From an uncultured Shimia sp. (GTDB taxonomy: Bacteria > Pseudomonadota > Alphaproteobacteria > Rhodobacterales > Rhodobacteraceae), in NCBI GenBank assembly GCA_937897325.1, contig CALCOY010000026.1:62001-126000 (forward strand): 64,000 nt of DNA. Direction: 5' to 3'. Shown here in pieces: positions 1 to 64,000 of the stretch. The notes under the pieces are model-generated. The model was not told the DNA's origin. It saw only the letters and a program-made list of their open reading frames with translations, and did no database searches. Every line of letters starts with the position of its first letter. Within the stretch, counting starts at the first letter, position 1. The translations under genes and the position numbers were made by a program.

Positions 1-1111
1 CTCCCGTGATGATGCGGCGGATATACGTGTTCAAAATTACCGCAAAAAGAAGGATCACACCCAGGAAGACCCGAAAGAGCGAGCTTTCAACGCCCGCAAA
101 GAACAGCCCTTGCTGCACGACCCCGAAAATCAGCGCCCCGAGCGCAGCACCAATCACGGAGCCATAACCGCCGGTCAAAAGCGCGCCTCCGATGACGACG
201 GCAATGATGGCCTCGAATTCCTTCAAAAGCCCGCGATCCGCTCCGGCAGACCCAAATTCCATCACCTGGCATGTGGCAAAGACGGTCGCGCAGAAGGCTG
301 TGAACATGAACATGAGGATCTTCACCTTGTTCACGGGCACACCGGAATTTCGCGCTGCATCGGCGTCGCCCCCGGAGGCAAAGATCCAGTTTCCAAAGCG
401 CGTGCGGGTCAAGAGTACATGCGCGACGAAGACCAGCAGCAGTGCCCAGATGATCAGCATCGGGATCCCGTCGACAACCGGTTGCCCCTTTCGGCTGCCA
501 CGCTCAAAAACGTCGATTATCCCGGCATTCCCCAGCCATTGAAAGACGCCTGTCAGGATCTTGCCGCCGAACAAGGGAGCCAGCCAATCGCCTTCCGCCG
601 CTTCGCGAATGCCTCCGATGATTGTCTTTCGTTCAATGGTTTGCGGGATGAAAATCGTGAAGCCGCGCAAGATGAACAATGTCGCCAGCGTGACGATGAA
701 GCTTGGCAGCCCCGTGCGCACGACGATGTAGCCGTTCAAGGCACCGAACAGGATGCAAATGACAAATGTCAGGGCAATCGCCATCCACATCGGCCAGTCA
801 AGCGTTACGCCGAAGATCGCGATCATCATGCCCGCAAAGCCGATCATGGAACCGACAGAGAGATCGAATTCCCCCGCGATCATGAGAAGGCAGGCGCCGA
901 CGGCGATGATCATGAATTGTGCCGAAACAACGGACCAGTTCATAACCCCCTGAGCGTTGAACATCCCGCTGTCGAACGCAAAGAGAAGGAAGAAGGTAAA
1001 AACGGCGACGGTGCCGACAATGCCGCCAAGTTCGGGGCGGATCAAAGCAGTCCGCAAACGCGACATGCTCTTGATACGCTCGTCCGCGACGGTCTGCGGT
1101 GTGTCGGACAT
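1..1111 (-). CDS. Sugar (probably inositol) ABC transporter permease, 3' end cut by window
   Basis: Inner-membrane permease of the RbsC/BPD_transp_2 family, about 370 residues visible. Reading from the ATG at 1111 gives a short cytoplasmic N-terminus, then many hydrophobic helices. The family hallmark AGEFDLSVGSMIGFAG, equivalent to the G-x-DLSVG motif of ribose-type permeases, lies near residues 75-95. The C-terminus reads NTYIRRIITG at the window edge, so only a few residues are missing. It lies 108 bp downstream of the binding-protein gene on the same strand, and the ATPase subunit is probably just outside the window. Inositol as substrate is inferred from the adjacent iol genes and the shared operator; a different cyclitol or sugar cannot be excluded. 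Confidence 0.9.
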   Translation of the reverse strand, partial: MSDTPQTVADERIKSMSRLRTALIRPELGGIVGTVAVFTFFLLFAFDSGMFNAQGVMNWSVVSAQFMIIAVGACLLMIAGEFDLSVGSMIGFAGMMIAIFGVTLDWPMWMAIALTFVICILFGALNGYIVVRTGLPSFIVTLATLFILRGFTIFIPQTIERKTIIGGIREAAEGDWLAPLFGGKILTGVFQWLGNAGIIDVFERGSRKGQPVVDGIPMLIIWALLLVFVAHVLLTRTRFGNWIFASGGDADAARNSGVPVNKVKILMFMFTAFCATVFATCQVMEFGSAGADRGLLKEFEAIIAVVIGGALLTGGYGSVIGAALGALIFGVVQQGLFFAGVESSLFRVFLGVILLFAVILNTYIRRIITG

Positions 1112-1177
1112 TCCTTTTCCTCTGACCTCTTTTCTTGAAGGTCTCGCTGGCGCTTGCGAAAGCGTCGGCCCGGTGAA

Positions 1178-1205
1178 AGGCGGCAGCTTAGCGTGTCTGC
1201 CGCCT
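1178..1205 (-). terminator. Intercistronic stem-loop between binding-protein and permease genes
   Basis: Perfect 9-bp inverted repeat AGGCGGCAG (1178-1186) and CTGCCGCCT (1197-1205) with a 10-nt loop. Read on the minus strand it is followed by only three T. Such hairpins between a binding-protein gene and its permease often act as attenuators or 3'-end mRNA stabilisers, giving more binding protein than permease. The function here is inferred. Confidence 0.55.
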
Positions 1206-1219
1206 CTCGCCTGCTCAGC

Positions 1220-2170
1220 TTATCGGAATTCGCCCGCGAACTTCTCGACCATCTCAAGCCCGTCCTTCGTGACAAACCCGGGTCCGGAGTTGATGTTGTT
1301 GCCGGGAAGCACGCCGTATCGATGATAGTTGGTCAGAACGACAACGGGCAGGTAGGCCTGCAGGAAGGGCTGTTGATCAATGCCCCACTGAATGACGTCA
1401 GCCTTGATCCCATTGACGATCTCTGTGCCCAGATCAAAGGTGCCAAAGTAGATGTCACCGGCCATCCCGTTTTCCTCAAGCGCGAGAAGCGTCGGATCTG
1501 CTGAGGTTGGGCCAAGGGTAAGGACGGCGTCTGTGTCCGGATTGGCCGACAGATAAGCCAAGACGCGGTTCTTAATCTCGGCCGGGTCCTGTCCTGCGTC
1601 AATCATCTGGTTGCCAAGATCAATCTCCAACCCATCGGCAAACCCCTGGCACCGCTCACTCGAAGACGGCGACGAAATGTAGTGGTTCACGCAAAGAAAG
1701 CTTGTCACGCCATCGCCTTTCGCGCGTTGACCGGCTGCAAGACCCGCGTCATATTCCGGCTGACCCACATACATCAGCGCCCCCACCTCGCGCGCCTGAT
1801 CCGGCGTGCCCGAATTCATGATGATCACGTCCACACCGCTTGCGACGGCTTCCTGGATCGGACCTTTCAAGACGTCATAGTCAGACAATGTGGTGATGAT
1901 CCCATGCGGACCGGATGCGGCGGCCTGCTCGATAATACGAGCCATATCAGCAAGATCACCGGTAGGTGGGTTGCGGTATTGTACCTCCACACCCATTTGC
2001 TCGCCCGCAAGGGCGATGCCGTTCTTAATCGTGTTCCACCAACTGTCGCTGTCAGGCGCGTGGCTAACCAGAATGTACTTCAGATCTTCGCCATGACCTC
2101 CAGCCGTGGCAGCAAACGGCGCAAGCGCCAGTGACGCGGCAAAAGCAAACCCTTTGACGATTGATTTCAT
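1220..2170 (-). CDS. Periplasmic sugar-binding protein of ABC transporter (probable inositol)
   Basis: Protein of 316 residues of the ribose/galactose-binding type (Peripla_BP_4). It has a signal peptide (residues 1-23, basic MKSIVK, hydrophobic core, A-T-A cleavage region) followed by the two-lobed fold. YILVSHAPDSDSWWNTIKNG starts the mature domain, and a later segment, NPDTDAVLTLG, matches the family's hinge-proximal region. I chose the ATG at 2170 because GGAGGACATC sits directly upstream; a longer in-frame extension exists but would bury the signal peptide. It is first in an operon with the permease at 1-1111 and diverges from the LacI gene across the palindrome at 2253-2268. The inositol ligand is inferred from context. 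Confidence 0.88.
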   Translation of the reverse strand: MKSIVKGFAFAASLALAPFAATAGGHGEDLKYILVSHAPDSDSWWNTIKNGIALAGEQMGVEVQYRNPPTGDLADMARIIEQAAASGPHGIITTLSDYDVLKGPIQEAVASGVDVIIMNSGTPDQAREVGALMYVGQPEYDAGLAAGQRAKGDGVTSFLCVNHYISSPSSSERCQGFADGLEIDLGNQMIDAGQDPAEIKNRVLAYLSANPDTDAVLTLGPTSADPTLLALEENGMAGDIYFGTFDLGTEIVNGIKADVIQWGIDQQPFLQAYLPVVVLTNYHRYGVLPGNNINSGPGFVTKDGLEMVEKFAGEFR

Positions 2171-2252
2171 GATGTCCTCCCAATGATCGCCATTCCCCGG
2201 TGGACCCGGAACATGTCTTCTCGAGTCGAAACTAAACACAGTCTCCGGTTTT

Positions 2253-2268
2253 TTGCAACCGGTTGCAA
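2253..2268. promoter_or_regulatory. Perfect 16-bp palindrome, probable LacI-family operator (iol)
   Basis: TTGCAACCGGTTGCAA is a perfect palindrome with the central CG typical of LacI/GalR operators. It lies between the divergent binding-protein gene (start 2170) and lacI (start 2344). The identical 16-mer recurs at 6532-6547 between the other two divergent iol operons, which supports a shared regulator. Confidence 0.8.
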
Positions 2269-2343
2269 TTTCTGTTAGCCTGTGCGTCAGGCGTAGCGCC
2301 TGATAAAGGAACGGCGGATAACTGCGATGAAGGGCGTGGTCCC

Positions 2344-3351
2344 ATGGGTGTAACTCTGAAAGATGTTGCGGCGCGGGCAGGTGTGTCGCGGTCTGCGGTC
2401 TCACGTACGTTCACGGATGGTGCCTCGGTCTCGGACAAGATGCGTCGCAAGGTTGAAAAGGCCGCGCGTGACCTCGGCTACAGCCCCAATGCCCTTGCCT
2501 CTTCTCTGACCACTGGCCGCACCAAACTGGTCGGATTGGTGTCGAACAATTTTCACAACCCCATCTTTCTCGAAGTCTTCGACCTTTTCACCCGCGGGCT
2601 TCAGGACAGAGGCCTCAGACCGCTTCTGGTCAATTTGTCCGATGAAATGGATCCGCAGAACTCTGTCCGGATGCTAAGGCAATATTCAGTTGACGGTGTG
2701 GTTGTGGCCTCATCCACGCTGCCACCTGGGTTCTCTAAGGCCTTCCGGGATGCCGGAGTGCCCGTCGTTCACAGCTTTGGGCGACGGTCGAGTTCACCGC
2801 AGGTGCATGTCGTTGGGATCGACAATGTCGAATGCGGACGGATGGCGGCGCAAACCCTACTGGACCGCGGTTATCGCAAGATCGCTTTCCTGGGTGGACC
2901 GGAAAACGCCACATCCACACAAGACCGTCTGCTTGGCTTCCGAGAAACCCTGATGGGGCGGCCAAACGTGACGATCAGCCACTCGTTCGCAGATGCTTAT
3001 TCTTTCCAAGCGGGCCGCCAAGAGATGCTGCGGCTGCTCGCGTGCGACCCGGCTGAGGCTTACTTCTGCGGCGACGATGTACTGTCCATAGGCGCTCTAT
3101 CCGCGATCAAGGACCACGGACTGGACACGCCCAAAGACATTGGGATCATAGGCCTAAACGACATGGAGATGGCAGGGTGGCAGAGCATCCACCTGACGAC
3201 CATCCGCCAACCGATTGCAGAAATCGTCCATTCCTCAATCGAGTTGATGGTTGCGATGCTCGACAGCCCTGACCGATATCCGGAAGCCCGGGTGTTCCCC
3301 TGTCAAATCGTGGAAAGGGGCACATTGCGCCCGCGCCCTACCGAAACATAG
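2344..3351 (+). CDS. LacI-family transcriptional regulator of the inositol locus
   Basis: Protein of 335 residues. The N-terminal LacI helix-turn-helix (VTLKDVAARAGVSRSAVSRT, residues 3-22, with a YSPNALASSL hinge helix near 47-56) precedes a periplasmic-binding-protein-like effector domain. The ATG at 2344 was chosen because it places the HTH at the extreme N-terminus as usual; a GA-rich stretch (gaaggg) precedes it. Upstream lies the palindrome TTGCAACCGGTTGCAA, repeated before iolD, so this protein probably represses both the transport and the catabolic operons and is induced by an inositol-derived ligand. Its stop region overlaps the convergent oxidoreductase gene by 14 bp. The ligand is not readable from sequence. 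Confidence 0.88.
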   Translation: MGVTLKDVAARAGVSRSAVSRTFTDGASVSDKMRRKVEKAARDLGYSPNALASSLTTGRTKLVGLVSNNFHNPIFLEVFDLFTRGLQDRGLRPLLVNLSDEMDPQNSVRMLRQYSVDGVVVASSTLPPGFSKAFRDAGVPVVHSFGRRSSSPQVHVVGIDNVECGRMAAQTLLDRGYRKIAFLGGPENATSTQDRLLGFRETLMGRPNVTISHSFADAYSFQAGRQEMLRLLACDPAEAYFCGDDVLSIGALSAIKDHGLDTPKDIGIIGLNDMEMAGWQSIHLTTIRQPIAEIVHSSIELMVAMLDSPDRYPEARVFPCQIVERGTLRPRPTET

Positions 3352-4471
3352 GCGGCCGCGCGTCGACCCAGGCCCCCTTTTGTGCAGCACTTTCAACCGC
3401 GGCATAGACAGCCGCCATGGATCGCAAACCGTCCTCAGCCGTTGGCAATGCATCACGCCGCGTGCCCTTGATGGCCGAGGCAAGGTCGACATAGATATTC
3501 GCGACAGCCAGAGGAAAGCCTTCGGGATGTGCAATCGCCACCCGGGACAAACGCCCCGCCTCGTCAGACAGATCCGCAGCCCCCTTTTCCATAATCTGCG
3601 TACGCTGACCAAGCGGTGTGTAGAAAACCTGGTTGGGTTGCTCTGACGCCCATCGCAGTCCGCCTGTCTCGCCGAAAACCTGAATGTCGAAACCGTGCTG
3701 TCGACCAATTGCCACTGATGACGTCCACAGCCGACCCACCGTACCATCCCGCATCCGAAAGTTGACCATAGCGTCATCTTCCAGATCCCGCATGGGTATC
3801 GTCGAGGCAAAATCCGCCGACAGGATTTCCACCTCATCTCCGCAAACAAAGGTGGCCATATGTAGCGCGTGGATACCGCAATCGGCGAACTGCCCTGAAA
3901 CGCCGGCCATTGCCGGATCATATCGCCACCGGACGCGCGAATTATCAGCGTCCCCTGCATCGCCGTGATGACCGTGGCTGAAATTTGCAACCACCAAACG
4001 CACCTTGCCTATCTCGCCTGTTTTGACCATGTGCCGCATCTCTCGCACCATGGGATATGCGGAATAGCAATAGTTGACTGCACAGATCCGCCCCGATGAT
4101 CGAGCCAGACGCACAATCTCTTCACCCTCGTCAACGCGCATGGTCATCGGCTTTTCGCAAAGGACATTGAAGCCAGCCTCCAAAAAGGCCTTTGTGATCT
4201 CAAAATGGGTGCTGTTCGGCGTCGCAACCGTGACCAAATCTACCCGATCCGGTCTGGTGCGTTCCCCTTCCAACATTTCACGCCAATGCCCGTAGGCGCG
4301 GTCTTCGGCAACGCCCAATGATTGCGCATAGCTGCGCCCCTTTTCGGCATCGAGATCAAGAGCACCCGCCGCCAGAACAAAGTTACCATCGGCCTGTGCG
4401 CCAAGACGATGCGCAGGTCCGATCTGACTGCCTGCGCCGCCACCGATCATACCCCAGTTGAGTTTTGCCAT
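3338..4471 (-). CDS. Gfo/Idh/MocA-family NAD(P)-dependent oxidoreductase
   Basis: Protein of 377 residues. The N-terminal Rossmann fold carries the dinucleotide-binding glycines (WGMIGGGAGSQIGPAHR, residues 6-22). The family EKP motif appears in VLCEKPMTM near residue 108, followed by the alpha/beta substrate domain. It is the third gene of a minus-strand operon (5403-6506, 4484-5377, this gene), 12 bp after the TIM-barrel gene. Family members oxidise or epimerise sugars and cyclitols. In an inositol locus it could act on scyllo- or D-chiro-inositol or a related ketose (inference), because the canonical IolG is encoded separately at 11171-12172. Confidence 0.85.
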   Translation of the reverse strand: MAKLNWGMIGGGAGSQIGPAHRLGAQADGNFVLAAGALDLDAEKGRSYAQSLGVAEDRAYGHWREMLEGERTRPDRVDLVTVATPNSTHFEITKAFLEAGFNVLCEKPMTMRVDEGEEIVRLARSSGRICAVNYCYSAYPMVREMRHMVKTGEIGKVRLVVANFSHGHHGDAGDADNSRVRWRYDPAMAGVSGQFADCGIHALHMATFVCGDEVEILSADFASTIPMRDLEDDAMVNFRMRDGTVGRLWTSSVAIGRQHGFDIQVFGETGGLRWASEQPNQVFYTPLGQRTQIMEKGAADLSDEAGRLSRVAIAHPEGFPLAVANIYVDLASAIKGTRRDALPTAEDGLRSMAAVYAAVESAAQKGAWVDARPPMFR

Positions 4472-4483
4472 ACTGCCGATCCT

Positions 4484-5377
4484 TTAGCTGAAGCCGATGG
4501 ATTCGAGGTATTTCCGGTTTGCCCGCGCATCACCAAGCGGATCCGGGTCGAGCGTTGGATCGCAGTCCTGCTCAACCGTGCACCAACCTTCGAAATCAAC
4601 CTCCCGAAGCACCTGATGAACGGCTTCGAAGTCGACATCGCCCTGCCCAAGGTTGCAGAAAATACCCTGACCGCACGCGTCATAAAAACCGGTGCGCTTT
4701 GAGATCACGTCGGATTTGACCTTTGGGTCGATGTCTTTGAAATGCATGTAGGATATCCGACCGGTATGCCGCTTCATAAAGTCCACCGGATCAAAACCGG
4801 CGTAGGAATGATGTCCTGTATCGAAACATATCTTCAGGACGTTTTCATCCACCTCACCCAACAATCGCTCAAGCTCCGGTTCGAAATCCATGAAACCCGC
4901 CGCATGGGCGTGGACTCCAACGACCAGTCCGTAATCCTCCGCTCCCATCCTTGCGACATGAACGATCCGGTCCCGGAATGCAGTCCACTCCGATCGATCC
5001 ATCTGCTCTGCCTCTGTCGCGCGCCCCGCTGTTGGCGCCCGACGGTCGGAAATCGAGTCGATCAGAACAAGGTGTTTTGCCCCATGAGCAGAAAGCACCT
5101 TGCAAGTGCGCTCCGCTGCCTCCAGCACATCACCCCACGCATCTGGATCGTGGAAGGGCCGGAAGACGACCCCACCGATCAACTCCAGGCCGCACTCTGA
5201 AAGGGCTTCGGACAAACGGGCGGGATCTTCGGGCATGAAGCCGACGGGCCCAAGCTCAATCCCCTTGTAACCGGCCGCCGCACATTGCTGCAGAACCGAT
5301 TGCCAGGACGGATTGCGCAGATCTTCCGCAAACTCGACCCCCCATGAACAAGGGGCGTTGCCGATACGAATTGTCAT
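4484..5377 (-). CDS. Sugar phosphate isomerase/epimerase-type TIM barrel, IolE/IolH-like
   Basis: Protein of 297 residues of the AP-endonuclease-2/xylose-isomerase-like TIM-barrel family (PF01261). Visible metal-site elements include KGIELGPVG near residue 38, VGVHAHAAGF near 152, CFDTGHHSYAG near 184 and YMHFKD near 210. In an iol locus the expected member is inosose dehydratase (IolE) or inosose isomerase. The N-terminal motif NAPCSWGVEF differs from the NPI-W-SNDD motif I associate with canonical IolE, so I do not assign a symbol. No other IolE candidate is in the window, so it may carry out the dehydratase step. It sits between two Gfo/Idh genes with 25- and 12-bp gaps, implying co-translation. 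Confidence 0.82.
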   Translation of the reverse strand: MTIRIGNAPCSWGVEFAEDLRNPSWQSVLQQCAAAGYKGIELGPVGFMPEDPARLSEALSECGLELIGGVVFRPFHDPDAWGDVLEAAERTCKVLSAHGAKHLVLIDSISDRRAPTAGRATEAEQMDRSEWTAFRDRIVHVARMGAEDYGLVVGVHAHAAGFMDFEPELERLLGEVDENVLKICFDTGHHSYAGFDPVDFMKRHTGRISYMHFKDIDPKVKSDVISKRTGFYDACGQGIFCNLGQGDVDFEAVHQVLREVDFEGWCTVEQDCDPTLDPDPLGDARANRKYLESIGFS

Positions 5378-5402
5378 GAGCGATATCCCTTCTTTTCAGC
5401 GG

Positions 5403-6506
5403 TCAGAAGTCTGAGACGTTTTGCCAGGATTTGTTTTGGTTGGAGGCCGTTGCCGCCGCGATCACACGGTTCACCTCAAGACCGTCCTTGAAGGTCGGCC
5501 AGACCGCTTCCCCGGTTTCGATGGCCAACAGAAAGTCGCGGGCTTCAATAATGATCTGGTCTTGATACCCTGTGCCGTGACCAGGCCCCTGGCAGAAAGG
5601 TGCATAATCGGGGTGCTCGGGTCCCGTCAGTATCTTGGTGAAACCGCGGGTGCGTTCTGGTCCCTGCATCTGGTAGAGCCAAAGCGCATTCTGATCCTCT
5701 TGGTCGAACCGTATCGCGCCCTTTGTGCCCGATATCTCATAGGCATAACCCATTTTCCGGCCCGTCGCGATACGCGAAAAGTACATCTGACCCATCGAAC
5801 CGGACATGAAACGGCACATTATCTGTGCGTGATCATCGTTGGTCACGGCGCCTCCGGGGCGATGCTTGTGCACCGTCTCAATCTCGGCAATGAGAGAGGC
5901 CATTGGCCCAATCAAGGCGAGTGCGGCATTGATCATGTGCGGCGCCAGATCGCCCATGGTGCCATTGGATGCGCCACTTGTACGCCAGGTTGCCGGGCTG
6001 TCTGGATCTGCCAGGAAATCCTCGGTGTGTTCACCGCGGAAAAAGGTCACGTCGCCGATGGCCCCTTCTTCGATCAGGTCACGCGCAAATCGGCTGGCGG
6101 GCGCACGGATGTAGTTGAAACCGGTCATGTTGGCGACCCCGGCCTGTTCGGCAGCCGCGACCATGGCACGGCTGTCTTCAAGCGTGGCGCCCAAGGGCTT
6201 TTCGCAGAAGACAGGTTTGCGCTGCGCGAATGCCATCTCCGCCATGGCGCGATGCGTGGATTGTGGGCTTGCGATAATGATCGCCTCGACCTTCGGGTCC
6301 TCGACCAGTCTGCGCCACTCCGTCGTGGATCTGTCAAAACCGTAGGCCTGCCGGTAGCGTTCAGCTGAGGCTTCGGATTGCGCGCAGATCATCTCAAGGC
6401 GCGGTCGCAAACCGGTATTGAACACAGCGCCGACGGCCGACATTGCAACCGCATGGGCCTTACCCATGTAGCCGCCGCCGATGATTCCGATGCCAATATC
6501 CGTCAT
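5403..6506 (-). CDS. Gfo/Idh/MocA-family oxidoreductase, first gene of minus-strand iol operon
   Basis: Protein of 367 residues with the Rossmann motif GIIGGGYMGKAHA (residues 7-19), FCEKPLGATLEDS near residue 97 and the substrate-domain segment MGDLAPHMINAAL near 186, where the D and H are the usual catalytic pair. Start ATG at 6506 is preferred: a longer in-frame extension would run through the operator and encode sequence unlike the family. It diverges from iolD across the 18-bp palindrome at 6531-6548. It is one of three dehydrogenase-like proteins in the locus; substrate unknown, cyclitol or sugar inferred. Confidence 0.85.
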   Translation of the reverse strand: MTDIGIGIIGGGYMGKAHAVAMSAVGAVFNTGLRPRLEMICAQSEASAERYRQAYGFDRSTTEWRRLVEDPKVEAIIIASPQSTHRAMAEMAFAQRKPVFCEKPLGATLEDSRAMVAAAEQAGVANMTGFNYIRAPASRFARDLIEEGAIGDVTFFRGEHTEDFLADPDSPATWRTSGASNGTMGDLAPHMINAALALIGPMASLIAEIETVHKHRPGGAVTNDDHAQIMCRFMSGSMGQMYFSRIATGRKMGYAYEISGTKGAIRFDQEDQNALWLYQMQGPERTRGFTKILTGPEHPDYAPFCQGPGHGTGYQDQIIIEARDFLLAIETGEAVWPTFKDGLEVNRVIAAATASNQNKSWQNVSDF

Positions 6507-6530
6507 CTTGCGTTCGTTAGCCAAATACAG

Positions 6531-6548
6531 TTTGCAACCGGTTGCAAA
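6531..6548. promoter_or_regulatory. Perfect 18-bp palindrome, second iol operator
   Basis: TTTGCAACCGGTTGCAAA is perfectly palindromic, and its 16-bp core is identical to the site at 2253-2268. It lies 24 bp upstream of the minus-strand oxidoreductase start (6506) and about 86 bp upstream of the chosen iolD start (6635), so one bound repressor could control both directions. Confidence 0.82.
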
Positions 6549-6634
6549 TTTAGTATCGTGAGATCGCGTGTCGCACAAGACAGGAAATGTCCAGCAAGTG
6601 CGAGGCTCGGAAACTGCGAAAGGTTCACGCATCC

Positions 6635-8506
6635 ATGACCGCTGACCAGATCGTCACGCTGACCACGGCGCAAGCCATAATCAAGTGGCTCGAAAACCAG
6701 TATATCTACATTGAAGGAGCCGAATGGCGGATCTGCGGAGGTGGCTTTGGCATCTTCGGACATGGAAACGTCACCTGCCTGGGCGAGGCCCTTTACAATG
6801 CAAAAGACACCCTGCCACTTTATCGTGGGCAAAACGAACAGGGCATGGGTTTTGCGGCGGCGGGATACGCGAAACAGTGGCTGCGCAGACGTTTCATGTT
6901 CTGCACCGCTTCGGCTGGGCCCGGGACCACAAACCTTGTCACCTCGGCAGCGCTGGCCCATGCCAATCGCCTGCCCCTGCTGCTGCTATGCGGTGATACC
7001 TTCCTGACCCGGCTTCCTGACCCGGTCCTTCAACAGATGGAGAACTTTGGCGATCCGACCTTCGGCGTTAACGATGCCTTCAAACCCGTCAGCCGCTATT
7101 GGGACAGGATCACGCACCCCGCGCAAATCATTCAATCACTGCCAGCGGCACTGGCGACGATGCTGGATCCAGCGGATTGCGGGCCTGCCTTTCTTGGCCT
7201 TCCACAAGATGTCCAGGGTTGGAGTTATGATTATCCCAGCGCATTCTTCGAGAAGCGCGTGCATCGCATTCGCCGCCAACTTCCAGACCGAGGCGAAATC
7301 GCCGATGCAGTGGCTGCCTTGTCAAAGGCAGAGCGTCCCATAATCATCGCAGGCGGCGGCGTGCAATATTCAGGCGCCGTTACCGAACTGACGGCATTTG
7401 TTGAAAGGCACCGGGTTCCGGTGGTCGAGACAATCGCGGGCCGAGCGAACCTTCTGGACACTCACCCGCTCAACATCGGTCCTATTGGTGTAACGGGATC
7501 AGACAGCGCCAATGCCATCGCGGAACAGGCTGATACGATCCTGGCCGTTGGCACGCGCCTTCAGGATTTCACGACAGGATCCTGGACCGCCTTCGCGAAA
7601 GACGCGCAATTCATTTCCCTGAATGCAGCACGACACGACGCCGGAAAACACCGGGCACTTCCTGTAGTAGGCGATGCCAAGATTGGCCTAAAGGCGTTAA
7701 CTGACGGGCTGAAAGACCACAAAACTCCCGAAAAATGGGTGGAGTTCGCACAAGCAGAGCGGACGAAATGGACCGCCTACGTACAAGAAAACGTGTCCTT
7801 CGGCGACAACCGCCCGAACTCATACGCCCAAGCCATTGGCGTCGTGAACGCCCATTGCCATCCGCGTGACCGCGTTGTGGCCGCTGCGGGCGGCCTGCCG
7901 GCAGAAGTGACAGCGAATTGGCGCTCGCTTGCGACCGGAACCGTCGATGTTGAATTCGGTTTTTCCTGCATGGGCTACGAGATTTCGGGCGCCTGGGGTG
8001 CCCGCATCGCGCAAGCCCAACAAGAGCCTGAGCGTGATACGATCACCTTTGTTGGTGACGGGTCTTACCTGATGATGAACTCCGACATCTATTCGTCCGT
8101 GCTGACAGACAAAAAGCTGATCATTCTGTTGCTGGACAATGGCGGCTTCGCGGTGATCAACAAACTGCAGAACAACACCGGCAACGAGAGCTTCAATAAT
8201 CTGATTGCCGATTGCCCCACCGTGGTGAACCCTGTTCGGGTGGATTTCGAAGCGCATGCCGCCGCTATGGGTGCCGAGGCCGAGACCGTCGCCAATCCCG
8301 CAGAACTGGCCCACGCCTTTCAGCGGGCGAGGACCACCAGCAAAACATGCATCATCGTTATGAAAGTCGACGCCCACGAGGGCTGGACCACCGAAGGCCA
8401 CGCTTGGTGGGAAGTCGGCACGCCACAAGTCTCGTCCTCCGAAACAATACGCGCGGCCCACAAGGAGCAGGAAGCCTCCCGCAGCAAACAACGTCAGGGA
8501 GTTTGA
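6635..8506 (+). CDS. iolD: 3D-(3,5/4)-trihydroxycyclohexane-1,2-dione acylhydrolase (IolD)
   Basis: Thiamine-diphosphate enzyme of 623 residues that hydrolyses the ring of the diketone intermediate to 5-deoxy-glucuronate in the cytosol. The N-terminal ThDP domain has the activating glutamate E68 in RGQNEQGMG; a central DHS-like domain follows; the C-terminal ThDP/Mg site is GDGS at residues 474-477, followed by the conserved asparagine region DNGGFAVINKLQ. I prefer the ATG at 6635, which begins just before the family's LTTAQA segment; an ATG at 6587 with a CAGGAA ribosome site is a real alternative adding 16 residues. The stop overlaps the start of iolC (TGATG). Confidence 0.95.
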   Translation: MTADQIVTLTTAQAIIKWLENQYIYIEGAEWRICGGGFGIFGHGNVTCLGEALYNAKDTLPLYRGQNEQGMGFAAAGYAKQWLRRRFMFCTASAGPGTTNLVTSAALAHANRLPLLLLCGDTFLTRLPDPVLQQMENFGDPTFGVNDAFKPVSRYWDRITHPAQIIQSLPAALATMLDPADCGPAFLGLPQDVQGWSYDYPSAFFEKRVHRIRRQLPDRGEIADAVAALSKAERPIIIAGGGVQYSGAVTELTAFVERHRVPVVETIAGRANLLDTHPLNIGPIGVTGSDSANAIAEQADTILAVGTRLQDFTTGSWTAFAKDAQFISLNAARHDAGKHRALPVVGDAKIGLKALTDGLKDHKTPEKWVEFAQAERTKWTAYVQENVSFGDNRPNSYAQAIGVVNAHCHPRDRVVAAAGGLPAEVTANWRSLATGTVDVEFGFSCMGYEISGAWGARIAQAQQEPERDTITFVGDGSYLMMNSDIYSSVLTDKKLIILLLDNGGFAVINKLQNNTGNESFNNLIADCPTVVNPVRVDFEAHAAAMGAEAETVANPAELAHAFQRARTTSKTCIIVMKVDAHEGWTTEGHAWWEVGTPQVSSSETIRAAHKEQEASRSKQRQGV

Positions 8507-9486
8507 TGCGGGTCCTCAACGGCATCAAGGGCGGCAAGTTTCTGGTTGTCGGGCGGGTCGGGATGGACTTCTGCCCCGATCCGCCGGGCACACCTGTCCA
8601 ACTTGGCGAGGTCTTTGTGGCAGGAATGGGAGGAAGCGCGGCAAACACCGCTGCTGGACTTGTGAAGCTGGGGCAAGAGGCAGCGCTTGTCACCTGCGTG
8701 TCTGACGATGCCGTTGGAGATTTCTGCCGTCAGCAGCTGAAGAATTACGACATCGATGACCGCTATGTGCGCACGATCCAAGGGGAAGAGCGGACGTCTC
8801 TCGCCGTTTATGAAAGCCGTCTTGAGGACCACAAGACGGTGATCTACCGAAACAATGCCGCCGATTTCCGAATGGATTTGGCGGATGTAGAGGCCGTTGA
8901 CTACGGCGAATTTACGGCACTGATCACCGCAGGAACGGTATTTGCTGCCGAACCGTCGCGGGCGGCAACCTTCCGGGCGTTTGAACTGGCAAGAGCGGCC
9001 GGCATCCCAATCATCTTCGATGTCGACTACCGCCCCTATAGCTGGTCGTCGGCAGAAGAAGCAGAAAACTTGCTTGGCCGTGCCGCAGCTCTTTCGGACG
9101 TCATCGTCGGCAATGATGAAGAGTTTGGCTTTATCGCCGGGGATATCTCGGAAGGTCTCAATGCCGCTAGGAAACTGGCGGAAGGGCACACCGAAATCGT
9201 GGTCTACAAAAGGGGTCCTGAAGGTGCGGTGACCCTAACCGACAATCAGGAAATCATCACCGGCATATACCCGATTGAGGCGCTTAAACCGACGGGGGCT
9301 GGCGACAGTTTCATGGCGGGGTTTCTGGCCAGCATCGCCCAGGGACATGCGCTTAAAGAGGCCATTCTGCGCGGTTCTGCCTGTGCTTCGATCGTTGTCT
9401 CAAAAGTCGGGTGCGCTCCCGCGATGCCTTATCCCGATGAGCTTGAAGCGTTCTTGCGCGCCCATCCCGGCCCCACATCTGTTTGA
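8506..9486 (+). CDS. iolC: 5-dehydro-2-deoxygluconokinase, PfkB family (IolC)
   Basis: Protein of 326 residues of the ribokinase/PfkB fold that phosphorylates 2-deoxy-5-keto-gluconate in the inositol pathway. The N-terminal signature region FVAGMGGSAANTAAGL (about residues 40-55) binds substrate. The C-terminal signature PTGAGDSFMAGFL begins at P262, with catalytic base D267. The start ATG overlaps the iolD stop (TGATG), so translation is coupled. This is the kinase-only form, without the fused DUF2090 domain seen in some alphaproteobacterial IolC proteins. Next gene iolB starts 12 bp after the stop. Confidence 0.94.
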   Translation: MRVLNGIKGGKFLVVGRVGMDFCPDPPGTPVQLGEVFVAGMGGSAANTAAGLVKLGQEAALVTCVSDDAVGDFCRQQLKNYDIDDRYVRTIQGEERTSLAVYESRLEDHKTVIYRNNAADFRMDLADVEAVDYGEFTALITAGTVFAAEPSRAATFRAFELARAAGIPIIFDVDYRPYSWSSAEEAENLLGRAAALSDVIVGNDEEFGFIAGDISEGLNAARKLAEGHTEIVVYKRGPEGAVTLTDNQEIITGIYPIEALKPTGAGDSFMAGFLASIAQGHALKEAILRGSACASIVVSKVGCAPAMPYPDELEAFLRAHPGPTSV

Positions 9487-9498
9487 AAAGGAACGCTC

Positions 9499-10341
9499 AT
9501 GCATATCGCCCCCCATGACAACCAGAACAAGCCCATCGTCGATGCGGATGATCCGACCGTACCGCTCAACTACTTCAACATTGTCAAGCTCACCAAAGAT
9601 CAAAGCTTTGAATATGTCGTGCCGGGCTATGAAACCTGCATTGTTCCAGCAACCGGAACCGCCGACGTAGAGGTCGAGGGCGTCAGCTTCGCCGCCCTGG
9701 GCAACAGGACGGAAGATGTGTGGGACGGCGAGCCGGAAGGTGCCTATGTGCCCGTCGGCGCCAAGGTGCGGATCACATGCCTGTCCGACCAGGCAGAGAT
9801 CTTTGTCGCCGGCGCGAAGTACGACAAGGTTCTTGCACCCTTCGATGTGCGCGTGGCCGATTTGGATAAGGTGCAGTATGGCTCGGACGACACCAAGACG
9901 CACCGCAAGATTAAGCACATCCTTGGACAAAAGCAGCATGACAGGGTCGGCAGGCTGTTGGTCTCGGAGTTGTTCACGGTGGGACAAGGCGGCTGGTCGG
10001 GCTTTCCTGCGCACAAGCACGATACGGACAATCTCCCACATGAGACCCGCCACGATGAAACCTACAACTTCCGCTTCCGGCCCAAACATGGAAGCGGTGT
10101 TCAGATCCTGCAAAGGGAAGAGAGCAAACCCGGCGATGCCTATCAACTCATGGATGGATCCACGATCTGCATCGACAAAGGATATCATCCCTGTGCCGTG
10201 ATGCCGGGCTACGAGATGTACTATTTCACAATCCTCGGCGGTCTAAGTCAACGCAGCCTCGTGCAGTACTTCCAGCCAACACATGCCTACCAGGTCGAAA
10301 CGATCCCCGGGATCAAGGACATGGTCGCCAAGTTCAAATGA
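9499..10341 (+). CDS. iolB: 5-deoxy-glucuronate isomerase (IolB)
   Basis: Protein of 280 residues of the KduI/IolB bicupin family, converting 5-deoxy-glucuronate to 2-deoxy-5-keto-gluconate. The metal-binding cupin motif is visible as FPAHKHDTDNLPHETRHDE (about residues 171-189), with the histidines and glutamate expected for the metal site, and a later conserved segment is KGYHPCAVMPGYEMYYF. GGAACGCTC precedes the ATG. The stop codon overlaps the next start (ATGA), placing it in the iolDCBJG operon. Length is typical for the family. Confidence 0.94.
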   Translation: MHIAPHDNQNKPIVDADDPTVPLNYFNIVKLTKDQSFEYVVPGYETCIVPATGTADVEVEGVSFAALGNRTEDVWDGEPEGAYVPVGAKVRITCLSDQAEIFVAGAKYDKVLAPFDVRVADLDKVQYGSDDTKTHRKIKHILGQKQHDRVGRLLVSELFTVGQGGWSGFPAHKHDTDNLPHETRHDETYNFRFRPKHGSGVQILQREESKPGDAYQLMDGSTICIDKGYHPCAVMPGYEMYYFTILGGLSQRSLVQYFQPTHAYQVETIPGIKDMVAKFK

Positions 10342-11177
10342 CCCTCGCCACGTTGTCGGACGTTTTACAGCCTGCCTTACGCAACGGATATGCCGTTGCT
10401 GGGCTGGTGACTTTGGGCTGGGAGGATATGCGCGCCTACGTGACCGCCGCCGAAGCGGAAGAGGTGCCCGTTATCCTGCAAGCCGGTCCATCCTGCCGCG
10501 AACACACCCCGCTACCAATCCTAGGAAAAATGTTCCGCCACCTTGCGGAGCGGGCCTCGGTTCCAGTCGTCGCGCATCTTGATCATGGCTATTCCTATGA
10601 CGACTGCGCCGAAGCGCTCGACTGTGGCTTTACATCGCTGATGTTTGATGGGTCGCGGCTCTCGCTTGAGGAAAACATCGCCCAGACAACCGCGATTGCA
10701 AAGCTTGCGCATGGGGCGGGTGTCTCTTGTGAAGGCGAAGTTGGATTTGTGGGGTATTCGGGCGGTGAGGCGTCAGCGGGCACCGACCCCCATGAGGCCG
10801 CGCGATTTGCCACCGAGACTGGCGTGGATGCCATGGCAATCTCAGTGGGGAACGTGCATTTGCAAACCGAACAGGCTGGTGGCGTGGATGAAGAACGTGT
10901 TCGCGCGATCGAGGCAAGCAGTACCGTTCCGCTGGTGATCCATGGCGGATCTGGTATTCCATCCGAACAGCGCACACACTTGGCGCGCGGATCAAACATC
11001 TGCAAGTTCAACATCGGAACAGAGTTGCGCATGGCTTTTGGCCACGCTTTGCGTGCGTCCCTTGCCAAAAACACGGACGAATTTGACCGGATCGCAATCC
11101 TGAAGGGCACGCACGATCCTCTTGTTGCCGCGACCCGGGCCGTTCTTCGGCATCTGAAGAGTGCGGAGCAATGCTGA
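10338..11177 (+). CDS. iolJ: Class II fructose-bisphosphate aldolase-type enzyme (IolJ)
   Basis: Protein of 279 residues of the zinc-dependent class II aldolase family. In this context it would split 2-deoxy-5-keto-gluconate 6-phosphate into dihydroxyacetone phosphate and malonate semialdehyde. VVAHLDHGYSYDDC contains D82 and H83, matching the catalytic Asp and first zinc His. Later conserved parts include GNVHLQ, where the GTxHG motif of classical members is modified, and LVIHGGSGIP carrying a zinc His. The start overlaps the iolB stop by 4 bp and the end overlaps iolG by 7 bp. A general tagatose/fructose-bisphosphate aldolase role is possible on sequence alone; the iol context makes IolJ much more likely. 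Confidence 0.88.
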   Translation: MTLATLSDVLQPALRNGYAVAGLVTLGWEDMRAYVTAAEAEEVPVILQAGPSCREHTPLPILGKMFRHLAERASVPVVAHLDHGYSYDDCAEALDCGFTSLMFDGSRLSLEENIAQTTAIAKLAHGAGVSCEGEVGFVGYSGGEASAGTDPHEAARFATETGVDAMAISVGNVHLQTEQAGGVDEERVRAIEASSTVPLVIHGGSGIPSEQRTHLARGSNICKFNIGTELRMAFGHALRASLAKNTDEFDRIAILKGTHDPLVAATRAVLRHLKSAEQC

Positions 11178-12172
11178 AGTTGGGCCTGCTGGGATGTGGC
11201 CGGATCGGCGCTGTTCATGCCAAGTCAATTCAACGCTTGCCGAATGCGGCCTTGGTCGCTGTGTCAGATGCGCAGCCAGAGACCGCAGAGGCGATGGCCA
11301 ACGCGAACGGGGCGGACGTTCGCGACAGCAAGGATCTTGTGCGAAGTGCGGACATTGACGCCGTTATCATAGGAACTCCGACGGACACACATTTTGATCT
11401 GATCCACTCAGCGGCGGAGGCTGGCAAGGCGATCTTTTGTGAAAAGCCCATTGATCTTTCCGCGCACAACATCCGCGCTTGCAAGAAGGTGGTTGAAGAA
11501 GCTTGCGTGCCCTTCATGACCGCATTCAACCGGCGCTTCGATCCAAACTTTGCAAACCTCCAAAAGCGCCTGGCGGGCGGTGAAATCGGAGCGTTCGAGA
11601 TCCTGACAATCCTCTCGCGCGATCCCTCCCCGCCACCTGCGTCCTACATCAAGGCATCCGGAGGGCTGTTTCGCGACATGATGATCCATGATCTGGATAT
11701 GGCCCGCTTTCTTCTGGGAGAGGATCCCGTATCCGTCTTTGCGGTCGGCAGTTGCCTGGTGGATCCGCAGATCGAAAAGGCGGGCGATGTGGATACTGCG
11801 GCTGTAACGTTAACGACCGCACGCGGCACGATCTGCCAGATCAGCAACTCGCGCCGCGCCAGCTATGGGTATGATCAGAGGATTGAGATGCATGGGTCAG
11901 AGGGCATGTTGCGCGCCGCCAACGTGCAAGAAGATACGATCGAGGTTGCGAATGCGCGCGGCTTTCGCTCGGCACCCGCCAAAGCCTTCTTTCTAGAGCG
12001 CTATGAGGCTGCCTACCTGTCGGAGATGTCCTACTTCGTGACTGCAGTCTTACACGATCAGCCGATCTCTCCCGACATCACGGATGGGCTCAAAGCTCAA
12101 TTGCTGGCGGACGCGGCCACGCAGTCGGCGTCAGAAAAACGACCGGTCACCGTGAATCTGAACAATTGCTAG
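11171..12172 (+). CDS. iolG: myo-Inositol 2-dehydrogenase (IolG)
   Basis: Protein of 333 residues of the Gfo/Idh/MocA family that oxidises myo-inositol to 2-keto-myo-inositol with NAD. LGLLGCGRIGAVHAKSI at the N-terminus is the nucleotide-binding loop, FCEKPIDLS near residue 91 carries the catalytic lysine, and RDMMIHDLDMARFLLG contains the catalytic pair D169 and H173. Of the three related oxidoreductases here this is the one that best fits IolG by length, motif and operon position. Its start overlaps the iolJ stop. It ends the iolDCBJG operon; I see no clear terminator before the convergent Crp-type gene. Confidence 0.92.
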   Translation: MLKLGLLGCGRIGAVHAKSIQRLPNAALVAVSDAQPETAEAMANANGADVRDSKDLVRSADIDAVIIGTPTDTHFDLIHSAAEAGKAIFCEKPIDLSAHNIRACKKVVEEACVPFMTAFNRRFDPNFANLQKRLAGGEIGAFEILTILSRDPSPPPASYIKASGGLFRDMMIHDLDMARFLLGEDPVSVFAVGSCLVDPQIEKAGDVDTAAVTLTTARGTICQISNSRRASYGYDQRIEMHGSEGMLRAANVQEDTIEVANARGFRSAPAKAFFLERYEAAYLSEMSYFVTAVLHDQPISPDITDGLKAQLLADAATQSASEKRPVTVNLNNC

Positions 12173-12205
12173 CCGGCAGGGCCCTCTGACGGGCTCGCAA
12201 CGAAG

Positions 12206-12889
12206 CTAGACCACTTGCTCAACAAGTTCGGTCGGACGAAGCAGCCGAATGTGCCGACGCCCGCTGTCGATCAAGCCTGATCGTTTCAGTTCAGCCATGA
12301 CGCGGCTTACCGCCTCACGGTTCGAACCTACGGAATTTGCGATTTCCAGATGGGTCGGGGGATCGCGGATTTCCCCCTCTTCGACAAGAACACCAGCTTC
12401 CAGCGCGGTTCTGACCAGATAAGCCCGAACCCGCATTGCCACGCTGAGCGATGCGAGCTGGTAATTGCTGTCGATCATCTGCCGGATGCGGGCGACAAGA
12501 TCGCGAAAGACGTGGTGCCTGATCTCAGGGATTTCGTTGATCAGCTTTAGAAAATCCGCCTGTGTCAGCGCAATGACTTCGGTTTTGCGATGCGCGTAGA
12601 TCGACAGCGAGCGCGTTGCGTTATCCAGCGCTGCCATCTCACCGAAATAGGCGCCGGGTTCGATGCGACCGAAAATCAGCTCGCGCCCATCCTCGGTCCA
12701 GTAAACGGCCAGCACCCGGCCCGATCGGAGGAAATAGACGTCCCGGCCCAAATCCTCACGCGCAACGATCACCTGCCCGGGTTCATAGGTTCTGTCGCTG
12801 GGCTTGAGGTTCAGATATGCCAGCCTCTCTGCCGAGACATCCTCAAACAAAGGATACGTGGCCAGTTCTTTCAGAATGGATTGGGGCAT
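12206..12889 (-). CDS. Crp/Fnr-family transcriptional regulator
   Basis: Protein of 227 residues. An N-terminal cyclic-nucleotide-binding-type beta-roll (residues about 10-125, with PGAYFGEMAALDNATRSLSI resembling the phosphate-binding cassette), a dimerisation helix and a C-terminal winged helix (THLEIANSVGSNREAVSRVM, about residues 178-197). There is no N-terminal cysteine cluster, so it is not an FNR-type iron-sulfur sensor; the GEMAALDNATRS segment is more like Crp-type ligand sites. The ATG at 12889 is followed directly by conserved family sequence. It converges on iolG. Effector and targets cannot be read from the sequence, though a link to carbon control would fit the neighbours. Confidence 0.88.
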   Translation of the reverse strand: MPQSILKELATYPLFEDVSAERLAYLNLKPSDRTYEPGQVIVAREDLGRDVYFLRSGRVLAVYWTEDGRELIFGRIEPGAYFGEMAALDNATRSLSIYAHRKTEVIALTQADFLKLINEIPEIRHHVFRDLVARIRQMIDSNYQLASLSVAMRVRAYLVRTALEAGVLVEEGEIRDPPTHLEIANSVGSNREAVSRVMAELKRSGLIDSGRRHIRLLRPTELVEQVV

Positions 12890-13557
12890 GAACTTCTCGC
12901 CGGGTGCCTTCTCGTTTTTCGAGAAGTTAATTGAGCGTTAACACATGGTCCAGCGAAACTGGGGCTACCCGACGACCTTGCGGCGCACCCAAACGGCGAT
13001 TCTTCCGAAAAGAGCCCTAAATAGGCCCCTCTATGTGCGCCACGACACATAAAAGCGCCTTAACACATGTTAATCACCTCTTAATGCAAGCAGCCGTCGT
13101 TCGCATTTTAGGGAAACCTTTTGATCACGACGCATTTCGAACCACTGGCTTGAGCGACGGCGCTTGCAGAATATCCCCAAACTCAAATCAGTAAGTGCGA
13201 TTCAGGTTCCGACCCAAAGGACCGCACATACGCGCGTGCCTTCAAAAAATCGTCAAGGCGCCAAGCTGGCTGACGCATGGGGGTAAATCTGGAAGAGAGG
13301 GCGTCCGCCCGTCATCGCGATGCAGGCTCACGGTATCCAGAGCATCGCGAAGGACAGGCGGACTTTTGGCCACTGCAAACAGCAAACTGTAAGCGGCAAC
13401 CGACTTGTTATGCGAGGGACTGACAATATTACGATCATCTCGGACAATCCGATTCCCACGATGACCGCCCCAACACTCGGTATATTGCTAATCTAGACTT
13501 GTGCTGCGTTGCTTTATGTATCCTAGCGCACAAAGCGCCGGTTTTTTTGCTTCCGGG
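12890..13557. other. Intergenic region without a convincing gene
   Basis: This 668-bp stretch is AT-richer than its flanks and has no supported gene; a 65-codon plus-strand frame at 13195-13392 lacks family features. Two copies of TTAACACATG occur, at about 12938-12947 and at 13060-13069, the second within the inverted repeat TTAACA-CA-TGTTAA (13060-13073). These may be regulatory sites for the Crp/Fnr gene, but that is speculative. Confidence 0.5.
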
Positions 13558-14448
13558 TCATCCCTTGACCGCGCCGTCGGACAAACCCCGGACAAGAAAC
13601 CGTTGTGCGACGAGGAAAACCACCGTGATCGGCAAGCCTGACAGTATCGCCGCTGCTGCGAAGTCGCCCCACAGATAGCGGAATTCATTCAGATAAAGCC
13701 TTGAGCCAACGGCGAGCGTCATTTGGTCTTGCGAGCGTATCAAGACACTTGCCACGGGGTAATCGTTGATCACGAAGATGAAGGCCAACACGAAGACGAC
13801 CGCCATAATCGGCACGGCCAGTGGCAGGAACACGTATCGGAAAGTCTGCCAGGGCGTGGCACCGTCAATCTCTGCGGCCTTGTCGAGGGCCGTGTCAATG
13901 GAATCGAAGTACCCCTTTATGGTCCACACATGGAGCGTGATCATCGAAAGATAGATCATAATGAGTGATGTGTGACGATCCAGGCCCAGCATCGGCACGA
14001 CCTCACCCAAAGCATCGAAAATGGCATAAAGAGCCACAAGCGCCAGCGTTGTTGGAAACATCTGGATCAGAAACAGGCCGTCCAGCAGCTCAGCCTTGCC
14101 CCTGATCTTGATACGGCTGAAAGCGTAGGCCGAGATTGTCGCGATCACCAGAATGCCGAAAGACGCGATCAGCCCGATCTTGATTGAATTCCACATCCAG
14201 CGCAGCACCGGATAGGGCGGAGCGACCACCGTTCCATCTGCACGGGTATAGTCCAAACCAAAGGCCAGATACCAGTGTTCAAGCGTGGGATTTTCGGGCC
14301 AGAAGCTGCCGACCGCAAAGTTGCCTTCCCGGAACGAAATCGACACAACCACAAGAAACGGAAATAGGATCAGCGCAAGGAAAATCAGCAGGAACCCATG
14401 CGCGAGTATCTTCTTGATCAGCAGGTCACGCGGGCGCTCGACGATCAT
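13558..14448 (-). CDS. malG: Maltose/maltodextrin ABC transporter permease (MalG)
   Basis: Inner-membrane permease of 296 residues with about six hydrophobic segments. The binding-protein-dependent transport EAA loop appears as DKAAEIDGATPWQTFRYVFL near residues 188-207, with the EIDGA core and following G/P region contacting MalK. The overall layout, including an N-terminal helix and a periplasmic segment after it, fits MalG. Its ATG overlaps the malF stop (ATGA), and it is the last gene of the minus-strand operon starting at the GH13 gene. Substrate class (alpha-glucosides) follows from its neighbours. Confidence 0.92.
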   Translation of the reverse strand: MIVERPRDLLIKKILAHGFLLIFLALILFPFLVVVSISFREGNFAVGSFWPENPTLEHWYLAFGLDYTRADGTVVAPPYPVLRWMWNSIKIGLIASFGILVIATISAYAFSRIKIRGKAELLDGLFLIQMFPTTLALVALYAIFDALGEVVPMLGLDRHTSLIMIYLSMITLHVWTIKGYFDSIDTALDKAAEIDGATPWQTFRYVFLPLAVPIMAVVFVLAFIFVINDYPVASVLIRSQDQMTLAVGSRLYLNEFRYLWGDFAAAAILSGLPITVVFLVAQRFLVRGLSDGAVKG

Positions 14449-15986
14449 GGCGCGGCACTCCGCCGGGCCGCCGCACGACGCATCGCGACGAAATTCGCGT
14501 AAGAAATCACCGCGACGATGGTAAATATGATCAGCGTGATCGCACCGGCCAGACCGAATTGCTGCCCGCTATCCATAAAGGCCAATCGGTAGGTAAAGCT
14601 CGCCAGGATGTCCGTGCCGCCCGCAGGAATCAGGGTTCCGGGTATGTCCGGCCCACCGCGAGTGAGCAGCAGGATCAGCATCAGGTTGTTAAAGTTGAAT
14701 GCAAAAGACGCGATCAGAAGCGGCAGAAAAGGCGGTATGATCTGCGGCAGCGTGATTGAAAAGAACACACGCACCGACGATGCGCCTTCGAGCGTTGCGG
14801 CCTTCTTGTGATCTTCCGGCACCGCCTGCAAAAAACCCATCGCCAGCAGCATCATGTACGGATAGCCGAGCCAGACATTGACGATCAAAACCATTAAACG
14901 GGCGAGTGTCGTGTCAGTGAACCAATCGGGCCGAATGCCGAACAGGGCTTGGAGGATCAAATTGATCTCACCAAAGTTCTGGTTGAAGAGCCCGCGAAAG
15001 ACGAGAATTGAGATAAAGGCGGGCACAGCATAGGGGAGAATTAGGAGAATCCGATAAATCGCTTTGAAGCGCAAATGCTCCCATTGAAGGATGATAGCCA
15101 GCAACAGCCCGATCGCAAACGCGATGAAGACTGTGCCGCCCGCGAAAAGAACCGTCCATATGAAGATCGAGACCAGCGGACCGCGCATGCCTTCCGACCC
15201 GGCAATGGTGCGGAAGTTCTCAAGCCCGACACCAACGCGCCAGCCCGGTGAAATTTGCTGTCCATCCGCTGTCTCGTAAAAGCCCGTATCTGGATTGGCT
15301 GTCAGAACGGTGCCGTCACTGGTCCGCTCCAGCCGGTCAATATCGATCTGGACATAACTCGGCACGACGGATGCAAAGCTGCGCAAACCTGCGTTCTGCA
15401 ATTCCCGACCTTCGGGTGTCAGCAGAACCAGATCCCGAAGCGCATTGCGCAATCGAACCGCTTCGCGCCTCGAGACAGTTTCGGACGGGATCGCACTTGG
15501 CCTCAGCGCAAGGGGCTCATCCGCATCTGCCAGCCGGGCAGGTTCGCTGAGCAATCCACTGTCGGGCAACCAAACCTGATAAACACCCTGCTGATCTGTC
15601 GCGACCAGCAAAAAGGGTTGCTCGGTCGTCTCATCCACTGTGCCGCGAGACAAAAGCACTTCTGTCGCGCGATCTTTGGTCAAAAGATTGAAAGAAGAGT
15701 AGTTCGTAAACCCCAGATAAATCGTGTAAACGACTGGGAAGGCGATGAAAATCAAAACCGCTGCGACGCCCGGAAATATGAACCGCGCGCCATAAAACCT
15801 GTTCGCTCCGAAGATGACCGCGATCCCCGTCGCAAGCGCCAGAAGGATAAACCCGTAAATCGGCTGCGCGAACTGGTAGAGGTAGAAGGCCCCGTAAAGC
15901 AGGATGAGGGCAAGACCCGCCACAACGAGCACGCGTGGCCAATCGGACGGCCTCACGTCGTTCATATGTTCCGAAACCTGAGCCAT
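14445..15986 (-). CDS. malF: Maltose/maltodextrin ABC transporter permease (MalF)
   Basis: Inner-membrane permease of about 513 residues. Several N-terminal helices are followed by a large soluble insertion of roughly 170 residues between YLGFTNYSSFN and VGLENFRTI. This corresponds to the periplasmic P2 domain that distinguishes MalF from shorter sugar permeases. The C-terminal core carries the EAA loop KKAATLEGASSVRVFFSITL. I give the ATG at 15986 (MAQVSEHMND); in-frame ATGs at 16028 and 15965 are alternatives, and none has a strong ribosome site. It sits between malE and malG, overlapping malG by 4 bp. Confidence 0.92.
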   Translation of the reverse strand: MAQVSEHMNDVRPSDWPRVLVVAGLALILLYGAFYLYQFAQPIYGFILLALATGIAVIFGANRFYGARFIFPGVAAVLIFIAFPVVYTIYLGFTNYSSFNLLTKDRATEVLLSRGTVDETTEQPFLLVATDQQGVYQVWLPDSGLLSEPARLADADEPLALRPSAIPSETVSRREAVRLRNALRDLVLLTPEGRELQNAGLRSFASVVPSYVQIDIDRLERTSDGTVLTANPDTGFYETADGQQISPGWRVGVGLENFRTIAGSEGMRGPLVSIFIWTVLFAGGTVFIAFAIGLLLAIILQWEHLRFKAIYRILLILPYAVPAFISILVFRGLFNQNFGEINLILQALFGIRPDWFTDTTLARLMVLIVNVWLGYPYMMLLAMGFLQAVPEDHKKAATLEGASSVRVFFSITLPQIIPPFLPLLIASFAFNFNNLMLILLLTRGGPDIPGTLIPAGGTDILASFTYRLAFMDSGQQFGLAGAITLIIFTIVAVISYANFVAMRRAAARRSAAP

Positions 15987-16042
15987 GATAAGACCGTTTG
16001 CGTCGGGGCGGCAGAGCATGCCGCCCATGATTGCGCGATAGC

Positions 16043-17215
16043 TTAGTTGCCCGCCAGGATCCGTGCTGCGGCGTCGTTCAATGCCGCTTCGGGATCCTGA
16101 GCCTGGGTCGTGATGTTCGTCAAAGCCGGTTGCATCGCGGACCAGAAAGCGCCCATTTCAGGGTTGGATGGCATCGGCACACCCACCTCCGCCGCCTTCA
16201 GCATACCGGAGACGTTATCATCTTTCTGCGCCTCAGCAGCCGAGATATCGGCAAGACCGCCGAGACCGCTATTGGCATTCCAGATGGCCAGTCCCTCATC
16301 CGTCGCCAGATAGCCTTCGATCAGCTCTTCAGCGAGGTCCGCGTTTTTTGAGGCGGCATTGATGGCCAGCACTTGAACGCCCAGGAACGGCTTTGCAGGG
16401 TTACCATTCACCGAAGGGATACTGGCCACACCAAAATCGATACCGGAGTCCTTCAGACCCTGCCAAGCCCAAGGACCGTTCAGAACCATTGCGACTTTGC
16501 CGGTGTTCATCGCGCCGTCCATGACACCGTAATCCACACCGGCCGGGATGATCTTTTCCTCGATCATCTGATCCAGAACGGCAGCGCCCGCAATCGCACC
16601 CTCGTTGTTCACGCCCGTGCTGCTGCCGTCGTAGGAGCCATCGACCTTTTCAAAGGCGTATCCTCCACCGGCCATGAGCAGTGGCATCGTGAAATAGGTG
16701 TTGTTGTAGTCCCACATGATCGGCGCGACACCTTCCGGTGTTTCAAGCGCCATGATCTCTTCAAAGCTTGCAGGGGGCGTGGGGACCAACTCCTTATTGT
16801 AGATCAGGTGAACGGCCTCGACAGCGACAGGGTAGCCCCAGGTCGCCCCGTCAAATTGAACGGCTTCCATCGCGGCAGGCAAAACACCTTCGACCCATTC
16901 GCCAGTCGGTGATACCGGTGCGATTAGACCGCCAGAGGCCCATTCGCCCAGCCGGTCATGCGCCCAAAGAACGATGTCTGGGCCATCCCCTGTTGCCGCA
17001 GCCTGTTGGTACTTTTGCGGCAGGTCGGGGTCGACAACCTCGACAACGACTTCGATCCCAAGATCTGTGCTGAAAGCCTCAACGGCAGCTTCAAGGGCTG
17101 CGCTGTCGCGGTCGGCGCCCGTCCAGATGGTCAGCTTGTCCTCCGCCAGGGCCATCGCAGGCATCGAAAGGGCCGCAACGAGCGCTGCGAGGCTGGCCGT
17201 GTTCTTGATTTTCAT
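16043..17215 (-). CDS. malE: Periplasmic maltose/maltodextrin-binding protein (MalE)
   Basis: Protein of 390 residues with a clear signal peptide (MKIKNTASLAALVAALSMPA, cleavage near AMALA-EDK). The mature part starts with EDKLTIWTGADRD and continues with the extracellular solute-binding family 1 fold. GVNNEGAIAGAAVLDQMIEE, AMVLNGPWAWQGLKD and YLATDEGLAIWN correspond to conserved MalE segments. GGGAGGATACAAT upstream of the ATG is a strong ribosome site. It is second in the operon, after the GH13 gene (29-bp gap) and before malF. Confidence 0.92.
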   Translation of the reverse strand: MKIKNTASLAALVAALSMPAMALAEDKLTIWTGADRDSAALEAAVEAFSTDLGIEVVVEVVDPDLPQKYQQAAATGDGPDIVLWAHDRLGEWASGGLIAPVSPTGEWVEGVLPAAMEAVQFDGATWGYPVAVEAVHLIYNKELVPTPPASFEEIMALETPEGVAPIMWDYNNTYFTMPLLMAGGGYAFEKVDGSYDGSSTGVNNEGAIAGAAVLDQMIEEKIIPAGVDYGVMDGAMNTGKVAMVLNGPWAWQGLKDSGIDFGVASIPSVNGNPAKPFLGVQVLAINAASKNADLAEELIEGYLATDEGLAIWNANSGLGGLADISAAEAQKDDNVSGMLKAAEVGVPMPSNPEMGAFWSAMQPALTNITTQAQDPEAALNDAAARILAGN

Positions 17216-17244
17216 ATTGTATCCTCCCGGTTTGGCCTGCTTGC

Positions 17245-18894
17245 TCAGGCCGGTGTCATTTTCTTGATCAATTTCAATTCCGGCGTCTCCTCATGCGCCA
17301 GATAAACATGGCCGTTGGCTGGCAGGTGCAGCGTTTGGCCATCAAGCCTGGCGGCATGAGGTCCTGTGATCAGCGCCGATCCGGACAGGCCAAGCTGGAT
17401 TGGGTCAGGCGACAGATTGAAAATGCAGGTGAGTGTCTCTTCGCCAAAGATGCGGCGGAAGGCGAATGTCGGCTCCGGCAGATCAACGAACACAGTCGTC
17501 CCGTCACGCAGGCAATCGCTGGACTTACGAAAGGCGATGGCGGACCGGTAGAAGGAAAGTACTGATCCATCCATGTCTTGTTGGTCCACGGCCTTTGCCG
17601 ATTGCGGCGGTTTGACTGGCAGCCAGGCCTGACCGCTTGTGAAACCTGCGGACGGCGCTGACGCTTCCCAGGTCATTGGCGTTCTACATCCGTCCCGCCC
17701 TTTAACCTTGGGCCAGTAGCGAAGGGCAGGGGGGTCCGTCAGTTCTTCGTAACTCAGGTCAGTTTCGATTTGCCCAAGCTCTTCTCCCTGGTAGATCCCA
17801 ACGGCCCCTTCGAATGACATCAACATCGCGCATGCCTGCTTGGCCAGCGCATCCGTATCGACGGCATGCTCTGCCCAACGGCTGGTATGACGCATCACAT
17901 CGTGGTTCGAGAAAGACCATTTCGCCCGCCCATCCGGCGCGCCCCTCTGGAAGGTCTCAATACAATTTCGGAAATGCGCCGCGCTGAAGTGCGCGCTGAG
18001 CATAGCAAAGCTGTAGCACATATGCAGTCGGTCATTGCCGCGCGTATACTCTGCCATGACCTCGATCGACTTGGCACCTTCTTCACCGACTTCGCCGACC
18101 ATCATGATGTCGTCGTACTGATCGGTCAGCGTGCGCAGGCGCTTAAGAAACTGCACATTTTCCGGCTGGGTCTTGTCGTAAAGATGATCCTGCATACCGT
18201 AGGTGGCCGCCGCCGACTCAACCACGCCGCCCGGCTTTGCCGGGTTCGACCGAAGCTGCACGTCGTGCAGATAGTAGTTCACCGTATCAAGCCGGAGCCC
18301 GTCGACGCCGCGCTCCAGCCAGAAGCGAACGGTGTCAAGCAAGGCCTCCTGGACGGCCTCACAGTGGAAGTTCAGGTCAGGCTGCGAAGCCAGAAAATTG
18401 TGCAGATAGTATTGCCCGCGCTGCGGCTCGAACTCCCATGCGGGACCGCCAAAAACTGACAGCCAGTTGTTCGGCGGCGAACCGTCAGGCTGCGGATCGG
18501 CCCAGACATACCAGTCGGCCTTTTGATTGTCGCGGCTCACCCGGCTTTCACGAAACCACGGGTGCAGATCACTGGAATGACTAAGCACCTGATCGATGAT
18601 CACCTTCAGACCAAGCGCATGCGCCCGGGACACCAAGGCGTCGAACGCCGCCATATCACCGAACAGAGGGTCGACGGCCGTATAGTTCGACACGTCATAC
18701 CCCATATCCTTTTGAGGCGACTCAAAAAAAGGTGACAGCCAGATCGCATCGACGCCAAGCCCTGCGACATATTCAAGACGCCGCCTAATGCCCGACAAAG
18801 TGCCGATACCATTGCCCATATCGTCCTGAAAACTGCGCGGGTAGATCTGATAGATAACCGCGCTGTGGTGCCAGTCCTTCATAGATCCGCTCAT
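17245..18894 (-). CDS. GH13 alpha-glucosidase (oligo-1,6-/alpha-glucosidase type), cytoplasmic
   Basis: Protein of 549 residues without a signal peptide. The GH13 barrel starts with YQIYPRSFQDDMGNGIGTL; the nucleophile is D203 (DGLRLDTVNYY), the acid/base E268 (MMVGEVGEEG) and the transition-state Asp D332 (FSNHDVMRH). These motifs and the length fit exo-acting alpha-glucosidases of the AglA/oligo-1,6-glucosidase group. It heads the minus-strand operon with malE, malF and malG, so it would cleave imported maltose, maltodextrins or related alpha-glucosides in the cytoplasm. It diverges from a LacI gene. Start ATG at 18894 is likely; a second ATG four codons later (MKDWHH) is possible. Exact linkage specificity is uncertain. 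Confidence 0.9.
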   Translation of the reverse strand: MSGSMKDWHHSAVIYQIYPRSFQDDMGNGIGTLSGIRRRLEYVAGLGVDAIWLSPFFESPQKDMGYDVSNYTAVDPLFGDMAAFDALVSRAHALGLKVIIDQVLSHSSDLHPWFRESRVSRDNQKADWYVWADPQPDGSPPNNWLSVFGGPAWEFEPQRGQYYLHNFLASQPDLNFHCEAVQEALLDTVRFWLERGVDGLRLDTVNYYLHDVQLRSNPAKPGGVVESAAATYGMQDHLYDKTQPENVQFLKRLRTLTDQYDDIMMVGEVGEEGAKSIEVMAEYTRGNDRLHMCYSFAMLSAHFSAAHFRNCIETFQRGAPDGRAKWSFSNHDVMRHTSRWAEHAVDTDALAKQACAMLMSFEGAVGIYQGEELGQIETDLSYEELTDPPALRYWPKVKGRDGCRTPMTWEASAPSAGFTSGQAWLPVKPPQSAKAVDQQDMDGSVLSFYRSAIAFRKSSDCLRDGTTVFVDLPEPTFAFRRIFGEETLTCIFNLSPDPIQLGLSGSALITGPHAARLDGQTLHLPANGHVYLAHEETPELKLIKKMTPA

Positions 18895-18933
18895 TCCAAG
18901 GCATCCTGTGATTCTGCCGCACGCTAGCAGCAG

Positions 18934-19036
18934 TTTGAAACTTGTTCAAAATGTTTTAGATCTAACAATATCACATTTTCAACTTGAAATTTCAGATATT
19001 ATCAAGTTATCTCAAATTTATTCAAATCGATTTGGA
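18934..19036. promoter_or_regulatory. Divergent promoter region with several inverted repeats
   Basis: AT-rich spacer between the GH13/malEFG operon and lacI-malK. It holds TTTGAA-ACTTG-TTCAAA (18934-18950), the 10-bp palindrome TTAGATCTAA (18956-18965), AACTTGA and TCAAGTT separated by 14 nt (18981-19008), and TTCAAATCGATTTGGA (19021-19036), whose inner 12 bases CAAATCGATTTG are a perfect palindrome with a central CG. The last one overlaps the lacI ribosome site and is the best candidate for an autoregulatory LacI operator. Confidence 0.5.
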
Positions 19037-19043
19037 GTTTTGA

Positions 19044-20093
19044 TTGGCCACGCTCAAAGATATCGGGATCGCTCTTGGCCTGTCGCCTGCGACAGTCAGC
19101 CGGGCGCTTAATGGCTTTCCCGAAGTCAATGCGGAAACGCGGGCAAAAGTGAAAGAAGCAGCCGATCGCCTCGGATATCGCCCGAACCGCGCCGCTCAGC
19201 GTCTCGTGACAGGAAAGTCGGGCCTGGTCGGGATGATCCTCGACATTCAGCCTGATATGTCAGCCGACCAAACCTTCTTTGAAATCCTAACGGGTCTGAC
19301 CGCAGCGCTCGCCAACCGGGACGCGGATCTTGTCCTGACCGTCGATCAGTTTGATGATCCGACAACGCCCTATACGCGCATGATTGATCGGAACCTTGTC
19401 GACGGATTCATCCTCAACGCGCCGATGCCGGGCGATGAACGCATAGCCCTTCTGCAAGAGCTTGAGATTCCTTTCGTCGTGCATGGCCGAAGCGACCCGG
19501 CGGCGGACTATCCCTACTACGATATCGACAACCACGCCGTTCCCCGTGATTCGGTCGACTTGCTCACTGCGTTAGGCCATCGCCGCATCGCTCTCTTGAA
19601 CGGAGAGGCACATTTTGCCTTCGCGGCAGAGCGGGACATCGGCTTTCAGGATGCGATGTCGACCTACGAACTTCCGGTGCCAGAAGCATTTGTCGCCCAT
19701 GGCGCCCTGACCGAGAATTATGGCTACACCGTCGCCCTGCCGATGCTTGCCGGGCGCCTTGGACCCAGACCCACCGCTGTCATTTGCGCCTCAACACTCA
19801 TCGCAGCGGGCGTTTTGCGAGCGGCGCAAGACATGGACCTTAGGGTTCCAGAGGACATCTCTGTCATCGCGCATGACGATGCCCTTCCGCATACGCGCGC
19901 CCGGCATTTCAACCCGGCGCTGACAGTAACCCGTGCCGCGTTGCGTGACGCCTGCAAGCCCCTGGCAAACCACCTTCTGGACCGGATCAGCGGAGCGCCC
20001 GCTAGCGACCTCCAAACCCTGGTGCGGGCGGAATTGATCGTGCGCGGCTCAACCGGTCCTGCGCCTCTAACCGAGAAGGACCCATGGCCCTAG
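19044..20093 (+). CDS. LacI-family regulator of the alpha-glucoside operon
   Basis: Protein of 349 residues beginning at a TTG codon (19044) seven bases after GGAG. The N-terminal HTH is ATLKDIGIALGLSPATVSRALNG written from residue 2, with the hinge segment YRPNRAAQRL; the remainder is a LacI ligand-binding domain. It diverges from GH13-malEFG, and its last bases overlap malK by 10 bp, so it is cotranscribed with the transporter ATPase. Local regulation of the maltodextrin genes is therefore the natural inference. It is clearly related to the second LacI protein at 21410-22477, suggesting a duplication. The inducer is unknown. Confidence 0.88.
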   Translation: MATLKDIGIALGLSPATVSRALNGFPEVNAETRAKVKEAADRLGYRPNRAAQRLVTGKSGLVGMILDIQPDMSADQTFFEILTGLTAALANRDADLVLTVDQFDDPTTPYTRMIDRNLVDGFILNAPMPGDERIALLQELEIPFVVHGRSDPAADYPYYDIDNHAVPRDSVDLLTALGHRRIALLNGEAHFAFAAERDIGFQDAMSTYELPVPEAFVAHGALTENYGYTVALPMLAGRLGPRPTAVICASTLIAAGVLRAAQDMDLRVPEDISVIAHDDALPHTRARHFNPALTVTRAALRDACKPLANHLLDRISGAPASDLQTLVRAELIVRGSTGPAPLTEKDPWP

Positions 20094-21163
20094 ACACCCA
20101 GACCACACCCGCAATGCGTATGGACAGCCTCTTCAAGAGCTATGGAGCGGTCGAGGTGCTGCATGACATCAACGTCGAGATCGGCGCAGGAGAGTTTCTG
20201 GTACTCGTCGGCCCGTCTGGCTGTGGGAAATCGACCCTGTTGAACTGCATTGCGGGGCTCGAAACGATCAGCGGGGGCGCATTGTTCATTGACGGGCGCA
20301 ATGTAACCGAAGAACCGCCGAAAGACCGCGACATCGCCATGGTTTTTCAATCCTACGCGCTCTACCCAACGATGAGCGTTGCGGAAAACATCGGCTTCGG
20401 GATGAAGATCCGCAAGGTGCCGACGCAGCAGCGCAAAGCCAAGATCAACGAGGTGGCGCGCCTATTGCAAATCGAACATCTGCTCGATCGCAAACCAAGT
20501 CAGCTTTCCGGCGGGCAACGCCAGCGGGTCGCCATGGGGCGTGCGTTGGTTCGCAATCCCGCACTTTTTCTATTCGACGAACCATTGTCGAACCTCGATG
20601 CGAAGCTGCGCGTCGAAATGCGGGCCGAGATCAAGCGCCTGCATCGAAATACGAATGCAACGATCGTCTATGTCACCCATGATCAGGTCGAGGCTATGAC
20701 CCTCGCCAGCCGTATCATCGTGCTCAAGGATGGCCGGGTTCAACAAATCGGCTCACCTGAAGAGATCTACGACAGGCCTGCAAACACTTTTGTCGCCGAC
20801 TTCATGGGCTCGCCACCAATGAACCTGATCCCCTCAACACTTAAGGATGGCCGGATCCAGCTTGGCGACAAGCTGCTTCACGTGGACACAGAGCATCTGC
20901 CCCAGGTTGATGGGGCGATCACGCTTGGCATTCGACCCGAGCATTTTTCCCTGACCGAAGGGCAAGCTGATCTGACCGTTACACCCACCATGATCGAGAA
21001 TACCGGCGCCCAGTCCTACGTTACGTTTGAACTGTCCGGCATGCCGGTGGTTGCGAGCCTGCCAGGACGAATGTCCGAAACGCGCACGGCACCTGTCGGC
21101 CTGAACTTCAATCTGCGCGCGATCACCGCTTTCGATCCAGAAACGGGGGATCGAATCACCTAG
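20084..21163 (+). CDS. malK: Maltodextrin ABC transporter ATP-binding subunit (MalK/UgpC type)
   Basis: Cytoplasmic ATPase of 359 residues. Walker A is GPSGCGKST at residues 43-51, the ABC signature LSGGQRQR begins at L141, and Walker B is LFLFDEP near residue 160. A C-terminal regulatory TOBE/MDB-type domain follows from about residue 235 (FMGSPPMN, then GIRPEHF). This arrangement is typical of carbohydrate importers. The start overlaps the lacI stop region by 10 bp and a strong terminator lies 63 bp downstream. It would energise MalFG encoded divergently; it could also serve other sugar permeases, as MsmK-type ATPases do. Confidence 0.92.
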   Translation: MALDTQTTPAMRMDSLFKSYGAVEVLHDINVEIGAGEFLVLVGPSGCGKSTLLNCIAGLETISGGALFIDGRNVTEEPPKDRDIAMVFQSYALYPTMSVAENIGFGMKIRKVPTQQRKAKINEVARLLQIEHLLDRKPSQLSGGQRQRVAMGRALVRNPALFLFDEPLSNLDAKLRVEMRAEIKRLHRNTNATIVYVTHDQVEAMTLASRIIVLKDGRVQQIGSPEEIYDRPANTFVADFMGSPPMNLIPSTLKDGRIQLGDKLLHVDTEHLPQVDGAITLGIRPEHFSLTEGQADLTVTPTMIENTGAQSYVTFELSGMPVVASLPGRMSETRTAPVGLNFNLRAITAFDPETGDRIT

Positions 21164-21226
21164 ATAACTGCGGTTCCGCGCCAAGACTTCTTCCGCGATT
21201 TGCGACGTGGAAGGCAATTAATCTCT

Positions 21227-21258
21227 CCTCAAGCGGCCCGAGGCCACTTGGGGTTTTT
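21227..21258 (+). terminator. Rho-independent terminator after malK
   Basis: CCTCAAG-CGGCC...GGCCA-CTTGGGG forms a long GC-rich stem (21227-21253, one G-T pair and one mismatch, 3-nt loop) followed by TTTTT (21254-21258). It closes the lacI-malK unit and separates it from the second lacI. Confidence 0.85.
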
Positions 21259-21370
21259 GGCGTGATCCAATGCCCAAATCCTTTTGGAGATTTATGTTGA
21301 ATCACAGCGCATTAGTATCGAAATTGGCCAAAAAGCCCTTGGCAACGCCCAAAAATGCCAGATAGTCTAA

Positions 21371-21386
21371 ATCTAAACGTTTAGAT
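21371..21386. promoter_or_regulatory. Perfect 16-bp palindrome, probable operator of second LacI gene
   Basis: ATCTAAACGTTTAGAT is a perfect palindrome with the central CG typical of LacI-family operators, centred about 31 bp upstream of the TTG start at 21410. Its sequence differs from the iol palindrome and from the repeats at 18934-19036, implying a regulator of distinct specificity, most simply autoregulation. Confidence 0.75.
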
Positions 21387-21409
21387 CGCTAAAGACGAGG
21401 AGGAGTGTC

Positions 21410-22477
21410 TTGGCGACATTGAAGGACATCAGCAGCAGATTGGGCCTGTCAACGGCCACGGTCAGCCGTGCGCTGAACGGCTTTGACGACGTAAGCCCAG
21501 ACACACGCAAGCGCATCGAAGAGGCCGCCCGCGAATTGGGCTATGTGCCCAACCGCGCCGCCAAGTCTTTGGTCTCGGGACGGTCCAACATCATCTGCCT
21601 GATCGCCGATCTTGAGCTTGTACGAAAAAACAAGAAGCTTGGTGCGCCCGACTTCCTAGAGCTCATTTCGAGCCTGTCATCGGAACTCGCCGAACTGGGC
21701 TATGATCTCATGTTCTCGGTCAAGACGCCAAAGCAGGATGTGGTTCTACAATACAGCGAGATGATCAAACGCGGCGTGGTCGATTCCTTTATCGTCGGGG
21801 CCCCGGCACAGGATGATTCAAGGATCAAATTCCTTGAAGACGCAAAGTTTCCGTTCACCGTCCACGGCCTGGCTCCGAAAGACAGCAACGCGCCTTATGT
21901 CAGCGCGGACAACGCCCAGATCATCCGGGATCCGCTGCTTGCCCTGCTTGATCTCGGGCATCAACGCGTGGGCATCATCCACGACCACCCCGGTACGACA
22001 CACGGTGCGCTGCGCACCGAAACCTATCTGAGCACCCTGAAAGATGCGGGGCAAAGCCCGTCAGAACATCTGATCTTTGACCATGGTGCGGACGCCACGG
22101 CTTTGCGGTCATACCTTTTGGGTCTGTTCTCGGAACGGCTGGGGCCGAAACCAACCGCCCTGATGTGCGGAACCGTGCATGTCGCAGCAGAGGCGGCACG
22201 GATCCTATCGGATCTGGGTCTTGGCATTCCACAGGATGTCTCGCTCGTCGCCCACGATGACGGGGGAACATGGCCTGCAATGCCAGCGTCGGTGCCGGAG
22301 CTTTGCCGAACATACTTTGACTGGACCGAGACCTGCGCACCCCTTGCGCGCATGGCGATTGCCACCAGTCAAACCAAACCGCCATATGACGACCCGGAGC
22401 GCCAGCTCATCCAATGTGAGATGATCTTTGGCCGATCGATCGCCAAACCGAAAGACCACCCCGCAACCATAACCTAG
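21410..22477 (+). CDS. Second LacI-family regulator in the alpha-glucan locus
   Basis: Protein of 355 residues starting at TTG 21410 behind GAGGAGG. The HTH reads TLKDISSRLGLSTATVSRAL and the hinge YVPNRAAKSL, very similar to the first LacI protein (19044-20093). The effector domain is of the LacI periplasmic-binding-protein-like type. It is followed in the same direction by the porin, lipoprotein amylase, DOMON-like protein and malQ genes, so it may regulate the outer-membrane and periplasmic half of the system while the first regulator handles the transporter (inference). The palindrome at 21371-21386 directly upstream supports autoregulation. Confidence 0.86.
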   Translation: MATLKDISSRLGLSTATVSRALNGFDDVSPDTRKRIEEAARELGYVPNRAAKSLVSGRSNIICLIADLELVRKNKKLGAPDFLELISSLSSELAELGYDLMFSVKTPKQDVVLQYSEMIKRGVVDSFIVGAPAQDDSRIKFLEDAKFPFTVHGLAPKDSNAPYVSADNAQIIRDPLLALLDLGHQRVGIIHDHPGTTHGALRTETYLSTLKDAGQSPSEHLIFDHGADATALRSYLLGLFSERLGPKPTALMCGTVHVAAEAARILSDLGLGIPQDVSLVAHDDGGTWPAMPASVPELCRTYFDWTETCAPLARMAIATSQTKPPYDDPERQLIQCEMIFGRSIAKPKDHPATIT

Positions 22478-22591
22478 CCACTTCAAAAACAAAAAATACA
22501 AGAGCCGTGGAAGACGCCACAGTGTGGGCCGTTTTCGGGGAACAGCTTTCTTGTGTCCAAAATCCAAAAACAAACGAAACGGAGGACAGAA

Positions 22592-23776
22592 ATGAAACAT
22601 AAACCCTTAGGGGCGACGTTGGCCGCTGCATTGCTTGCCAGCACGGCGGCCTATGCCGAGCCCACCTTCACGCCAACCGGTTACCTTCGGCTTGGCGTCG
22701 GCGAAACCGAAGGCGGCGATTTCGTTGAATTGCAGTTGAACGGCGCTTGGACGAATTACCGTTTGGGCAACGAGGCCGACTTTTATGGCGAATACGGCTT
22801 CAATCTGAGCAACAAGTTTGCCAGCGGCAGTGAACTCGTCGGCGGCATTCGCTATCACATCTCAGGCGACAGCAACGACCTGCGCTTCAGCGGCGAATTC
22901 GATGCTGATGTCGCCCTGCGTGAATTGTGGGTCGGCTATAAAGGGCTCGGCGCAGGGGCGCTGAGCGAAAGTACCCTGTGGGCTGGACGGCGCTACTACA
23001 AGCGCAAGGACATCCACATCAACGACTTCTACTACGAAGACTATTCGAACTTTAACGGCTACGCTGTGGGTCTTGAAAACATTCAACTTGGCTTTGGCGG
23101 CCTCTCACTCGCCGCCTTCACCGACGAAGACAACACCGTAACCACACTGGATGCGCGGGTGGAAGGGATCGAACTTGGCCAAAACCTGACCGGTGAAGTG
23201 GGCTTTGCCTACGCCATAGTTGATGACGATCAGCCCGGCGACGATGGCTTCGCCCTACGCGGTCATATCCAGCCAAAGGAATTCTATGGCGGCTATCTGA
23301 AAGCCAGTCTGATGTACAGCGAAGGGACCGCATGGGGTTTTTTCGGGGACGGCGCCTCATTCGCATCGGATGACCGGACCCTGACCCGCGCGCAGGTGCA
23401 CGGGCTGGTGCCAATCGGTGACAAGACAGAACTGTTCTTTGTGGGCTTGCACCAGGTCGATGATGACGCGGGCAGCAAGACCAGATGGACCTCTTTCGGG
23501 GTGCGGCCGCAATATACGATCAATAACAACTTCGCTTTGGCGCTGGAAGTCGGCTACGACTACGTCGATGATGGGACAGATACACGCGACCTGACTAAAG
23601 CGACGATCGCGGGCATCTACACATTCGGCAAATCCGGCTTCTGGTCGCGCCCGCAACTGCGCGTCTTCGCCACCACCGGATCGTGGAGCGACTTTGGCGC
23701 CATAAGCAACCAGGCGGCCTTCGGAACGGACACATCCGGCACTAGCGTCGGCATCCAGTTCGAAACCTGGTTCTAA
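22592..23776 (+). CDS. Maltoporin-like outer-membrane carbohydrate porin
   Basis: Protein of 394 residues with a signal peptide (MKHKPLGATLAAALLASTAAYA) and a beta-strand-rich mature part ending in FETWF, a typical outer-membrane C-terminal aromatic. The segment WAGRRYYKRKDIHINDFYY matches the LamB family hallmark (G-x-R-x-Y-x-R-x-D-x-H-x-x-D-F-Y-Y), and GLENI follows. GGAGGACAGA precedes the ATG. Located between the second lacI and the amylase, it is the likely entry route for maltodextrins across the outer membrane. LamB from enterobacteria is somewhat longer, so pore selectivity may differ. Confidence 0.87.
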   Translation: MKHKPLGATLAAALLASTAAYAEPTFTPTGYLRLGVGETEGGDFVELQLNGAWTNYRLGNEADFYGEYGFNLSNKFASGSELVGGIRYHISGDSNDLRFSGEFDADVALRELWVGYKGLGAGALSESTLWAGRRYYKRKDIHINDFYYEDYSNFNGYAVGLENIQLGFGGLSLAAFTDEDNTVTTLDARVEGIELGQNLTGEVGFAYAIVDDDQPGDDGFALRGHIQPKEFYGGYLKASLMYSEGTAWGFFGDGASFASDDRTLTRAQVHGLVPIGDKTELFFVGLHQVDDDAGSKTRWTSFGVRPQYTINNNFALALEVGYDYVDDGTDTRDLTKATIAGIYTFGKSGFWSRPQLRVFATTGSWSDFGAISNQAAFGTDTSGTSVGIQFETWF

Positions 23777-23888
23777 GCGGACCGCGTGGCCCCATGCATT
23801 GGGTCGCGCGACGCCGGGACGGCCGTTGGTATCCCTCAAGTACGACGGTCGTCCCGACAAACCTCGTCAACCAAGAAGGTTCAGGCAA

Positions 23889-25370
23889 ATGCAGATTGGA
23901 AGCTTCGCACGATCAATCATCATAGGCGCGGTTCTGAGCGCCTGTGCAAACACCGCGCCGAGTGCAGCCGAACCTGTCGGAAAGCCAAGTCCATCCGGCT
24001 GGAACGAGGAAATCGTCTATTTCGTCATCCCTGATCGCTTTGCCGATGCTCGCCCAAACACACATAAGATCGACGCAAGCAAACCCGGGCACTTCCACGG
24101 TGGCGATTGGAAAGGCCTGACCCAACAGCTTCCATATATTGATGATCTCGGCGTGACCGCGCTTTGGATTACGCCGATTGTGGACAATATCGATGGCTAC
24201 GTGACCGGTGCGGGTTTCCCTGACTGGGGCTATCACGGATATTGGGCCGATGACTTTGAGGCCTTGGATCCCCGGATGGGTACGGAGGCCGACCTCAAAG
24301 CCCTTGTAGATCAAGCCCATGCCCGCGGAATGAAAGTGCTGGTCGATGTCGTCTTCAATCACGTGGGCTATGACAGCCCATTCATAGACGCACGTCCCGA
24401 CTGGGTCCGCACCGGCGGGCAATGCGGGCAGGATTATGTCACCTCATGTCTCTTCGATCTGCCAGATCTGCGCACCGACCGGGCGGATGTGCGCAACCAT
24501 GTGCTCGAAGCGCATGCCGAATGGGCGCGCCGAATTGGATTTGACGGCTACCGGATCGACACGGCCAAACATGTCGAACCCTCTATGCTCGCCCAGAACA
24601 GGACACTTGTTGAAACGCGCTTTGGCCCCGATTTCCTGACGCTGGGCGAGGTTTGGGGCGCGGATGCCGCATCATTGTCCCGCGACTACTTTCAGACCTA
24701 TCTTATGACTGGCGGGATCGATTTTTCCTTCCGTGGCGCTGCCCGCGATTGGTTGAAGGGGCGCAGCAGAACCGTCGCATATTCCAAAGGCCACTTGGTG
24801 AAGCGGCACGCCCACACAGATGGTGCGGTGCTTGGCCACTACCTATCGAGCCATGACGAACCGGGTCTGCTGCACGAATTGGAAGGTGACAAGGATCTCT
24901 TTAAACTGGCCGTTGGCCTGCAGATGACTTCGGTCGGCATGCCGATCATCTTTTACGGCGAAGAGGTTGGCCGCAAGATCGGCGACTGGCCGGATAACCG
25001 TTCTGACATGCCGTGGGGCGATCAGCAAATCGGCCCAGGTGCGGGCATCGTTCAAGACTCAAGCATGCGTGATCACTATCGCCGCCTCATTGCGATCAGG
25101 CGGGCGCATCCTGCGCTGGCTTTTGGAAGCTACACACCTGTTGCGCATGAGCGCGATGTACTGGTCTTTGCCCGCGCCTGGCAGGGTCAAACGCTGTTCG
25201 TGGCCGTCAATCGTGGCGCCACCCAAGTGGCCCAGCAAATCAGTCTCGGCAAGGTGCGTCGAACCCGTTGGATCGAGGAAATGACTGGCGCGCAACTCAA
25301 TGCGTCGGATGGCAAGTTGGGCTTTGACATCCCACCCAAAGCGATCCGGATCTTTGCGCCCAAACACTGA
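23889..25370 (+). CDS. Lipoprotein GH13 alpha-amylase
   Basis: Protein of 493 residues. A lipoprotein signal ends with lipobox L16-S-A-C19, so the enzyme is probably lipid-anchored in the periplasm or outer membrane. The GH13 barrel carries D224 (nucleophile, FDGYRIDTAKHV), E254 (acid/base, TLGEVWGAD) and D323 (YLSSHDEPG); VFNHVGYDSP is conserved region I. It resembles extracellular amylases or maltogenic enzymes more than cytoplasmic glucosidases. Start ATG 23889 follows AAGGTTCAGGCA; a longer upstream frame has no signal peptide. It lies downstream of the porin and 14 bp before a DOMON-like protein gene, and would trim incoming glucans for MalE. Confidence 0.87.
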   Translation: MQIGSFARSIIIGAVLSACANTAPSAAEPVGKPSPSGWNEEIVYFVIPDRFADARPNTHKIDASKPGHFHGGDWKGLTQQLPYIDDLGVTALWITPIVDNIDGYVTGAGFPDWGYHGYWADDFEALDPRMGTEADLKALVDQAHARGMKVLVDVVFNHVGYDSPFIDARPDWVRTGGQCGQDYVTSCLFDLPDLRTDRADVRNHVLEAHAEWARRIGFDGYRIDTAKHVEPSMLAQNRTLVETRFGPDFLTLGEVWGADAASLSRDYFQTYLMTGGIDFSFRGAARDWLKGRSRTVAYSKGHLVKRHAHTDGAVLGHYLSSHDEPGLLHELEGDKDLFKLAVGLQMTSVGMPIIFYGEEVGRKIGDWPDNRSDMPWGDQQIGPGAGIVQDSSMRDHYRRLIAIRRAHPALAFGSYTPVAHERDVLVFARAWQGQTLFVAVNRGATQVAQQISLGKVRRTRWIEEMTGAQLNASDGKLGFDIPPKAIRIFAPKH

Positions 25371-25384
25371 ATATGGAGATACCT

Positions 25385-26125
25385 ATGAAACGACTTCTGT
25401 CCGCTGCGGCATTAACCACAATCTGCGCTTTGCCCGCCACGGGCGCTGACCTCACATTTCAGGATCCGGCGGGCGATGATGTCGGTGCAGGCGGTCTGAT
25501 CTATCCCACCAACGAGGTGTTCCAGCCCGGTGCATTCGATCTCCGCAGCTTCTCGGTGACGCGCGATGGCGACATGTTGCGCTTTGATTTCGAGGTCGGC
25601 ACGCCCACACAGAACGCATGGCAAATGGCAGGTGGGTTCGACGTGCAGATGTTTTTCGTGTTTGTCGACACGAGGTCTGGAGGCCATGTCGAAGACCTGC
25701 CGGGCCTCAACATTCAGTTCGCCGAAGCCGACGCCTGGGACAAGGCCATAATCGTCTCGCCCCAACCCGAAGCGCGCGTGATTTCCGAGATCCCCAAGGC
25801 AGGCGTATTGGCAGCCGATGTCGTTGCCGCCACCCAGATCAGCGCTGACGGACCGCGCATCACCGCACATGTCCCGGTCACGGCCTTGCCCGGCGGCGAT
25901 CCGCAAACATGGGGCTATCAAGTCATTGTGCAATCGAACGAAGGCTTTCCCGATGGCGCTGACCTGTTGACCCGCAAGGTCAACGAATTCGAAGAAGAAT
26001 ATCGCTTCGGCGGCGGGGACGACAGCGATTGCGATCCGCATGTCGTCGACATACTCGGTTCCCCCGATCAACTGGCCTATGCCTGCGGTACAAAACGCGC
26101 GACCTTGTCCATGGTCCGAAAGTAG
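25385..26125 (+). CDS. Secreted DOMON-like/glucodextranase C-terminal-type protein
   Basis: Protein of 246 residues with a signal peptide (MKRLLSAAALTTICALPATGA). The mature start LTFQDPAGDDVGAGGLIYPTN and the segment VQMFFVFVDTR resemble the C-terminal DOMON-like domain of glucodextranases and amylopullulanases (PF09985). Here the domain is free-standing rather than fused to a hydrolase, and the gene directly follows the lipoprotein amylase. It probably binds alpha-glucan in the periplasm as an accessory to that enzyme (inference). I see no catalytic motif. GGAGATACCT precedes the chosen ATG; an ATG four codons upstream is less likely. Confidence 0.75.
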   Translation: MKRLLSAAALTTICALPATGADLTFQDPAGDDVGAGGLIYPTNEVFQPGAFDLRSFSVTRDGDMLRFDFEVGTPTQNAWQMAGGFDVQMFFVFVDTRSGGHVEDLPGLNIQFAEADAWDKAIIVSPQPEARVISEIPKAGVLAADVVAATQISADGPRITAHVPVTALPGGDPQTWGYQVIVQSNEGFPDGADLLTRKVNEFEEEYRFGGGDDSDCDPHVVDILGSPDQLAYACGTKRATLSMVRK

Positions 26126-26150
26126 CCAGCACAGACGGATCGCAAACCCC

Positions 26151-27653
26151 ATGACATCATCCAACAGAACCACCGGCGTTTTCTGCCACATCAGCAGCCT
26201 GCCAGGTCCCTTTGGATGCGGCACGCTTGGCCAGCAGACACGTGACTTCATCGACCTGCTGGCCCAAAGCGGTGCCACCATCTGGCAGATCCTGCCGGCG
26301 GATGCGCTGGACGGTCAGGCTTCTCCTTACATGGCCAAGTCCGCGATGGCTGGAAACAGCGCCTTTGTGGATTTCGATGATCTTGCGGCGCACAGTTTCC
26401 CCGTCGTACCACGATATGACGGGCCGTCTGCAAAATATGACTTCGCCGCCGTCACTCAGCATCGGCGCTTCGCCTTTCAGCAGCTTTCCGAATGGATAAG
26501 AAATACGCCCGAAGCGACCAAACAGCGCGCGGCTCTCTCAACTTTCAGGCAGGCTGAAAGCGGATGGCTGGATGACTACCTGGCTTTTGCCACCCTGCGC
26601 GAGGTTCAAGGACTTTCGACTCCATGGTGGCAGTGGCCCAACGAATTGAAGATCCGCGACCCCCGTGCCATCGCAGATATTCTTAGAAAGCATGAAGACA
26701 TCCACCAACGTTATCTGACTGAACAATACCTGTTCCATCAACAATGGTTCGCATTGCGCGATTTCGCTGCACGAAAGGGCGTCGAGATCGTTGGAGATGT
26801 CCCCATTTACATAGATGGTGACAGCGCCGATGTCTGGGCCAATCAACACTACTTTGCCCTGGATGAAGACGGCGCACCCGCAATCTTGTCGGGCACGCCG
26901 CCTGACTATTTCTGCGCAGACGGCCAGTGTTGGGGCAGCCCCGTCTACCGGTGGGATGCGCTTGAAAAAAATGGCTATGACTGGTGGATCGGCAGGTTGG
27001 CACGTGCCCAGCGGCTTTATGATCGCTTCCGTATAGACCATTTTCGCGCCTTCGCAGCCTATTGGGCCATTCCGGCAAAGTCCGGTCTGGCCGAAGCGGG
27101 ATCTTGGCAGCGAGGGCCGGGCGAAGCGCTCTTGTCCGCAGCATATGATCAGCTTCCTAACCTTCAGATCATCGTGGAGGATCTGGGCGCCGTCGATGAA
27201 GAAGTCTTCGATTTGCGAGACGCCTTCGGCCTGCCCGGTATGCATGTCGTTCAGCTGATCGGTGACGACCCCATCCAGCAGCCGCATTATCTGAAAAACC
27301 ATCGTGCAACGGGTTGGGCCTATCTCGGCAACCACGACACGCAAACGACCCTGGCCTGGCTTGCAACGCTCAGCAGTGCGCAAAAGGTGATGTTCCGCGA
27401 CGAGATTGCCAAGGTTTTGCCCGGACGGAACATCTTGGATCTGGACGGTCTGCTGGCCTATACGCTCTCTTCACCCTGCCAAACATCGATCATATGTCTG
27501 CAGGATCTGCTCGGGCTTGGTCCCGAAGGCACAATGAACACACCCGGCACGATCGAGGGCAACTGGGACTGGCGTGCGACGGACACAGATGATTTGCCAA
27601 AAGCTTTGGCGCACTTGTCTGACCTGATCAATAACCACCGCCGTGAGGCATAG
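26151..27653 (+). CDS. malQ: 4-alpha-glucanotransferase, GH77 (MalQ)
   Basis: Cytoplasmic amylomaltase of 500 residues that disproportionates maltodextrins. ISSLPGPFGCGTLG at the N-terminus and the 410-loop-like region are typical; the nucleophile is D296 (RIDHFRAF), the acid/base E343 with D344 (IIVEDLG), and the third acid D396 (LGNHDTQT). I chose the ATG at 26151; an upstream in-frame region overlapping the preceding gene does not look like GH77. It is the last gene of the glucan cluster. Length and catalytic residues look intact. Confidence 0.93.
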   Translation: MTSSNRTTGVFCHISSLPGPFGCGTLGQQTRDFIDLLAQSGATIWQILPADALDGQASPYMAKSAMAGNSAFVDFDDLAAHSFPVVPRYDGPSAKYDFAAVTQHRRFAFQQLSEWIRNTPEATKQRAALSTFRQAESGWLDDYLAFATLREVQGLSTPWWQWPNELKIRDPRAIADILRKHEDIHQRYLTEQYLFHQQWFALRDFAARKGVEIVGDVPIYIDGDSADVWANQHYFALDEDGAPAILSGTPPDYFCADGQCWGSPVYRWDALEKNGYDWWIGRLARAQRLYDRFRIDHFRAFAAYWAIPAKSGLAEAGSWQRGPGEALLSAAYDQLPNLQIIVEDLGAVDEEVFDLRDAFGLPGMHVVQLIGDDPIQQPHYLKNHRATGWAYLGNHDTQTTLAWLATLSSAQKVMFRDEIAKVLPGRNILDLDGLLAYTLSSPCQTSIICLQDLLGLGPEGTMNTPGTIEGNWDWRATDTDDLPKALAHLSDLINNHRREA

Positions 27654-28604
27654 GCAAACCGCCTGTCTGGCAAAAAAGGTAGAGCGGTCGACGTTGGCAG
27701 ATCAGATCTCTTGGTTTCGCCTTACCTTCAACGCATCAATGGCATGAGCAAAGCAGCCAGTATTGTAGCGCGTCACATAAATCTAACTTTCTGGAACACG
27801 TAAAGTGCTGATTTTGTTGATGTAAGACTTTCGATTTGTCACCAAAACTGGCTTTTGGTCAGATAAGTTTGACCTTGCTGTTCGCTGGTGCAACAGGACG
27901 GGCCCTGACAGTATTGGGTATCAAGCTCTTCTCTAGGGAGTATCGGTAAGCAAATAGAATCTACTTGCTCTCAGGTGACCAAAATGAATAGCGGGCACAA
28001 CGCTTTGTGCCTCAAGCGCAAGAGCCAAAGGTCCGGGCGCACAACCCGATGATTTCGCACCTTCGACAAGGGATGTATACTGACGTCTGAAGCGACGTAG
28101 CGATCCGGCTTCGATGACGTTGATTGACCTTCGCTGAACCGGCCAACCGATCTCGCAACTCGTCAATTCCTTCTCTTCAACGAGCCTCTCAATGGCACCC
28201 AAGGTGGTGTCAAACAGATCGGCCGCGTCGGTCGGCGTGCATCCGCAAGAGGCTGGGCGCCGGGAGCGGTCATTCCAACAGCACGCAGCGTAAATCGCAA
28301 TGACCGCCATGGGCCCATCGCCGCCGAATGCGCATGCAGCAAGCGTCCGGTCGTGGCTGAGCCTGAACCAGCAGTTGATAAGTCGGAACAAACCCGTGAT
28401 TTCTCGGCGTTCCTGAGAAAGCTCTGCAGTCCGCCACCCGAGAGCGGAGGTCCGAACCAGCGGCGATGAAAGCGGACTGTGAGCCCGTACCTCCCAATGC
28501 TACATTCGCATCCCGGTTTGCGAGCATTTGCGAAGCGGGAAGTCCAGCGACCCAAATGCCTGACAGATCGCTGAGTATGCGCTTTCAAAAGAGATGACTG
28601 CCGC
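27654..28604. other. Long gene-poor spacer after the glucan locus
   Basis: About 950 bp with no intact gene and frequent stops on the plus strand. On the minus strand fragments of coding character occur in different frames between about 27933 and 28590 (see the pseudogene entry). No terminator with a convincing T-run was found behind malQ. Confidence 0.5.
27933..28391 (-). pseudogene. Possible remnant of a helix-turn-helix (TniQ-like) protein
   Basis: The minus-strand reading ends with a segment (28230-27933) containing PTDAADLFDTTLGAIERLV, RRSINVIEAGSLRRFRRQY and ASRFYLLTDTP. The pattern of a short HTH, an arginine-rich linker and a final tyrosine-rich strand resembles the C-terminal DNA-binding part of TniQ-type transposition proteins. 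Upstream parts of such a protein appear only in other frames (for example LANRDANVALGG at about 28527-28490), indicating frameshifts. Recognition is weak; it may be another DNA-binding protein fragment. Confidence 0.3.
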
Positions 28605-29288
28605 CTAGATATTCGGGTCCTTGAGACACCGGAAGCAGAGCTTCCATCGGGCGTATGTCTCCACCCGCTCCACGTCCGTAGGGAAGTATTCGTTCGGTGG
28701 TTCTAAAGGAATAAATGCGTTTGCCAGAAATCTGCTGATCGAGACCTCAAGCCCTGCCTTTAGGAATGCGGCAGCGATGGTGGCGATCGAGTGGTTCGGT
28801 ACAGAGATGTTCGAGAATTCCGCGATCTTCGGTCGCCATCGCGCCCATAGCGGGCTGTCGGCATGGCAGCATGTGACCGCGTCATAGTGGCCGCCCGGTT
28901 TCAAAACTGCGGCCACCTGTTTGGCGTGATCTTCCAGATCGTCGATAAGATAAATCACCTCATGACTGAAAGCCATGTCAAAGCCACCGCCTGTGTCCGC
29001 CAGTTGACTTGAGGCCAGATATTCGAGAGGCCGACCACCCCTGGCCGCATTTGCCAGTGACACCCGGTCACGCGCAAGATCAATACCTACGCCAGAGGCA
29101 AACGGCCGGGTGTCATATAGCATCCGCAGGAAACCGCCCTGATTGCAGCCAATATCAAGTATCCGCGCGGCAGAGATATCTCGTTGTGGAACAATGTTGA
29201 TCATCTCACGCCAGATCCAAGCATGTTCCTCGGTCATGCCGTCCTCTTCGGACGCATCCTTCGACCAGGTTTCAATCAGTTCGGTCAT
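28605..29288 (-). CDS. Class I SAM-dependent methyltransferase
   Basis: Protein of 227 residues with the Rossmann motif I ILDIGCNQGGFL (residues 43-54), the acidic motif II region GVGIDLARDR near 67, and FDMAFSHEVIYLIDDL in the motif IV area. Substrate is not evident; the C-terminal part ends in the cysteine-bearing sequence KLCFRCLKD. The ATG at 29288 lies one base after the pseudoazurin stop, so the two are translationally coupled, and the gene is the last of the iron-type ABC transporter operon. Methylation of a metal chelator or of a small acid is possible but purely speculative. Confidence 0.83.
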   Translation of the reverse strand: MTELIETWSKDASEEDGMTEEHAWIWREMINIVPQRDISAARILDIGCNQGGFLRMLYDTRPFASGVGIDLARDRVSLANAARGGRPLEYLASSQLADTGGGFDMAFSHEVIYLIDDLEDHAKQVAAVLKPGGHYDAVTCCHADSPLWARWRPKIAEFSNISVPNHSIATIAAAFLKAGLEVSISRFLANAFIPLEPPNEYFPTDVERVETYARWKLCFRCLKDPNI

Positions 29289-29289
29289 A

Positions 29290-29787
29290 TCAGGCGCTTT
29301 TCTCTTCCAATTGCCCCAGAAGCGCCCGGAAATTCTTGCGGGCGTCACCGGGGTGGCGGATCCTTTTTACATCGGCGAGGTTTGACAGATCATCGCCGAC
29401 CACAATCAGCCCAACCATACCCCATTCATAATGCGGAAGACACAGATATCCATAGATTCCGGGCACTGTGAGGGTGACAATAACTTCTTCATCGATGGCA
29501 CCATTCCACGGCTCAGCACCTTCCGGGATCATACCGCGTTTGGACGCGGTGTTATGGCTGGGGTCGGTTGCCAGGAATTGTACGCTATCGCCGGGTTCGA
29601 TATGCAGGATGGCCGGTTCGAAGACGTTGACGATATTGGCGTCATTGCAATCGACGTTGAGCATCATGACGGTGTGATCGGCCTCGGCACTTTGTGCCGC
29701 GTCTGAATTGGCCAACAGCGGCGTGGCGGCGGCGAGCGAGCCAAGTGACAAGGTGAACGTGCGACGGTCAAGCGTGGGAATAGGCAT
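29290..29787 (-). CDS. Pseudoazurin-type cupredoxin
   Basis: Protein of about 165 residues with a twin-arginine-like signal (DRRTFTLSLGSLAAATPLLA) and a type 1 copper domain. Ligands from the ATG at 29787 are H78 (DPSHN), C116, H119 and M124 in CLPHYEWGM, the C-x2-H-x4-M spacing of pseudoazurin. FEPAILHIEPGDSVQF and GMIPEGAEPW also match that family. A TTG at 29796, four bases after GGAGG, is an alternative start. Pseudoazurins usually shuttle electrons in the periplasm, for example to nitrite reductase, but here the gene lies between a metal-complex ABC transporter ATPase (overlapping its 3' end) and a methyltransferase. An electron-transfer or metal-reduction role in uptake is an inference. 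Confidence 0.88.
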   Translation of the reverse strand: MPIPTLDRRTFTLSLGSLAAATPLLANSDAAQSAEADHTVMMLNVDCNDANIVNVFEPAILHIEPGDSVQFLATDPSHNTASKRGMIPEGAEPWNGAIDEEVIVTLTVPGIYGYLCLPHYEWGMVGLIVVGDDLSNLADVKRIRHPGDARKNFRALLGQLEEKSA

Positions 29788-30538
29788 GGACGACAAGGTC
29801 CTCCTTGGGGCCAGTGGCGATGTGAATATCGACGCCGTAGGTCTGGGCGATCTCGGGTCGGCGCAGAATGTCGTTGGGTGGTCCCTCGGCTAGAACTTCT
29901 CCCTGACGTAGCAGGATCAGGTGATCGGCGAAGCGGGCGGCAAGGTTCAAGTCATGCAGTGCAACGATGCCAATGGCATCGCGTTCGGCGACTGCTTCTC
30001 GGATCTGGTTCAACACGCGCAACTGGTGGTTCAGATCCAATGCCGAGGTCGGTTCGTCAAAAAGGTAGACTTCGGAATTACGGATGAGCGCCTGACAGAC
30101 CGATACCATTTGCGCCTGTCCGCCAGACAATTCGCTGATGTAGGCTTCAGCCAAATGGCCAATCTCGGCTTCGTGCAAAGCTTGCGCGACGGCTTGTGTG
30201 TCTTCGGATGTGACACGCCACCCACTTAGGTTTTTGCGCGCCATCATGACCACATCAAAAACTGTCAGCGCGGCATTCGCTGCAAAGAACTGCGGCATGA
30301 AGCAGACGCGCGACAGACGCGCCTTGGGCGACAGCGTTGCCAGATCTGTCTCCCCCAGCAGCACTGTGCCCTCGGCTTTCAGCAGACCCGCGATCGCGCG
30401 GAAAAGGGTAGACTTACCCGATGCATTCGGCCCAATTAGCGCGGTCAGTTGACCAGATTGCAGCGGCGCAAACCCTGCGCGTCTCAGGATCGGGCGGACG
30501 CCGTAGGCAAAGTTAAGGCCCCTGACTTCCAGCGTCAT
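29768..30538 (-). CDS. Ferric-complex/cobalamin-type ABC transporter ATPase (FecE/BtuD family)
   Basis: Protein of 256 residues. Walker A is GPNASGKST (K42), the signature is LSGGQAQM near residue 138, and Walker B is VYLFDEPTSALD near 157; the switch His lies in VALHDLNLA. The ATG at 30538 overlaps the permease stop (ATGA); a TTG two codons upstream is possible. The ATPase belongs to the siderophore/haem/vitamin B12 import class. Its C-terminal end overlaps the pseudoazurin gene by about 20 bp, so the operon is compact. Confidence 0.9.
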   Translation of the reverse strand: MTLEVRGLNFAYGVRPILRRAGFAPLQSGQLTALIGPNASGKSTLFRAIAGLLKAEGTVLLGETDLATLSPKARLSRVCFMPQFFAANAALTVFDVVMMARKNLSGWRVTSEDTQAVAQALHEAEIGHLAEAYISELSGGQAQMVSVCQALIRNSEVYLFDEPTSALDLNHQLRVLNQIREAVAERDAIGIVALHDLNLAARFADHLILLRQGEVLAEGPPNDILRRPEIAQTYGVDIHIATGPKEDLVVHAYSHA

Positions 30539-31605
30539 TGCCAATGCCTTTTGCGCTGGCCAAGGATCAGACTCACGAAGAACGGGATGCCGATCAGCGA
30601 GGTGATCATACCGATGGGATAGACGATGCCGGGTGTGATGGCTTTGGACAAGATAGAAGTGCCTGACAGGATCAATGCGCCTGCTAGGGCGGACAACGGC
30701 AAGAAGCCGCGTTGGTCTTCGCCGACGATCATGCGCGCGATGTGCGGTGCGACAAGACCTACAAAGGCGATGGCCCCTACGAAGGACACCGCAACCGCCG
30801 AGAGCAGCGATACGCCCGCCAGCACCATCAACCGCAGTGCATTGACGTTGACACCAAGGGCTGCGGCCTTGTCCTCGCCCATCCTGAGGGCCGTCAGCGC
30901 CCAGGAGCGGCTAAGAAAATAGGGCAGAACGATTGCGAGGATCACGACGCAGATTGCCACTTTGGGCCAAGTGGCACGTGCGAGCGAGCCCAACTGCCAA
31001 AAGATCAATTGCGCGAGCTGCAGTTCAGATGCGCCGTATTGCAGGAATGCCAGCAGCGCGTTGAAGGTGAACATCATAGCGATGCCCATCAGGATCATCG
31101 TCTCGGGGTTTGCCCCCCGCATGCGGGTGACCAAAAACAGAAGTAGCGAAGCCCCCATCGCAAAGACGAAGGCGTTCACCGTCACAAACAGCGCGCCGAC
31201 GCCGGGCAAGACGGACCAGCCTAGGACAATGGCCACCGCTGCCCCGAAACTTGCTGCCATGGAGAGGCCCAGCGTGAATGGTTCCGCCAGGGGATTGTTT
31301 AGAATGGTTTGCAGCTCGGCACCGGAGACGCCCAGCATGGCACCTACGACGACGGCCATCATAGCAACTGGCAAGCGCAAATCCCAGATGATGACCTCTT
31401 CCTTGGTCGTGGCTACGGAGGGGTTCAGGATCACTTTGGCGACCCGCCAGAAGCTGAGGTCAGCCGGACCGGTGATCACGTCAATCACAACGGTAGCGAA
31501 AAGGATCAACGCCGCGGCAACCACAAGGGCAACGCGCCAAACGGCACGTTTTTGATAACCACCAACAATCGTGTCCACGCTGGGCGTGTTTGAAATCTGT
31601 GTCAT
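30535..31605 (-). CDS. FecCD-family ABC transporter permease (siderophore/haem/B12 class)
   Basis: Inner-membrane protein of 356 residues with about ten hydrophobic helices. Hallmarks are LPVAMMAVVVGAMLGVSGAE (the RLPR-x2-A...G-x-ALA-x-SG region), NNPLAEPFTLGLS and GAIAFVGLVAPHIAR followed by GEDQRGFLP, which contact the ATPase. I prefer the ATG at 31605; a GTG at 31620 gives a five-residue extension. It follows the binding-protein gene by about 40 bp and overlaps the ATPase by 4 bp. Confidence 0.91.
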   Translation of the reverse strand: MTQISNTPSVDTIVGGYQKRAVWRVALVVAAALILFATVVIDVITGPADLSFWRVAKVILNPSVATTKEEVIIWDLRLPVAMMAVVVGAMLGVSGAELQTILNNPLAEPFTLGLSMAASFGAAVAIVLGWSVLPGVGALFVTVNAFVFAMGASLLLFLVTRMRGANPETMILMGIAMMFTFNALLAFLQYGASELQLAQLIFWQLGSLARATWPKVAICVVILAIVLPYFLSRSWALTALRMGEDKAAALGVNVNALRLMVLAGVSLLSAVAVSFVGAIAFVGLVAPHIARMIVGEDQRGFLPLSALAGALILSGTSILSKAITPGIVYPIGMITSLIGIPFFVSLILGQRKRHWQ

Positions 31606-31647
31606 TGGAATTGACCCCACCGCAGCATTGCAGCGGGGCCCCGACTT

Positions 31648-32805
31648 TTACTGTATTGCCTTGTCAACGCTCAGCCAGAACTGGCCGGACGCTTCATACG
31701 GCATGAACTCTTCATGCAGACGGTTGAAGGTATCTTGCGGATCAAGGTCCTCAAAGTCATCTGGATAGAGCCACTTGGCAATCTGCTGCACCGCCACAAA
31801 GTGGTAGGGGGAATTGTAGAACTGGTGGTAGATGGAATGGTAATTGCCCGCTTGCACGGCACGCAATTCTGCAAACCCTGGCCGCGCCGCAAGTGCGGCA
31901 ATCTTCTCGGCGTTGACATCTGGATCACCCTCGTAGCCAAGCAGCGTCGATGTGACTTCTGGCTTGGCCTCTGCCCAGTTTGCGCCTGTCCCGATTACGT
32001 GGTCCGGGTCTGCTTCCAATACGCCTTCCATCGACAACGTCACGGAGTAAGCATTCGCCAGTGTTGATGCATAGTTCACGCCGCCAGCCAACTCTACGAA
32101 CCGCCCGTAGTTATAGGGACCGAAGGACCAACAGCAAAAGTCAGGCTGCCAGCCAGCAGCGTTTTCCACAACAACCAGCGGGCGCTCTTCAGCTGGGATC
32201 TTATCAACCACGTTGGTAACCTTGCGCATCTCAGCGATATAGAAATCGATGAACTCTGCCGCACCCGCTTCTTCGCCAAAAATGCGACCTAGGATCAGCA
32301 GGGACGGCACCGTGTTCTCGGTCGCATTCCGACGGAAGTCGATGAAGACGACAGGGACGCCCGCCTTGTCCAGCTTTTCGATCAGACCGGTTTCTTCGGC
32401 TTTGAAAAGATTGCCGGAATCAAGCAGCACGAGATCAGCGTCCGCTTCGAGCACCCCTTCGATACTGAAATCACCGGCATAAGGGTTGCCAAAGTTGATC
32501 ATTCTCTCGGTCTCTGCGGGAAATGCGGCCTCCAACTTGCGGAATGCATCCGGATCAAACTGAACCAGATCGTCTTTCCAACCCACGATGTTCTCGAAAG
32601 GATTGCCTTCTGTAATTGCGGCAATCGCATACATCATCCTGCCTTCGCCTAGAATAATTTTGTCAGGAAGCTCATTAAGCGTTACTTGCCGACCGGCAAT
32701 GTCAGTTAAAGTGAGGGCTTCGGCCTGTGCAGATGTCGCTGGCGTGAGGAAGGTCACGATTGCTGCAAGCAAAAGGGCAAAGCCGCTCATGAAACGAGTG
32801 TTCAT
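31648..32805 (-). CDS. Periplasmic binding protein of iron-complex ABC transporter
   Basis: Protein of 385 residues with a signal peptide (to about ATSAQA) and the class III, long-helix-hinge binding fold (PF01497). The mature start LTLTDIAGRQVTLNE is typical of FepB/FhuD/BtuF proteins. EGVLEADADLVLLDS and EGVLEADPDHVIGTG are the two lobes' equivalent strands. GGAGAGCACGCT precedes the ATG. It is the first gene of the five-gene operon with permease, ATPase, pseudoazurin and methyltransferase. The metal complex carried is unknown; no TonB-dependent receptor gene is adjacent. Confidence 0.88.
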   Translation of the reverse strand: MNTRFMSGFALLLAAIVTFLTPATSAQAEALTLTDIAGRQVTLNELPDKIILGEGRMMYAIAAITEGNPFENIVGWKDDLVQFDPDAFRKLEAAFPAETERMINFGNPYAGDFSIEGVLEADADLVLLDSGNLFKAEETGLIEKLDKAGVPVVFIDFRRNATENTVPSLLILGRIFGEEAGAAEFIDFYIAEMRKVTNVVDKIPAEERPLVVVENAAGWQPDFCCWSFGPYNYGRFVELAGGVNYASTLANAYSVTLSMEGVLEADPDHVIGTGANWAEAKPEVTSTLLGYEGDPDVNAEKIAALAARPGFAELRAVQAGNYHSIYHQFYNSPYHFVAVQQIAKWLYPDDFEDLDPQDTFNRLHEEFMPYEASGQFWLSVDKAIQ

Positions 32806-33159
32806 AGCGTGCTCTCCTATTGGCTATGTGAGGTTATTAAATCCATCAGCAGATAAAACCAAGTGAAAAACTCAGGTAATAAAAATCGAACCTCTTCGCT
32901 TCAGTCGCGAAACGCTCTACGCGGTCATTCAAAGGCAGAAACCGAACTTCCGAAACGTCCGCAATCAGCGCGTCCACCTCACCCTCAACGAACAGTCGGA
33001 TATGGCAGTATGGCTGCCGCTGACAATGCAGCCGTCGCGACCGGCTCAGCACTAAATGGTCGTGAAACCGCGTCCGAGCTGGTGCCCCATGGTGCTCAAG
33101 CTCAGAAACGTGACGAAAAAGTCAGATTTATCTGACGAAAGACAAATATGTTTGTGATT
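32806..33159. other. Spacer between iron-transport operon and tRNA-Ala
   Basis: About 350 bp holding the presumed promoter of the ABC operon. A 68-codon minus-strand frame at 32846-33052 reads RLFVEGEVDALIADVSEVRF in its middle, faintly like the end of a family 3 solute-binding protein, but it has no ribosome site or full domain. I treat it as a possible fragment and not as a gene. Confidence 0.4.
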
Positions 33160-33235
33160 TGGTGGAGCCTAGCGGGATCGAACCGCTGACCTCCTGCATG
33201 CCATGCAGGCGCTCTCCCAGCTGAGCTAAGGCCCC
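33160..33235 (-). tRNA. tRNA-Ala (anticodon GGC)
   Basis: Minus-strand sequence of 76 nt with an encoded CCA end. The acceptor stem GGGGCCT pairs with AGGCTCC (one G-T pair), the D-arm is GCTCAGCTGGGAGAGC, the anticodon stem CCTGC/GCAGG encloses loop ATGGCAT with anticodon GGC, and the T-arm is AGCGG-TTCGATC-CCGCT. It decodes GCC and GCU alanine codons. Confidence 0.97.
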
Positions 33236-33304
33236 AAACCATCCGCCGGTGATTAGGCGCTTTGTCGGACGGGATCAAGTGATAAATCCCGCCATCTTTT
33301 GGGA

Positions 33305-33631
33305 TCATTCTTCGTCCTCCGATGCGACGTCTGTGATCTCGTCCAGCGAGACATCATCGTTGTCATCATCATCGTCAAGCAGATCATCGTCGAGTTCGAC
33401 CTCGACGTCATCCTCGTCCAGTACATCATCGTCAGATGCGTTGGCGGCTGTCGCCTTGGCCTTTGTCGTTGCCGCATCTTCGGCATCTGCGGCGATCATC
33501 CGGGTCTTGCTGCTGTCGACCTCAACCGCCTCGCCAGTATAGGGCGAAACGATTGGATTCTGGTTCAGATCATAGAACCTTTTGCCGGTCGTGGGACAAA
33601 GACGCTTGGTGCCCCATTCTTCCTTTGGCAT
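33305..33631 (-). CDS. FYDLN-acid domain protein (TIGR02300 family)
   Basis: Protein of 108 residues. The conserved N-terminus MPKEEWGTKRLCPTTGKRFY is followed by DLNQNPIVSPYTGE and then a long acidic tail (about residues 65-108) made mostly of D and E with few hydrophobics. The family is restricted largely to alphaproteobacteria and its function is unknown. The start at 33631 sits exactly before the conserved MPKEEWG; a 29-codon upstream extension is not conserved. It diverges from the metallopeptidase gene at 33725. Confidence 0.92.
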   Translation of the reverse strand: MPKEEWGTKRLCPTTGKRFYDLNQNPIVSPYTGEAVEVDSSKTRMIAADAEDAATTKAKATAANASDDDVLDEDDVEVELDDDLLDDDDDNDDVSLDEITDVASEDEE

Positions 33632-33724
33632 GTGAAATCCTCTTGTCCGAGGCCACCCTTGCGGGCGGCGCTGTTGCGACGATTCTGGGCAAGTGCCATA
33701 AGCATGTGGCGGAGTCAAAGCCTT

Positions 33725-34438
33725 ATGATCGCGGAGCCCAAGCCCATGGCGCAGTTGATGTTGTCAGATGGTCCTACCCTGTCCATCGACCTGCGCCGAT
33801 CATCCCGTGCGCGTCGGCTGACACTGCGGGTCAGTCAGCTGGATGGCCGCGTGACTTTGACGTTGCCCACCAGCGTGTCAGAATGTGAAGCCCTGCAATT
33901 TGCCCAAAGCAAAGAGGCCTGGTTGCGCACGCATCTCGAGCGCTTCGAAGGGATCGTTCAGGTCGAATTCGGCACCTCTCTGCCTTTCGAGGGCAAGCCC
34001 ATCAGAGTTATGCCCGGCACAGGCAGACGCATCACTCAAAGTCCTGACGAAATCCACGTGCCGGGACCTGCGGAGCATGTGGGGCGCAAATTGCAGGTCT
34101 TTCTAAAAACCCGGGCGCGCGACCGGCTCGCCGAAGCATCTGACCTCTATGCTGGACGTCTCGGAAAAGCCTTCTCTGGGTTAACATTGCGTGACACCCG
34201 GTCCCGGTGGGGATCATGCACCTCAAAGGGACGGATCATGTACTCCTGGCGGCTGATCCTCGCCCCGCCCGGGATCCTCGAGTATGTCGCAGCGCACGAG
34301 GTTGCACATCTCGAACAGATGAACCATTCGCCGGCTTTCTGGGCATTGGTCGAACAGATCCACGGCGACTATCGCCAGCCGCGCGCTTGGCTGCGCGCCA
34401 ACGGGGCCAGCTTGCACCGCTATCGCTTTGCGGATTGA
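33725..34438 (+). CDS. YgjP-type (DUF45) M48-like metallopeptidase
   Basis: Protein of 237 residues of PF01863. The zinc motif is H191-E192-V-A-H195 with a further His at 201 (HEVAHLEQMNHSPAFW); RWGSCTSKGRIMYSWRL just before it is the other family signature. There is no signal peptide, so it acts in the cytoplasm. Relatives such as YgjP occur beside restriction or repair genes in other bacteria, but the function is not established. Start ATG 33725 is likely; ATG 33746 is an alternative, and an extension further upstream would overlap the divergent FYDLN gene. A GntR gene follows 31 bp downstream. Confidence 0.87.
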   Translation: MIAEPKPMAQLMLSDGPTLSIDLRRSSRARRLTLRVSQLDGRVTLTLPTSVSECEALQFAQSKEAWLRTHLERFEGIVQVEFGTSLPFEGKPIRVMPGTGRRITQSPDEIHVPGPAEHVGRKLQVFLKTRARDRLAEASDLYAGRLGKAFSGLTLRDTRSRWGSCTSKGRIMYSWRLILAPPGILEYVAAHEVAHLEQMNHSPAFWALVEQIHGDYRQPRAWLRANGASLHRYRFAD

Positions 34439-34469
34439 CCCTGCGCATCCTGCGTGATCACAAAAGGAC

Positions 34470-35120
34470 ATGAGCCTGGCCCAACGCAGCAGCGACACGA
34501 CCACCGCAGCCCATGACAGGGTCTACCGGCGCCTACGCACCCGGATAATGCACGGTGATATCCTGCCGGGGCAGGCTTTGACGCTGCGGGGCATCGGCAA
34601 GCAATACGATGTCTCTATGACCCCCGCGCGCGAGGCTGTCCGGCGGCTTGTCGCCGAAGGCGCGCTTAGCCTTTCCGCCTCTGGCCGCGTTTCGACCCCG
34701 GAATTGTCGAACGAACGGATCGAGGAACTCGCCGCTCTGCGTGCCCTCATAGAAGTGGAGTTGGCCACCCGCGCCCTGCCCCGCGCGCATCTGGCCCTGA
34801 TCGAACGCTTGCAAAGCATCAACGGCAGCGTGGCCGAGGCCGTCGCGCACCGGGATGCCGTCAGCTACATTCGGACCAACCTTGAATTCCACCGGACACT
34901 TTATCTGCGCGCGCAAGCACCTGCGATGCTCGCTATGGCCGAAACCGTCTGGCTCCAGATGGGACCAACCATGCGGGCGCTTTATGGTCGACTGCGCCGA
35001 ACGGAACCGCCCCGCTATCACAAGCTCATCATCGCGGCGCTGCGGGCGGGCGATGAACCGGGGCTGCGCCTTGCCGTCCGCTCGGATGTCACGCAGGGCT
35101 TGCGGATGCTGGCAAGCTGA
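34470..35120 (+). CDS. GntR-family (FadR/FCD subfamily) transcriptional regulator
   Basis: Protein of 216 residues. The N-terminal winged helix has LTLRGIGKQYDVSMTPAREAV (about residues 37-57), and the C-terminal FCD-type all-helical domain contains metal-ligand candidates in NLEFHRTLY (H at about 144) and PPRYHKLII (H at about 190). AAAGGA precedes the ATG. It lies directly upstream of, and in the same direction as, the ABC importer at 35199-37779, which it probably controls, with a small carboxylic acid as the likely ligand class of FCD proteins. Specificity is unknown. Confidence 0.88.
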   Translation: MSLAQRSSDTTTAAHDRVYRRLRTRIMHGDILPGQALTLRGIGKQYDVSMTPAREAVRRLVAEGALSLSASGRVSTPELSNERIEELAALRALIEVELATRALPRAHLALIERLQSINGSVAEAVAHRDAVSYIRTNLEFHRTLYLRAQAPAMLAMAETVWLQMGPTMRALYGRLRRTEPPRYHKLIIAALRAGDEPGLRLAVRSDVTQGLRMLAS

Positions 35121-35198
35121 ATGGCATTGCCCTTTGGTACGTCCCGCCCATATGGTCAGCGCAAAGCGGAGCTGAACCGCGATATCTGGGAGGATACC

Positions 35199-36215
35199 AT
35201 GACACATCTGAACCGTCGCCATACGCTTGGCCTGCTGGGTGGGGCCGCTGCTTTGCCCATGATCAGCGCGCCGGCCCTCGCCAATACACAGATCAAGGTA
35301 GGTGCCCTGCGCTTTACCAGCCATGCGGCCAGCTTTGTCGCGTTTGAACGCGGATATTTCGCCGAGGACGGCCTCGACGTTTCATTCGAATTCTTTCAGG
35401 CGGCTCAGCCCATGGCCGTTGCAATTGCTTCAGGGGATGCGGACTATGCAGTCACTGCTGTGTCGGGCGGTCTGATCTCGCTGGCAGAAAAGGGGACCGC
35501 CAAGGTTATCGGTGGTGCGCTTAGCGAAGAGGCGGGCATTGACGGGCAAAAGATCCTCGCGTCCAACGCGGCGTTCGAGGCTGGCCTGACCCGCCCCGCA
35601 GCCCTCGACGGGAAAAGCTTTGCCGTCACGCAGGCAGGATCCTCCTTTCATTACATGGGCTCCAAGATCGCAGGCGCGGAGGGCGCAAAGGTCAGCTTCA
35701 AGCCGCTGCAGAAGGTCGGTGCGATTATCGGCGCCATGAAATCCGGACAGGTTGACGCCTGGTCTATCGTGCCGCATATCGCCAAGCCAATGGCCGCTTC
35801 AGGCGCAATGCACATCATTGGCGACGTGGCCGATTACTTGCCAAACTATCAGGTCACGACCGTCTTCACCTCCGCCGCAAATGCTGGGAACGAGCGCGCG
35901 AAAACCGAAAGCTTCCTGCGCGCTTTCTCAAAGGGTGCGGCCGATTTCAACGCGGCCTTGGTCGACAAAACCGCCGGTGAAGAGGCGGCCGAAGAAATGG
36001 TAAAGCTGATCCATAAATACGTCTACACAGATCGACCCTATGAAAAAGCAGCACCCAGCATACGCAATGGGGCCATGCGGATCAACGCTGATGCCGCGCT
36101 TAACATGGCATCGGTTGAGGATCAGTTGAACTGGTTCAAATCAGAGAAACTGGTCAAGGACAGCATCACCACTGAAACGCTGGTTGACGGATCTTACGCC
36201 GAAATAGTGTCCTAG
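35199..36215 (+). CDS. NMT1/TauA-type ABC transporter substrate-binding protein
   Basis: Protein of 338 residues with a twin-arginine-like signal (MTHLNRRHTLGLLGGAAALP, cleavage near ALA). The mature protein starts IKVGALRFTSHAASFVAFERG and GYFAEDGLDVSFEF is the NitT/TauT-family signature; GDADYAVTAVSGG follows. GGGAGG precedes the ATG at 35199; a longer frame starting at 35121 would destroy the signal peptide. The partner ATPase and permease follow. Possible ligands for the family are sulfonates, pyrimidine precursors, nitrate or aromatic acids; nothing nearby identifies which. Confidence 0.88.
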   Translation: MTHLNRRHTLGLLGGAAALPMISAPALANTQIKVGALRFTSHAASFVAFERGYFAEDGLDVSFEFFQAAQPMAVAIASGDADYAVTAVSGGLISLAEKGTAKVIGGALSEEAGIDGQKILASNAAFEAGLTRPAALDGKSFAVTQAGSSFHYMGSKIAGAEGAKVSFKPLQKVGAIIGAMKSGQVDAWSIVPHIAKPMAASGAMHIIGDVADYLPNYQVTTVFTSAANAGNERAKTESFLRAFSKGAADFNAALVDKTAGEEAAEEMVKLIHKYVYTDRPYEKAAPSIRNGAMRINADAALNMASVEDQLNWFKSEKLVKDSITTETLVDGSYAEIVS

Positions 36216-36224
36216 ACCGCACCG

Positions 36225-36992
36225 GTGCAGCTGAGCGCCCAACATATCACCCACCGTTATGACGACATGGTGGTACTCGAAGATCTGAGCCTGACGATAC
36301 TAGCAGGCCGGATCACCTGCATTATCGGCCCGTCAGGCTGCGGGAAGTCTACGCTGTTACGGCTGTTCGGCGGGCTTGAACGACCAAGCGAAGGCCAGAT
36401 CCTGCAAAGCGGAGAAGCGCCCGCAGGATGCCTTAATCCTTTGACATACGTCTTTCAGGACTTCGCACTTCTGCCCTGGCGCAGCGTGGCAGGCAATGTG
36501 TCTTTGGTCTTGGAGGATCACGGCGTGAGGGGTGCGACACGCCACGATGTTATCGCCGATGTCCTCGCGCGCACCAAGCTCGCCGATTTTCACGACGCCC
36601 TGCCCAAACAGCTCTCCGGCGGGATGAAACAGCGTGTTGCCATCGCACGGGCACTCGCGGTTAACCCCGCCGTGATGCTTCTGGACGAACCGCTCAGCGC
36701 GCTGGATGCGCAGACGCGCGAATTGCTCATGGACGATCTGATCGCATTGTGGACCCGGCAGCCCTTCACCGGTATCTATGTGACCCACAATCTGGCTGAA
36801 GCCGCACGGCTGGGGCATCAGATTGTCGTTTTGTCCCGCAGACCGGGGCGCTTGCGTGACGTCGTGGAACTGGCGCTGCCATTGACGGACCGCCATCCGG
36901 GACAAGCCGATCTGGAGGCCTTGCAAACCCGCCTTTGGGAACTCATGCGGGAGGAGGCCGAGGCCGCCGATCAGGAACTTTCGCATGTCTGA
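36225..36992 (+). CDS. NitT/TauT-family ABC transporter ATPase
   Basis: Protein of 255 residues starting at GTG 36225. Walker A GPSGCGKST lies near residues 36-44, the signature LSGGMKQR near 130 and Walker B VMLLDEPLSALD near 150, with switch His in YVTHNLAEA. It resembles SsuB/TauB/NrtD proteins. It starts 9 bp after the binding-protein stop and overlaps the permease gene by 8 bp. The last 30 residues are acidic (REEAEAADQEL). Confidence 0.9.
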   Translation: MQLSAQHITHRYDDMVVLEDLSLTILAGRITCIIGPSGCGKSTLLRLFGGLERPSEGQILQSGEAPAGCLNPLTYVFQDFALLPWRSVAGNVSLVLEDHGVRGATRHDVIADVLARTKLADFHDALPKQLSGGMKQRVAIARALAVNPAVMLLDEPLSALDAQTRELLMDDLIALWTRQPFTGIYVTHNLAEAARLGHQIVVLSRRPGRLRDVVELALPLTDRHPGQADLEALQTRLWELMREEAEAADQELSHV

Positions 36993-37779
36993 AGCCGCAC
37001 GTCCCGTCCAGTTTCGCGGGGGTGGCTTTAAGCCCGGTATGCGCCGTGGCACCGGGTTGGCGGTCTTTATACTGCTGATCGCGATGATCGAATGGGGCAC
37101 CCGGGCGGGTTGGATTTCGAACCTGACGCTTCCGCGCCCCTCAGATGTCGGCCTGACATTCGTCGATCTCTGGCAAACAGGGCTTTTGTGGGATCATCTT
37201 CTACCCTCTCTTGGGCGCCTGATCGTCGGTACCCTGCTCGGTGTGACAGCCGGCATCGGTGTCGGGGTGCTGATCGGCCTGTTCACTTATATTCGTGCGG
37301 GCCTTGTACCACTTGTTGCGGCGATGTTCCCGATCCCGAAGATCGCGCTCCTGCCGCTTTTTGTGATCTGGTTCGGTATCGGTGAAGGTTCGAAATACGC
37401 CCTAATCGCTTTGGGCACCTTCACACCGACCGTCGTCGCAGCATATGGCGCGGTCGACAACGTAGACAGGACACTGATCCGGATGGGTCAGTCTTTTGGG
37501 CTGTCCTGGATCAGCATCGTGCGCAAGATCGTCCTGCCGGGCGCGCTTCCGGGGATCCTATCCGGCATGAGGGTCAGCGTGGCCATCGGGATCATCCTGT
37601 TGGTCGCCGCAGAAATGCTGGGCGCGGAGTTCGGGATCGGTGCCTACATCCTGCAGGCCGGGTCGCTATACGATTTGGAGCGTTTATTCGCTGGGGTCGT
37701 GATCCTGTCAGCGCTTGGCGTTCTGACAAGCTGGGCAATCGGCATGATCGAAAGACGCGTTCTACGCTGGCGGGTCTAG
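36985..37779 (+). CDS. NitT/TauT-family ABC transporter permease
   Basis: Inner-membrane protein of 264 residues with about six hydrophobic helices of the BPD_transp_1 superfamily, SsuC/TauC-like. Conserved parts are LPRPSDV near residue 45, [20 protein letters not shown] near 112, and the EAA-like loop [19 protein letters not shown] near 172. Its stop shares a CTAG with the convergent accA stop (4-bp overlap). It completes the GntR/ABC cluster. Confidence 0.9.
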
Positions 37780-38738
37780 GCGGCGAGCCCCTTCTCGCCA
37801 AGATTCAGGAACTTGCGCCGTCGATCGTCGACCAAGGCTGGTGCGTCCTTGCCGCTCAAATCCTTCAGCATCGCTGTAATGGCCTCTCCAACGGTAGCCA
37901 TGGTGGCCGCGCGGTGACGATGCGCACCGCCGATCTCTTCGGGGATGATCCTGTCGATCACCCCAAGCTGCTGTAGGTCCTGGGCGGTCAGGCGCAAAGC
38001 CTCTGCGGCCTCGCGCATCTTTTCGGCATCCTTCCAAAGGATCGAGGCACAGCCCTCGGGCGAGATGACCGAGTAAACCGAATGCTCCAACATCGCGACA
38101 CGGTTGGCTGTCGCAAAGGCCACGGCCCCGCCCGAGCCCCCCTCACCGATGATAACCGAGACCAGCGGCACAGAGATCTGCAGACATTTTTCAGTCGAAC
38201 GTGCGATCGCCTCAGACTGTCCACGTTCTTCGGCACCCTTGCCGGGATAGGCGCCAGGGGTGTCGACCAATGTGATCACGGGCAGATCAAAGCGGTGTGC
38301 CAGATCCATCAATCGGATCGCCTTGCGATATCCTTCGGGTCGCGCCATCCCGAAGTTCCGTTCGATCCGGGATTTCGTGTCATTGCCCTTTTCGTGCCCG
38401 ATCACCACCACGGGTCGGTCATCGAACCGCGCCAGCCCACCCATGACGGCGTGGTCATCGGCAAAGTTCCTGTCACCGGCCAGCGGTGTATATTCGGTGA
38501 ACAGGCTTTCTATGTAGTCTCTGCAATGCGGCCGGTCAGGGTGTCGGGCGACCAGACATTTTCGCCAAGGGGTCAGATCCGCGTAGAGCGTTCTCAATAA
38601 TTCGGCCGCTTTGGCATCAAGGCCCGCCGCCTCTTCGGTCACGTCCATCTCTTCGGTTTCGCGGGCCATCGCGCGCAGTTCTTCCGCCTTGCCTTCGATT
38701 TCGGCCAGCGGTTTTTCAAATTCGAGATATTGTATCAA
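37776..38738 (-). CDS. accA: Acetyl-CoA carboxylase carboxyltransferase subunit alpha
   Basis: Protein of 320 residues that with AccD transfers carboxyl from biotin to acetyl-CoA for fatty acid synthesis. [20 protein letters not shown] is the family N-terminus; the crotonase-like core has [23 protein letters not shown] and the oxyanion-hole glycines in [14 protein letters not shown] prefer the TTG at 38738 ([10 protein letters not shown]), because GGAG lies nine bases upstream and the family begins here; a TTG at 38753 would add five residues. Core gene, convergent with the ABC permease. Confidence 0.95.
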
Positions 38739-38795
38739 ACGCCTGCTCCGCAACTGATCGCCGATATATGGCCGGGGCAGAGACGCTTTGCAATG

Positions 38796-39389
38796 TCAGG
38801 TGAACAGGACCGGATATAGCGAGGCCATTAGCAGCAACGCCATCGTCCAGTTGAATGCCACCAGACGCCCTGGATTGGTCAGGATCCGCGCCATCTGTTG
38901 ACCAAGAAGCGTCCAAGAGCCCACGGAAGGTAGATTGATCGCACCAAAAATCACCGCGACAATCAGAATGGCCGCAAAGGTCGTGTCAGGCGTGTAAACC
39001 GTAACAGCTGTCAGTGCCATGGCCCAGGCTTTCGGGTTGACCCACTGAAATGCGGCAGCTTGCAGGAAGGTCATAGGCGTGCCGGTCTTGGCCCCTTTTT
39101 CGATCGGCGCTGCGCGCGCGATCTTCCAGGCAAGCCAAAGCAGGTAAATCACGCTGCAGATCTTCAGAACATCATAGCTGACCGGGTAGGCGTCAAAGAT
39201 CTGCACAAGGCCAACACCGACCAGGATGACCATAAAGACAAATCCCAAACCAACGCCCATCATATGCGGGATCGTCCTACGAAATCCGAAATTGGCCCCG
39301 GATGCCATGAGCATAAGGTTGTTGGGTCCCGGCGTGATCGAGCTGACGAAGGCGAAGGTGACAAGAGCGGTGAGCAATTCAAGTGTCAT
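38796..39389 (-). CDS. LysE/RhtB-family amino-acid exporter
   Basis: Membrane protein of 197 residues with about six hydrophobic helices. The N-terminal family motif SSITPGPNNLMLMASGANFG (about residues 16-35) is clear. An ATG at 39389 is used; a TTG two codons upstream is possible. It is divergent from an Lrp/AsnC regulator (39462), the classical arrangement for substrate-induced amino-acid export, so the regulator probably senses the exported amino acid. Substrate unknown. Confidence 0.9.
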   Translation of the reverse strand: MTLELLTALVTFAFVSSITPGPNNLMLMASGANFGFRRTIPHMMGVGLGFVFMVILVGVGLVQIFDAYPVSYDVLKICSVIYLLWLAWKIARAAPIEKGAKTGTPMTFLQAAAFQWVNPKAWAMALTAVTVYTPDTTFAAILIVAVIFGAINLPSVGSWTLLGQQMARILTNPGRLVAFNWTMALLLMASLYPVLFT

Positions 39390-39429
39390 GTGCAATAAAA
39401 ATCACATCAAAGGGGGTGATGGATTGCTA

Positions 39430-39450
39430 ATTGGTTATGATTTTGCCAAT
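39430..39450. promoter_or_regulatory. Inverted repeat in the lysE-type/lrp-type divergent spacer
   Basis: ATTGG (39430-39434) and CCAAT (39446-39450) are arranged as an inverted repeat with an 11-nt AT-rich spacer in the 72-bp spacer between the exporter and the Lrp-type gene. Lrp-family sites are degenerate AT-rich repeats, so this is a plausible but weak operator candidate. Confidence 0.3.
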
Positions 39451-39461
39451 ATTCGCAACAT

Positions 39462-39914
39462 ATGATGAAATCAGATAAGATTAACGACCATATATTGCAA
39501 GAGCTGCAAAGTGACGGACGGATCAGCAACCTTGATCTCGCGGATCGGGTGGGGCTGTCTCCGTCAGCGTGTCTGCGGCGCGTGCAAGAGCTTGAACGCA
39601 GTGGCGTTATCACCGGGTATCGCGCTGTCCTGGACCGGACGAAAATCGGGAAAGCCTTCGTGGCCTATGTCGGCGTGGGGCTGAACGATCACTCCAAATC
39701 ATCGCAAGAGGCGTTCGAGCAGGCAATCTCCAAAGCACCCGAAGTTCTGGAATGCCACAATATTACCGGGACGATCGAATATATTCTACGCGTGGAATGT
39801 GCGGATCTGCCAAGCTACAAGACCTTTCACACCGACATGCTGGGCGCCCTTCCGCAAGTCAATGCGATTACCTCATATGTCGTTATGGGATCGCCAAAGG
39901 ACGAACGTGGATAA
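39462..39914 (+). CDS. Lrp/AsnC-family transcriptional regulator
   Basis: Protein of 150 residues. The N-terminal HTH reads INDHILQELQSDGRISNLDL and ADRVGLSPSACLRRVQELER; the C-terminal RAM/ligand-binding domain starts near residue 65 (KAFVAYVGVGL) and includes VLECHNITGTIEYILRV. Length is standard. Divergent from the LysE-type exporter and presumably its activator. Confidence 0.92.
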   Translation: MMKSDKINDHILQELQSDGRISNLDLADRVGLSPSACLRRVQELERSGVITGYRAVLDRTKIGKAFVAYVGVGLNDHSKSSQEAFEQAISKAPEVLECHNITGTIEYILRVECADLPSYKTFHTDMLGALPQVNAITSYVVMGSPKDERG

Positions 39915-40598
39915 AGCCGGCGCTTACATTCGGCAATGCAATCAACCCTTCCTTTACGTCACGTCGGATGGCACTCCTTAGCGCGCGCATTGTCCGCATG
40001 TCGGCTGCGCCGAGGACCAGCACGAGGCGTCCGTAATCATCGCGGCATGTCAGTAGAGCGCCCCCCGCGATGCTGTGAAGCGCACGCGGAGCGCGCCGAG
40101 CACGAAAGCTGACACCAGATTAAGGTTTTAAGCGACAGCCAGAACCCTCAGTTTGACGGCATCTGGTCCACGGATATGTGCGGCTGATTGGAATCATAAA
40201 CATCCGACAGTACCGAAAATTACGATATCGATGACGCCTGCCTCTGTTCCTATGCCGTTAAGAAAGTACGCGTTCCAACAGCTATCGCGAGGCGGATACA
40301 CAGACCCCGCAGACCCAGAAAAGCGCTCGCCAGAATGATCAGGACATTGCGCATGTCAACAATGACGCCATCCACAGGACTAAGCGGCGGATTCATCTTC
40401 AAAACGACCACGCAACCCCAAAAGACGGCCAAAACATCCTTGGCCTGCCAGCGCGATACGATCCGGTCCCGCAAAGGCGGCAGCATAGGCCATAACAAGC
40501 GGCGCCAGAACACGGAGCGAATCTACGAAATCGGGAAAGGTGCCGAAACGTATACTAGACATGTAAACCCGTCGCGAAACGAGAAGGGGTTTGAACAT
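39915..40598 (-). pseudogene. Decayed membrane-sensor gene (5TM-LYT-like)
   Basis: No intact gene lies here, but the minus strand holds consecutive coding fragments in shifting frames. FVDSLRVLAPLVMAYA (about 40524-40477) is in one frame; SPVDGVIVDMRNVLIILASA and FLGLRGLCIRLAIAVGTR follow in another, ending at a stop at 40250; GTEAGVIDIVIFGTVG follows in a third. The P-x-DG-x-x-D-x-R core followed by an A-x-FLG-x-x-G helix is characteristic of 5TM receptors of the LYT type, often fused to diguanylate cyclase or kinase domains. Any output domain is gone or unrecognisable. At least two frameshifts are needed. Confidence 0.45.
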
Positions 40599-40623
40599 CA
40601 GAGGTGACGAAAATGTAAGGTCT

Positions 40624-41586
40624 TTAGCCGTCGTTCGAGATCATCTCGGCCTGGCGGACGATCACATCGGCCTGCTTGATCGAGGCGATGTCGACCAGGC
40701 GGCCCTTGTAGACCGTCGCGCCTTCCCCCTTCGCTTTGGCCTCTTCCATGGCGGCCAGGATCTCGCGCGCTTCGGTGACGGCGGCCTCCGATGGTGTGAA
40801 GACTTCGTTGGCAAGCGCGACCTGCTTGGGATGGATCGCCCATTTGCCAACCATGCCCAAAGTCGCTGACCGAAGCGCCTGCGCCCGGAACCCTTCATCA
40901 TCTGAAAAGTCGCCAAAGGGCCCGTCGACGGGCAGAACACCATGGGTCCGACAGGCCGCGACGATGGCCGCCTGCGCCCAATGCCAGGGGTCGGACCAAT
41001 GCTTCTGGCCGTCGTGGAGCATATAGTAGTCTTCCTGCGTGCCCCCGATCCCGGTCGTTTGCATGCCCATGGAAGCCGCGAAGTCGGCCGCACCCAGGCT
41101 CATTGCCTGAAGCCGCGGCGAGGCCGAGGCGATTTCCTCCACATGGGCAATACCCGCCGCGGATTCGATGATGACCTCGAACGCCAGACGCTTGCCACGC
41201 CCCTTGGCCGCCTCGATCGCGCTGACCAGGGCGTCGACGGCGTAAAGATCGCCCGCACAACCGACTTTCGGGATCATGATCTGGTCCAGCCGATCCGATG
41301 CCCGTTCCAGCAGATCCACCACATCGCGGTACCAATAAGGCGTGTCGAGCCCATTGATCCGCACGCTCAGCGTCTTGGTGCCCCAGTCGATATCGCCAAT
41401 TGCCTGAACCACGTTCTCACGCGCGCTGTCCTTGTCGGTCGGCGCAACCGAGTCCTCGAGATCAAGATTGATCACATCCGCCGCACTGCCCGCCATCTTC
41501 TCGAAAATGGCAGGACGAGAACCCGGACCGAAGAGCTGACAGCGGTTTGGACGGGAGGGTGCAGCAGGCTGAATGCGAAAAGACAT
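40624..41586 (-). CDS. mcl1: L-malyl-CoA/beta-methylmalyl-CoA lyase (Mcl1)
   Basis: Protein of 320 residues of the HpcH/HpaI (CitE-like) family. It begins MSFRIQPAAPSRPNRCQLFG, essentially the N-terminus I know from Rhodobacter Mcl1. INLDLEDSVAP holds the metal-binding acidic region, SVRINGLDTPYWY the CoA/substrate region, and FEVIIESAAG the catalytic-site glutamate. It cleaves malyl-CoA to glyoxylate and acetyl-CoA, and beta-methylmalyl-CoA to glyoxylate and propionyl-CoA, as used in the ethylmalonyl-CoA pathway and in acetate or glyoxylate metabolism. It is divergent from the D-amino-acid operon; no other ethylmalonyl-CoA pathway genes are in the window. Confidence 0.95.
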   Translation of the reverse strand: MSFRIQPAAPSRPNRCQLFGPGSRPAIFEKMAGSAADVINLDLEDSVAPTDKDSARENVVQAIGDIDWGTKTLSVRINGLDTPYWYRDVVDLLERASDRLDQIMIPKVGCAGDLYAVDALVSAIEAAKGRGKRLAFEVIIESAAGIAHVEEIASASPRLQAMSLGAADFAASMGMQTTGIGGTQEDYYMLHDGQKHWSDPWHWAQAAIVAACRTHGVLPVDGPFGDFSDDEGFRAQALRSATLGMVGKWAIHPKQVALANEVFTPSEAAVTEAREILAAMEEAKAKGEGATVYKGRLVDIASIKQADVIVRQAEMISNDG

Positions 41587-41840
41587 GACAGATCTTTCAG
41601 TAAGAATGTTACGTTCACTTGGTCTCGGCTGTTATTAAATTGCGCCGCCCTTCGCAAGGTTCATTTTGCAACTGCAGAAACAGACGATTTATACCCATCA
41701 AACACCAATCACGCAAAGATCGTGCGCATGATTGCCTAATGACTGAACATTCTTCCGCTTGTCGCCCCATGATGGCCCGACTTCGAATGTCTTTTGATCC
41801 ACACCATCGATAAACAGAAGCGAATACAGGAGAGACCGTT

Positions 41841-42842
41841 GTGATCCAGACCCCTTATCTTCTTTTCCTTGGCGACGCACCCGATCAATTGGCAGCGAAG
41901 GTTGCACAAGGGATCAAGGATTGGCGCCCCGAAAACGCCGTTGGGCAGTTCCGACTGCCCGGATGCGGTGCGGATATGGGTCTGACCGACATGACGTTGG
42001 AGGAAGGGCTTGCTGCGGGTGCCAAAACGCTCGTGATCGGTGTGGCCAACCGCGGCGGCGTGATCTCGGAAGAGTGGAAAACCGTTTTGGTGCACGCGCT
42101 TCGGCTGGGCTACGATCTCGCTGCAGGCCTTCACAATCTTCTGCGTGATGAAGACGAGCTGCAGGCAGCCGCCAAAGTGAACGGGATGACGCTACATGAC
42201 GTTCGCGTCCCCTCGGTCGCCTATCCCATCGCAAATGGCCAGAAACGTAGTGGCAAGCGTGTCCTCGCCATCGGTACCGATTGTTCCTGCGGCAAGATGT
42301 ATACTGCGATGTCCATGGATGCCGAAATGATGAAGCGCGGGCTGAAATCCGATTTCCGCGCGACCGGTCAGACAGGCATCCTGATCACTGGCAAGGGCGT
42401 CCCGCTTGATGCTGTCATCGCGGATTTCATGGCAGGCGCCGTTGAATATCTGACACCTGACAATGACGACGATCACTGGGATCATATCGAGGGCCAAGGC
42501 AGTCTGTTCCATGTTTCCTATTCGGGCGTGACCATGGCGCTGATCCACGGGGGCCAGCCGGACGCGCTGATTCTCTGCCACGAACCCACGCGGACCCATA
42601 TGCGCGGTCTACCGCATTACGACCTTCCCACGCTGGAGCAATTGCGCGACACCGCTCTACCTATGGCACACGTCGCCAATCCGGCCTGTCAGGTGGCGGG
42701 CGTTTCGATCAATACCAAAGCGCTGGACGAAGATGCGGCAAAAGCCTGTCTGCAAAAGATCGAAGACCGGATGAACCTGCCTGCAACCGACCCTTTCCGC
42801 TTTGGAGCGGGCAAACTGGTAGACGCCCTTATGTCCCTGTGA
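41841..42842 (+). CDS. dgcN: DUF1611 protein, DgcN-like D-glutamate N-acetyltransferase
   Basis: Protein of 333 residues starting at GTG 41841 behind AGGAGA. DUF1611 proteins combine an N-terminal Rossmann-like domain with a P-loop domain; here the P-loop is GTDCSCGKM at residues 145-153. A conserved C-terminal segment reads ALIHGGQPDALILCHEPTR. The arrangement DUF1611 plus an enolase-superfamily epimerase is the DgcN-DgcA pair described for D-glutamate catabolism in marine proteobacteria, where DgcN acetylates D-Glu and DgcA racemises N-acetyl-D-Glu. The D-amino-acid transaminase gene that follows strengthens this. Assignment is by family and context, not by active-site proof. Confidence 0.82.
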   Translation: MIQTPYLLFLGDAPDQLAAKVAQGIKDWRPENAVGQFRLPGCGADMGLTDMTLEEGLAAGAKTLVIGVANRGGVISEEWKTVLVHALRLGYDLAAGLHNLLRDEDELQAAAKVNGMTLHDVRVPSVAYPIANGQKRSGKRVLAIGTDCSCGKMYTAMSMDAEMMKRGLKSDFRATGQTGILITGKGVPLDAVIADFMAGAVEYLTPDNDDDHWDHIEGQGSLFHVSYSGVTMALIHGGQPDALILCHEPTRTHMRGLPHYDLPTLEQLRDTALPMAHVANPACQVAGVSINTKALDEDAAKACLQKIEDRMNLPATDPFRFGAGKLVDALMSL

Positions 42843-42870
42843 CACTGAGTCGGGCGAAAGAGAGGCTGCC

Positions 42871-43836
42871 ATGAATTTAGAGGTCACGCAGGATACATTC
42901 GCGCTTGCCCGAGCCTTTGTCATCGCGCGCGGATCGCGAACGGCCGCACATGTGGTTACGGTTAAGTTAACAGATGGCGCATTCTCAGGCTGGGGCGAAT
43001 GCCTGCCCTATGCCCGTTACGATGAGTCTCTCGATAGCGTCATGCAAAAAATCGAGGCATTGGACGACATCAAAGACCGCCGCGCGCTGCAGGAACGAAT
43101 GCCAGCGGGTGCTGCCCGCAATGCAGTCGACTGCGCGCTATGGGATCTGGAGGCCAAACGCGCTGGTAAACGGGTCTGGGATCTTATCGGCATGGCCGTT
43201 CCCGGACCAGAGATCACGGCCTACAGCTTGTCGCTCGAAAGCCCCGAGGTAATGCGGGAACAGGCGGCCAAGAATGCCTTCCGGCCACTCCTCAAGATCA
43301 AGCTCGGCACTCCGGACGACATGCCCCGTCTCGAAGCCGTTCGGGCCGGGGCTCCCGACACACGGATCATCGTTGACGCCAATGAGGGTTGGAGCGCGGA
43401 GGTCTACGCTGATCTTGCCCCGCATCTGCAAAAGCTGGGTGTCGCCCTTGTCGAACAGCCCTTGCCTGCAGGCCAGGACGACGCATTGCTGGGCCTTCCG
43501 CGCCCCGTACCGATTTGCGCGGACGAAAGCTGCCATGACCGCGCAAGCCTGCCCGACCTCAGGGGCAAGTACGACATGATCAACATCAAGCTCGACAAGA
43601 CCGGCGGACTGACCGAAGCGCTTGAACTTAAAAGCGCCGCCATGGCTGAAGGTTTCGGCATAATGATCGGCTGCATGGTCAGCACATCCTTATCAATGGC
43701 TCCGGCGACGTTGCTGGCGCAGGGTGCGGACTTTGTCGACCTTGATGCACCGATGCTTCTGGCCGAGGACAGGGAAACGCCGCTTGTCTATGACGCAAGA
43801 GGCGTGCATCCACCAAACGAAGAACTTTGGGGATAG
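42871..43836 (+). CDS. dgcA: Enolase-superfamily racemase/epimerase, DgcA-like
   Basis: Protein of 321 residues of the muconate-lactonising subgroup. Catalytic residues visible: K142 and K144 in LKIKLG, metal ligands D169 (IIVDANEGW), E195 (VEQPLP) and D218 (ICADES), and the opposite-face base K240 (NIKLDKTGG). This two-base layout is that of L-Ala-D/L-Glu epimerases and N-acyl-amino-acid racemases. Positioned 28 bp after the DUF1611 gene, it most likely racemises N-acetyl-D-glutamate; a murein dipeptide epimerase (YcjG-like) is the alternative. ATG follows AGAGAGGCTGCC. Confidence 0.87.
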   Translation: MNLEVTQDTFALARAFVIARGSRTAAHVVTVKLTDGAFSGWGECLPYARYDESLDSVMQKIEALDDIKDRRALQERMPAGAARNAVDCALWDLEAKRAGKRVWDLIGMAVPGPEITAYSLSLESPEVMREQAAKNAFRPLLKIKLGTPDDMPRLEAVRAGAPDTRIIVDANEGWSAEVYADLAPHLQKLGVALVEQPLPAGQDDALLGLPRPVPICADESCHDRASLPDLRGKYDMINIKLDKTGGLTEALELKSAAMAEGFGIMIGCMVSTSLSMAPATLLAQGADFVDLDAPMLLAEDRETPLVYDARGVHPPNEELWG

Positions 43837-43920
43837 GTGCTGCGGCGGATGGACCGATCCTCAAATTCGGCGATGCAGACTAAAGAGATCAAAAGGCTCA
43901 GGACAGAAAGGACCCAGACC

Positions 43921-44784
43921 ATGTCCAGAACGGTGTATGTCAACGGCGCATATCTTCCTGAACACGAAGCGACCGTTTCGATCTTTGATCGCGGGTTTCT
44001 GATGGCAGACGGGGTTTATGAGGTAACGTCCGTGCTTGACGGTAAGCTCATCGATTTCGATGGTCACGCGGTGCGGCTGGAACGCTCCTTGAACGAACTG
44101 GACATGCGCACGCCGATCGACAAGGACGATCTGCTTGAAGTCCACCGTGAGCTTGTGAAACGCAACGGGATCGAAGAGGGTCTGGTCTACCTTCAGATCA
44201 CACGCGGTGCACCTGCCGACCGAGACTTTGCCTTTCCGGATCCCGACGCGACCGAACCGACAGTCGTGCTTTTTACACAGAACAAACCCGGTCTTGCGGC
44301 TTCACCTGCGGCACAGAAGGGCATGAAGGTCATCAGCATCGAAGACATTCGCTGGGGCAGACGGGACATCAAGACGGTGCAACTGCTCTATCCCAGCATG
44401 GGCAAGATGATGGCCAAGAAGGCGGGGGCAGATGACGCTTGGATGGTGCAGGACGGCCATGTGACCGAAGGCACCTCGAACAACGCCTATATCGTCAAGG
44501 GCAACAAGATCATCACTCGACCCCGTTCGAACGACATCCTGCACGGGATCACGCGGGCGGCCGTCCTGCGCTTTGCTGAAGAGGCCCAAATGATCGTGGA
44601 AGAGCGGTTGTTCACCATCGAAGAAGCAAAAGAGGCTGACGAGGCCTTCATCACCTCGGCCAGCACATTCGTGATGCCCGTGGTCGAGATCGACGGGGTT
44701 GCCCTGGGGGATGGCACACCGGGAAAGGTGGCCCCACGGCTGCGCGAAATCTACCTTGATGAAAGCCGCAAGGCCGCGATCTAG
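43921..44784 (+). CDS. dat: D-amino-acid transaminase (D-alanine aminotransferase type)
   Basis: PLP enzyme of 287 residues, fold type IV. The N-terminal MSRTVYVNGAYLPEHEATVS is followed by FDRGFLMADGVYEV; the catalytic lysine is K141 in RRDIKTVQLLYPSMGKMMAK; and GHVTEGTSNNAYIV binds the cofactor phosphate. The DIK-x2-(Q/N)LL pattern is that of D-amino-acid rather than branched-chain aminotransferases. It would transfer amino groups from D-amino acids to 2-oxoglutarate, making D-glutamate for the DgcN/DgcA-like proteins encoded just upstream. The ATG at 43921 is chosen because the family sequence starts there; the frame is open 28 codons further upstream. Confidence 0.9.
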   Translation: MSRTVYVNGAYLPEHEATVSIFDRGFLMADGVYEVTSVLDGKLIDFDGHAVRLERSLNELDMRTPIDKDDLLEVHRELVKRNGIEEGLVYLQITRGAPADRDFAFPDPDATEPTVVLFTQNKPGLAASPAAQKGMKVISIEDIRWGRRDIKTVQLLYPSMGKMMAKKAGADDAWMVQDGHVTEGTSNNAYIVKGNKIITRPRSNDILHGITRAAVLRFAEEAQMIVEERLFTIEEAKEADEAFITSASTFVMPVVEIDGVALGDGTPGKVAPRLREIYLDESRKAAI

Positions 44785-45289
44785 GGGGGAAGCCCTCAGC
44801 GACGGCAAAACAGAAATGCGATACCTGTACAGGAGTGACCTGCTTTCTGTACGTGAATGCGTGGGCTTGGCCTTAGTGTTACGGCTGAGCAAAGGTCGGC
44901 CTGCGGATCAATGCGGCGCGCAAACAAGACGATTTGCAGGGATTTGACCCGGATGATCAGGTTCCGAATACCAAGCGCGGGGCGGTCTGACCATGCCCCG
45001 GAAGCACCCAAACAAAGCATCAATGTACCGTTGATCAAAGAAGAGAGGATTGGCAAACGCCTTTGAAGCAAAAGCGCCCTGAGCCTCACAACGTCTTCGG
45101 ACTTCCAGTCAATGACCAGATTTTGCAGCGATTGCTGATGATGACACCTTGTCCTGCAAAGCGTGAAAGTCGCCCTCGATTGTTAAAAGCATGTCCGCAC
45201 TGATCAGTCGGTGCGGACCCAGATCAAGCATCTCGTCGATGAGCGTCTGGCATTCAGCCCGGTTCGATGAACTAAAGTATCCCTTTTGA
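44785..45289. other. Gene-poor spacer before IS fragment
   Basis: About 500 bp without a supported gene. Minus-strand frames at 44796-45089 and 45109-45378 show no family I recognise; one contains ECQTLIDEMLDLGPHRLISA and may be coding debris. The region starts the roughly 2-kb decayed block between the dat gene and 46845. Confidence 0.45.
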
Positions 45290-45760
45290 TCAAGCCCTGA
45301 TTTCTGACCACTCTCGGTTTTCCTTGACGAATGTTTTGGCAAGGATGGGGCGGTTTCGCAGGATGGCCGTGATAGCAACCTTTGAAGGTTTCCCGGCGGC
45401 CTTCATGCGGCCGTACTGCGCTTTGAGGTCCGGGTTGTACTGCGTCGCGACGATGGCAGGCAGGTAGAGTGTATCGCGTGGTGGCTTTCTGCAGCCCTGG
45501 ACGAAGGACTGACCGCACCATCTTCCGGATTGGCGGGTGAGCGGAGCGACACCTGCAAGGCTGGCAACGGCCTTTTTGCGCAATTTTTCAATCTCGGGCA
45601 TTTCAATCAGGATCGTCGTGGCGGCAACTGCACCGATACCCTCAGTGCTTTGGATCAGATGCGGCGCGCGCTTGCGGCACGGGCAGCTTGTAACGCTCTG
45701 ACAATAGGACGGTCTTTGGCAACTGCCCGCCATAAATGGCCTGGCTGGCAAAGGCTCCAT
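45290..45760 (-). pseudogene. IS110-family transposase C-terminal fragment
   Basis: Minus-strand reading contains LIQSTEGIGAVAATTILIEM followed by KAVASLAGVAPLTRQSGRW, YLPAIVATQYNPDLKAQY and AAGKPSKVAITAILRN. These match the C-terminal Transposase_20 domain of IS110-type elements (helix-hairpin-helix GIG, then LAG-x-APxxxxSG, then AAGKPKKVA). The N-terminal DEDD (RuvC-like) catalytic domain is absent; sequence just upstream with IS110-like character (AVAKDRPIVRALQAARAA) is in another frame, so a frameshift lies near 45660. I see no intact element ends. A non-functional relic. Confidence 0.75.
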
Positions 45761-46004
45761 CTCACATGGAGACGAGAAAAGTCAGAAGATAGGCGGTGTC
45801 GGATCATATTGGCGGCGAGCAGCAGATCGGATCGCGCGGCCACTGGATCTTTTCTGAGGATGGCCCACCTTGCTTTGCCGATGGTATTCGGGGTGTCTTG
45901 GAAATTGCTGAGATAGTCGGAGAGGCGGATCTTCACGCCCATCTCAACTTCGTGGATCTGGTCAAGCGTGAAGGCCTTTGACAGCTTTACGACCAACTAC
46001 CTGT

Positions 46005-46740
46005 TTAAAAAAGGGATTCCTGAACACCTACCTCCCCACCCATCTCTTCTGCCTTGATCAATTGATGAGGGATGCAGTTGCGCGCGAAAAGGATGCGCTT
46101 CCAGAGTGTCCTTACTTTCCAGTCCGCCGCGTTGGATGCCTGACAGGAAGACTTCATGAAGCTGAATGCCTCGTCGAACTTTCCGCCGATACGGCTTTTT
46201 GCAAAACTCGCCTGATCCATGCCGTCGATGTCGAACATAATGCCCCAATCTCGTCCATGCCCGAATGAGTCTGGGTAGGATCGTTTTTTCCTTGTGTACT
46301 TGTGCACATTGGAATGTTGGCATCGGAGAAATGGAATTTCGCGAGTCGCGCCATCTTCCCGACATTTCGAATGATCAGGGGCTCCTGGTGACCATGAAAG
46401 GCAATGATCCAGGTGGTGACGCCATCCGCCTTGAAATCCGCGAGGTACTTTTCAAGAACTTGCATGTTGAGGTACCAAGGAGGACCATTTCAGGGCTTTC
46501 GTTTGGCAAGTGTCATGCGGCCGGGATCTTCCGGCGCACATGCGATGGGGGCTTCGGCCTGGAAGAGCAGGACTTCCTTCCTTTCCGCCGAGCGAGGATT
46601 GAAGAGTTATTCTTGGGCCAGAACCATGCAATCCTGACCGACACCCAGGATCGGTATCCTGTCCTGGCGAAGACCATCCCGAAGCCTGCCCAAGGTCTCA
46701 GCAAAGACGACGTCCTCCGAACAATCGGCCACCGGGTCTA
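46005..46740 (-). pseudogene. Decayed gene of unknown function
   Basis: A coding-like minus-strand path runs from about 46740 to 46005 but is broken. In one frame GQDCMVLAQE ends at a stop (46607), the text continues LFNPRSAERKEVLLFQAEAP, meets a second stop near 46495, then YLNMQVLEKYLADFKADGVT and TWIIAFHGHQEPLIIRNVG follow. Near 46290 the path shifts frame into GRDWGIMFDIDGMDQASFAK and FSFMKSSCQASNAADW, ending in IPHQLIKAEEMGGEVGVQE. Continuity of plausible protein across two stops and one frameshift indicates a pseudogene. I do not recognise the family. Confidence 0.5.
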
Positions 46741-46844
46741 AGGTGGCGAGCGTCTTGCACCTGCCCGTGGGAAAACACTGGGGTTTGAATGACAATCCGT
46801 TATCTGTTCCTTTCCGGTCGGCCTTTCTGATGAGATCCTCTCTT

Positions 46845-47870
46845 TCACGCGCGAAGAGGGGCTTCAAGTTCCAGCCAGATCGGGCGGTGATCGCTGGCGC
46901 GCTCCGTTCGGCTGCGCCCGTCGCCCTCAAGCTCTGTTTCGAATGCATCATGCGCAATACCCGCATCTTTCACCCGGCTTCGCAAACCTGGAGAAACCGC
47001 GAAATGATCCAAGAGCAAGGGTCGGTCCGGCACGTCGTCTATAAAATCGTCGAAACGCGCGGTGAATAGCGCGGCAGGTGCCACATTGGCGATCAGCGGA
47101 TGATGAAAGATCAAGTCAGGTGTGAAGGTGGAACCAAGCACGATGTCAGCCACATTGTGGGTCAGGTAGCTGCGTTCAAACAGGTCGCGACCGGGCCCGT
47201 CATTCCAGTCGCCTGTAACGACAATTCGCGCCGTGGGATCATCGGCCACGACGGCATCGAGGTACGTGCGCAGCCGAAATCCCTCCGCCGAGATCCGGCG
47301 GCGCGCCTTCAGCGCGTCGAAGACAAAGCCCTGACGTTCGGACGGGTCGCGCCAGCGCCTTTCGCCATTTCGGACAAATTTCGACTTGGTGTGCAGGATC
47401 ACGACGCGGACAGGCTGGCTGCCCACCGGATCGATATCTACGACAAGCGGCTGGCGCGTGTAGCCATAACCCTCCAGCATCATGTCACCGTCGACATCTG
47501 CGTCCCAGTCGTCCTGCAACCCTTCCGTCAGCGCATCAGTGGCGCGCTCCATCGCCGCGATCTGGCCGTCAAGGCGGCGCAGCGCGTATAGCTTCTGCGC
47601 ACCACCGTCGATCCCTATCAGCGCTTCATAGGCAGGCGCTCCACCGGCACCCGTCAAAAAGTCCCCGAGAAACAGCGCCATCTCCTCGGACGCGCTCGGG
47701 CCTTCCTGAATACAGAGCAGATCCGGAGCCAGCGAGTTGATGATATTGGCGGCTCTTCTGGCACAGATCCGTGCTTCATCAGCACTCAGGCTGCCTGACC
47801 CCCATTGAGGGTCGCGGTTGCCCGAGAACCAGTTGTTCATCCATTCGATGTTCCAATTGACGATCTTCAT
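46845..47870 (-). CDS. Endonuclease/exonuclease/phosphatase-family protein
   Basis: Protein of 341 residues. The EEP fold shows KIVNWNIEWMNNW at the N-terminus (catalytic Asn), DLLCIQEG near residue 50 (metal-binding Glu), VVTGDWNDGP (Asp and Asn) near 220, and the final catalytic ASDHRP near 330. No signal peptide is evident, so it is probably cytoplasmic. The family includes nucleases, sphingomyelinases and inositol-polyphosphate phosphatases; substrate cannot be assigned. The start at 47870 places MKIVNWN first; an 18-codon extension is unlikely. Confidence 0.87.
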   Translation of the reverse strand: MKIVNWNIEWMNNWFSGNRDPQWGSGSLSADEARICARRAANIINSLAPDLLCIQEGPSASEEMALFLGDFLTGAGGAPAYEALIGIDGGAQKLYALRRLDGQIAAMERATDALTEGLQDDWDADVDGDMMLEGYGYTRQPLVVDIDPVGSQPVRVVILHTKSKFVRNGERRWRDPSERQGFVFDALKARRRISAEGFRLRTYLDAVVADDPTARIVVTGDWNDGPGRDLFERSYLTHNVADIVLGSTFTPDLIFHHPLIANVAPAALFTARFDDFIDDVPDRPLLLDHFAVSPGLRSRVKDAGIAHDAFETELEGDGRSRTERASDHRPIWLELEAPLRA

Positions 47871-47954
47871 CGGAAAAACTCCATGTTCGAAAAGGGATGA
47901 CCTGAAATCACCCCCTCCTACCATGGGTCGAACAGATTCGTCGCGGCTTGGGTA

Positions 47955-48272
47955 CTAGCCCGCCTCTTTGCCGACGTTTTCGGCAAAGGACGTCTCAAAT
48001 GCCTTTTGCTGATCAGCGTTGGCCTCGGTCTGATGATTGGCTTTCCACTCTGCCATTGTCATACCGTAGAAGATCTCACGGGCGTCTTCCTTGCCCATCT
48101 CGATGCCCTTTTCGTTGGCCGCTTCCTGATACCAGCGCGACAGGCAATTCCGGCAGAAGCCAGCCAGGTTCATCATGTCGATGTTCTGCACATCCGTTCG
48201 ATCCTCCATCAGATGCTGACGCAGACGGCGGAAGGCGGCAGCCTCAAGTTCAAGACGTGTTTGGTCATCCAT
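47955..48272 (-). CDS. DUF1244 domain protein
   Basis: Protein of 105 residues of PF06844. The conserved LRQHLMEDRTDVQNIDMMNL and GFCRNCLSRWYQEAANEKG include a C-x2-C pair that could bind metal. EDAREIFYGMTMAEWKA is the other conserved block. Family function is unknown; members occur widely in alpha- and gammaproteobacteria. It is divergent from the pyruvate kinase gene. Confidence 0.92.
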   Translation of the reverse strand: MDDQTRLELEAAAFRRLRQHLMEDRTDVQNIDMMNLAGFCRNCLSRWYQEAANEKGIEMGKEDAREIFYGMTMAEWKANHQTEANADQQKAFETSFAENVGKEAG

Positions 48273-48432
48273 AGGATTGATCCCTCTTGTTGCTGATTAT
48301 TTTGGCGGCTTGCACAGAAGCTTCAAGGGGTTTCCCTGTCACGTGCCTGTTGTTGCTATAACGCAAACCCAAGCTGTTGCCGAGTTTCGGAAAGTGCGCG
48401 ATAACGCTAACATCTTTGGGGAGGGGTCCGGA

Positions 48433-49878
48433 TTGAGACGCGAAAGTAATGTAAAGATTGTTGCCACACTCGGGCCGGCTTCCAATGACTACGAAATGAT
48501 CCGGGCACTTTATGAGGCGGGCGCAGATGTGTTTCGCCTGAACATGTCTCATGGCAGCCACGACGAAATCCGGGAACGGCACAGAACTATCCGCAAGATT
48601 GAAGAAGATCTGGGCAGCACGATAGCGATCCTCGCTGACCTTCAGGGGCCGAAACTGCGCGTCGGTGTGTTCCGTGATGGAGGCGAGACCTTGCGCGAAG
48701 GGGCCGCATTCCGGCTTGATCTGGACCCCGCAGAGGGTGATCTGACCCGCGTTTGCCTACCGCACCCCGAGATCTTCGCCGCGCTTGAGCCGGGCGCGTC
48801 ACTTTTGGTCAATGACGGCAAGATTCGTCTGCGGGTCGAAACCTGTGGACCCGACTTTGCCGATTGCATCGTTACGACGGGCGGGGTGATTTCCAACCGG
48901 AAGGGCGTCAACGTTCCTGATGTCGAACTACCGCTCGCCGCGCTGAGTGAAAAGGACCGTGCAGATCTCGAATTCGTCTGCGATCTGGGCGTGGATTGGC
49001 TTGCCCTGTCGTTTGTGCAGCGTTCCGGTGACGTTGAAGAAGCGCGCGAACTGGCAAAAGGCCGTGCAGCCGTATTATCGAAGATCGAAAAACCCGGGGC
49101 GGTCGCGAAGTTTGATGAGATACTCGCGGTCAGCGACGGGATCATGGTGGCCCGCGGCGACCTGGGGGTCGAACTGCCCGTTCAGGCCGTGCCACCCATT
49201 CAGAAGCGCCTTGTCCGCAAATGCCGGGCAGCGGCCAAGCCGGTGATCGTGGCGACACAGATGCTGGAAAGCATGATCGAAAGCCCGATGCCCACACGCG
49301 CCGAGGTGTCGGACGTGGCCACGGCGATCTACGAGGGCGCCGACGCCGTAATGCTCAGCGCGGAAAGTGCTGCGGGCAGCTATCCCATCGAGGCGGTGAC
49401 GACGATGGATCGTGTGGCTTCAGAAGTTGAACAAGATCCGACCTATACGCAGATCATCGAAGCCTCCCGTCAGGCCGCGCGTGCATCTGTCGCCGACGGG
49501 ATCGTTGCAGCCGCGCGCGAGATCGCGGAGACGACCGACATCAAGGCCATCTGCTGCTTCACACATTCCGGCACAACAGCGCTTTTGGTGTCGCGCGAAC
49601 GCCCGCGGGTGCCGATCCTCGCCCTGACGCCATTGAGAGGCACGGCCCGCCGCATGTCACTTAGCTGGGGTTGTACCTGCGTGATCACCGAAGAGATGGA
49701 GCGCTTTAAGATGGCGGTGGTTGGTGCGGCCAAGGCAGCCCGAGAACAGGGCTTTGCCGGACCGGATGACCAAATCGTCGTGACCGCAGGCGTGCCCTTC
49801 AATGTGCCGGGCAGCACAAACATCCTGCGCGTGGCCCCGTGTGACGAACGTTTGATTTTCAGAACCGACCCGGAGTAA
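48433..49878 (+). CDS. pyk: Pyruvate kinase
   Basis: Glycolytic enzyme of 481 residues. NVKIVATLGPAS, FRLNMSHG, DLQGPKLRVG and the signature ILSKIEKPGAV (catalytic Lys) are in order, followed by MVARGDLGVELP with the metal-binding Glu and ATQMLESMIESPMPTRAEVSDVA. The C-terminal regulatory domain ends at RTDPE. The start is TTG at 48433 (MRRESNVKIVATLG), where family proteins begin; GAGGGG lies six to eleven bases upstream. No ATG fits this position. Confidence 0.95.
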   Translation: MRRESNVKIVATLGPASNDYEMIRALYEAGADVFRLNMSHGSHDEIRERHRTIRKIEEDLGSTIAILADLQGPKLRVGVFRDGGETLREGAAFRLDLDPAEGDLTRVCLPHPEIFAALEPGASLLVNDGKIRLRVETCGPDFADCIVTTGGVISNRKGVNVPDVELPLAALSEKDRADLEFVCDLGVDWLALSFVQRSGDVEEARELAKGRAAVLSKIEKPGAVAKFDEILAVSDGIMVARGDLGVELPVQAVPPIQKRLVRKCRAAAKPVIVATQMLESMIESPMPTRAEVSDVATAIYEGADAVMLSAESAAGSYPIEAVTTMDRVASEVEQDPTYTQIIEASRQAARASVADGIVAAAREIAETTDIKAICCFTHSGTTALLVSRERPRVPILALTPLRGTARRMSLSWGCTCVITEEMERFKMAVVGAAKAAREQGFAGPDDQIVVTAGVPFNVPGSTNILRVAPCDERLIFRTDPE

Positions 49879-49885
49879 AGTATCT

Positions 49886-49906
49886 GTTAAGCCGTTTTGG
49901 CTTAAC
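49886..49906 (+). terminator. Hairpin after pyruvate kinase
   Basis: GTTAAGCC-GTTTT-GGCTTAAC is a perfect 8-bp stem with a 5-nt loop starting 7 bp after the pyk stop. It has no downstream T-run, so it may be a weak terminator or an mRNA 3'-end stabiliser. Confidence 0.45.
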
Positions 49907-49968
49907 GATATTCACATCCGCCCGCCCGTTTTTTGAGCACTGGCGAGCACAACGACTGGTTTGCTGGA

Positions 49969-50193
49969 ATGGACCCGGATATTCTGTTTTTTGCTGGTAT
50001 GGTCACAGGTGTCTTCGCGGTGCCGTCCATTTTGTCGGCGGTTGCGGATGGCCGTGCGCCGCGGGCATCGGCCCTTTTGGTTCTGATTTCCGGCAGCCTC
50101 ATCCTCTATGCGGTTTCGACAAATCCGTCTGGCTACACATGGCAGGACATACCACGCGTGTTTTTTGACGTTTTGGGTCAGTTTATCGGCTAG
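49969..50193 (+). CDS. Small two-helix membrane protein, conserved hypothetical
   Basis: Protein of 74 residues. Two hydrophobic segments, DILFFAGMVTGVFAVPSILS (about residues 4-23) and ASALLVLISGSLILYAV (about 33-49), flank a short polar loop ADGRAPR. The C-terminus is soluble (DIPRVFFDVLGQF). I use the ATG at 49969; a TTG at 49933 would add 12 polar residues. I recall similar small proteins near pyk in roseobacters but cannot assign a function. Confidence 0.7.
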   Translation: MDPDILFFAGMVTGVFAVPSILSAVADGRAPRASALLVLISGSLILYAVSTNPSGYTWQDIPRVFFDVLGQFIG

Positions 50194-50274
50194 ACAGTCC
50201 AATAATGCTGGTGACTTCTGGCCAGACCGGATCTGATCACGATTTGATTTTCCCAAGATCGGACCCATTCCGCC

Positions 50275-51486
50275 ATGCAAAAGTTTGACCCCGACCTTCT
50301 GTTCCGCCCGTTGCGGCTTCCATGCGGCGCTGTGCTGCGAAACCGGCTGGCCAAGGCGGCGATGTCGGATTCACTTGGAGACGGTCGGGGGCATCCGACA
50401 GATGCGCAGATGCGTCTCTATGAGCGTTGGTCGGATGGTGGGGCCGGTCTTTCGATCATCGGCGAGGTGCAGGGCGATCCTGCTTTCGCGGAAAAGCCCG
50501 GTAACCTGGTGCTGCGACCCGGCGCGGATTTGCAGGCGTTCAGACATTTGACCGCGCGTGCGCGCAAAGATGGCGCGCAAATCTGGACACAACTGGGGCA
50601 AGCAGGTGCGATGGCGCATCCTCCGATCAGCACGCCGAAAGGACCGAGCGCACTAGATCTGCCCGGGCTGCGTTGCAGGGCTTTGGATACAAAGGAAATC
50701 GCCGCACTGCCCGACCAGTTCGCAACAACCGCAGCCCTCGCACGAGAGGTCGGTTTCGGCGGGGTCGAAATCCATGCAGCGCACGGTTTTCTTCTGAGCC
50801 AGTTCTTGTCGCCGCTCTTTAACAAGCGCGACGACCAGTACGGCGGATCCATCGAGAACAGGATGCGTTTGCTGCTTGAGGTGATCGCAGCCGTCCGAGA
50901 CTCGGTCGGCACAGATTTCCCGGTTGGCGTGAAGATCAACGCGACCGATCGGCTTGAGGGCGGCTTTGACGAAAGGGATGCGCTTAAGGTTATCAAAGCG
51001 CTTGATGAAACCAGTCTTGACCTGATCGACATCAGCGGCGGAACCTACTTTCCCGGCGCGACCTCAGCATCAGACCGGGCAGGTCGGGGTCCCTATTTCC
51101 TTGAATTTGCGGCGCGCGCCAAGGACTGCACCCGCATGCCCCTTATGGTGACCGGTGGCTTCAAGACGCGGGCTGAGGCCTCGGCGGCGCTGGCGGAAGG
51201 TGTTGCGGATGTGATTGGGCTTGGCCGTCCGTTCATCATCGACCCGGATCTGCCGAAGACATGGGCATCTGAGGACGGGCCAGATCCGGTTTTCCCGCGC
51301 TTTGAGGCGCCGCCCGAAGGTGGGGTGACCGCTTGGTATACCATGCGCCTCACCGATATCGGCGAAGACCGCGAGACGCCGCGCCATGATGATCTTCATG
51401 CTGCGATCGCCGCCTATGACTTTCGCGACAAGGAACGGGAATTGCTTTGGAACGCAGCCTTCCGACCGATGCCCGCGGAAGATTAA
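50275..51486 (+). CDS. NADH:flavin oxidoreductase (Old Yellow Enzyme family)
   Basis: Protein of 403 residues with an FMN-binding TIM barrel. FRPLRLPCGAVLRNRLAKAA near the N-terminus, the active-site segment VEIHAAHGFLLSQFLSP, then NKRDDQYGGSIENRMRL, and VTGGFKTR for phosphate binding are characteristic. There is no C-terminal iron-sulfur/FAD extension, so it is the short OYE form that reduces activated alkenes. Physiological substrate unknown. The stop TAA overlaps the convergent DUF1285 stop by 4 bp. Confidence 0.9.
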   Translation: MQKFDPDLLFRPLRLPCGAVLRNRLAKAAMSDSLGDGRGHPTDAQMRLYERWSDGGAGLSIIGEVQGDPAFAEKPGNLVLRPGADLQAFRHLTARARKDGAQIWTQLGQAGAMAHPPISTPKGPSALDLPGLRCRALDTKEIAALPDQFATTAALAREVGFGGVEIHAAHGFLLSQFLSPLFNKRDDQYGGSIENRMRLLLEVIAAVRDSVGTDFPVGVKINATDRLEGGFDERDALKVIKALDETSLDLIDISGGTYFPGATSASDRAGRGPYFLEFAARAKDCTRMPLMVTGGFKTRAEASAALAEGVADVIGLGRPFIIDPDLPKTWASEDGPDPVFPRFEAPPEGGVTAWYTMRLTDIGEDRETPRHDDLHAAIAAYDFRDKERELLWNAAFRPMPAED

Positions 51487-52076
51487 AGCCCTGCCAGTTC
51501 TTCGGCCGGTATGATCTGAAAGAACCTGCCGCCCGACCACAGCCCGAACCAGTCCTTGTGCGTGTCCCCAAGATCGACCAGGCGGTAAAAGCTTTTACGA
51601 TCAATCAGCGCCCAGAGGTCTGAGCGGATCAGGACATAAGGTGACGGCTCCTGGGTTCGGGCATCCCGTTCGACACGGATCGGATGATCAGAGCTCGCTA
51701 CAACGTGTTCATCCACGTTGGTCTGAAATGCCAATTGCTGCCCTTCGCCGTCACCGCTGACATCGAAATCGATCGCGACAAAGGGCGCGTCCTCGACAGT
51801 GATTCCCACTTTCTCAACGGGTGTGACGAGGAAGTATTTGTCGCCTTCCCGCTTCAGAATCGATGAAAAGAGACGCACAAGGCCCGGCCGACCGATTGGC
51901 GTGCCTTCGTAGAACCACGTGCCGTCGCGGGCGATGCGCATGTCGAGATCCCCGCAAAACGGAGGATTCCAAAGATGAACCGGAGGTAAACCGCGTGTTT
52001 TGGTGGCTTGAATCGAAGCCAGCAGACTTTCTGCATTAATTTGGTCACTTTTTTGTGCCGACATGTCTTTTGCCAT
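51483..52076 (-). CDS. DUF1285 domain protein
   Basis: Protein of 197 residues of PF06938. Conserved blocks are PPVHLWNPPFCGDLDMRIAR, GTWFYEGTPIGRPGLVRLFS, YFLVTPVEKVGI and RSDLWALIDRKSFYRLVDLG. Function unknown; the family is widespread in proteobacteria. Start ATG 52076 follows GAGGGAAA; longer in-frame sequence upstream overlaps the divergent MoxR gene and is not conserved. Confidence 0.92.
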   Translation of the reverse strand: MAKDMSAQKSDQINAESLLASIQATKTRGLPPVHLWNPPFCGDLDMRIARDGTWFYEGTPIGRPGLVRLFSSILKREGDKYFLVTPVEKVGITVEDAPFVAIDFDVSGDGEGQQLAFQTNVDEHVVASSDHPIRVERDARTQEPSPYVLIRSDLWALIDRKSFYRLVDLGDTHKDWFGLWSGGRFFQIIPAEELAGL

Positions 52077-52130
52077 TTCCCTCAACAGCGATAGGTTGGT
52101 GATTAATATATTATGCAAGCGAGAGAAGTC

Positions 52131-53138
52131 ATGACCAACGCCGAAGACCTTGTTGCCGACATCGAAGCGCTCGGGCTGAAGCTGCAAGAAGCAAAGGCGT
52201 CGATCACAAACCGCTTTATCGGCCAGAACAGGGTTGTTGAGCTGACCCTGACGTCCCTTCTGTGTGGGGGACATGGCCTGCTGATCGGTTTGCCGGGCCT
52301 GGGCAAGACGCGGCTGGTCGAAACACTCAGTACGGTCATGGGCCTGCACGGCAATCGAATCCAGTTCACACCGGACCTTATGCCTGCAGACATTCTTGGG
52401 TCAGAAGTGCTGGATACGGCCGAGGATGGACACCGATCCTTCCGCTTTGTTCAGGGGCCGATCTTTTGTCAGCTTCTGATGGCCGATGAGATCAACCGAG
52501 CCTCTCCCCGGACGCAGTCGGCACTGTTGCAGGCCATGCAGGAAAAAACGGTAACCGTCGCGGGCGAGGACAGACCCCTAGGGGTGCCGTTCCATGTGCT
52601 GGCGACGCAAAACCCGATCGAACAGGAAGGTACGTATCCGCTGCCGGAAGCTCAGCTTGACCGTTTTCTCGTACAGATCGACGTCCTCTACCCGGATCGG
52701 GACACGGAGCGCGATATTCTCTTAGCCACGACCGGCACGGAAGAGGCAGAGGCCACACAGGTCTTCACCACCCAAGAGCTTTTGGCCGCTCAGACACTTT
52801 TGCGCAGGATGCCGGTGGGTGAAAGCGTGGTCGAAATGATCCTTGATCTGGTCCGCGCGTTCCGACCGAATGAACCGGGTGCCAGCGATCTGGTGCGGGA
52901 CACGGTGGCCTGGGGTCCAGGACCGCGGGCGGCACAAGCGTTGATGCTGGCAGTTCGCGCGCGTGCACTTCTGCACGGACGTCTGGCACCATCCGCAGAG
53001 GATGTGATCGACATGGCGCGACCGGTGCTAAGCCACCGGATGGCACTTAACTTTGCAGCGCGGGCACGCGGTGACAGTTTGAGCGATCTGATCGAGAACA
53101 CGGCAAGCGGCCTAACCTCGCAAGAGGCGGCTGCATGA
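52131..53138 (+). CDS. MoxR-family AAA+ ATPase
   Basis: Protein of 335 residues. Walker A is GLPGLGKT (G53-T60), Walker B LLMADEINRASPRTQSALLQ near residue 120, and sensor 1 is in HVLATQNPIEQEGTYPLPEA, the MoxR hallmark. A C-terminal lid follows. MoxR proteins act as chaperone-like ATPases with VWA partners. The next gene, DUF58, overlaps its stop (ATGA), and two large membrane proteins follow. I prefer ATG 52131 preceded by GAGAGAAG; ATG 52113 adds six residues. Confidence 0.92.
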   Translation: MTNAEDLVADIEALGLKLQEAKASITNRFIGQNRVVELTLTSLLCGGHGLLIGLPGLGKTRLVETLSTVMGLHGNRIQFTPDLMPADILGSEVLDTAEDGHRSFRFVQGPIFCQLLMADEINRASPRTQSALLQAMQEKTVTVAGEDRPLGVPFHVLATQNPIEQEGTYPLPEAQLDRFLVQIDVLYPDRDTERDILLATTGTEEAEATQVFTTQELLAAQTLLRRMPVGESVVEMILDLVRAFRPNEPGASDLVRDTVAWGPGPRAAQALMLAVRARALLHGRLAPSAEDVIDMARPVLSHRMALNFAARARGDSLSDLIENTASGLTSQEAAA

Positions 53139-54019
53139 CATCAGCCCCCGTCCTTCTGCGTCAATCCGCGGAAGAGCAGGCGGCCCGCCTGCCCCCGCTC
53201 CTGGCCCGTGCCGAACATCTTGCCGGTGCCGTTTTGCTGGGCGATCACGGGCGGCGTAGATCAGGGATGGGCGACGATTTCTGGCAGTATCGCCCAGCCC
53301 AGATCGGCGACAGCTTACGCATGATAGATCATAGGCGCAGCGCCATGGGCGATCAGCAGTTCGTGCGTGAACGCGAATGGCAGATTGCTCAATCCGTCAT
53401 GCTGTGGGTAGATCAGGGTGCCTCCATGCGGTTTTCCAGCACGGATGCCTTGCCCGAAAAGGCTGACCGCGCCCGACTTCTGACACTTGCTCTTGCCATT
53501 CTTCTGATCCGGGGTGGCGAACGCGTGGGGCTCACGGGCACGCGCCTACCGCCGCGCAGGGGAAACGCCCAGGTCATTCGTTTGGCCGAGATGTTCTCCG
53601 AAGAGCATGACGAGGATTACAGCCCCCCTGAACATCGGGCGATGATCCCCCATGCGCGCGCCGTCTTCGTTTCCGACTTTCTGGGCAATATAGACGATGC
53701 GCGCATCGCTCTTACGAAAGCGGCCGACCGTGGGGTGCGGGGCATTCTCTACCAGGTGCTCGACCCGAGTGAGGAAGCCTTTCCGTTTCAGGGCCGCACC
53801 ATTTTCGAGAGTATGGGCGGCACCGTCCGACACGAAACGCTCAAAGCGGGCGACCTGCGCAACCGCTACCTGTCGCGACTGGCTGAGCGGAAGGCAGAGC
53901 TTCAGGAACTCTGTTCGGTCGCCGGTTGGCAATACAATCTGCACCATACTGACGTGTCTGCACAAACAGGTCTTCTCTGGCTTTGGCGGGCTCTTGATGG
54001 CGGGAGGTCGCGCGCGTGA
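53135..54019 (+). CDS. DUF58 domain protein
   Basis: Protein of 294 residues. The DUF58 core RSGMGDDFWQYRPAQIGDSL and DHRRSAMGDQQFVREREWQI (about residues 45-90) precede MLWVDQGASM, the position of the VWA-like first strand with D and S. There are no transmembrane helices, in contrast to DUF58 proteins that carry N-terminal helices. It is translationally coupled to moxR upstream and overlaps the BatA-type gene downstream by 4 bp. DUF58 proteins are regular MoxR partners. Confidence 0.9.
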   Translation: MTSAPVLLRQSAEEQAARLPPLLARAEHLAGAVLLGDHGRRRSGMGDDFWQYRPAQIGDSLRMIDHRRSAMGDQQFVREREWQIAQSVMLWVDQGASMRFSSTDALPEKADRARLLTLALAILLIRGGERVGLTGTRLPPRRGNAQVIRLAEMFSEEHDEDYSPPEHRAMIPHARAVFVSDFLGNIDDARIALTKAADRGVRGILYQVLDPSEEAFPFQGRTIFESMGGTVRHETLKAGDLRNRYLSRLAERKAELQELCSVAGWQYNLHHTDVSAQTGLLWLWRALDGGRSRA

Positions 54020-56790
54020 CGACAATTGCAGGTATCGGGTTCACCGCCCCCTGGCTGCTTTTGGGCCTGATCCTTCTGCCAGTGCTCTGGCTGATCCTCC
54101 GGGCAATCCCGCCGTCCCCGATCCGGAGGCGTTTTCCTGGTGTAGCGCTTCTGCTGGGCCTGATGGACGACGAAAGCGTGACGGACCGGACACCGTGGTG
54201 GCTCTTGTTGCTGCGCGTTCTGGCGGTGGCGGGCATGATCGTCGGGCTGGCCGGACCAGTGTTGAACCCACAATTGGACGAGACGGCAGGTGATGGTCCG
54301 CTTCTGATGGTGGTGGATGGCAGCTGGGCGGGGGCCGCGGGCTGGGCCGGGACACGGGATGCACTTGAGGCAGAACTCTACCGCGCCGCAGCAAACAATC
54401 GCCCGACAGCGATCCTGCAGTTGAGCGCGCCGGAGCCGTTGGTCATGCAGGCAGCGGGTACGTTGCGCTCCAGCCTGCCGGGCTTTGTTCCACGACCCTG
54501 GCAACCCGCCCCGGATCAGGTCGATGTGAGTATCGCGGCTATGGAGGATCTGGGAGGCTTCGATACGATCTGGTTCAGTGACGGCCTGGAGTATCCCGGG
54601 CGTGATCGCGTGCTTGAAACGATCGAGACGGCGGGTAATGTTCGCGTGATCCAATCTGGCAGTGCCGTTCTCGGGATACGTCCGGCACGCTACGAAGACG
54701 GGATCGTGCAACTGACATCCCTGCGTCAAACAGGTGGGCCCGAACGCGAGATCACCGTGAATGCCGAGGGGCTCGACCCTGCCGGCAACGCGCGCACGCT
54801 TGCGTCGCTGCAAATGCGCTTTGAAGCTGGCGCGACAGTGTCAAACGCGGAATTGGCTTTGCCTGCCGAATTGCGAGCAAGGGTATCGCGTTTTGAAATC
54901 CTCGGTCACAGATCGGCAGGGGCCACCACGCTGGTCGATGACAGCCTGCGTCGTCGCGAGGTCGCCCTAATCGCCGCGCGCGAAGGCCGCGAGGGCCTCG
55001 AACTGTTGTCGCCGCTTCACTATCTGGAACAGGCGCTGGAACCGACAGCGGATCTACTGCGCGGGGCGCTGAATGACGTTTTGCCCGCCAATCCAGACGT
55101 GATCGTTCTGGCCGATGTGGCGACTCTTAGCGACAGCGAAAGTGCTTCCATCACCGAATGGATAGAGAGTGGCGGGCTTCTTCTTCGTTTCGCCGGGCCC
55201 CGCGTCGCTGCAAGCGATGTCAGCCGTCAGGACGAAGACACGCTTATGCCGGTGCGCCTCCGCTCGGGCGGGCGCAGTGTAGGCGGGGCGATGAGTTGGG
55301 GACAGCCCAAAACACTGGCGCCTTTTTCGGACGGATCACCCTTCTTTGGACTGGATGTGCCCCAAGATGTCACGATCACAGCCCAGGTCATGGCACAGCC
55401 AGACCCGACACTTGCCGACAGGGTGATCGCCTCCCTTTCGGACGGCACACCGCTTGTGACCCGCAAAAAGATCGGCCAAGGGCAGGTGGTTCTTTTCCAT
55501 GTGACTGCCAACGCCGAGTGGTCATCGCTTCCGCTGTCAGGGCTTTTTGTCGAGATGATGGAGCGGCTGGCGGTCTCCTCTGCCAATCCCGAAACAGCAG
55601 CGGAAGATCTTGAAGGCACCACGTGGACACCGAATAACGTGATGGACGGTTTTGGTACGCTTGAGGATGCGGGCGCCCTTCCCAGCGTTCCGGGGCCAGA
55701 GCTTTTAACGGGTGCGCCTGGACCGGACTTGCGACCCGGGATCTATCAATCCGGCGACCGGCTGATGGCGCGGAATGTGGTCGGCATGAGCACTGCACTC
55801 ACGCCCATTGCCTGGCCCGACCGGATCCCGGTCAGTGGCCTGACGGTGGCCGAGGAAATGCCTCTGGGCGGTTTCTTCCTGGGCTTGGCGATCGCTCTTC
55901 TACTGATCGACATCATCGCTTCGCTTGCCCTTTCCAACCGTCTGACAGGGCCGCAGCGCAATGTCGCGGCTGGACTTATTGCGGCCTTGTTTTTGATCCC
56001 GACACCGCCCAATGCACAGCAGACGCAGGATCCGGAAGACTTCGCGGTCACGGCAGCGGCAGAGGTGGTTCTGGCACATGTGCTTACCGGCAATCGCGAC
56101 GTCGACGGCATAGCGCAAGCAGGGCTTACTGGCCTGTCCGACACATTGTTTTTCCGCACATCGGTCGAACCCGCGACGCCAATCGGGGTGGACCTTGAGG
56201 CAGATGAACTCGCGTTTTTCCCAATCCTGTATTGGCCGATCACGCAAGATCAGCAACGCCCCTCTGACGCCGCTTACGCCAAGCTGAACGAGTATCTCCG
56301 CTCTGGCGGATTGATTGTTTTTGACACGCGGGATGCGGACATGTCGGGTCTGGGCGCCAGCAGCCCGAATGGGCGGAAACTGCAGCAACTAGCGGCCCCC
56401 CTTGATATCCCCGCCCTTGAACCGATACCGTCGGACCACGTTCTGACGCGGACATTCTACCTGCTCCAGGAATTCCCAGGCAGACATCGCGGCCGCGACG
56501 TCTGGGTTGAGGCCGCTCCACCCGGTGCCGAACAGGTCGAAGGGATGCCCTTCCGCAATCTCAATGACGGCGTGACACCGGTGATTATTGGCGGCAACGA
56601 TTGGGCGTCAGCATGGGCTGTGACCGGCAATGGCGCACCGCTTTTGCCCGTTGGTCGCGGCTTTGGCGGCGAGCGCCAGCGCGAGATGGCCTATCGGTTT
56701 GGGGTGAACCTGATCATGCATGTGCTGACGGGCAACTACAAAAGCGATCAGGTCCATGTGCCCGCATTGCTAGATCGGCTGGGCCAATGA
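54016..56790 (+). CDS. Large membrane protein with BatA-type N-terminus and DUF4159 C-terminus
   Basis: Protein of 924 residues starting at GTG 54016. Residues about 1-75 form an N-terminal pair of helices with the BatA signature (FTAPWLLLGLILLPVLWLIL and RRFPGVALLLGL). A VWA-like segment follows, starting LLMVVDGSWAGAAG near 96, where the first MIDAS serine pattern D-x-S-x-S is degenerate. Two further helices near residues 615-665 precede the C-terminal DUF4159 domain (about 690-920), with FDTRDAD near 775 and HVLTRTFYLL near 815. The protein is probably anchored in the inner membrane with periplasmic domains. Function of this MoxR-associated protein is unknown. Confidence 0.86.
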   Translation: MTTIAGIGFTAPWLLLGLILLPVLWLILRAIPPSPIRRRFPGVALLLGLMDDESVTDRTPWWLLLLRVLAVAGMIVGLAGPVLNPQLDETAGDGPLLMVVDGSWAGAAGWAGTRDALEAELYRAAANNRPTAILQLSAPEPLVMQAAGTLRSSLPGFVPRPWQPAPDQVDVSIAAMEDLGGFDTIWFSDGLEYPGRDRVLETIETAGNVRVIQSGSAVLGIRPARYEDGIVQLTSLRQTGGPEREITVNAEGLDPAGNARTLASLQMRFEAGATVSNAELALPAELRARVSRFEILGHRSAGATTLVDDSLRRREVALIAAREGREGLELLSPLHYLEQALEPTADLLRGALNDVLPANPDVIVLADVATLSDSESASITEWIESGGLLLRFAGPRVAASDVSRQDEDTLMPVRLRSGGRSVGGAMSWGQPKTLAPFSDGSPFFGLDVPQDVTITAQVMAQPDPTLADRVIASLSDGTPLVTRKKIGQGQVVLFHVTANAEWSSLPLSGLFVEMMERLAVSSANPETAAEDLEGTTWTPNNVMDGFGTLEDAGALPSVPGPELLTGAPGPDLRPGIYQSGDRLMARNVVGMSTALTPIAWPDRIPVSGLTVAEEMPLGGFFLGLAIALLLIDIIASLALSNRLTGPQRNVAAGLIAALFLIPTPPNAQQTQDPEDFAVTAAAEVVLAHVLTGNRDVDGIAQAGLTGLSDTLFFRTSVEPATPIGVDLEADELAFFPILYWPITQDQQRPSDAAYAKLNEYLRSGGLIVFDTRDADMSGLGASSPNGRKLQQLAAPLDIPALEPIPSDHVLTRTFYLLQEFPGRHRGRDVWVEAAPPGAEQVEGMPFRNLNDGVTPVIIGGNDWASAWAVTGNGAPLLPVGRGFGGERQREMAYRFGVNLIMHVLTGNYKSDQVHVPALLDRLGQ

Positions 56791-58832
56791 CGGCGACCTA
56801 TCTTTTTGATCCGCTTCTTCCCTGGCCGGTGATCTGGGTGCTGACCGGACTGATTTTCGCAGGGATCGTGCTTGCGGGATGGCGCGGCCTGAAAGGCTGG
56901 GCACTGCGGGGTGTTGCCGGGCTGATCATCGTCGCAGCCCTGACAGGCCCGACCTACCAGGAAGAAAATCGCGCACCGCTCAGCGACATCGTGATTCTTG
57001 CCGAGGACGAAAGCGCATCGCAGCGCCTGTCTGACCGGGAACAGCAAACCCGCGAAACGGCCGATGCGCTGGCAGCCGAGATCGAAGCACGACCAAACAC
57101 CGAATTGCGCCGGATCGTGGTGCCGGACGGCGAAGAGGATGCAGGTACGCGGCTGGTCAGCGCACTGTCGGAGGCATTGGCGGAAGAGCCTCGTGCGCGC
57201 GTTGCGGGTGTGATCTCACTGAGCGATGGACAGGTGCACGATCTTGACGTGCCCCTGGAATTACCTGCGCCCCTTCATTTGTTGCTGACCGGTCGGGAAA
57301 CCGATTGGGACAGGCGGCTAATCGTCCGAAATGCACCGGCCTTTGCGATCATTGACGAACCCGTGACGTTGACCCTGCGCATCGAAGATAGCGGTGCCGT
57401 GCCGGACAGCGCCGGCGCTACCGCACGGCTTGAAATTTCTGTCGACGGTGAGGAGCCGCGTCAGATCGAAGTGCCTATTGGCAAAGATACAGAGCTGCCA
57501 TTGACGCTGCCGCATGGCGGTCAGAATGTCATCCAGTTCACTGTTCCGGGCGCTGAGGGAGAGTTGACGGATCGAAACAATACGGCGCTTGTCCAGATGA
57601 ATGGCGTGCGCGACCGCCTGCGCGTACTGCTCGTTTCGGGGGAACCGCATGCAGGCGGGCGGACCTGGCGCAACCTGCTGAAATCCGACAGCTCGGTTGA
57701 TCTCGTGCATTTCACGATCCTGCGGCCTCCCGAGAAGCAGGACGGTGTGCCAGTTGACGAACTTAGCCTGATCGCCTTCCCCACTCGGGAATTGTTCCTT
57801 GAGAAGATCGCGGATTTCGACCTGATCATCTTCGATCGTTACAAGCGCCGCGGTATTCTGCCAGCGCTGTATCTCGACAACGTGGCAAACTACATTCGGG
57901 AAGGCGGCGCCGTACTTGTCGCGGCAGGCCCGGATTTTGCAAGTGCGGACAGCCTTTACAGATCACCCTTGGGACCGGTTTTGCCAGCCCAGCCATCCGC
58001 AAGGGTTCTTGAAGAACCTTACATGCCACAAGTATCGGAACTGGGAGAACGCCACCCGGTGACGACTGGCCTGCCTGCTGCCGGGGACTGGGGCCGGTGG
58101 TTGCGCCAGGTCGATGTGGATGCAGATGGTGGTCAGGTCGTGATGACGGGCATCGACGAACGTCCTCTGCTGGTGCTTGAGCGGGTTGAGAAAGGGCGCG
58201 TTGCGCTGCTTGCCTCGGACCATGCCTGGCTTTGGAACAGGGGTTATGAGGGTGGTGGGCCGCAACTGGAATTACTTCGGCGCCTGGCCCATTGGATGAT
58301 GAAAGAGCCGGAGTTGGAAGAGGAGGCGTTGACAGCCTCTGTCACAGGTCAATCGATGCAGATCCTGCGTCGGACACTTTCCGAAAGCGTGCCGCCTGTG
58401 ACGATCACGGCGCCCGACGGTACGGTCACCGAACTGCCCCTTGAGGAGGCGGGGCCCGGGCAATTCCAAGCGCCTTTCGAAGCGCCCGAAATTGGCCTTT
58501 ATCGCCTTGAAAACGGCGATATCTCTTCAGTCGTGGGCGTTGGTCCCGCCTCCCCGCGGGAATTTGAGCAGACGATAGCATCTGGCGACCCGATGGAGGC
58601 GATCATTAACCCAACCGGTGGGGGGATCCTACCGCTCGAAGCAGGTGTGCCCGCCTTGCGCAATGTCCGGGAAGGACGCCCTGCTGCCGGACGCGGCTGG
58701 ATAGGGCTGGTCCCACGAGAGGCCTATCAAACGCTGGACGTGCGCCAGATAGCGCTTCTGCCGCCGTGGCTGGTGTTGCTTTTGAGCGCAGCATTCATCA
58801 CCGCCGCTTGGCTGCGCGAAGGCCAGCGCTGA
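56787..58832 (+). CDS. Large membrane protein, last gene of MoxR operon (glutamine-amidotransferase-like)
   Basis: Protein of 681 residues; its ATG overlaps the previous stop (ATGA). Two N-terminal helices (WPVIWVLTGLIFAGIVLAGW and VAGLIIVAALTGP) are followed by a VWA-like region (IVILAEDESASQRL near residue 65), beta-rich domains, and from about residue 270 a class I glutamine-amidotransferase-like module (VLLVSGEPHAGGRTWRNLLK, FDLIIFDRYKRRG, LVAAGPDFA). One hydrophobic helix lies near the C-terminus (LLPPWLVLLLSAAFITAAW). I see no catalytic Cys triad. It matches the fourth gene commonly found after MoxR-DUF58-DUF4159. Confidence 0.82.
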   Translation: MTATYLFDPLLPWPVIWVLTGLIFAGIVLAGWRGLKGWALRGVAGLIIVAALTGPTYQEENRAPLSDIVILAEDESASQRLSDREQQTRETADALAAEIEARPNTELRRIVVPDGEEDAGTRLVSALSEALAEEPRARVAGVISLSDGQVHDLDVPLELPAPLHLLLTGRETDWDRRLIVRNAPAFAIIDEPVTLTLRIEDSGAVPDSAGATARLEISVDGEEPRQIEVPIGKDTELPLTLPHGGQNVIQFTVPGAEGELTDRNNTALVQMNGVRDRLRVLLVSGEPHAGGRTWRNLLKSDSSVDLVHFTILRPPEKQDGVPVDELSLIAFPTRELFLEKIADFDLIIFDRYKRRGILPALYLDNVANYIREGGAVLVAAGPDFASADSLYRSPLGPVLPAQPSARVLEEPYMPQVSELGERHPVTTGLPAAGDWGRWLRQVDVDADGGQVVMTGIDERPLLVLERVEKGRVALLASDHAWLWNRGYEGGGPQLELLRRLAHWMMKEPELEEEALTASVTGQSMQILRRTLSESVPPVTITAPDGTVTELPLEEAGPGQFQAPFEAPEIGLYRLENGDISSVVGVGPASPREFEQTIASGDPMEAIINPTGGGILPLEAGVPALRNVREGRPAAGRGWIGLVPREAYQTLDVRQIALLPPWLVLLLSAAFITAAWLREGQR

Positions 58833-58909
58833 GACCTCAATCTTGCTTAACAGGTTCTTCACCTCCGCTGTGAAATACCGGAAAGGGACGTGAATCTGAG
58901 AGGCGCTGA

Positions 58910-61165
58910 ATGAGTCTGGCCAACAAGCTTGCGGAGGAACGGCGCGCGCGTCTCGCAGCCGAACGCATGCTTGAGCTGAAACAGGCCGAGCTCCACTCTG
59001 CCAACCGCAAACTGAACCGTCAGGCCCTCGCCTTGCGCGGAGAGGTCGTGGAGCGCCGTGCAGAGGTCGAAACCGTACGGAATGAGAATGCGCTTTTCAA
59101 ATCCCAGCTTGGTGAGGCGCATCAGCAAATCAAGGTTGCTACACAGAAGTTCGTTGTTGCTGAGCGACGGCTTTGGCATTCGATCAATACGATCTCGGAC
59201 GGGTTTGCGATTTTTGATGCCGACAATGAGATGATCGTTGCCAACGCATCGTATCTGGTGATCTTTGACGGGCTCGAATTCATCAAACCTGGGGTCGACT
59301 ACACAACTTTGCTGCAAGCGCTGACCGAAGAAGGGATTATCGACACCGGAGATTTGAGCGCATCCGAGTGGCGGCAGATGATGATCACCCGATGGGCGCA
59401 GCCCCAACCAGAACCCGTCGTCGTTCGCCTGTGGAATGACCAGTACATCCGGCTGCTGGACCGACGCGGTGATGGCGGCGATGTGGTGTCGCTAGGGCTC
59501 AACATCACCGAATCCGTCCTCTATGAGCAGCGTCTTCGGGCGGCGCAAGAAGAGGCAGAGCGTGCCAACAAAGCCAAATCTGCCTTCCTCGCCAATATGA
59601 GCCACGAGATCCGCACACCTATGAATGGGGTTGTGGGCATGGCTGATCTGCTAGCCGACACGCGGCTGAGCGAGGAACAAACGCTTTATGTGGATACAAT
59701 CAAAAGCTCGGGCGAAGCGCTTCTGGTCATCATCAACGACGTACTCGACTATTCGAAAATCGAAGCGGGCAAGCTGGAACTTCAGCCCGGCCCCTTCGAT
59801 CTGGAACGCACTATTCACGAAGTCATCCTGCTTCTCCAATCCATCGCCCGAGAAAAGGAACTTGAGTTGCTGCTGGACTACGACTTGTTCCTGCCGACCA
59901 TCTTCACGGGTGATCCGGGGCGGATCCGGCAGGTCTTGACCAATCTGGTGGGCAACGCCCTGAAGTTCACAGCAGAAGGGCACGTCCTCGTTCGCGTAAC
60001 TGGTGTGACCGATGACGCCACTGGAGTCGCGCAGATTGTCATCGGGATCGAAGATACAGGCATAGGCATCCCAGCCGAGAAGGTCGAACACATCTTCGGC
60101 GAATTCAATCAGGTCGAAAACGAACGGAACCGGCAATTCGATGGAACGGGCTTGGGGCTCGCGATCTCAAAACGCCTGATCGAGATGATGGATGGCGAGC
60201 TTTGGGTGACCTCGGAAGAAGGCGTTGGGTCCTGCTTTGGGGTCTCGATAGACCTCCCGGTTGTTGGGGAAACCGAAGTAGATCACGGAATGCTCCCGAA
60301 AGGTTTGCGGGATGTCCTGATCATTGATGATATGACGATGAACCGGGCGGTGCTGGAACGTCAGTTGGAACAGCTTGGTCTGTCAGTGAGGGTTTGCATT
60401 GACGGGGATAAAGCACTGGAGCAATTGCCGCAACGCCCCGACCTGATCATTGCGGCACATGATCTATGCGGCATGGATGGGCTTGCGCTTGCAGCGAAGA
60501 TCCGGGAGACGGGTTCGACGACGCCGATCCTGATGCTGAGCGGCAACGTCGATGTGGCCAAAGCAGATCCGGCCTATCGGCATGTTGCTGGATGTCTCCA
60601 GATCCCTGCGCCGCGACGCAAGATGCTGGAGGCAATCGTTGGCTTGGGCGACCTGATAGATGTCAAAAAGGACGCCGCTGCACAGAAATCTGAAGTCACG
60701 CTGCGCGCAGTGGAAGATCCGGCCCCATCTGAACAAACCGACTTGCGCAAAATGCGGATTCTTGCGGCCGAGGATAACAAGACCAACCGCCTCGTTTTCA
60801 GCAAGATGATCAAGACCCTGAACGTCGATCTGTGTTTTGCAGAGAACGGTCTGGAGGCGGTCGAAATGTTCCAGTCCTTTGACCCGGACATGGTGTTCAT
60901 GGACATTTCAATGCCGATCAAGGACGGCAAAGAAGCCACTGGCGACATCCGCGCGATAGAGGCGAAGAAAGGCGGGCACGTGCCCATCGTTGCTCTGACG
61001 GCGCATGCGCTTGACGGGGATGAGGAAGGGATCCTGGCAGCAGGACTGGATCACTACCTGACGAAACCGCTACGCAAGCAAGAGATCCACACCATCATCG
61101 AAACCTACTGGCCAGATCATACGTTGCCTCTGCAGGAGGACAAGGTCCTGGATGAGGCGGGCTAA
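58910..61165 (+). CDS. Soluble hybrid histidine kinase with two receiver domains (first one degenerate)
   Basis: Protein of 751 residues without membrane helices. A coiled coil (about residues 1-75) leads to a PAS-like domain ([20 protein letters not shown], about 85-205), then a HisKA domain with H232 in [12 protein letters not shown], and HATPase motifs [28 protein letters not shown] and GTGLGLAIS. Receiver 1 (about 467-585) keeps the acidic pair IIDD but has A516 where the phosphoacceptor Asp should be and I in place of the conserved Lys (LQIPAP). Receiver 2 (about 618-735) is intact: AAEDNKTN, D665 in FMDISMP, and YLTKPL. No response-regulator gene is adjacent. The signal is unknown but must be cytoplasmic. 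Confidence 0.9.
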
Positions 61166-61944
61166 GCGGCGTCGGCTTGCGGATAGGGCCGTGTGAAAAC
61201 AAGCCTATCCTCGGCAGAATAGTCTTTCTGGAATGCATATCCGCCCAGATCAAAATCCTTGAGCCCTTCCACACGCGTTACGCGGTTCTGGATGATGAAC
61301 CGCGCCATGGCGCCCCGGGCTTTCTTCGCAAAGAAACTGACGATCCTGGGATCGCCCGCCTTCTCTTCCATAAAGACAGGAGTAATAATCTGCGGTTTCA
61401 GCGCGGTTTCCAAGACCGCCCCAAAGTATTCCTGACTGGCGCAGTTGACGAGGATTGCGGTATCCATCGCTTCGGCCTGCGCGTTGATCGCCTTCGCAAT
61501 GCCATCACGCCAATAGGCATAAAGATTGGAACCTCGGCGGGTTTTCAGCTTGCTGCCCATCTCAAGCCGATAAGGCTGAATCGCATCGAGCGGGCGCAAC
61601 AAACCGTAGAGCCCGGACAAGATCCGCAGGTGCTTCTGAGCATATGTCATCTCGTCCGCGTTGAGACTGTGTGCATCGAGCCCTTGATAAGTGTCGCCAG
61701 CAAAAGCCAAAACAGCAGGGCGCAAGGTTTCCTGGCAGGGTTCCTCGGCAAAGGCTTTAAAGCGATCGCGGTTCAACCGGGCCAAGTCATCGGACAGATG
61801 CATCAGCTTTTTGAGATCACCCAAGGTCAGGTTGCGGGCCGTTTTCACCAGACGCATGGCGTCGTCTTGCATGGCGGGCGTCGTCATCTCAACATCGCGC
61901 GCATCCCAATCAAGCCGTTTTGCCGGTGAGATCACAACAAGCAT
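61162..61944 (-). CDS. yaaA: Peroxide stress protein YaaA (DUF328)
   Basis: Protein of 260 residues. [14 protein letters not shown] at the N-terminus, [28 protein letters not shown], and the C-terminal [18 protein letters not shown] and GYAFQKDYS are the diagnostic blocks. In Escherichia coli YaaA lowers free intracellular iron during peroxide stress and binds DNA. ATG 61944 begins the family sequence; 47 codons of upstream open frame are not conserved. The stop overlaps the convergent kinase stop by 4 bp. Confidence 0.93.
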
Positions 61945-61975
61945 TCCGTCCCCCTTTTTCCGTTCTGCCTTTGAC

Positions 61976-64000
61976 CTAGCTCGCTTGCCGCAAAACGTCC
62001 AGAAATGCAGGGCCAAAACGTTCAGCGCGGCGCTCACCCAAAAGCTTGGCGAGGCTTGCGTCATCGGACGGACGCATTTGTGCAACCTTTGCCAGTTGAG
62101 ATGCTGAACAGCTTAGCGGTTTGTCATGGCCGTCCGGGCCGCGTGCAAGATCGGCCTGAGCAGCAAGCAAGAGATCGTATAGGTCGCCGGCCTGTCCGCC
62201 CGCCAGCTTTCGGCGGGTCGGATGCATCTGTTGGGTGTCTCCTGTGATGACCGACAGAAAGGTGTCGCCATAACTTTGGAGTTTCTTGGCCCCGATCCCG
62301 CCGACGCGGGCCATTTCGTCAAGCGTTTGCGGCCTTTTCTCTGCCATCTCGATCAACGTACGATCAGTGAAGATGATATAGGCGGGCACGCGCGCGGCTT
62401 CGGCAAGGGCACGGCGCTTGACCTTGAGCGCGGATAGAAGCGGCGCGTCCTCTTCCGACACCATGGCCTTGACCACCGGACGGTGCTGCGCGTTCTTGAC
62501 GCTGTCACGGCGCAGTTGGATTGTTTCCTGATCGCGCAAAAGCGGCAATGCGGCATCCGTCATCCGCAAGGCACCATGCCTGTCCGGATCCGGTCTGACA
62601 AGATCGTGCCCCATCATCTGCCGGAAGATCGCCTGCCATTGGCGGCGGTCATATTCCGTGCCCACACCAAAGGTAGGCAATTGGTCATGCCCGCGCTGGC
62701 GAACCTTGTCGGTCTTGGTCCCGGTCAGAATGTCGATCAGATGGCCAGCCCCGAACCACTCCTCGGTTCGCAGAATGGCCGACAGCGCCTTGCGCACGGC
62801 CGTCGTGCCATCGAAAATCTCCGCCGGGCTGTCACAAAGATCACATTTGCCGCACGTCACTTCGGTTTCGCCGAAGTAACCAAGCAAAGTCTTGCGTCGA
62901 CACGACTGTGCCTCTGCCAGACCAAGCAACGCGTTGAGACGGCCGTGATCGGCGTTGCGCCGTTCGGCAGGGGCCAGGCTTTCATCAATCTGCGAACGGC
63001 GCAGGCGGATGTCATCCGGCCCGAACAGAGTAAGAGTTTCTGCTGGTGCGCCATCACGGCCCGCACGGCCAATCTCCTGATAGTAAGCCTCGATGGACTT
63101 GGGCAGATCAGCATGCGCGACCCAGCGGATGTCGGGTTTGTCGATGCCCATCCCGAAGGCGATGGTTGCAACGACGATCAGGCCATCTTCTTGTTGAAAG
63201 CGGCGTTCTATACGGCGGCGGTCCTCAGCATCCATTCCACCATGGTAGTAACAGGCACTGTGCCCGTCTTCGCGAAGGGCCCGAGCCAGCGTTTCGGTCT
63301 TCGCCCGCGTCCCGCAATATATGATCCCAGATTGCCCTTTATGGGCGGCGGCGAAGCCTAGTATCTGACGCCGGGGTTGATCCTTCGCGGCAAAGCTCAG
63401 GTGGATGTTGGGCCGGTCAAAGCCGTGCAGAAAGGCCCTCAGATCCGCGCCCGAAAAGAGTTTCTGAACAATCTCCGCACGCGTTTCAGCATCGGCCGTG
63501 GCCGTAAAGGCCGCAAGTGGCACATCCAGCGCCTGACGCAGATCACCAATGCGCAGATAATCAGGCCGGAAATCGTGCCCCCATTGGCTGACACAATGCG
63601 CCTCATCTACAGCAATAAGCGAAACACCGACCCGACGAAGCGCCCCGGTGATCCCGCCCGACGCCAAACGTTCGGGCGCCATGTAAAGAAGCTTCAACCG
63701 CCGCTCAGAAAGCGCTTTCCAAACGGCTTCGGTTTCCTCGTCGGTGTTGCCTGATGTCAGCGCACCAGCGGCCACGCCCACCTCTTGCAGAGCGCGCACC
63801 TGATCGCGCATCAGGGCGATCAATGGCGAAATGACCACGGTGACGCCGTCCCGCATCAACGCTGGCAGCTGAAAACACAGCGATTTGCCCCCACCGGTCG
63901 GCATGACCGCCAAGACATTTTGGCCTCCGGCCACCGCATCAACGATCTCAGACTGGCCCGGACGAAAAGCGTCGAATCCAAAAACGTCCCGCAAAAGCGT
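61976..64000 (-). CDS. recQ: ATP-dependent DNA helicase RecQ, 5' end cut by window
   Basis: Superfamily 2 helicase, at least 674 residues. Motif 0 FGFDAFRPGQSEIVDAV, Walker A MPTGGGKSLCFQLP, motif II VDEAHCVSQWGHDFRPDY (DEAH plus aromatic-rich loop), motif V TIAFGMGIDKPDIRWVAH and motif VI YYQEIGRAGRDG are present. The zinc-binding RQC element shows CRRKTLLGYFGE and CGKCDLC, and an HRDC domain follows (PAYIIFTDRTLIEMAEKRP). Frame is open to the window edge; a TTG at 63994 is possible, but family proteins have several residues before LLRDVFGF, so the true start is probably just outside. It acts in recombination and replication repair. Confidence 0.95.
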   Translation of the reverse strand, partial: TLLRDVFGFDAFRPGQSEIVDAVAGGQNVLAVMPTGGGKSLCFQLPALMRDGVTVVISPLIALMRDQVRALQEVGVAAGALTSGNTDEETEAVWKALSERRLKLLYMAPERLASGGITGALRRVGVSLIAVDEAHCVSQWGHDFRPDYLRIGDLRQALDVPLAAFTATADAETRAEIVQKLFSGADLRAFLHGFDRPNIHLSFAAKDQPRRQILGFAAAHKGQSGIIYCGTRAKTETLARALREDGHSACYYHGGMDAEDRRRIERRFQQEDGLIVVATIAFGMGIDKPDIRWVAHADLPKSIEAYYQEIGRAGRDGAPAETLTLFGPDDIRLRRSQIDESLAPAERRNADHGRLNALLGLAEAQSCRRKTLLGYFGETEVTCGKCDLCDSPAEIFDGTTAVRKALSAILRTEEWFGAGHLIDILTGTKTDKVRQRGHDQLPTFGVGTEYDRRQWQAIFRQMMGHDLVRPDPDRHGALRMTDAALPLLRDQETIQLRRDSVKNAQHRPVVKAMVSEEDAPLLSALKVKRRALAEAARVPAYIIFTDRTLIEMAEKRPQTLDEMARVGGIGAKKLQSYGDTFLSVITGDTQQMHPTRRKLAGGQAGDLYDLLLAAQADLARGPDGHDKPLSCSASQLAKVAQMRPSDDASLAKLLGERRAERFGPAFLDVLRQAS

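Follow-up and report, generated by a model that had tools for sequence, protein, structure and literature searches.

The window, i.e., the whole 64-kb stretch of DNA that was analysed, carries five minus-strand genes for a binding protein, a permease, an ATPase, a pseudoazurin and a methyltransferase, with an iron-box-like palindrome ahead of them (Table 1). The families, order and places given for these genes in the original prediction were all confirmed by Pfam and by the coordinates. Indeed, Peripla_BP_2, FecCD, ABC_tran, Copper-bind and Methyltransf_11/12/23/25/31 each scored above the Pfam cut-off. The FecCD permease, the FecE-like ATPase and the Peripla_BP_2 binding protein lie side by side and make the class III importer set complete. 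A gap of 42 nt separates the binding-protein gene from the permease gene, the permease and ATPase genes overlap by 4 nt, the ATPase and pseudoazurin genes by 20 nt, and the methyltransferase gene starts 1 nt past the pseudoazurin stop. That all five genes belong to the same operon is nearly certain. No TonB receptor was seen by eye among the ORFs of the window at 24-38 kb.

Table 1. Features of the importer operon, in coordinates of the window
Feature	Position	Strand	Evidence or remark
Binding protein (Peripla_BP_2; YiuA-like), 385 aa	31648..32805	minus	6b2x YiuA E 1.3e-75; R56, R158 and Cys-Cys kept
FecCD-family permease, 356 aa	30535..31605	minus	PF01032 E 1.8e-80
FecE-type ATPase, 256 aa	29768..30538	minus	ABC_tran
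Pseudoazurin, twin-arginine-like signal and four copper ligands	29290..29787	minus	start overlaps ATPase stop
Class I SAM methyltransferase, 227 aa, optional part	28605..29288	minus	Methyltransf_11/12/23/25/31
Iron-box-like palindrome	32857..32879	.	52-74 nt before binding-protein start

Among solved structures, the binding protein comes closest to YiuA of the YiuABC importer of Yersinia pestis (6b2x, 6b2y). The two proteins have the Cys-Cys pair in common, and of the basic triad (Arg64, Arg165 and Arg223 of YiuA) the window protein keeps two of the three positions, as do all 26 clade members. In contrast to YiuA, the third Arg (Arg223) is replaced by Ala in the window protein, beside an Asn that is fixed in the clade. 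Based on the resemblance to YiuA and on the triad residues, the importer is predicted to bind and import a metal chelate, and a siderophore-like ferric chelate is its likely cargo.

The pairing was followed in the best 80 related importers, i.e., 25 close loci, with binding proteins at least 65% identical, and 55 distant ones; one locus (L071) was dropped because its contig ends before the ATPase. The tie between pseudoazurin and transporter in relatives, on which the original prediction was staked, holds in 22 of the 25 close loci. There the first four genes stay together, and the association is therefore more than chance. The exceptions are two loci without pseudoazurin (L082 and L087) and one with a broken copy (L089). 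In all 22 pseudoazurin-bearing close relatives, the end of the ATPase gene and the beginning of the pseudoazurin gene share 11-17 nt, if the start codon is taken as the one nearest the ATPase stop. Six pseudoazurin-bearing loci compared by eye have different outer flanks. The 55 more distant importers among the best 80 showed no pseudoazurin; of these, one ends just after the ATPase (L131) and one is without a permease match (L143). The membership of the pseudoazurin in a metal-chelate importer operon is supported by this gene context.

Pseudoazurin genes are frequent in the family, occurring in 38 of the 149 genomes surveyed (one per genus), and a denitrification pseudoazurin might simply happen to follow an importer. 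The one-genome-per-genus survey found no co-location of a pseudoazurin with this binding protein among the 149 genomes outside the window's own; taken alone, it seemed to refute the pairing, a result reversed by the wider binding-protein scan. Chance neighbourhood is hardly credible and is refuted, as far as sequence allows, by the conservation in 22 of 25 loci, by the occurrence in separate lineages and by the neighbour counts given below (P about 1e-6, with replication).

Upstream of the binding-protein gene, the palindrome is present in the window and in 24 of the 25 close relatives. In leave-one-out scoring, all 25 of these upstream regions exceeded the 99th percentile of 688 controls; L087, a gammaproteobacterium which scored 5.0, had been left out of this count beforehand, and the box of L081 was scored with a corrected start. 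The window box scored 13.3, and 0.6% of the 688 control upstream regions score as high. The 99% control line was also passed by 22 of 48 distant YiuA-like genes (48 of the 55 loci, with 200 nt each against 160 nt for each control) and by 6 of 15 hemP upstream regions of 300 nt (L151, L158, L159, L160, L162 and L163; 12.6 to 25.2). The controls derive from gene calls by our own script, with a few operon genes from loci near contig ends among them. The motif is absent upstream of hemP (-4.4) and iscR (-11.3) of the window's own genome, and the strict palindrome is not enriched in this genome (9 sites against 10 for the control). In R. sphaeroides, IscR binds a site (PMC6956336) whose score on the motif is 14.9, the maximum being 21.6; 0.01% of shuffles reach this value. 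The iron-box identity is drawn from this one bound site and a description of the box, not from the published consensus itself.

As in the description given for Rhodobacteraceae, the IscR encoded in the window's genome has a single Cys, in PCPAV, and its gene lies, as judged by eye, next to one for a cysteine desulfurase. As the palindrome matches the IscR-bound iron box, the most likely role of the operon is the import of a ferric chelate under iron limitation. Iron regulation of the operon is highly probable from this motif, and binding of IscR to the palindrome with a response to iron is predicted. The contrary outcome named earlier, a separate transcription start before the pseudoazurin gene that responds to nitrate, finds no support in the sequence. 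The gene overlaps that of the ATPase, and the iron-box-like motif precedes the binding-protein gene. Nevertheless, a link to denitrification keeps a small probability, as a closely related copy of the operon, on plasmid pGal_A255 of Phaeobacter gallaeciensis DSM 26640, has nirK and nor-like genes in its vicinity. A PepSY_TM gene lies before this copy, and an AraC and a TonB receptor are also found around it.

Pseudoazurins are, by family, electron carriers and are known as textbook carriers of denitrification. The window protein passes NCBIfam TIGR02375 (122.2 bits, cut-off 109.85), and the four copper ligands expected from the original prediction are present as H78, C116, H119 and M124 if numbering begins with the ATG at 29787, or H81, C119, H122 and M127 with the TTG. 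The operon pseudoazurins form one clade, group I (24 rows, 97/90 in the tree, with two rows from one genome, the broken L089 copy left out and the bootstrap not settled). Five plantacyanin-like proteins (L215, L216, L217, L218 and L220) came out as its sister, which looks like a long-branch effect. Within group I, the ligands His, Cys, His and Met are found in 24, 24, 24 and 23 of the 24 rows, respectively, Ile replacing Met in L075. The signal of the window protein (LDRRTFTLS) is twin-arginine-like, the Tat reading being made by eye, and such a signal was likewise seen by eye in 18 of the 22 pseudoazurin-bearing relatives.

Compared to the denitrification pseudoazurins of TIGR02375, with which they share the family score and the copper ligands, the operon proteins differ by the near loss of the lysine ring, a gained SKRG motif, the twin-arginine-like signal and their place in an importer operon. 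The lysine ring surrounds the copper site, and we take it to be the docking site for denitrification partners (cytochromes, nitrite reductase). Its four positions were set by a motif alignment made in this analysis. After MLN, group I has Ala in 23 rows and Val in one, against Lys in 27 and Arg in 21 of 71 other pseudoazurins. Lys precedes GHN in one of 24 rows (others: Lys 43, Arg 10), the position after Phe/Trp is Asn in all 24 (others: Lys 37, Arg 9), and Ile, Leu, Met or Val precedes the copper Cys (others: Lys 37, Arg 4). The four positions are neutral or acidic in 23 of the 24 rows, with one Lys in 96 cells (L078). Because of the near loss of the lysine ring and because the control elements are iron boxes or B12 riboswitches, denitrification was set aside as a less likely cause of the pairing.

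A separate pseudoazurin clade, group II, which keeps part of the ring so that the loss is confined to group I, occurs in B12-type importer operons (L176, L197, L200, L211 and L282-L285). A cobalamin riboswitch precedes all eight. Like the BtuFCD-type importers with such a riboswitch, these loci form B12-type operons, and a pseudoazurin gene is part of them. They differ from the window operon, which has an iron box and no riboswitch, in the lineage of the binding protein and in the pseudoazurin clade. Pseudoazurin is recruited into separate importer lineages. In L284, its gene is directly flanked by that of an isolated binding protein on one side and that of a methyltransferase on the other, an arrangement which suggests that the pseudoazurin partner is the binding protein or its cargo.

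Within the family, 6 of 48 pseudoazurins lie near FecCD, against 0.33 expected (P about 1e-6; 49 of 50 places fetched). This proximity was seen again in a replication set with seven positives, which was found with the group II profile and may favour that group; without L331 and L339, apparently the same genomes as L073 and L077, 5 of 69 remain (P 1.3e-4). As group II is a single clade, the neighbour counts do not represent independent events. Outside the family, a FecCD gene was nearby in 0 of 30 class-level pseudoazurin loci. The pairing in iron and B12 importers suggests a redox step in the uptake of metal-bound nutrients.

The group I importer might itself move a corrinoid or heme instead of a siderophore, the pseudoazurin serving such uptake throughout. 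The pseudoazurins in B12-riboswitch operons would fit, as would L090/L221, in which the pseudoazurin is immediately followed by a riboswitch and a second importer, the L322 ATPase, which passes the heme-importer cut-off (311 bits, cut-off 261), and the loss of the third triad position. However, neither the window nor the 19 close relatives scanned (of 25) showed a cobalamin riboswitch ahead of the binding-protein gene. Iron boxes are found instead and YiuA is the nearest solved relative, so that this explanation is quite improbable.

It is also unlikely that the pseudoazurin is a general copper carrier which replaces c-type cytochromes when iron is short and is merely co-regulated with iron uptake. 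Such iron sparing is consistent with the iron box before the operon and with the nirK and nor-like neighbours on pGal_A255. Moreover, 6 of 152 loci have a separate box in the 300 nt before the pseudoazurin gene, against about 2-3 expected from chance alone; those of L067, L187 and L293 score 19-21. In contrast, group I is nearly devoid of basic residues at the four ring positions, and B12 riboswitches before group II have no iron-sparing logic.

According to the original prediction, the copper protein could reduce or load metal during uptake, or the importer could carry a chelate of copper or another metal. A redox role in uptake is the best reading of the present data, but it is very unlikely that the importer moves such a chelate and that the pseudoazurin accepts or stores copper. 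A blue copper protein does lie within the operon, and an MbnH-like di-heme protein, below its cut-off, is encoded near the L322 pseudoazurin. Nonetheless, the regulatory elements identified are of the iron-box and B12-riboswitch types, and the family (TIGR02375) is one of electron carriers.

The best explanation, to which we give an even chance, is thus an iron-limitation operon importing a ferric chelate with a dedicated periplasmic redox protein. When iron is scarce, repression by holo-IscR would be lifted and all operon genes made as one message. The binding protein would take the ferric chelate in the periplasm and hand it to FecCD/FecE, and the pseudoazurin would swap one electron with the cargo metal while the cargo is on the binding protein or about to enter it. 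For this action on the cargo, the sequence evidence leaves the balance about level. Pseudoazurin redox potentials lie near +0.3 V. A protein with such a potential is well suited to take electrons from reduced cargo but poorly suited to reduce a ferric siderophore, and oxidation is therefore considered the likelier of the two directions, doubtful as it is. Fe(II) would be oxidised to Fe(III), or Co(II) to Co(III), and the electrons passed on to a periplasmic carrier. This could keep or restore the transport-competent oxidised chelate, e.g., after photoreduction in surface water.

Related redox steps are known. The FtrABCD and EfeUOB iron uptake systems have a cupredoxin-like part, which is thought to oxidise Fe(II). 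They resemble the window operon in placing such a part in an iron importer and differ in moving free iron via FTR1-type permeases, whereas in the window a classical blue-copper pseudoazurin accompanies an ABC importer of the chelate type. PepSY_TM proteins of the FpvG-FoxB type are ferrisiderophore reductases. They also link a redox step to siderophore uptake, and the pGal_A255 copy follows a PepSY_TM gene; their reduction is membrane-bound, in contrast to the soluble copper protein of the window operon. A literature search found no description of an importer operon with a built-in pseudoazurin.

In Rhodobacterales and relatives, pseudoazurin has become a fixed part of importer operons with an iron box and, in a separate lineage, of importer operons with a B12 riboswitch, and this double pairing implies an electron-transfer step in the uptake of two scarce nutrients. 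We tentatively propose that these pseudoazurins are an unrecognised redox-accessory class, which was recruited on separate occasions by importers of iron chelates, of cobalamin and perhaps of heme, and which would set the metal oxidation state in cargo held by the binding protein, before the co-encoded methyltransferase alters the chelator in the cytoplasm. This offers a concrete gene and a defined two-protein reaction, between pseudoazurin and binding protein, that is open to test.

The methyltransferase, originally placed in the operon, does lie directly after the pseudoazurin gene in the window but is an optional part, present in 5 of the 22 pseudoazurin-bearing close relatives. The main text of the YiuA paper makes no mention of a methyltransferase. 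Nevertheless, methyltransferases recur beside such importers (29 of 46 candidate downstream proteins and two further segments were scanned), and the pairing gives a functional lead for these orphan enzymes. The window enzyme probably modifies the chelator after uptake; a fold search returned only generic small-molecule methyltransferases (best 6f5z, TM 0.79).

The five minus-strand genes of the original prediction are present where it placed them, and a domain search assigns them, in operon order, to the Peripla_BP_2, FecCD, ABC ATPase, Copper-bind and class I methyltransferase families. The fourth scores above the pseudoazurin equivalog cut-off, and the junctions measure +42, -4, -20 and +1 nt. 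Judging from gene order, the binding-protein gene is most likely the first of the operon because a tRNA-Ala gene and a FYDLN_acid gene (domain search) lie upstream. The tRNA was the only Rfam match in 28000-34500. A tRNA and a FYDLN_acid-like gene also adjoin the operon in L092, another operon-bearing locus, with the operon in the opposite orientation relative to them; a common insertion site and an inversion are possible readings.

A binding-protein alignment scanned against bacterial and archaeal genomes yielded at least 566 confirmed relatives. Within the best 80, tblastn found a pseudoazurin in 22 of the 25 loci with a binding protein at least 65% identical; of the other three, one contig (L071) ends before the pseudoazurin place and two loci (L082, L087) lack the gene. 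None was seen in the 55 loci of these 80 at or below 52% identity, among which L131 stops just past the ATPase and L143 has no visible permease. With start codons picked as nearest to the ATPase stop, the ATPase and pseudoazurin genes share 11-17 nt in 22/22, and a twin-arginine-like motif begins at the chosen start in 18 of the 22. One copy (L089) is broken. Among the members are Roseobacter, Sulfitobacter, Tateyamaria, Pelagimonas and Labrenzia/Roseibium, with plasmid copies in Phaeobacter gallaeciensis and Tateyamaria omphalii. Since the outer flanks vary among six inspected pseudoazurin-bearing loci, the four genes from binding protein to pseudoazurin look like the unit.

The pairing also recurs across the family. 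Among 49 of 50 pseudoazurin places in family genomes, a FecCD gene lies within about 6.5 kb in seven (the window, L062, L069, L187, L197, L200 and L211). Without the window, this is 6/48 against 0.33 expected at a density of 113 FecCD genes per 235 Mb over 61 genomes (P 1.1e-6). Further family genomes gave 7/71 against 0.49 expected (P 7e-7), or 5/69 (P 1.3e-4) after removal of two repeats of group I, the clade of window-type operons. All these counts include non-independent events, several belonging to one clade. Outside the family, no FecCD gene was near any of 30 pseudoazurin places. In the pseudoazurin tree, group I (97/90) and group II, the clade of B12-type operons (L176, L197, L200, L211; 100/98), are separate and well supported. 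Three twin-arginine-type pseudoazurins (L187, L062, L181) lie near one family of hypothetical proteins, of which the two scanned had no Pfam match. In L187, TPMT-type methyltransferase-like and siderophore-interacting FAD reductase-like genes were seen by eye beside a two-permease importer.

Pseudoazurins dock with nitrite reductase and cytochromes through a lysine ring. At four positions where most of 71 other pseudoazurins have Lys/Arg, the 24 group I rows together show one basic residue (a Lys in L078). Group I has gained a conserved SKRG after the first copper ligand; group II retains part of the ring, with Lys before the copper Cys in 4/4. The copper ligands are kept in group I apart from two cases, L075 without the Met and L089 with its broken gene. 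Because the ligands are kept while the ring is lost, the sequences fit, for group I, a redox-active protein that has changed partner. Loss of the ring also argues against an ordinary carrier of denitrification. The one hint of a link to denitrification comes from the pGal_A255 copy, located by a nirK and nor-like island with NnrS. A PepSY_TM gene also lies by that operon.

All eight group II loci (four placed by tree, L282-L285 by profile score) have a cobalamin riboswitch upstream of the binding-protein gene, and the pseudoazurin follows the ATPase in seven. In the eighth, L284, it is flanked by a lone binding protein and a methyltransferase, and next to this set is another importer with a riboswitch of its own. 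The L284 arrangement indicates the binding protein, or the cargo it carries, as the likely partner. We infer the direction of electron flow from the potentials usual for pseudoazurins alone. The existence of the B12 lineage weakens two rival explanations, iron sparing and copper uptake; import of a copper chelate was an alternative offered in the original prediction. L176 adjoins cobO, cobW and cobN, and L069 is a further B12-type case with a riboswitch, a TonB-receptor-like gene, importer, CbiZ, DUF6925 and pseudoazurin. The ATPase of L322 lies above the heme-importer cut-off; after this heme-type importer and its pseudoazurin comes an MbnH-like di-heme protein, below the family cut-off. In L068, a pseudoazurin gene was seen by eye near pufL-, pufM- and bacteriochlorophyll-like genes; its product might donate electrons to the reaction centre. 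Among the open-licence papers listed for pseudoazurin with siderophores and ABC transporters, with cobalamin, and in a broader search, PMC9409073 included, none was seen to describe such a pairing.

Coordinates of features in the window and compared loci
Feature	Locus	Coordinates	Strand
tRNA-Ala	window	33160-33235	
tRNA and FYDLN_acid-like gene	window	33160-33718	
tRNA and FYDLN_acid-like gene (gene by eye)	L092	11488-12007	
pGal_A255 operon by the nirK and nor-like island	L174	5250-15964	
MbnH-like di-heme protein	L322	8086-9246	
Pseudoazurin near puf-like genes	L068	7713-8231	minus
Twin-arginine-type pseudoazurin near hypothetical proteins	L187	4994-8459	
Twin-arginine-type pseudoazurin near hypothetical proteins	L062	8787-9518	
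Twin-arginine-type pseudoazurin near hypothetical proteins	L181	5801-6493	

The nearest solved relatives of the binding protein are YiuA and the related chains 9hrj and 9ht5 (E 1e-75 to 1e-73). In YiuA, Arg64, Arg165 and Arg223 are the proposed chelate site (PMC5683015). The first two positions are kept in 26/26 members of the window clade, whereas the third is Ala216 in the window protein. The position beside it is Asn in 26/26 clade members, while among the 55 more distant relatives 38 have Arg there. With the third Arg replaced and the neighbouring Asn fixed, we fairly infer that the cargo chelate would be less negatively charged.

An unsupervised motif search over the upstream regions of the window operon and its 25 close relatives found a palindrome in 24 of the 26, the exceptions being L081 (wrong start) and L087 (low score). 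In leave-one-out scoring against 688 control regions, taken from upstream of other genes at the same 80 loci, 25/25 regions exceeded the 99th percentile once L081 had been corrected and L087 omitted. The same line was passed by 22 of 48 upstream regions of YiuA-like genes from more distant relatives and by 6 of 15 hemP upstream regions. The motif fits, when scored, a site bound by R. sphaeroides IscR (PMC6956336). It also fits the Iron-Rhodo-box, described as a palindrome of 19 bp upstream of genes for iron uptake, including hemP (PMC4618611). The Shimia genome itself encodes two clear Rrf2-family proteins, one with a single-Cys PCPAV motif beside a cysteine desulfurase gene (by eye). Two results from this genome count against the iron-box reading: the strict palindrome is not enriched, and the upstream regions of its hemP and iscR lack the motif. 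The region upstream of its iscR (L353) contains TTTAGAACTGTTCTAAA, which we take to resemble an Irr box, not an IscR box.

The methyltransferase is an optional part of the operon: it starts 1 nt after the pseudoazurin gene and recurs near importers, but orthologues (61-76% identity) follow the pseudoazurin in only 5/22 relatives. A methyltransferase follows the pseudoazurin in three of the eight group II loci (L197, L282, L284), and two gammaproteobacterial loci that lack a pseudoazurin (L103, L105) have relatives of 32-34% identity after the ATPase gene. Methyltransferases make up 13 of 31 scanned downstream proteins. A homologue (41-43%) on plasmids of Shinella, Phyllobacterium and Sinorhizobium is convergent with a two-permease iron-type importer; on a fourth plasmid examined, from Roseomonas, it is not. 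Importers of this type are thus accompanied by more than one kind of methyltransferase, though they do not require one. The predicted fold of the operon methyltransferase is that of a generic small-molecule methyltransferase.
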